Part shown: positions 1 to 20,217 of the stretch, piece by piece | Position numbering within the stretch: the first letter of the stretch is position 1 | Layout of the letters: the number at the start of each line of letters is the position of its first letter | Source of the DNA: a virus | Length of the DNA: 20,217 nt | Direction: 5' to 3' (one strand) | IMG/VR virus record: IMGVR_UViG_3300032116_001640 | Span: 1 to 20,217 of that record | The notes under the pieces: model-generated | Database searches by the model: none | Seen by the model: the letters and a program-made list of their open reading frames with translations, nothing else | Told to the model about the DNA's origin: nothing | Program-made: the position numbers and the translations under genes

Positions 1-699
1 GCAAATAGACCAAAATATTTGTTAATGGAAAATGTTAAAAACCTAGTATCAAAAAACCATTACGAAAATTTTAAAAAACATATCTATTTTTTACGAGGTC
101 TTGGATATACATCATATTGGAGATTATTAAATGGTGCAGACTTTGGATGTCCACAAAACAGAGAAAGGGTTTTTATGATTTCAGTACTTAATGAAGATAG
201 AGAAGTTGTAAAACAAAAAATGTTAAATGTTGACAACTATAAAAAAACTAGAGTCCCAATGGAACCATACATTGAAGACACTGTTGACCCTTCATTATAT
301 ATTAATTGTCCAACAACACCTAACACACCTAAAGTAAATTCTATTTGTAAACTTGTTGCAAGAAGAGATGATGTTAAATATGATCAAGCTAGAAGAATAT
401 ACTCAATTGAAGCCTGTTCCCCTTGTTTAACAACAAGTGGTTCACCACAAATTATGACAAGAGATGGTAGAATAAGAACAATTACAGCAAGAGAGGGTTA
501 TAGATTTATGGGTGTCCAGGAAGAAGATATAGATAAAATGTTAACAACCTCACTTTCAAACACAGCACACGTAGCATTAGCAGGAAACTCAATTTGTATT
601 CCAGTTATGAAAGCAATCTTTAGTGAGTTTTTAACTGACTATATAACAGAAAAAGAACCGGTATTGTCAAACCCAGTAAATGAAATTTTAAATGACTAA
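1..699 (+). CDS. C5-cytosine DNA methyltransferase, C-terminal part (5' end outside window)
   Basis: Transfers a methyl group from S-adenosylmethionine to cytosine C5 in DNA; in a phage this usually protects against host restriction. The frame is open from base 1, so the true start lies upstream, and the TTG at 19 is not a credible start. Visible motifs, numbering codons from base 1: motif VI ENV at codons 10-12, motif VIII QNRER at 52-56, a variable target-recognition stretch at about 75-150, motif IX with RTITAREGYRFMG at about 158-171, and motif X GNS at 195-197. The AdoMet-binding motif I and the catalytic PCQ loop (motif IV) must lie upstream and cannot be checked, so activity is assumed. 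The 3' end overlaps the exonuclease gene by 8 bases. Family assignment is firm; the target sequence cannot be read. Confidence 0.93.
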   Translation, partial: ANRPKYLLMENVKNLVSKNHYENFKKHIYFLRGLGYTSYWRLLNGADFGCPQNRERVFMISVLNEDREVVKQKMLNVDNYKKTRVPMEPYIEDTVDPSLYINCPTTPNTPKVNSICKLVARRDDVKYDQARRIYSIEACSPCLTTSGSPQIMTRDGRIRTITAREGYRFMGVQEEDIDKMLTTSLSNTAHVALAGNSICIPVMKAIFSEFLTDYITEKEPVLSNPVNEILND

Positions 700-1717
700 G
701 ACCTTACTGGTTGATGGTAACAACCTTCTTAAAATAGGATTTTTTGGTGTCAGAGACTTCTTTAACAAAGGCGAGCATGTTGGAGGTATCTGGCACTTTT
801 TAAACACCTTAAGAAGATTTTTAGAAGAAAACAATTACAATAAAATTGTTGTTTGTTGGGATAGTGAAACCGGATCTTCACAAAGAAGAATTATATACCC
901 AAAATACAAACTAAATCGTAAACAAAAAACAGACGAAGACTTTAAAGAACAGTCATTTCTAAAACAAAAACAAAGAGTTAAGGAATATCTTGAGGAAATG
1001 TTTGTTAGACAATTAGAAGTTCAACAATCTGAAGCTGACGATTTAATTGCTTACTACTGTCAAATCTCGGAGGATGAGGAAAAAACAATTTTTTCATCTG
1101 ACCGGGATTTAACACAATTAATTTCAGAAAAAGTAACAATCTATTCACCACAACAAAAAAAGTATTACAAACTAGGTGATATGATTAAAATGTACGATAT
1201 TGAAATTCCACATTATAATGTTAAAACATTTAAAATAGTATCTGGTGATATGTCAGATAATATTGATGGGATTTTCTATTTAGGAGAAAAAACTTTTGTT
1301 AAGTTTTTCCCGGAAATACTTGATACCGAATTAAAATATACCGATATTTTAACAAAGGCTGAGACACTACTTAAAGAACAAAAAGAAAATGTTGCCTTAA
1401 AAAATCTACTCAGCGGAAAAACCAAAGAGGGGATATTTGGAGATGAATTCTTTGTTATCAATGAAAAAATAGTGGACCTTGCAAACCCACTAATTTCAGA
1501 AGAAGGTAGAGAATTAGTTAGGTTATACTACTCAGAGTCATTGGATCCAGACGGAAGGGGACATAGAAACCTAATTAAAATGATGATGGAAGATGGACTT
1601 TTTAAATTTTTACCCAAAGGGGATGAAGCCTGGGTTAATTTTTTAAAACCATTTTTAAAGTTATCAAGAAAAGAAAAAACAAATTTTAGAAACAAGTCAA
1701 AAAAAACAAACAAATGA
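692..1717 (+). CDS. FEN-family 5'-3' exonuclease (T4 Rnh-like, RNase H activity likely)
   Basis: A 341-residue 5' nuclease of the PIN/FEN superfamily. In T4 the comparable enzyme (about 305 residues) removes RNA primers and short flaps from lagging strands. The metal-binding acidic set is visible in order: D8 in LVDGNN, D57 in CWDSE, E114/D116/D117 in SEADD, D137/D139 in SSDRD, and D186/D189 in GDMSDN. The helix-three-turn-helix region begins at about 178-205 (VKTFKIVSGDMSDNI, then LGEKTF). The basic stretch at 64-80 fits the helical arch. The C-terminal tail is Lys/Asn-rich. The ATG overlaps the methyltransferase stop by 8 bases and the gene ends in an ATGA overlap with the next one, so the three are probably co-translated. 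No Shine-Dalgarno is seen. It could equally be named 'exonuclease' or 'ribonuclease H'; the family is clear. Confidence 0.9.
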   Translation: MTKTLLVDGNNLLKIGFFGVRDFFNKGEHVGGIWHFLNTLRRFLEENNYNKIVVCWDSETGSSQRRIIYPKYKLNRKQKTDEDFKEQSFLKQKQRVKEYLEEMFVRQLEVQQSEADDLIAYYCQISEDEEKTIFSSDRDLTQLISEKVTIYSPQQKKYYKLGDMIKMYDIEIPHYNVKTFKIVSGDMSDNIDGIFYLGEKTFVKFFPEILDTELKYTDILTKAETLLKEQKENVALKNLLSGKTKEGIFGDEFFVINEKIVDLANPLISEEGRELVRLYYSESLDPDGRGHRNLIKMMMEDGLFKFLPKGDEAWVNFLKPFLKLSRKEKTNFRNKSKKTNK

Positions 1718-2157
1718 AAGAACAAGAAGCAACTAAAGTGGAGTTTTTACTAATGTGTAATGACAACATTGTAGTACAAAGATTTTTTAATGTTAAAGGC
1801 TTTAATAACAAAGCTCACAAATCTGAGGAGTTTTATGATTACATTAAAAGATTTTGTAATGAACTTCAGTATGATTTGAAAATGAAATCAGTTGTTTATA
1901 TGTTGGACAATCAGTATGAAATTACTGAGAATCCGGAGATACTAAACACATCAATTACGAATAATCCTGAAAGTTTTAACCTTTACATTAAAGTAGAAAA
2001 TATGACAATTTGTCATAGAACATTTGATGCAAAACCTTACCCACCTAAAGTCAGATACACTGTAGACCTACGTCCAAAGCTGAAAGGGATACTTGGAGAA
2101 CTTACTGACATTTTTTCCGGGAAAAATTTTAATTATTTTTATCCACAATTTATCTAA
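1714..2157 (+). CDS. Unknown 147-residue protein between exonuclease and helicase
   Basis: Not recognised. The start ATG shares bases with the exonuclease stop (ATGA), which strongly supports a real, translationally coupled gene. The product looks like a soluble mixed alpha/beta protein: alternating hydrophobic strands near the N-terminus (VEFLLMCNDNIVVQRFF), a charged helical stretch at about 35-58, further strands at 60-105, and a C-terminal segment rich in Phe and Tyr. There is no signal peptide, membrane segment or metal-binding cysteine cluster. Its place between a 5' nuclease and the replicative helicase suggests a replication accessory role, for example in helicase loading or fork processing, but this is inferred only from position. 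Confidence 0.8.
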   Translation: MKEQEATKVEFLLMCNDNIVVQRFFNVKGFNNKAHKSEEFYDYIKRFCNELQYDLKMKSVVYMLDNQYEITENPEILNTSITNNPESFNLYIKVENMTICHRTFDAKPYPPKVRYTVDLRPKLKGILGELTDIFSGKNFNYFYPQFI

Positions 2158-2163
2158 TCCACG

Positions 2164-2181
2164 TAGTATTTATCTTTACTA
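2164..2181 (+). promoter_or_regulatory. TATTTATC promoter-like motif before the helicase gene
   Basis: TATTTATC lies at 2167-2174, 30 bases upstream of the helicase ATG, in a 39-base spacer. The same core recurs in four other spacers of the window. It sits within a short imperfect dyad (TAGTA at 2164-2168, TACTA at 2177-2181). A promoter role is inferred. Confidence 0.35.
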
Positions 2182-2186
2182 AAGGA
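2181..2186 (+). promoter_or_regulatory. Possible Shine-Dalgarno AAAGGA before the helicase gene
   Basis: AAAGGA ends 10 bases before the helicase ATG at 2197. It is the only purine-rich SD-like site with GG among the fourteen visible starts, so it may be chance or may mark a strongly translated gene. Confidence 0.35.
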
Positions 2187-2196
2187 ATAAAAAATT

Positions 2197-3582
2197 ATGG
2201 CGACAAATAAAAATTTTGGATATCTCGGCAACAACTTTCAAATTCAATTACTTAACCAAATCATTGTAGACAAAGATTTTTCACACTCAATTATTGACGT
2301 TATTGAGGGTAGTTATTTTGAGAACAAATACTTTAAAATAATAATCCAGATGATTCGGGAGTATTATAAGAAGTATGATCACACACCTTCATTTGACACC
2401 CTAGAACAGGTCACAAAATCTGAGATTCAACAGGAAACAGCACTTAAAGTAGTTTTTGACACAATTAAAAAAATTAAAGATGCATCCATAGACGGAGCGG
2501 ATTTTGTGCAAGAGAAAGCTCTTAAGTTCTGTAAACAACAAGAATTACAGAAGGTTATGACAAAAGCTCAAAAAATCATTGATGGTGGTGAATTTGAGAA
2601 TTACGACACCCTTGAAGAGATGGTAAGAGAGGCCTTACTTGTTGGTTCAAAGGATACAAGTATGATGGATGTGTTTTCTGACCTAGAGCAGGTATTAGAG
2701 GACGATTATAGACATCCAATCCCAATGGGGATTCCAGGTATTGACCGACTACTAAAAGGTGGTCTTGCCAAAGGGGAGATAGGTGTAATACTTGCCCCAA
2801 CCGGTGTCGGGAAATCAACATTACTAACAAAGATTTCAAACCACGCATTTAACCTAGGATTTAATGTACTTCAAGTATTTTTTGAGGACAATCCAAAAGT
2901 CATTCAAAGGAAACACTTTACACTTTGGACTAAAATCCATCCTGACGAATTGTCAGAAAGAAAAGATGAGGTAATGACCAAGGTAAGAGAGGTAAAAACA
3001 ACAATGCCAAATGAATTAATATTAAAAAAGTTACCATCTGACACAAAAACAATGTTACAGATTAAGAATGAAATCAGAAAGATGGTTGCAGATGGGACTA
3101 AAATTGATATGATTGTTTTGGATTACATTGATTGTGTTGTACCGGACAAAAACCTGGGGGATGAATGGAAGAGTGAAGGATCGGTAATGAGAGCTTTTGA
3201 AGCTATGTGTCACGAAATGAATATTGTAGGATGGACAGCGACACAAGGAAACAGAGCATCAATATCATCAGAAGTCGTGACAACAGACCAGATGGGTGGG
3301 TCAATTAAAAAAGCACAGGTAGGACACGTCATTATCTCTGTAGCAAAAACGTTACAGCAGAAAGAATTAAAACTAGCCACAATTGCAATTACCAAATCTC
3401 GTATTGGAGATGATGGTGTGGTGTTTGAAAATTGTAAATTTGACAATTCTATGCTTGAGATTGATACTGAATCAACAACAACATTCCTAGGTATTGAGGA
3501 ACAGAAAGAAGAAAGACAAAGACAACGTGTTAAAGAATTGTTGGAGAAAAGACAACAACGAGAATCAGAAAACAAAAAATAA
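2197..3582 (+). CDS. DnaB/gp41-type replicative DNA helicase
   Basis: A 461-residue hexameric RecA-fold helicase that would unwind duplex DNA ahead of the phage fork using NTP hydrolysis. The N-terminal part (about 1-150) is helical, as expected for the DnaB N-domain and linker. The RecA core shows Walker A APTGVGKST at 200-208, an acidic residue after the next strand (E230 in FFEDNP) in the position of the catalytic glutamate, Walker B VLDYID with D309, motif H3 TATQGNR with Q350, and a basic finger region TKSRIGDDG with R402. The tail at about 435-461 is charged and probably coiled. It is preceded by a 39-base spacer with a TATTTATC motif and an AAAGGA site, so it may have its own promoter. 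No primase gene is next to it. T4 gp41 is of similar size (475 residues). Confidence 0.92.
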   Translation: MATNKNFGYLGNNFQIQLLNQIIVDKDFSHSIIDVIEGSYFENKYFKIIIQMIREYYKKYDHTPSFDTLEQVTKSEIQQETALKVVFDTIKKIKDASIDGADFVQEKALKFCKQQELQKVMTKAQKIIDGGEFENYDTLEEMVREALLVGSKDTSMMDVFSDLEQVLEDDYRHPIPMGIPGIDRLLKGGLAKGEIGVILAPTGVGKSTLLTKISNHAFNLGFNVLQVFFEDNPKVIQRKHFTLWTKIHPDELSERKDEVMTKVREVKTTMPNELILKKLPSDTKTMLQIKNEIRKMVADGTKIDMIVLDYIDCVVPDKNLGDEWKSEGSVMRAFEAMCHEMNIVGWTATQGNRASISSEVVTTDQMGGSIKKAQVGHVIISVAKTLQQKELKLATIAITKSRIGDDGVVFENCKFDNSMLEIDTESTTTFLGIEEQKEERQRQRVKELLEKRQQRESENKK

Positions 3583-3603
3583 AAATAATTAAATTTTAAA
3601 AAT

Positions 3604-5463
3604 ATGGATATTTCACAAAAAATTTTAAGTGACATAACTGTACATATGAAGTACGCAAAGTTTATCCCGGAACTAAACAGAAGAGAGACTTGGGAAGAAT
3701 TGGTAACAAGAAATAAAGAAATGCACCAAAAAAAGTATCCGCAAATCAAGGATGAAATTGAAGAGGTGTATAAAATGGTTTACGATAAAAAAATACTTCC
3801 ATCTATGAGATCACTTCAGTTTGGTGGTAAACCAATTGAAATCTCACCAAATAGAGTATACAATTGTGCTTATTTACCAATTGATCATACTGATGCATTT
3901 TCTGAAACAATGTTTTTACTTTTGGGTGGGACTGGAGTTGGGTTCTCAGTACAAAAACATCACGTAGATAAACTTCCGGAGATTAAAAAACCAAACCCAA
4001 CAAGAACAAGAAGATATTTGATTGGGGATTCAATTGAAGGGTGGGCTGACGCAATTAAAGTTCTTATTGAATCATATATGGGGTCAAAATCATCAACACC
4101 GGTATTTGATTATTCAGATATCCGTCACAAAGGGGCCCTTCTTGTTACATCAGGAGGAAAAGCTCCAGGACCACAACCATTAAAGGATTGTATTCACAAT
4201 ATCACAAAAGTCCTTGACGCAAAAGAAAATGGTGATAAACTTTCACCGATTGAAACACACGACATCGTTTGTCATATTGCTGACGCAGTATTAGCCGGAG
4301 GTATCAGAAGAGCAGCACTTATTAGTTTGTTTTCAGCTGACGATGATGAAATGATTTCTTGTAAATCAGGAAACTGGTGGGAATCAAACCCACAAAGAGG
4401 TAGAGCAAATAACTCTGCGGTTCTTCTTCGTCACAAAGTAACACAAGATTATTTTATGGATCTTTGGAAAAGAATTGAACTTTCCGGAGCTGGAGAACCA
4501 GGAATTTACTTGTCTAACGACAAAGATTGGGGGACAAATCCTTGTTGTGAAATTGGACTTCGCCCTTATCAATTCTGTAATCTTTGTGAAGTTAATGCAT
4601 CAGATATTGAATCGCAAGAAGATTTTGAACAACGAGTTAAAGCAGCGACATTTATTGGAACACTACAGGCTGGTTATACAGATTTCCATTATCTACGTGA
4701 CGTTTGGAAAAGAACAACAGAAAAAGACGCACTAATTGGTATTGGTATGACAGGAATTGGTTCCGGTGTTGTTTTGGGTTATGATATGAAAGCAGCGGCT
4801 GAAGCAGTAAAACAAGAAAACGAAAGAGTTGCAAATCTTATTGGAATTAACAAGGCCGCTAGAACTACAACTGTTAAGCCATCCGGAACCTCATCTCTTG
4901 TATTGGGAACATCCTCTGGAATTCACGCTTGGCATAATGATTATTATTTGAGAAGGATTCGTGTTGGAAAGAATGAAGCAATTTATAGTTATCTTGCAAT
5001 TAATCACCCAGAACTAGTTGAAGATGAATACTTCCGACCACACGATACCGCTGTAATCACAATACCACAAAAAGCACCTGAAGGATCAATTCTACGATAC
5101 GAATCTGTATTCCAGATGCTTGAAAGAGTTAAAAAAGTTTCTCAAGAGTGGATTAAATTTGGTCATAGAAGTGGTCAAAACACACACAACGTGTCAGCGA
5201 CAGTTTCAATAAAAGAGGATGAGTGGGACTTAGTTGGTGATTGGATGTGGAAAAATCGTAAGTTCTATAATGGTTTATCAGTACTACCATATAATGGAGG
5301 AACATATACACAGGCCCCATTTACCGATTGTACACAAGATGAATTTGAAAAACTTGTTAAAACATTATCTGATGTTGATTTAACAAAAGTTATTGAATTA
5401 CAAGATAATACCGACCTACGAGGAGAATTGGCTTGTGCGAACGGATCTTGCGAGATAATCTAA
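3604..5463 (+). CDS. nrdJ: Adenosylcobalamin-dependent (class II) ribonucleoside-triphosphate reductase
   Basis: Reduces ribonucleotides to deoxyribonucleotides for phage DNA synthesis with a B12-derived radical. The residue pattern matches the monomeric Lactobacillus leichmannii RTPR. C88 (in YNCAY) corresponds to C119; N312-P-C314-C-E316 holds the thiyl cysteine (C408) and glutamate (E410); C325, eleven residues on, matches C419; and the tail pair C611/C616 has the same spacing as C731/C736. The PSGT phosphate loop is at 426-429. No NrdB-like subunit or glycyl-radical motif is seen. At 619 residues it is about 120 shorter than RTPR (739), with about 60 of these missing between the first redox cysteine and the thiyl cysteine. 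An extra cysteine (C315) directly follows the thiyl residue. The gene follows the helicase by 21 bases with no SD and ends just before an intrinsic terminator. The frame is intact despite the neighbouring endonuclease. Confidence 0.9.
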   Translation: MDISQKILSDITVHMKYAKFIPELNRRETWEELVTRNKEMHQKKYPQIKDEIEEVYKMVYDKKILPSMRSLQFGGKPIEISPNRVYNCAYLPIDHTDAFSETMFLLLGGTGVGFSVQKHHVDKLPEIKKPNPTRTRRYLIGDSIEGWADAIKVLIESYMGSKSSTPVFDYSDIRHKGALLVTSGGKAPGPQPLKDCIHNITKVLDAKENGDKLSPIETHDIVCHIADAVLAGGIRRAALISLFSADDDEMISCKSGNWWESNPQRGRANNSAVLLRHKVTQDYFMDLWKRIELSGAGEPGIYLSNDKDWGTNPCCEIGLRPYQFCNLCEVNASDIESQEDFEQRVKAATFIGTLQAGYTDFHYLRDVWKRTTEKDALIGIGMTGIGSGVVLGYDMKAAAEAVKQENERVANLIGINKAARTTTVKPSGTSSLVLGTSSGIHAWHNDYYLRRIRVGKNEAIYSYLAINHPELVEDEYFRPHDTAVITIPQKAPEGSILRYESVFQMLERVKKVSQEWIKFGHRSGQNTHNVSATVSIKEDEWDLVGDWMWKNRKFYNGLSVLPYNGGTYTQAPFTDCTQDEFEKLVKTLSDVDLTKVIELQDNTDLRGELACANGSCEII

Positions 5464-5470
5464 TAATAGA

Positions 5471-5507
5471 AAAGTAAGGAATTTATTAAAAGTTCCTTAC
5501 TTTTTTT
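5471..5507 (+). terminator. Intrinsic terminator after nrdJ
   Basis: An 11-bp perfect stem (AAAGTAAGGAA at 5471-5481 with TTCCTTACTTT at 5493-5503), an 11-base loop, and a run of seven T at 5501-5507. It starts 8 bases after the nrdJ stop and closes the replication/nucleotide block. Confidence 0.85.
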
Positions 5508-5550
5508 ATTTCACAATATATTTATATATAATAACAAATACTTGTGAAAT
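5508..5550 (+). promoter_or_regulatory. Inverted repeat abutting the HNH start codon, enclosing TATTTATA
   Basis: ATTTCACAA (5508-5516) and TTGTGAAAT (5542-5550) are perfect 9-base inverted repeats. The right arm ends on the base before the ATG at 5551. The 25-base loop holds TATTTATA (5519-5526). In a transcript entering from upstream, the arms could pair and mask the start region; a transcript begun inside the loop would lack the left arm. This resembles the arrangement known for I-TevI and some other T4 genes, where an early-transcript hairpin hides the ribosome site and a late promoter lies within it. The pairing is seen in the sequence; the regulation is inferred. Confidence 0.55.
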
Positions 5551-6162
5551 ATGAAAAAAATTGAAATGATTGGTAAAGTTTTTGGAAAACTTAAAGTGGT
5601 TGAAGAACTAAAAAAGAATAAAAATGGTCACATAAGATATGGATGTGAATGTGAATGTGGTAATATGACAGAAGTTTTTGGAACACATTTACGTAGTGGC
5701 GGTATAGTTTCTTGTGGTTGTAAGAATAAAATAAATAAAGACGGGGGGATAACCGGAAATTTATGGTATAATATAACTAAATATAAAACATCTAAAAGGT
5801 CAAATAGAAGAAATTTAGATTTTAATTTAACAAAGGAGTATCTTTACGACTTATATGTAAAACAAAATGGCAAATGTAACTTATCTGGAATTGATATCAC
5901 ATTACCTATTAGTTGGAATGATAAAAGTTACACTGTATCATTAGATAGAATAGATAGTAAAAATGGTTATGTTATTGGGAATGTACAATGGGTGCATAAA
6001 CATATAAACGTGATGAAAAACACCTTTAATCAAGATATGTTTATTTTTCTATGTAATCAAGTAACTAAAAATAATGAATTAGTTGATTTTAATGTTAAAA
6101 AAATTGACGATTTTAAATGGGGTTTAAATACAAAATATTATGAAAGTACAATGGGGAAATAA
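5551..6162 (+). CDS. Free-standing HNH endonuclease, probable homing type
   Basis: A 203-residue protein with two parts. Residues 8-57 form the short zinc-binding domain common in phage HNH proteins: GKVFGKLKVVEE, then C32, C34 and C36 in CECECGN, and C55/C57 in SCGC. Residues about 95-160 are the HNH nuclease core: C109 in GKCNLSG, SLDRID at 130-135, and GNVQWVHKHIN at 143-153, giving the paired strands and helix of the beta-beta-alpha-metal fold. The C-terminal 45 residues are unassigned. Such genes spread by cutting a cognate site in phages that lack them and often sit beside ribonucleotide reductase genes, as here next to nrdJ. nrdJ itself is uninterrupted, so this is a free-standing gene and not part of an intron or intein. 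It has no SD; a hairpin abutting the ATG may restrict its translation. Confidence 0.87.
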   Translation: MKKIEMIGKVFGKLKVVEELKKNKNGHIRYGCECECGNMTEVFGTHLRSGGIVSCGCKNKINKDGGITGNLWYNITKYKTSKRSNRRNLDFNLTKEYLYDLYVKQNGKCNLSGIDITLPISWNDKSYTVSLDRIDSKNGYVIGNVQWVHKHINVMKNTFNQDMFIFLCNQVTKNNELVDFNVKKIDDFKWGLNTKYYESTMGK

Positions 6163-6221
6163 TGTAACATTAACATATCAAGTGTTGTTGGCATTTTATA
6201 ACTTAAGAAAAAATAATTAAA
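6163..6221 (+). other. 59-base spacer between HNH and DUF5522 genes
   Basis: AT-rich spacer. There is no clear hairpin, no TATTTAT motif and no SD; the last 20 bases are A-rich (AAGAAAAAATAATTAAA), as is typical of leaders in this window. The downstream gene is probably read from the HNH promoter. Confidence 0.5.
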
Positions 6222-6452
6222 ATGAATGTAAACGCATCAAAAGATTGGATACAACAGTTATATGTTCAGGAGACAACTAAAAAATCTCCTGAACCTAACT
6301 TTTATAAGGACAAAAATGGAAATATGGTTATGACCGAATCGTTTCATATTAAAAGAGGAAGGTGTTGTGGGTCAAAATGTAGACATTGTCCTTATGAACC
6401 ACTTTATGAAAAAGGAACAACAAACTTAAAAGAATCACTGAGAAATCAGTGA
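6222..6452 (+). CDS. Small DUF5522-family cysteine protein
   Basis: A 76-residue protein matching the DUF5522 pattern as I know it: a Met-Val-x-Thr-Glu strand (MVMTESFH at 35-42), then KRGRCCGSKCRHCPYEP with C48, C49, C53 and C56. The four cysteines look able to bind zinc or an iron-sulfur cluster. The family is uncharacterised, and I associate it mainly with Bacteroidota chromosomes, so a phage copy may be host-derived. The N-terminal 25 residues and the C-terminal Lys/Asn/Gln tail lie outside the conserved core. The last codons and the TGA stop form part of the downstream terminator stem, so the C-terminal residues ESLRNQ are constrained by RNA structure. It lies 59 bases after the HNH gene in the same probable transcript. 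No function can be assigned from sequence. Confidence 0.8.
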   Translation: MNVNASKDWIQQLYVQETTKKSPEPNFYKDKNGNMVMTESFHIKRGRCCGSKCRHCPYEPLYEKGTTNLKESLRNQ

Positions 6453-6460
6453 TTTTTTTT
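6433..6460 (+). terminator. Intrinsic terminator overlapping the DUF5522 gene end
   Basis: A 9-bp perfect stem (AATCACTGA at 6433-6441 with TCAGTGATT at 6446-6454) closed by a GAAA tetraloop and followed by eight T (6453-6460). The gene's stop codon (6450-6452) lies in the right arm. It separates the small cassette from the baseplate genes. Confidence 0.85.
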
Positions 6461-6493
6461 ATTTATATAAAATATCACAACATTATATTTATT
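6460..6493 (+). promoter_or_regulatory. Two TATTTAT promoter-like motifs before the baseplate genes
   Basis: TATTTATA at 6460-6467 and TATTTATT at 6486-6493 both lie in the 45-base spacer before the gp25-like gene. The second is only 4 bases from the ATG, so the first is the better promoter candidate for the baseplate operon. TCACAA (6475-6480) followed by TATATTTAT (6484-6492) resembles 5511-5525 ahead of the HNH gene. Confidence 0.4.
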
Positions 6494-6497
6494 ACAT

Positions 6498-6959
6498 ATG
6501 GCAAACGGAGTAACATATGGATTAAAATTTCCTTTTACACAATCATACGAAGGTAAGTATTTAGGTGCGACCGAAACAAGTGATGATGAGGTTAGATCTG
6601 ATTTAATTCATTTATTACTAACAAGAAAGGGAACAAGATACTTTCTTCCGGATTTTGGAACAAGACTATATGAATATATTTTTGAACCACTTGATGGTCC
6701 TACCTTTTCTGAAATTGAGAGTGAAATTAGAGATAGTGTTGGAAAATATCTTCCTGGAATTACCGTCACAAATATTACAATAACTGAAGCTACGAATGAT
6801 ATTGATAACGCCGGAGCTACTTATATTAATTCAGAAGGACAAAGAGAATTTAGAGTTCCTGGATTAGCGCAAAAAGAATATACCGCAAAAGTAAAAATTG
6901 ATTATAAGATTACAGCAAGTGCTTTTGAATCATCTGATTTTCTTATTATAAATATTTAA
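6498..6959 (+). CDS. gp25-like baseplate wedge protein (GPW/gp25 family)
   Basis: A 153-residue protein of the GPW/gp25 family, a conserved part of the baseplate inner wedge in contractile tails (T4 gp25, P2 gpW). In known baseplates it contacts the gp6-type protein and helps trigger sheath assembly. The family signature is visible: the RKGTRYFLPDFGTRLYEYIFEP stretch at about 43-64 (R43, G45, R47, P51, F53 and G54 are the usual conserved positions), followed by a helix at 68-84 and a beta segment at 88-98. The C-terminal extension has a further strand region ending in LIINI. T4 gp25 is 132 residues, so this copy has about 20 extra. The start is ATG with no SD. The gp6-like gene follows after 9 bases, the expected neighbour. 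Confidence 0.92.
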   Translation: MANGVTYGLKFPFTQSYEGKYLGATETSDDEVRSDLIHLLLTRKGTRYFLPDFGTRLYEYIFEPLDGPTFSEIESEIRDSVGKYLPGITVTNITITEATNDIDNAGATYINSEGQREFRVPGLAQKEYTAKVKIDYKITASAFESSDFLIINI

Positions 6960-6968
6960 TAAAAAGAT

Positions 6969-8807
6969 ATGGCAGAGAAAAAAATATCGTATACAACTAG
7001 AGATTTTCAGGCGGTAAGAACCGAACTTATAAATTTTACTAGACAATATTACCCAGAGTTAATCCAGAACTTTAACGATGCAGGAATTTTTTCTGTATTT
7101 GTTGATTTAAATGCTGCGGTAACCGACAACTTACATTTTCACATTGATAGAAGTTTACAAGAAACGGTATTACAATTTGCACAACAAAGATCTTCAATAT
7201 ATAATATTGCAAGAACTTATGGGTTAAAGATACCGGGACAAAGACCATCTGTGTCACTTGTTGATTTTTCAATTATTGTTCCAGCATTTGGTGATAAAGA
7301 AGATTTAAGATATTGTGGTTTATTAAGAAGAGGCGCACAAGTTTTGGGTGCTGGACAACCATTTGAAACTGTTTACGATATTGATTTTTCATCTGCGGTA
7401 AATGCGGAAGGATTTCCAAATAGAATTAAAATACCAAACTTTGATTCTAGTGGTAGATTACTTAATTATACAATAACAAAAAGAGAAGTTGTTGTTAATG
7501 GTGTAACAAAAGTATTCAAAAGAGTTATAACACCAAATGATGTTAAACCATTCTTTGAATTATTTTTACCAGAAAAAAATGTTTTGGGGATAACAAGTGT
7601 TTTAGTTAAAGAAGGAACCCAATATACAACGGTTCCACAACCACAAGAATTTTTAGGGTTTAATAATAGATGGTATGAAGTAAAAGCCCTTGCTGAAGAT
7701 AGAGTTTTTATTGAGGACCCAACAAAAGTATCTGATAATCCCGGAATTAAAGTTGGGAGATATATCACAACATCAGATAAATTTATTTCTGAATTTACTT
7801 CACAAGGATTTTTAAAAATGACTTTTGGTGGTGGTAACACATCAGCGGAGGATCAAGTGAGAGAATTTACAAGAAATGGGTTTGATTTAAATCTTGCAAA
7901 ATATTCAAATAATATAGCACTTGGAAGTGCCCTTAAACCAAACACAACATTATTCATTCAATATAGAGTTGGTGGAGGACAAGGGTCAAATTTAGGGTCA
8001 AATGTTATTAATCAAATTGGAACTGTTTCATTTGCGGTTAATGGTCCATCAGAGACAACAAATAGAACGACTATCAACTCACTTAAATGTAATAACGTTA
8101 CAGCGGCAGTTGGCGGCGCTAACACACCAACAGTTGAAGAAGTTAGGAATATGGTTTCATTTAACTTTGCAGCACAGAACAGAGCTGTAACAATTAATGA
8201 TTATGAATCAATAATAAGAACAATGCCATCACAATTTGGTGCACCAGCAAAAGTAACAATTACTGAGGAGAATAACAAAATTAAAATAAAAATGTTGTCA
8301 TACGATAATGACGGTAAGTTAAGTGAAACAAACTCAAATACATTAAAACAAAATATTGCAAATTATTTATCAAATTACAGAATGATTAATGATTATATTT
8401 CTGTTGAAAACGCAAATGTTATTGACCTTGGGGTAACAGTTGATGTTATATTAGATGGGACTCAGAATCAAGGAGCGCTAGTTACAAAAATAATTGACAT
8501 TATAACACAATATTTTTCACCCGGAAATAGACAACTAGGACAAAATGTTAATGTGTCAGAAATAAGAAGATTAATACAACAAGAAGATGGTATTGTGAGT
8601 ATATCTGATATCTTATTCTTTAATAAAGTTGGGGGTCAATACTCGTCATCTCAAACATCACAAAAATATTCAGACCCTGAGACAAAACAAATTGAATTAA
8701 TTGCCGACACAATCTTTGCTGAACCAACACAAATGTATCAAATAAGATTCCCAAATAAGGATATTAATGTAAGAGTTCTGAATTTCGGTGGGACAACATT
8801 CTCTTGA
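6969..8807 (+). CDS. gp6-like baseplate wedge protein (baseplate J family)
   Basis: A 612-residue protein (T4 gp6 is 660) of the gp6/baseplate J type, which dimerises around the tail hub and clamps the wedge arms together. The N-terminal region has the family pattern YTTRDFQAVR, then a helical region with FVDLNAAVTDNLHFHID and QRSSIYNIAR at about 45-84. The middle (about 90-370) is beta-rich. From about 385 the conserved core appears: FNFAAQNRAVTINDYESII, then FGAPAKVTI, and helix-strand pairs up to GIVSISDILFFN near 560. The last 40 residues are unassigned. Nine bases separate it from the gp25-like gene. A TATAAATA identical to the T4 late -10 box lies just upstream, but inside the gp25-like coding end. 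Family call is strong from both sequence and neighbour. Confidence 0.88.
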   Translation: MAEKKISYTTRDFQAVRTELINFTRQYYPELIQNFNDAGIFSVFVDLNAAVTDNLHFHIDRSLQETVLQFAQQRSSIYNIARTYGLKIPGQRPSVSLVDFSIIVPAFGDKEDLRYCGLLRRGAQVLGAGQPFETVYDIDFSSAVNAEGFPNRIKIPNFDSSGRLLNYTITKREVVVNGVTKVFKRVITPNDVKPFFELFLPEKNVLGITSVLVKEGTQYTTVPQPQEFLGFNNRWYEVKALAEDRVFIEDPTKVSDNPGIKVGRYITTSDKFISEFTSQGFLKMTFGGGNTSAEDQVREFTRNGFDLNLAKYSNNIALGSALKPNTTLFIQYRVGGGQGSNLGSNVINQIGTVSFAVNGPSETTNRTTINSLKCNNVTAAVGGANTPTVEEVRNMVSFNFAAQNRAVTINDYESIIRTMPSQFGAPAKVTITEENNKIKIKMLSYDNDGKLSETNSNTLKQNIANYLSNYRMINDYISVENANVIDLGVTVDVILDGTQNQGALVTKIIDIITQYFSPGNRQLGQNVNVSEIRRLIQQEDGIVSISDILFFNKVGGQYSSSQTSQKYSDPETKQIELIADTIFAEPTQMYQIRFPNKDINVRVLNFGGTTFS

Positions 8808-8858
8808 CGATTTATTTTTTTTAAAAAGAGATTATTTTTTTGAAAATAGGAAATAAAC

Positions 8859-8866
8859 TATTTATC
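8859..8866 (+). promoter_or_regulatory. TATTTATC promoter-like motif before the giant gene
   Basis: Lies 21 bases upstream of the ATG at 8880 in a 72-base spacer that is otherwise T- and A-runs. The spacer has no convincing intrinsic terminator; only a weak A/T stem could form around 8820-8840. The surrounding ACTATTTATC resembles ACTATTTATA at 18639-18648. A promoter role is inferred. Confidence 0.35.
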
Positions 8867-8879
8867 AAAAAAACATTTA

Positions 8880-11800
8880 ATGCCGAAATCACAAAGAATA
8901 AGAACCCAAGTTGGGGTTGACAAAGCCATTCAAGTCCAATTGGATCAGGACTTTGAAACACTCAACATTCTATCACTCAAAATTTTAAAAAGTGACATCT
9001 ACAATAGACAATGTTCTGACTACGGCGTTGTTGTTGGTAGAGTATTCGTGAATGGTGGTTTTGGGTTAGCAAACGCTAGGGTTTCAGTTTTCATTCCTAT
9101 ATCAAATGAAGACTCATTAAATCCAATTATTACTGAGCTATATCCTTATACCTCACTTTCAGATTTGGATGCGGATGGTTATAGATATAACTTATTACCT
9201 AAAAACCCATCATATGACGGTCACGCAGCAACAGGAACATTTCCGGATAGAAGTGATGCTCTTCTTGATGAATCTTACATAGAAGTATACGACAAATATT
9301 ATAAGTTTACAACTAGAACAAATGATAGTGGTGACTATATGATTTTTGGCGTCCCACTTGGAAGTCAAACTATTTTTATGGATGTTGATTTATCTGACAT
9401 TGGTTGTTTCTCACTGGCACCACAAGATTTAATACAAGCAGGTCAAGCGGTTGAATCACAAGTAAACGGATCAAAATTTAAATCCTCAACAAATTTAAAT
9501 GAATTACCACAAGTAAAAACTTTAAATAAAATTATTGATATCTCACCACTTTGGGGTGAACCAGAAATTTGTCAATTAGGAATAACAAGAGCTGACTTTG
9601 ATTTAACAGCTGAGGCAAACATATCAATTGAACCAACCGCTGTTTTTATGGGGTCAATCATCTCAACAACAGATGATGACGCTTTAAGAGCAAGCTGTAG
9701 ACCAAAAAATAACACCGGAAATCTTTGTGAATTAGTTTCTGGTCCTGGACAAATATTATCAATAAGACAAACGATAAATGTTGATGACGATGGATTACCA
9801 ATACTTGAACAATTTAATTTAGATAACAACGGAAAAGTAATTGATGGGGATGGGGCTTATCTTGTTAATTTACCAATGAATTTAGATTATGTTTTTACAA
9901 ATGAATTTGGTGAACAAACATTATCTACAGACCCAACAATTGGTATACCAACAAAAGCAAGATATAGATTTAAATTTAAATGGGAAAATGAGGGTGGACT
10001 TCAGAATGAATTTTTAAGAGCTAATTTTCTTGTACCAAACATAAAGGAATTTGGGTGGGACACAGCAAATGTTTCATATAATAATGACCCACTTAAGATT
10101 GGGCAATCACAAACTGTACCATTTATAATTCCAGCACAAGTAAACTCAACCTTTCAATCGGTACCAGGACCAGGATCACTTATAAATCCAGTTCTTACAA
10201 ACGTTGATTCATATCAAGTTTATGTATCATCAACCGGAACTCTATCTGGATTACAACCATATTATGGGAATCTATCAAATGGTATAACAGGTCTTACAAC
10301 AACAAATGGTATATTGATTCAATTTGTTCAAACAGACCCAACATTACCATCATCAGTATCATTTACAGGTGTTGGGGGGTGTCCAAACACAACCTTTTCA
10401 ATTCTTGGAAATCAGATAAGTGATACAATCACTATTGGACCTAATGGTGGTGGTTTAGTTTTTGATGAGGTTATAAATGTTAGTTCATATAGTGTTGAAA
10501 TAAATGGTATCCCATATTTTGGGGACACTCAAGTAATACCCACAAATCCTGGGGATATAGTTACAATTACTCCGGTTTTTACTGACCCATTAACTCAAGC
10601 AGAGGTAATATATACATTATATTCTGAAAATTATTTTGACTTATTAAGGTCATATACTTTTAGTTTGGATTGGGATGACTATGTTGATCCACAATCTGCA
10701 ATTGATTGTGAGGACACTTTCTATGAATTCCATTACAATAAAGTTTATACGACAGCCGCATTTATAGATAGGTATAAAAATGGTATTGGTAGGGCAAAAC
10801 ATTTAGGTATTAAAGAGATTGACAATAGAACTTGTAAATCAACAGTCAATACTTTTCCAGTAAATGATGTAATAAGAAACTTTGATTTTATATTTTTTAT
10901 AACCAACCTACTTTTTAATATATTACAATTTCCAATTCTTGTCTTATTATTTATTGCCCATTTAATTGCACTTATTTGGCCAATACTTAAATGGTTATTA
11001 ATTGCACTTGGATTATACTTTGTTGTCCAAGCAGGGTCTGCAGTATATGAAACAGCAACTGAAATTGCCGCAATTGTTAATGAAATTGCAGGTTTGTTTA
11101 GTTTTGGTGCTGGAGCTGTATTTAATTTGACAAACCTACTTGAAGCTTTAAGATTAGCTTTAAAGGTTGTTGTTTTAGTAATAAAAGCCATTTTTATTGT
11201 TGGTTTATCATTAGCCTTTCTAGCATTAGCAATATTTGCGGCACTCAAAGTAAAAGGGTTCCCAAGAATAGGACTTCCAATGATAACTTATCCAGATTGT
11301 TCTACTTGTGATTGTGCTTGTGGTGAAGCACCAATGTCTGACGATTTTGATTCAGACTCAATTAATTCGGCAATTGAAGAAGAGGGTAGTGCAAACGCTG
11401 ATGTTGAATTGCCACAAGGAATCCCAAATCAAATATCAAAACAAACTTCAATTTTTGCACCAATAAATAACTTATCAACTTTTGTAAATCTTGAACACCC
11501 AAACATTAATCAACCATTAAATGATGATGATGAACCAGAACGTTGTTTTGGTAATTTTTGGTTTCCAGGTACCGATAACAATTGCGGTGCCGACGGAGAC
11601 GGGACACAATATAAATCATTTCTTAATCAAGCGTCAGAACAAAGAGTTAATGGTCAAATTGGTATTCCAGCCGGATTAGGATTTCTAAGGCTTTTAACTG
11701 GGAGTGAATCTTTAGATCCTGCATCACCTCAAAATTATACAACCGGAATTCCTGGTTCTAGACGACTTCACGCACCACAACCATTTGTTTTTGCACCGCA

Positions 11801-14800
11801 AAGAAGAGCTAAAAATAATGATACCGCTGAAAGTTTCAGATTTTTAGCACACCCAACATCTGAAGCGTATTCTCAAAAATTAAATGAATTTAATTATAGG
11901 TCTAAATTTTTTGATGGTGTTAATAAAATAAAAGTTAAATTTAATTATCCCACAAATACAGCTTCATCTCAAGAACATTACGATCAACCACTTGTTATTT
12001 TAGCAAAACCGGGTACATTACAAAATTTAGGTATCGGTGAAATTTTTACCTTTCAAGACCCAAATCTTTCACAATGTAATCAAAACTTAACAGGTGCTAC
12101 ATTTTTTAGCGCAACAACAAATCAATTTAATAATAATAGTGTTACTGGTACTTCTTATTCGGCACTCACTAAAGTAGTTACATATGCAACATCGTATGGT
12201 GGAAATGGTTCGGTCCCTTATGTTATTACTGGAGATACTACGGAGAACTATTTAAAATACCCAGTAGACATTGAGTACTTCCAAGTTATAACAGGTTTTA
12301 CCTATAATGAATTTATCGCAAATACTGGGTACAATGGTAGTACACTTGGATTTTTTCCTCAAAAATATCTACACCATAAAGCTGGGTTTATATATGCAAA
12401 TGGGTCAAATAGTTTCCCATATCTTTCTGATTTATACAACACAATCAAAACTTTCAAGGGAATTGAAAATACGACACATTTAGACCCATTGACACAACAA
12501 AAATCAACTGTAATATTTCAGGCTGAAGGTTATCAAGAATATGAAATTATTGTAATTACAAGAGGTGTTGACCCACATTCACCAAAACAAAAAAATCGCT
12601 ATGATTTATCGGTAATATTTGGTCAAACAACAACAAATAACTCGGTGGTTATTGAAGGTGATTATTATCTCAATATACCAATACAAGGTCTAACAGGTGT
12701 TGGTAATAGACCCACAACACACAACGTTATAAGTAATGATACGGCAACTGAGTTGTTCTTTGAACCATTTAATTTTAAACTTGGTGAATCATATACTATT
12801 GGGGGTGTTGATTACAATAAATTTACAACATTCCAGTCAAGATTACCACACTATTATTCATCAATTGATGAAGGGGTAGCACCTTTTAATAGTTACACAC
12901 CAGACGCTGGATTTCCTACCGTAAACCAGGTAGGGTCACCAAATGGTGGTGGATACGACACAATAGGTTATGGTGGTCCTAACTGGCGAGGATTTTTATT
13001 ACCAATTGACAACGGATTAACACCACCACCAATACTTGGGCAAAACAATAACACTAGTTTATATTATTTTGCTGGTGGGTCATTTACAATGTCAAATGTA
13101 GGTAATAGCTCTACTGTTATGTATGGTGACTTAGGACAAGATCAAGATAGAGAAAATGATTATTGGAAAAGTACAGCACCTAGACTGTTTTCTGTTTATT
13201 CACCAGCTTATTATAGATATTCAATACCTTCAGTAACCTTTAATGTTGACCAAACACCAGGACAACCGCAATATATGGTAATGAGAAGTGATAGAGTCCC
13301 AACCTCAACTGGGGTTGAAGAAAATTATGGAACGACAAGTTATGGTTTACATCAAAACAATAATTTTAGGGTTTATAAAGCTGGGGTTGAATCTGGCGAA
13401 GTGTATGGTTTTGAACCAGACATTAATGGTGGTCAAGGTGTTTATGATGAAAGTGCATTAGTTCAGAGTTTAACCTCAACACTTAGTTGTGAAAATATGA
13501 AATCATTACAATGTTATGTGGGAACAGGCGCAAGCATTGAAATTAACCCTAATTGCTCGGTACCAGATAATAGAGTGTACAGAGGTTGTTATTGTTTATT
13601 AAACTATAAAGAATCGGATAATAAATTCTTTAAAAAATTGTACTTAATACAAGGAGCATTTAAAGATGATGCAAGATTATTCCTTGAGTGGAAAACAAGA
13701 TTCCTAGTTACATTTGCTGCTTGTAAAGGAGTTTTTGCTCAGACGTTCCAAAACAATTGGATTAATGGTGTTCTATATATGTTCTCATTTAATAAATCAA
13801 CATTTTATGAATTAGATCAACCAGACGAACCAAGATATGTTTATTGTCAGGACACTATTATATTTAATGAAATTACTAACAGTTTCTTTTACAGAAGTTC
13901 ACCTTGGAACAAAACAACAAACCAATTTGTTGGCTCTGCAAGTCCCACACCACCAAATGCTCCAGCTTATTTACTTAACGACTATCCAGGTTTAGGTTAT
14001 AATACTAGAAGGATTCAGTTTCCTACAACAATTATGGACTTAGGGCCAAGAGAAAAATTTATTTCCCAAATTTGTAGTGATAGTGAATTTAATGGTTATT
14101 TAGTTGATCAAATGAGAGCAACATCTTATAAGGATAATTCAGATTTAATACAAATGGGTTTCATTTCTAGACTATTAAATCAAACGTTCATACAACAATT
14201 ACTTCCGGTTGGTGACCCAGCAGGAAATAGTAGTGAAGGTAAAGGTATCATACAATTTTTTAATAGTGAAAGAAAGGGTGATAGAATTGACGGTGATATC
14301 GCACAAGCTTTAGCCATAAATTCCGAATGGAAAGTTATACCATATTTAGGTGAGAATTATCCAGATAATGCATTATTCATTGGGGATTCAACAAGTCCAA
14401 GCAGACCATTGTTCGGTATATTTTTCTCATCATCAACTGAGGATTATTCTTACAGAAGAAAATTAACACCTGGTTATGAATATTATAGTCTTAATTGTGG
14501 TGGGGTATTTAATGATTTTGGCTACCCAAAAGATCAAGTTGTTCCACATTATAAGTGGAGGTTGGCACCACAAGGAGATCAAACTAATTTTATCTTTGGT
14601 ACTGAAAATAATAATTGGGACACACTTAGTGCTCCAGGGTTTTATAAGAATGAATATCAAAATTTAAATTTTGATGCACCAAATCAATATTTTACAACAA
14701 CAACACCAAATAACCTTGGGTTTATAACAAACTTTGATTCAAATGGAGATCCAGAACCAACATATGCCGGAGTAACAAACGGACTTGAAGGTGAAAAAGT

Positions 14801-14897
14801 ATTGGTGGGAGCACCATTCTACTTCTATTTTGGTTTAAATAATGGTTTTACAGCACTTGATAAGTTCATTAAATTATATATTGAAACAACAGACTAA
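8880..14897 (+). CDS. Giant 2005-residue virion-type protein with central membrane-like segment (gp7 position)
   Basis: Not recognised as a whole. N-terminal residues 49-74 and 141-175 look like the two halves of a carboxypeptidase-regulatory/Cna-B-like beta sandwich (VVGRVFVNGG, ANARVSVFIPI, then TNDSGDYMIFGVPLG), split by about 65 residues. Residues 180-640 are beta-rich with Thr, Asn and Gly. Residues 668-790 hold three very hydrophobic stretches (about 668-692, 693-717 and 757-790) with an Ala/Gly-rich helical stretch between. A cysteine cluster CSTCDCAC (C807, C810, C812, C814) and an acidic run follow. Residues 900-2005 are again beta-rich, with ATR-like RGVDPHSPKQ near 1235 and a Cys-containing stretch near 1537-1565. 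Position directly after gp25- and gp6-like genes matches T4 gp7 (about 1030 residues), suggesting a wedge protein. The gp7 role is inferred from gene order only. No signal peptide is seen. The next gene starts 2 bases after the stop. Confidence 0.8.
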   Translation: MPKSQRIRTQVGVDKAIQVQLDQDFETLNILSLKILKSDIYNRQCSDYGVVVGRVFVNGGFGLANARVSVFIPISNEDSLNPIITELYPYTSLSDLDADGYRYNLLPKNPSYDGHAATGTFPDRSDALLDESYIEVYDKYYKFTTRTNDSGDYMIFGVPLGSQTIFMDVDLSDIGCFSLAPQDLIQAGQAVESQVNGSKFKSSTNLNELPQVKTLNKIIDISPLWGEPEICQLGITRADFDLTAEANISIEPTAVFMGSIISTTDDDALRASCRPKNNTGNLCELVSGPGQILSIRQTINVDDDGLPILEQFNLDNNGKVIDGDGAYLVNLPMNLDYVFTNEFGEQTLSTDPTIGIPTKARYRFKFKWENEGGLQNEFLRANFLVPNIKEFGWDTANVSYNNDPLKIGQSQTVPFIIPAQVNSTFQSVPGPGSLINPVLTNVDSYQVYVSSTGTLSGLQPYYGNLSNGITGLTTTNGILIQFVQTDPTLPSSVSFTGVGGCPNTTFSILGNQISDTITIGPNGGGLVFDEVINVSSYSVEINGIPYFGDTQVIPTNPGDIVTITPVFTDPLTQAEVIYTLYSENYFDLLRSYTFSLDWDDYVDPQSAIDCEDTFYEFHYNKVYTTAAFIDRYKNGIGRAKHLGIKEIDNRTCKSTVNTFPVNDVIRNFDFIFFITNLLFNILQFPILVLLFIAHLIALIWPILKWLLIALGLYFVVQAGSAVYETATEIAAIVNEIAGLFSFGAGAVFNLTNLLEALRLALKVVVLVIKAIFIVGLSLAFLALAIFAALKVKGFPRIGLPMITYPDCSTCDCACGEAPMSDDFDSDSINSAIEEEGSANADVELPQGIPNQISKQTSIFAPINNLSTFVNLEHPNINQPLNDDDEPERCFGNFWFPGTDNNCGADGDGTQYKSFLNQASEQRVNGQIGIPAGLGFLRLLTGSESLDPASPQNYTTGIPGSRRLHAPQPFVFAPQRRAKNNDTAESFRFLAHPTSEAYSQKLNEFNYRSKFFDGVNKIKVKFNYPTNTASSQEHYDQPLVILAKPGTLQNLGIGEIFTFQDPNLSQCNQNLTGATFFSATTNQFNNNSVTGTSYSALTKVVTYATSYGGNGSVPYVITGDTTENYLKYPVDIEYFQVITGFTYNEFIANTGYNGSTLGFFPQKYLHHKAGFIYANGSNSFPYLSDLYNTIKTFKGIENTTHLDPLTQQKSTVIFQAEGYQEYEIIVITRGVDPHSPKQKNRYDLSVIFGQTTTNNSVVIEGDYYLNIPIQGLTGVGNRPTTHNVISNDTATELFFEPFNFKLGESYTIGGVDYNKFTTFQSRLPHYYSSIDEGVAPFNSYTPDAGFPTVNQVGSPNGGGYDTIGYGGPNWRGFLLPIDNGLTPPPILGQNNNTSLYYFAGGSFTMSNVGNSSTVMYGDLGQDQDRENDYWKSTAPRLFSVYSPAYYRYSIPSVTFNVDQTPGQPQYMVMRSDRVPTSTGVEENYGTTSYGLHQNNNFRVYKAGVESGEVYGFEPDINGGQGVYDESALVQSLTSTLSCENMKSLQCYVGTGASIEINPNCSVPDNRVYRGCYCLLNYKESDNKFFKKLYLIQGAFKDDARLFLEWKTRFLVTFAACKGVFAQTFQNNWINGVLYMFSFNKSTFYELDQPDEPRYVYCQDTIIFNEITNSFFYRSSPWNKTTNQFVGSASPTPPNAPAYLLNDYPGLGYNTRRIQFPTTIMDLGPREKFISQICSDSEFNGYLVDQMRATSYKDNSDLIQMGFISRLLNQTFIQQLLPVGDPAGNSSEGKGIIQFFNSERKGDRIDGDIAQALAINSEWKVIPYLGENYPDNALFIGDSTSPSRPLFGIFFSSSTEDYSYRRKLTPGYEYYSLNCGGVFNDFGYPKDQVVPHYKWRLAPQGDQTNFIFGTENNNWDTLSAPGFYKNEYQNLNFDAPNQYFTTTTPNNLGFITNFDSNGDPEPTYAGVTNGLEGEKVLVGAPFYFYFGLNNGFTALDKFIKLYIETTD
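10881..11249 (+). other. Coding segment for three predicted membrane-spanning stretches
   Basis: Encodes residues 668-790 of the giant protein. The first pair is nearly continuous hydrophobic sequence (FFITNLLFNILQFPILVLLFI, then IALIWPILKWLLIALGLYFVV). The third is LKVVVLVIKAIFIVGLSLA continuing to about 790, flanked by Arg/Lys. Such density is far above that of any other part of the window. Confidence 0.75.
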
Positions 14898-14899
14898 AA

Positions 14900-16663
14900 A
14901 TGGGTATTGACGATAGCACAAAAATAGTTCTTGGGAGTAAAAGATTTCAAAACGCAGTTGATGTTGATTCATCAGAAAAGCTACCATTATATCAAACTAC
15001 TAAAGAAGTTGTTGAATACGAAAGAACCATTGACGTAAACCTGTTTCAAGTATTTGATGATGAAAGACAAGCTTCAAATATTTTTAGACCTGTAAGTAAA
15101 TATGTTTTTTTATTTAAAAACTCGTTTCCTGGAGTCACACAATATCAACCATATATTGATTATTTATATTACTTAAATTTAGACCAAACAGTGGAACAAA
15201 TTGCTTGTGGCGCAACATCTTCAGTATCTTGGAGTGGATTCCCGCAATATACAGAATTTGATTTTATTAGAAATGATAATGATAAAAATGGCTACACCAC
15301 TGGCAGTCCAAATCATCAACAATTTGTAAATAAAAGTGCTACAACATACAACTGGAAACATTATGTTAGTTATCCATTTGAAAATGATCCAAACAAAAAT
15401 ATGTTTGCTGAAGATGATAAAACGTTTGCTAGCTGGAATTGGATTGCACAAGACGGTATTCCATTTGTTATAACATCAAATTCTAATAGTATTATAGAAT
15501 TTAGATGTCCAATGCCTCACGGATTAAATAATGGTGAGTATGTACAATTATCACTTACTTATAATGGTGAAAATATTTTCGCAATTAATTCACTTGGTAA
15601 TGGAACAGCAGGAAGTGAAGGTAATTATTTTAACGTATACAATGTTGGATATTTGGGAACAACTTTTAATGTTGGAAACATCGGATATCTAAAAAGAGTT
15701 TTAAATCCAGACAGTTCTGGTGAGACAACATCAAAATATTATGTAAGACGAAATAAAATAATTACAAACCCAGAAGACGCAGTTCTTGTAAAGACAGCTT
15801 TTGAAAACAATGTTTTTAATTTAAAAACACAATACGAAAAACCAATTTATTATGGTAATCCACCAACACTTGCAACACCAACAAGTCTACCTAGAACATC
15901 AATATTAGAAGGTAGTCAAACGTATACACTATCATTTAATGTTGACATAGATACTACAAACCTTATTGATAATCAAAAAAGGCCAATAACTGAACTTTTC
16001 TTTACAAGTATTTGGAAAGGATATTGGGGCTGGACAAATAAATTAAAACAAGGATATTATTTTAATACAAAACAAATATTTGGATTACCAAGTGTTTGGT
16101 GGGACTTGAGTAATACATTTTCAGATACCAATATACCAACACAACAATACAACTCAAATATTGGGATTGGACCTTTCACATATATTTCAGATTTAACTAG
16201 TGGTGATACAATTGACGGTGATTTTTGTGAGTGGAACGATTACGAGCAAACCGAAAGAGTAATTTCAAAACAGGTACATAAAATCACATTTAATCAAACT
16301 TATTTTACACAAAATTTAGACACATCACCAACAAATACATTTGGTTATTACTACTATCCACATAACTCAATAACAATAAAGACATTTTCACCATACGTTG
16401 AAGAGGGGCCGGCAGATGTAAATATTGTTGGTATACCAAACTATGCCTTTTTCTCTAATGCATCAAATAGTTTTAGATGGAGGGATATTTATCCATTTGG
16501 GTATATTGATAATGAAAATGTTGGTGTTGATTATCCATTCACAAATGGTAAACATTATCCATATGATAATATAATTTTTAGATTATTTCCGGACAACTAT
16601 CAAGGTATCGGACAAAATCTAGGCGATTTAATTGTAGATCCTACGACAGATGAGTGTGAGTAA
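14900..16663 (+). CDS. Unknown 587-residue virion-type protein
   Basis: Not recognised. It starts 2 bases after the giant gene's stop, with no SD, so it is probably translated by re-initiation or from an A-rich leader. The protein is rich in Tyr, Phe, Trp, Asn and Thr with few Lys clusters, has no signal peptide or membrane segment, and looks like extended beta structure typical of tail and baseplate proteins. The N-terminal 40 residues are charged (STKIVLGSKRF, TKEVVEYERTIDVN). A 12-residue unit is repeated in tandem at about 244-267. In T4 order (6, 7, 8) this gene would sit where gp8 lies, but it is far longer than gp8 (334) and I see no gp8 signature. It overlaps the next gene by 14 bases. 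Confidence 0.78.
   Translation: MGIDDSTKIVLGSKRFQNAVDVDSSEKLPLYQTTKEVVEYERTIDVNLFQVFDDERQASNIFRPVSKYVFLFKNSFPGVTQYQPYIDYLYYLNLDQTVEQIACGATSSVSWSGFPQYTEFDFIRNDNDKNGYTTGSPNHQQFVNKSATTYNWKHYVSYPFENDPNKNMFAEDDKTFASWNWIAQDGIPFVITSNSNSIIEFRCPMPHGLNNGEYVQLSLTYNGENIFAINSLGNGTAGSEGNYFNVYNVGYLGTTFNVGNIGYLKRVLNPDSSGETTSKYYVRRNKIITNPEDAVLVKTAFENNVFNLKTQYEKPIYYGNPPTLATPTSLPRTSILEGSQTYTLSFNVDIDTTNLIDNQKRPITELFFTSIWKGYWGWTNKLKQGYYFNTKQIFGLPSVWWDLSNTFSDTNIPTQQYNSNIGIGPFTYISDLTSGDTIDGDFCEWNDYEQTERVISKQVHKITFNQTYFTQNLDTSPTNTFGYYYYPHNSITIKTFSPYVEEGPADVNIVGIPNYAFFSNASNSFRWRDIYPFGYIDNENVGVDYPFTNGKHYPYDNIIFRLFPDNYQGIGQNLGDLIVDPTTDECE
15629..15700 (+). repeat. Tandem 12-codon repeat inside the 587-residue gene
   Basis: Two adjacent 36-base units encode FNVYNVGYLGTT and FNVGNIGYLKRV. 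F, N, V, N, G, Y and L are kept in place, while the DNA has diverged. This suggests an old duplication or a beta-hairpin repeat in a tail protein. Confidence 0.5.
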
Positions 16664-17462
16664 ATATAAAATAAGACTAAACAGCCTTGACAAGGAACTA
16701 GACATCCCAATTGAAATGAAATGGGATTTTCTTGAACGAGATCAAGCAATTGACCAATATCAACAGACGGTTCTTGAAGATGTTATTGGACCCCCTGTTG
16801 ATTTTGAGTTAACTAGATTCCCACATCAAGAGTATTATTCAAATATTACTAATTCATTTCTTACTAAAGTAAATTATGAGTTTTATTTTTTTGATACCGG
16901 AGACACAATAGCAAATACAACATCCTGGTATAATAGTTACGAATATGCTGGATTTACAGAAAAAGAAATCTATAGTTACATAAAACCTTTCACTAAATCT
17001 TTTTTTAAACTAGATTTTTATGATACAAGAAGTGAAACATCACAAAAAAACTATTTTACAATAATATTACCAGTACAACAAGGTGATTTTGATACTGTAA
17101 CAATATCAACATTTTTAACAAATGTTAAAATAAGGAAACCAAAATATGGACTTGATTACGTTGGGGATAAAGAGGGATTTTTCATTTATTGGCTTAGAGA
17201 AACTGACTATATAGATTTGGATGAATTTTATATGAGTGCAAAGTTTTTTAATGCTAGACAAGGAAGTTTTATTAGAATGATGAATGTCCCACAGTCAACT
17301 TTAGCTGGTAATTACTATACATTTAATAGTGAAGATTATTTTTATTACAAAGTAAAATTAGATTACACTAGTAGAAATTATGAAATCTTATCAACCTCAA
17401 CCGGAGATAGAGTTGGGACAGATATAAACCCAATACTTTGGTATGAATATGTAAATCCGTAA
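16650..17462 (+). CDS. Unknown 270-residue virion-type protein
   Basis: Not recognised. The ATG at 16650 lies inside the end of the previous gene (14-base overlap); a GTG two codons on is an alternative start. The N-terminal 60 residues are charged (IPIEMKWDFLERDQAIDQY, then DVIGPPVDFELTRFPHQEY), suggesting a docking arm. Residues 75-270 are beta-rich and aromatic, with NYEFYFFDTGDT, SYIKPFTKSFFKLDFYDT and GFFIYWLRETDYIDLDEFY. There is no signal peptide and no cysteine. The gene ends in a TAATG overlap with the PKD protein gene. Its place in an overlapping baseplate/tail cluster suggests a structural role; nothing more can be said. Confidence 0.77.
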   Translation: MSVSKYKIRLNSLDKELDIPIEMKWDFLERDQAIDQYQQTVLEDVIGPPVDFELTRFPHQEYYSNITNSFLTKVNYEFYFFDTGDTIANTTSWYNSYEYAGFTEKEIYSYIKPFTKSFFKLDFYDTRSETSQKNYFTIILPVQQGDFDTVTISTFLTNVKIRKPKYGLDYVGDKEGFFIYWLRETDYIDLDEFYMSAKFFNARQGSFIRMMNVPQSTLAGNYYTFNSEDYFYYKVKLDYTSRNYEILSTSTGDRVGTDINPILWYEYVNP

Positions 17463-18634
17463 TGCAAGACCAACGATACTATTTTAAAATATCACCAGAG
17501 AACATTATAGGTGACCTTGTTAGTTTTCCATATACAGGACAGACAGATATTTCTGTTCTGATAGATCCTTGTTGTCCAATAACATCAACAACTATAAATC
17601 AAATAACAGGAACAACTGGGGTTTACTTACCAATGTCCGTAGTTTTAAGTGGTGGTACAAATGGTGAATCTCTACTTTCTTGTCTTACAGTTCCTCTATT
17701 ATTTACTGAAAATATAAATGATTTAGGTTATTACACACCTTTTGATGGTGCAATATATCAAAAGGATGTTATGACAAATTTTATTTATTCGGCAAACACT
17801 TTAAATCCATACGATGTGATATTTCTTAACACATCAGAAACTGAGTATTTAAAATTTTTATCGTTTAATGTGTTTGTCCTTGATTGGGGCGATGGTAGCC
17901 CAACACAAAATGTTTCTACTTCCGGACCACTAACTCACATATACCCAACACAAAATAGTTCGTATGAAATTACATTAACAAGTTATTCACCTTGGGGTGT
18001 ATCAATTGTTAAAAAAGAAATAACCCTTCCATACACTGGTATTACAATATCAAACCCAAATGGAACTGCTTATTTTACACCGGTTGGTTGTAACTGGACT
18101 GGAACACCAATAAGTTATGATTATATATTTACTGGAGATTCAAATACGACCATTACAGACTATGACTCAAGTGGGTATACAACAACACCATTCACCGTAA
18201 CGGGATATACAAAAAGTTCAATAAATGATTTAAAACAATACGGACCAAAGATTAACTTATTTGGTGGTAAATTTAAATTAAATGTTCCAGTAACTGGGGG
18301 TACCGGGGTTCAAGGAATGGTAATTGGCCCAGATCCCACAAACACATATACTGCATATACAATTAATGACATTCTATACCTTGACTTCAATGACGGAACA
18401 ACGGTATATTCTGTACAATCATATGGGCTTGTGAGTAGTGATTATATTTTGACGGCAATTACTAAAAACGAAGCGTTACTTAATGTTATTGACGAACCAC
18501 AAATACAATCAAATTTATTTATGGAAAGAGGTAAGATATCCGGACTTGAGTCAATACAAAGACTTGGTGAAGTAGATAATTTGGGGGATATAAGTAAATA
18601 TGGATATGGATACTTTAAAGTTAAAAAAGATTAA
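17462..18634 (+). CDS. 390-residue virion-type protein with a PKD-like domain
   Basis: The ATG overlaps the previous stop (TAATG), implying coupled translation. Residues about 135-190 fit a PKD-type beta sandwich: FVLDWGDGS at 138-146 is the hallmark WGDG turn, followed by LTHIYPT at 157-163 and a final strand pair ending in KKEITLPYTG. PKD domains often support binding to cell-surface glycans or proteins. The N-terminal 130 residues include a CC pair (C37, C38) and a glycine-rich turn. The region after 190 is Thr/Gly-rich with a VTGGTGVQGMVIG stretch. The C-terminal 40 residues (GKISGLESIQRLGEVDNLGDISKYG) look like an attachment segment. A receptor-contacting or baseplate-decorating role is inferred. 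It has no signal peptide. A 45-base spacer follows. Confidence 0.8.
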   Translation: MQDQRYYFKISPENIIGDLVSFPYTGQTDISVLIDPCCPITSTTINQITGTTGVYLPMSVVLSGGTNGESLLSCLTVPLLFTENINDLGYYTPFDGAIYQKDVMTNFIYSANTLNPYDVIFLNTSETEYLKFLSFNVFVLDWGDGSPTQNVSTSGPLTHIYPTQNSSYEITLTSYSPWGVSIVKKEITLPYTGITISNPNGTAYFTPVGCNWTGTPISYDYIFTGDSNTTITDYDSSGYTTTPFTVTGYTKSSINDLKQYGPKINLFGGKFKLNVPVTGGTGVQGMVIGPDPTNTYTAYTINDILYLDFNDGTTVYSVQSYGLVSSDYILTAITKNEALLNVIDEPQIQSNLFMERGKISGLESIQRLGEVDNLGDISKYGYGYFKVKKD

Positions 18635-18640
18635 CTACAC

Positions 18641-18648
18641 TATTTATA
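18641..18648 (+). promoter_or_regulatory. TATTTATA promoter-like motif before the 302-residue gene
   Basis: Lies 39 bases upstream of the ATG at 18680 in the only spacer longer than 2 bases between 14897 and the window end. It has the same core as the motifs at 2167, 5519, 6460 and 8859. No terminator hairpin is visible in this spacer. Confidence 0.35.
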
Positions 18649-18679
18649 AAAAGATAAACAAAAGTAAAAACTAAACAAT

Positions 18680-19588
18680 ATGGCCACGGGAACATATGGA
18701 ACCATAAGACCAGCAGATGTATCACCAGAAGATGTTGATATAATACTAAATTATACACCATCAAGAGACGATACAAATAATTTTTTGTTAACAAAACTTG
18801 ACGCAAAAAATGTGCTAAGACCATATTTCCATAATACAAATACCGGAGGAAACAATGGTGTTGAAATTCTTGGTGGTTTATATAATTTAAAATTACCCGC
18901 TGATGTTTTTAATAAACTTGGAATATATACACTTTATATTAGACCGGCAGAAATTAGAACAAAAATTACAGATTGTGGTGTTTTATCAGCACTACCAAAT
19001 GTTAAAGGAATTGTAATTGATATTACAAATGTACCAACACAATTTAAAAATAAATTCGTTAACCAGGGACTTGTTGGTTTTAGAGTTGAGTATTTAAATG
19101 ATAATGGTACAAAAATTCCTAATTTCTTTAGATTAATTACCTCATCATTTTATTGTGAACCAATTTATCAAAATTTAACAAATACATCACAAAAAGTTAT
19201 TAGATATAGATATGTTGAAAACGCAACAAATTTAATTTTTTGTACATTATCACCATCAACATCACCAACAAACAAACCAAGCGCAACACCATTTATTGGA
19301 CAACCAAACCAGAATATCATAATAACAAACACATTCTTCAATCCAATAACAACGGAGATTGAAATAGTTGATCAAGATATCTCAACACTTGCAATTGCAC
19401 TTTATGGTAATCAAACCAAGTCAATTGATGATGGTATTTATACAATCTACGATACACAAAATAACATATATAAACAATACAATTTATATGAAATTCGTGA
19501 TCAATTTAATTCACTTCTTTATGAGGTTAGACAGGATCGTGGAACAAATATAGATTTTAGTAAAGCTTTTAATAATATTACTGGATAA
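18680..19588 (+). CDS. Unknown 302-residue virion-type protein
   Basis: Not recognised. It starts after a 45-base A-rich leader with no SD. Residues 1-185 are mixed alpha/beta (PADVSPEDVDIILNYTPSRDD, then a beta core with GIYTLYIRPAEIRTKI and VKGIVIDITNV). A flexible Ser/Thr/Pro linker (LSPSTSPTNKPSATP at about 190-204) separates it from a C-terminal region of about 95 residues rich in Ile, Tyr and Gln, probably a second beta domain. This two-domain form with a linker fits a baseplate or tail adaptor protein, but the role is inferred from neighbours. There is no signal peptide or membrane segment. It ends in a TAATG overlap with the last gene. Confidence 0.78.
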   Translation: MATGTYGTIRPADVSPEDVDIILNYTPSRDDTNNFLLTKLDAKNVLRPYFHNTNTGGNNGVEILGGLYNLKLPADVFNKLGIYTLYIRPAEIRTKITDCGVLSALPNVKGIVIDITNVPTQFKNKFVNQGLVGFRVEYLNDNGTKIPNFFRLITSSFYCEPIYQNLTNTSQKVIRYRYVENATNLIFCTLSPSTSPTNKPSATPFIGQPNQNIIITNTFFNPITTEIEIVDQDISTLAIALYGNQTKSIDDGIYTIYDTQNNIYKQYNLYEIRDQFNSLLYEVRQDRGTNIDFSKAFNNITG

Positions 19589-20217
19589 TGTCAAATAAAT
19601 TTACTTGTCCACCACAAGCATCAGGTCAAGGCTCATTTTCTGATAACTTAGTCGGCTTTCAATTAGTTGATGGAGGAGGTTTTACACAAGGAAATTTTCA
19701 GTTCACATCTTCATTATCTGAAAAACAAGATAGAAACTTTGAAATAGGTTCATTCTCGGACCCAATCTCACTTGACACAATGAATCTATCAAATAATTTG
19801 CAGTCAAGAATGATTGTTGCAAATAATTTTCAGATATACCCAAATTATGATTTAAGTGAAATTACAAACACAACAATTTATGGGTCGCTTAAATTAAGAT
19901 TCTCAAACTCAATACAAAGGATAATTAATTATTTTCCAGCGGCATTAGAGGTTAATAAATTTAGACCTGGTTATGTTGAGGGTAACACAGCACAAAATAT
20001 TATATACGATTCAGTAGATAATGAAACAGAACTTGAAATTCTACTAGACGCTATTAGTAATCCTTTTGGAATTGACTTTACAACAAACGCTGATAAAAAT
20101 ACTCAAGCATCTGAAATATACGTTTCAGACTTGAGGAATATGAAAAAAAATTATAACTATTACTCAATTTATTTAAACGAGGTTGAATACCCAATAAATG
20201 ATATTGTACCAACAACA
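19588..20217 (+). CDS. Unknown virion-type protein, N-terminal 210 codons (runs off the window)
   Basis: The ATG at 19588 overlaps the preceding stop (TAATG) and the frame stays open for 210 codons to the last base, so the gene is real and its 3' end lies outside. The N-terminus is Gly/Ser/Phe-rich (PPQASGQGSFSDNLVGFQLVDGGGFTQGNF). Then come SSLSEKQDRNFEIGSFSDPI, a probable beta region, and LRFSNSIQRIINYFPAALE at about 102-120, which looks helical. The visible part contains one cysteine (C7) and no membrane segment. Not recognised; position and coupling suggest a structural tail or baseplate component. Confidence 0.8.
   Translation, partial: MSNKFTCPPQASGQGSFSDNLVGFQLVDGGGFTQGNFQFTSSLSEKQDRNFEIGSFSDPISLDTMNLSNNLQSRMIVANNFQIYPNYDLSEITNTTIYGSLKLRFSNSIQRIINYFPAALEVNKFRPGYVEGNTAQNIIYDSVDNETELEILLDAISNPFGIDFTTNADKNTQASEIYVSDLRNMKKNYNYYSIYLNEVEYPINDIVPTT

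Follow-up and report, generated by a model that had tools for sequence, protein, structure and literature searches.

Hydrophobic domains similar in strength to the one considered here are found in certain tape measure proteins of phages and related particles, namely P2 gpT, diffocin CD1366 and the TP901-1 TMP, and they possibly serve the same task. The diffocin report describes five predicted TM helices in the tape measure and a proposed pore after ejection (PMC10996793). The authors of the TP901-1 study regard chaperone binding as likelier than a membrane role for the hydrophobic regions of the tape measure (PMC5099701). P2 gpT has three hydrophobic windows on the Kyte-Doolittle (KD) scale, the best of 2.49. 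T4 gp29, with one window of 2.2 and a best 100-residue mean of 0.5, is unlike the protein described below in being without such a domain.

Membrane association of other particle parts is also described. In Anabaena a contractile injection system is anchored to thylakoids, the attachment being made by a TM helix in a fibre protein and by the baseplate protein Cis12 in an extended form (PMC8894136), and a study on SPP1 places the assembly of procapsid precursors at the membrane (PMC13212656). In the XM1 contractile system a helical wedge core bundle has been reported, with an N-terminal helix-turn-helix in gp17 (PMC10457771).

In the current analysis we have considered a virus record of 20,217 bases, referred to as the window, in which a gp25-like gene and a gp6-like gene are followed by a giant ORF, four genes (d1-d4) and an ORF running off the end (Table 1). 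The gp6 identity of the gene before the giant is firm at the level of sequence profiles, as a profile made from this protein and four relatives matches the solved gp6 chains 9f4a (2.1e-12) and T4 5hx2 (2.5e-6). The giant protein itself is assigned to none of the families of Pfam, PHROG and NCBIfam, and a profile search of PDB with it gave one chance match (E 0.31) and no gp7. Just before the gp25-like gene, a 76-aa ORF (6222-6452) matches DUF5522 (PF17653, E 3.2e-18). Separating the baseplate genes from a reductase-like gene is a 203-aa ORF (5551-6162) that, judged only by eye, resembles an HNH homing endonuclease.

Table 1. Location of the giant gene, its regions and its neighbours in the window (AF2, AlphaFold2)
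Feature	Position	Strand	Basis
gp25-like baseplate wedge protein	6498..6959	+	PF04965 E 1.6e-11; phrog_261 E 6.5e-16
gp6 / baseplate J-like wedge protein, immediately 5' of giant gene	6969..8807	+	phrog_219 E 4e-23
Giant baseplate-cluster protein, 2005 aa, with hydrophobic core	8880..14897	+	ORF
N-terminal domain, residues 1-392	8880..10055	+	mean identity 75% in near family; AF2 strands
Segment 591-667 leading into core, FPVND motif	10650..10880	+	84% mean identity
Predicted helix 1, residues 670-739	10887..11096	+	AF2; column profile of 24 representatives
Predicted helix 2, residues 750-790	11127..11249	+	AF2
Cys cluster C807-x2-C810-x-C812-x-C814, directly after core	11298..11321	+	invariant in 30 aligned sequences
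WINGVLY motif, residues 1627-1633	13758..13778	+	W[IVL]NG-type motif downstream
C-terminal FYFGL motif	14823..14837	+	sequence alignment
d1, gene after giant, partner in conserved cassette	14900..16663	+	adjacency across loci
d2, second cassette gene	16650..17462	+	adjacency across loci
ORF start, homologue of the large soluble protein lying 3' of gp6 in sister phages; inferred as probable counterpart of gp7/gpI	19588..20217	+	same start as 999-aa ORF of record G001

Residues 668-790 of the giant, encoded by 10881-11249 of the window, had been described in an earlier note as a membrane-like core of three long hydrophobic stretches, and the hydrophobic region is borne out as real and conserved. 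Its mean KD value is 1.71, and 19-residue windows above 1.6 are confined in the whole protein to residues 669-723, 729-747 and 750-795, with peaks of 2.65 and 2.83. In 1000 shuffles of the entire protein the best 19-residue window, which taken alone is only modestly unusual, was equalled once, whereas the hydrophobicity over 41, 60 and 123 residues was reached in none, which rules out chance as its source. The best 100-residue mean is 1.78, compared with 1.56 for P2 gpT, and sums on an approximate Hessa-type scale are -3.69 for the core, -0.17 for T4 gp7 and -0.3 for gpT. The best KD windows of T4 gp6, gp8 and gp10 and of P2 gpI lie at 0.87-1.13.

In detail the layout differs slightly from that of the earlier note. 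The first stretch extends over approximately 669-717 and includes Pro685, Pro701 and a single lysine (704), and the last over 753-792, with Glu755, Arg758, Lys762 and Lys769 inside it and Lys790/792 at its end. Residues 722-739 are amphipathic and not hydrophobic, the polar face having a mean KD of -2.4.

The core also stands out among its neighbours and relatives. The stretch at 118-215 kb of the related record G001 has 60 ORFs of at least 100 residues, of which three show any hydrophobic window and the giant alone shows several; a window reaching 1.6 is present in 7.6% of the 1271 other plus-strand open frames of at least 300 residues in the loci. In the near family, represented by 24 sequences after clustering of 72 near-full-length relatives at 80%, the core peak is 2.35-2.98 in every case and the remainder of the same proteins stays at or below 1.68. 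Copies with 100% identity occur in four other contigs, three at full length (L002, L003, L005) and one over residues 1-1434 (L004), which excludes an assembly artefact or chimera. A minus-strand open frame of 167 aa over the core (10745-11248) was rejected as an antisense gene; it is free of stops in the species of the window but interrupted by 1-6 of them in the other 23 representatives, and is read as a by-product of the codons for hydrophobic residues.

The earlier note proposed structure prediction for this region, and in an AF2 model of residues 1-870, built on 48 aligned sequences and with a mean pLDDT of 66, the N half is beta-rich and two long helices are drawn at 670-739 and 750-790. 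The pLDDT of these helices is 66-84 per ten-residue block and dips to 51 between them. A helix-turn-helix of the XM1 gp17 type was looked for at the N-terminus; before residue 82 the model has no helix longer than three residues, and residues 1-6 and 21-42 are below pLDDT 50. The N-domain has structure matches to teneurin, UafA and pilin domains over approximately residues 21-249, with Z of at most 6.5 and no clear gap to unrelated entries, so that a likeness of the modelled beta-sandwich to transthyretin/CnaB-like domains is suggested only weakly. Matches to VIP3 and other helical structures (Z of at most 6.5) were set aside as being within the range expected by chance for long helices. Foldseek comparison of the N half with PDB gave TM-scores of at most 0.26 among the matches listed.

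The C half (806-2005) is modelled poorly (mean pLDDT 51.6) although parts of it are well conserved, and its C-terminal third as a monomer is at a pLDDT of about 30; such poor modelling in spite of conservation might fit an obligate complex. A structure search with the poor model of this half gave no chain with Z of 2 or more and no viral match at E of 0.001 or less.

Conservation differs along the protein. The segment that leads into the core is the best conserved among ten regions compared, and among the 75 core-bearing representatives of the wider family 65 have a loose xPxN pattern no more than 75 aa before the hydrophobic peak. Residues 668-718 have a mean identity of 62%; residues 670-703 are free of charge in the protein of the window and nearly so throughout the 24 near-family representatives, and His694, Trp700-Pro701 and Lys704 show no variation among 30 sequences. 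In residues 750-792 the identity falls to 34%, the hydrophobicity being kept and the sequence poorly so. A loose form of the cysteine pattern follows the peak in 49 of 71 wider-family representatives. Eight further cysteines at residues 1537-1732 are invariant, and the invariant cysteines of the giant could possibly form a metal site or disulfides. Of the 58 complete core-bearing representatives, 52 have a motif of the W[IVL]NG type downstream; it is also present in the core-less member L081 and, in diverged form, in the core-less L087.

At least 595 stretches encoding relatives of the giant are present in IMG/VR, on contigs of up to 412 kb. A genome scan gave four distant relatives in MAG contigs, from which the wider family was obtained through further IMG/VR scans, one of these adding none. 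The best match in the BFVD structure library, and the only clear one, is A0A8S5LA66 of Myoviridae sp. ctPuP5 (E 3.3e-36, 45% identity over 372 columns), an uncharacterized protein listed as a 994-residue piece. Four protein queries had no match in 50,697 phage records, and in view of the size of the family a main part of the baseplates in these phages seems undescribed.

The members on GTDB MAG contigs carry the labels Wolfebacteria (L081), Mycoplasmatota (L082), Bacteroidota (L083) and Cytophagales (L084). Other phage-like genes are seen by eye beside L082 and L083, with gp25 and gp6 in L082; they therefore look like binned phage contigs with unreliable host names. Moraphages are described as aquatic jumbo phages with predicted hosts mostly in Bacteroidota, having gp25 and gp6 and no identified tape measure (PMC12619734).

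The N-domain occurs in 302 distinct ORFs (distinct as strings, some from one contig fetched twice, and measured from stop to stop). A hydrophobic peak follows in 267, at a median of 111 residues after the N-domain; the others comprise 17 truncated, six with an incomplete N-domain, one short and 11 core-less ORFs. One of the last, L012, is a split frame with the core in the next ORF, leaving ten compact, complete core-less forms of 693-766 residues from stop to stop, while L087, filed as truncated, has no core in the 354 residues after its N-domain. In a tree of 86 N-domain representatives, for which core-less forms were chosen first and truncated or incomplete entries excluded, the core is kept in 75 and absent in 11. 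The labels need three changes, with a clade of eight core-less forms and with L277, L087 and L081 separate. The core region of the 75 has a single hydrophobic window in 32 and two or more in 43. Distant members have a helix of less uniform hydrophobicity, with a median polar-face KD of about 0; it contains Asn and, in 18 of 75, has 2-3 charged residues within its best 21.

gp6 lies immediately upstream of the giant gene in 208 of the 227 core-bearing loci with flank (45/45 in the near family) and was found upstream in none of ten core-less loci. d1 is next to the family member in 144/154 core-bearing and 8/8 core-less loci with flank, L012 being set aside in both core-less counts, and d2 is near it in 129/154 core-bearing loci with flank.

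This position had been read as that of T4 gp7. The placement directly after gp6 is confirmed, as position only. Comparison by hhalign gave a probability of 0.1 over 24 columns for T4 gp7 and a similar result for P2 gpI, with single sequences as templates, so that distant kinship is possible. Three sister phages were compared, two of them cultured (Flavobacterium phage immuto and Microcystis phage Mel-JY01) and one uncultured (LR756508). After gp25-gp6 each has a gene for a 369-420-residue protein, to which immuto and Mel-JY01 add a further ORF, and next comes a large protein (1265-1400 residues) that shows no hydrophobic window. Using jackhmmer, the 999-aa ORF of G001 that has the same start as the last ORF of the window is linked to the large proteins of immuto and Mel-JY01, and the giant is not. 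The giant gene and d1-d4 thus stand between gp6 and the probable gp7/gpI counterpart, and identity of the giant with gp7 is rejected as unsupported on both grounds.

The counterpart likewise gave no PDB match and a probability of 0.1-0.2 against T4 gp7 and P2 gpI in what are weak profile tests, so that its identification rests on a shared KG[TI] motif recognised by eye. LR756508.1, a 484-kb uncultured phage, has gp25-gp6 and the large soluble protein in common with the immuto phages (104749-106638); the N-domain protein was not found within the 25.9 kb of it that were covered.

The statement that T4 gp7 has no comparable membrane part does not hold. Its GenBank record carries the note 'C-terminus is predicted integral membrane domain', and one KD window of 2.07 is present at residue 886 of this protein, which is part of solved baseplate entries. 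T4 gp7, of the P2 gpI line, thus resembles the giant as a large protein directly after gp6 with one predicted membrane segment. It differs in that its segment is one 19-residue window near the C-terminus, whereas the giant has a mid-protein core of about 120 residues.

A tail sheath is encoded in seven of eight records tested, six above the Pfam cut-off. Near the sheath gene, G001 encodes a protein of 588 residues, labelled helix-rich from residue composition and by eye, with a 656-residue homologue in G007 (E 5e-32). From its sequence it looks like a tape measure. A weak match (phrog_167, E 2.3e-4) was obtained for one of five core-less forms, and other family and profile searches to name the protein gave no meaningful match; it was found in none of immuto, Mel-JY01, LR756508 and T4. 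The giant itself was rejected as a tape measure in view of its place beside gp6, its beta-rich N half and the distance of about 29 kb to the sheath gene in G001. Its N half and gene place also set it apart from the hydrophobic tape measures, and its phage has this separate tape-measure-like protein.

Searches in 20, 45 and 8 records, a few repeated, recovered the tape-measure-like protein in 15, 27 and 5. By core status, which was checked, it was found in 41 of 56 core-bearing records, 42 with the source record G001, and in six of 11 core-less records (G009-G016, G023, G063, G064). G022 (L274), with a broken N-domain frame and no match, is in neither group; G013, also without a match, and G063 hold an identical family member, and G065 and G066 are apparently one phage. 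The core-less L081 and L087, on short contigs, are outside the comparison.

A reciprocal pattern is observed between the two proteins. In five core-less records of one clade the tape-measure-like protein has 829-857 residues and 4-5 hydrophobic windows, the best of 2.05-2.31, and in core-less G063 (L277 species), placed separately, 976 residues and two windows of 1.87. In core-bearing records it is windowless in 31 of 42 (G001, 10/10 of the first search, 16/27 of the second and 4/4 of the third) and has 1-3 weak windows in the other 11, all from the second search, where four of the 27 ORFs are cut by the locus end (one without and three with 1-2 windows). In the near family of the window all nine records are windowless, with a best window of at most 1.30. 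The best 100-residue hydrophobicity, compared over related and not independent records, is 1.23-1.43 in the five core-less cases vs -0.06 to 0.75 in 37 core-bearing ones, without overlap; G063, at 0.67, falls inside the core-bearing range. From these sequences it looks as if a hydrophobic module has been relocated between the tape-measure-like protein and the giant. Support for the reciprocity comes from one or two lineages; since the five strong cases form one clade and G063 lies within the core-bearing range, a single event may account for it.

The best-fitting reading of the core is a role at a membrane, perhaps at DNA entry. We tentatively propose, at a confidence somewhat short of probable, that it is a membrane-active helical module that does the job of the hydrophobic tape-measure domain of relatives and inserts into a host membrane after contraction. 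The module would consist of a long hydrophobic helix, in the protein of the window followed by a second one, carried on the giant of large contractile-tail phages. Contraction of the tail would expose the helices, which would then insert into a host membrane and aid passage of the tail or DNA; a module for membrane contact would be required, with either the tape-measure-like protein (mainly) or the giant as its carrier. The presence of the giant in the virion, the identity of the helix-rich protein as the tape measure, the meeting of the core with a membrane and the timing of that contact are what we infer, and insertion at entry is suggested by analogy with the diffocin tape measure. This proposal is supported by hydrophobicity beyond that of shuffled sequences and of T4 gp6, gp7, gp8, gp10 and P2 gpI, by the predicted helices, by the retention of the core across most of the family and by the linkage to gp25-gp6, and the earlier note's idea of insertion at DNA entry, still unproven, gains circumstantial support from the reciprocity. 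Wedge proteins, like the rest of the baseplate, generally remain on the outside of the cell, at its surface, and the route of the giant to the inner membrane is for this reason a difficulty. Also counted against the proposal are the diverged helices of distant members, the weak identity of the tape measure, its recovery in six of 11 core-less records and the weak windows in 11 of 42, together with the chaperone preference of the TP901-1 authors and the predicted segment of T4 gp7 within a solved baseplate protein.

The last point favours a different explanation, rather unlikely in our estimate, in which the helices stay permanently buried as a hydrophobic core of the baseplate assembly, several copies packed together and never in a membrane. 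The helical wedge core bundle of XM1 (PMC10457771) would be a precedent; the invariant His694 and Lys704 and the Asn-containing helices of distant members suggest specific packing, and the low pLDDT of the C-terminal third as a monomer might suit an obligate complex. Such a bundle fits less well with the uncharged stretch 670-703, with the absence of the core in forms that keep the N-domain and the cassette genes, and with its trade-off against the hydrophobic segments of the tape-measure-like protein. That the core anchors growing baseplates to the inner face of the host cytoplasmic membrane and is dispensable at entry appears improbable, although the thylakoid-anchored system of Anabaena (PMC8894136) and the SPP1 procapsid precursors (PMC13212656) offer parallels. 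The former shares with the giant the membrane-binding additions to baseplate and fibre proteins (Cis12/Cis13); it differs in the anchoring of a cellular injection system and is likened by description only. Anchoring during assembly would leave the reciprocity unexplained and would require release of virions from the membrane, and the single-window distant members (32 of 75) would presumably have their N and C halves on opposite sides. We consider it very improbable that the giant is a non-virion assembly factor or host-directed membrane protein merely located in the baseplate operon; the searches giving no similarity of the protein of the window to known virion families are in favour of this, and its size, beta-rich N half and strong linkage to gp25-gp6 and d1-d2 speak against it.

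Membrane-active tail proteins are already known; the literature searched contains no baseplate-cluster protein in such a trade-off with a tape-measure-like one. The search, with many subscription papers outside its reach, found no phage wedge protein with a membrane core and no description of such an exchange. A wider suggestion, which we regard as speculative and on the doubtful side, is that in a large uncultured group of contractile-tail phages the membrane module for genome entry moved from the tape measure to the giant, the two arrangements being largely mutually exclusive, and that the passage through a host membrane is built or opened by the baseplate in place of the ejected tape measure. 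If the relocation is true, reciprocal loss is expected and the modules should be functionally exchangeable. To our knowledge the passage of DNA through the inner membrane by contractile-tail phages is an open question. Related phages with the module in one or the other protein constitute a natural experiment that makes this step testable.

Two further tail-region observations concern ORFs preceding family members. A protein of 357-443 aa with one C-terminal hydrophobic window stands before the family member in three core-less loci (L271:3-1238, L272:168-1502 and L273:1632-2969). In core-bearing G007 (L352), a 144-aa ORF (158986-159423) directly 5' of the family member has a window KD of 3.45.
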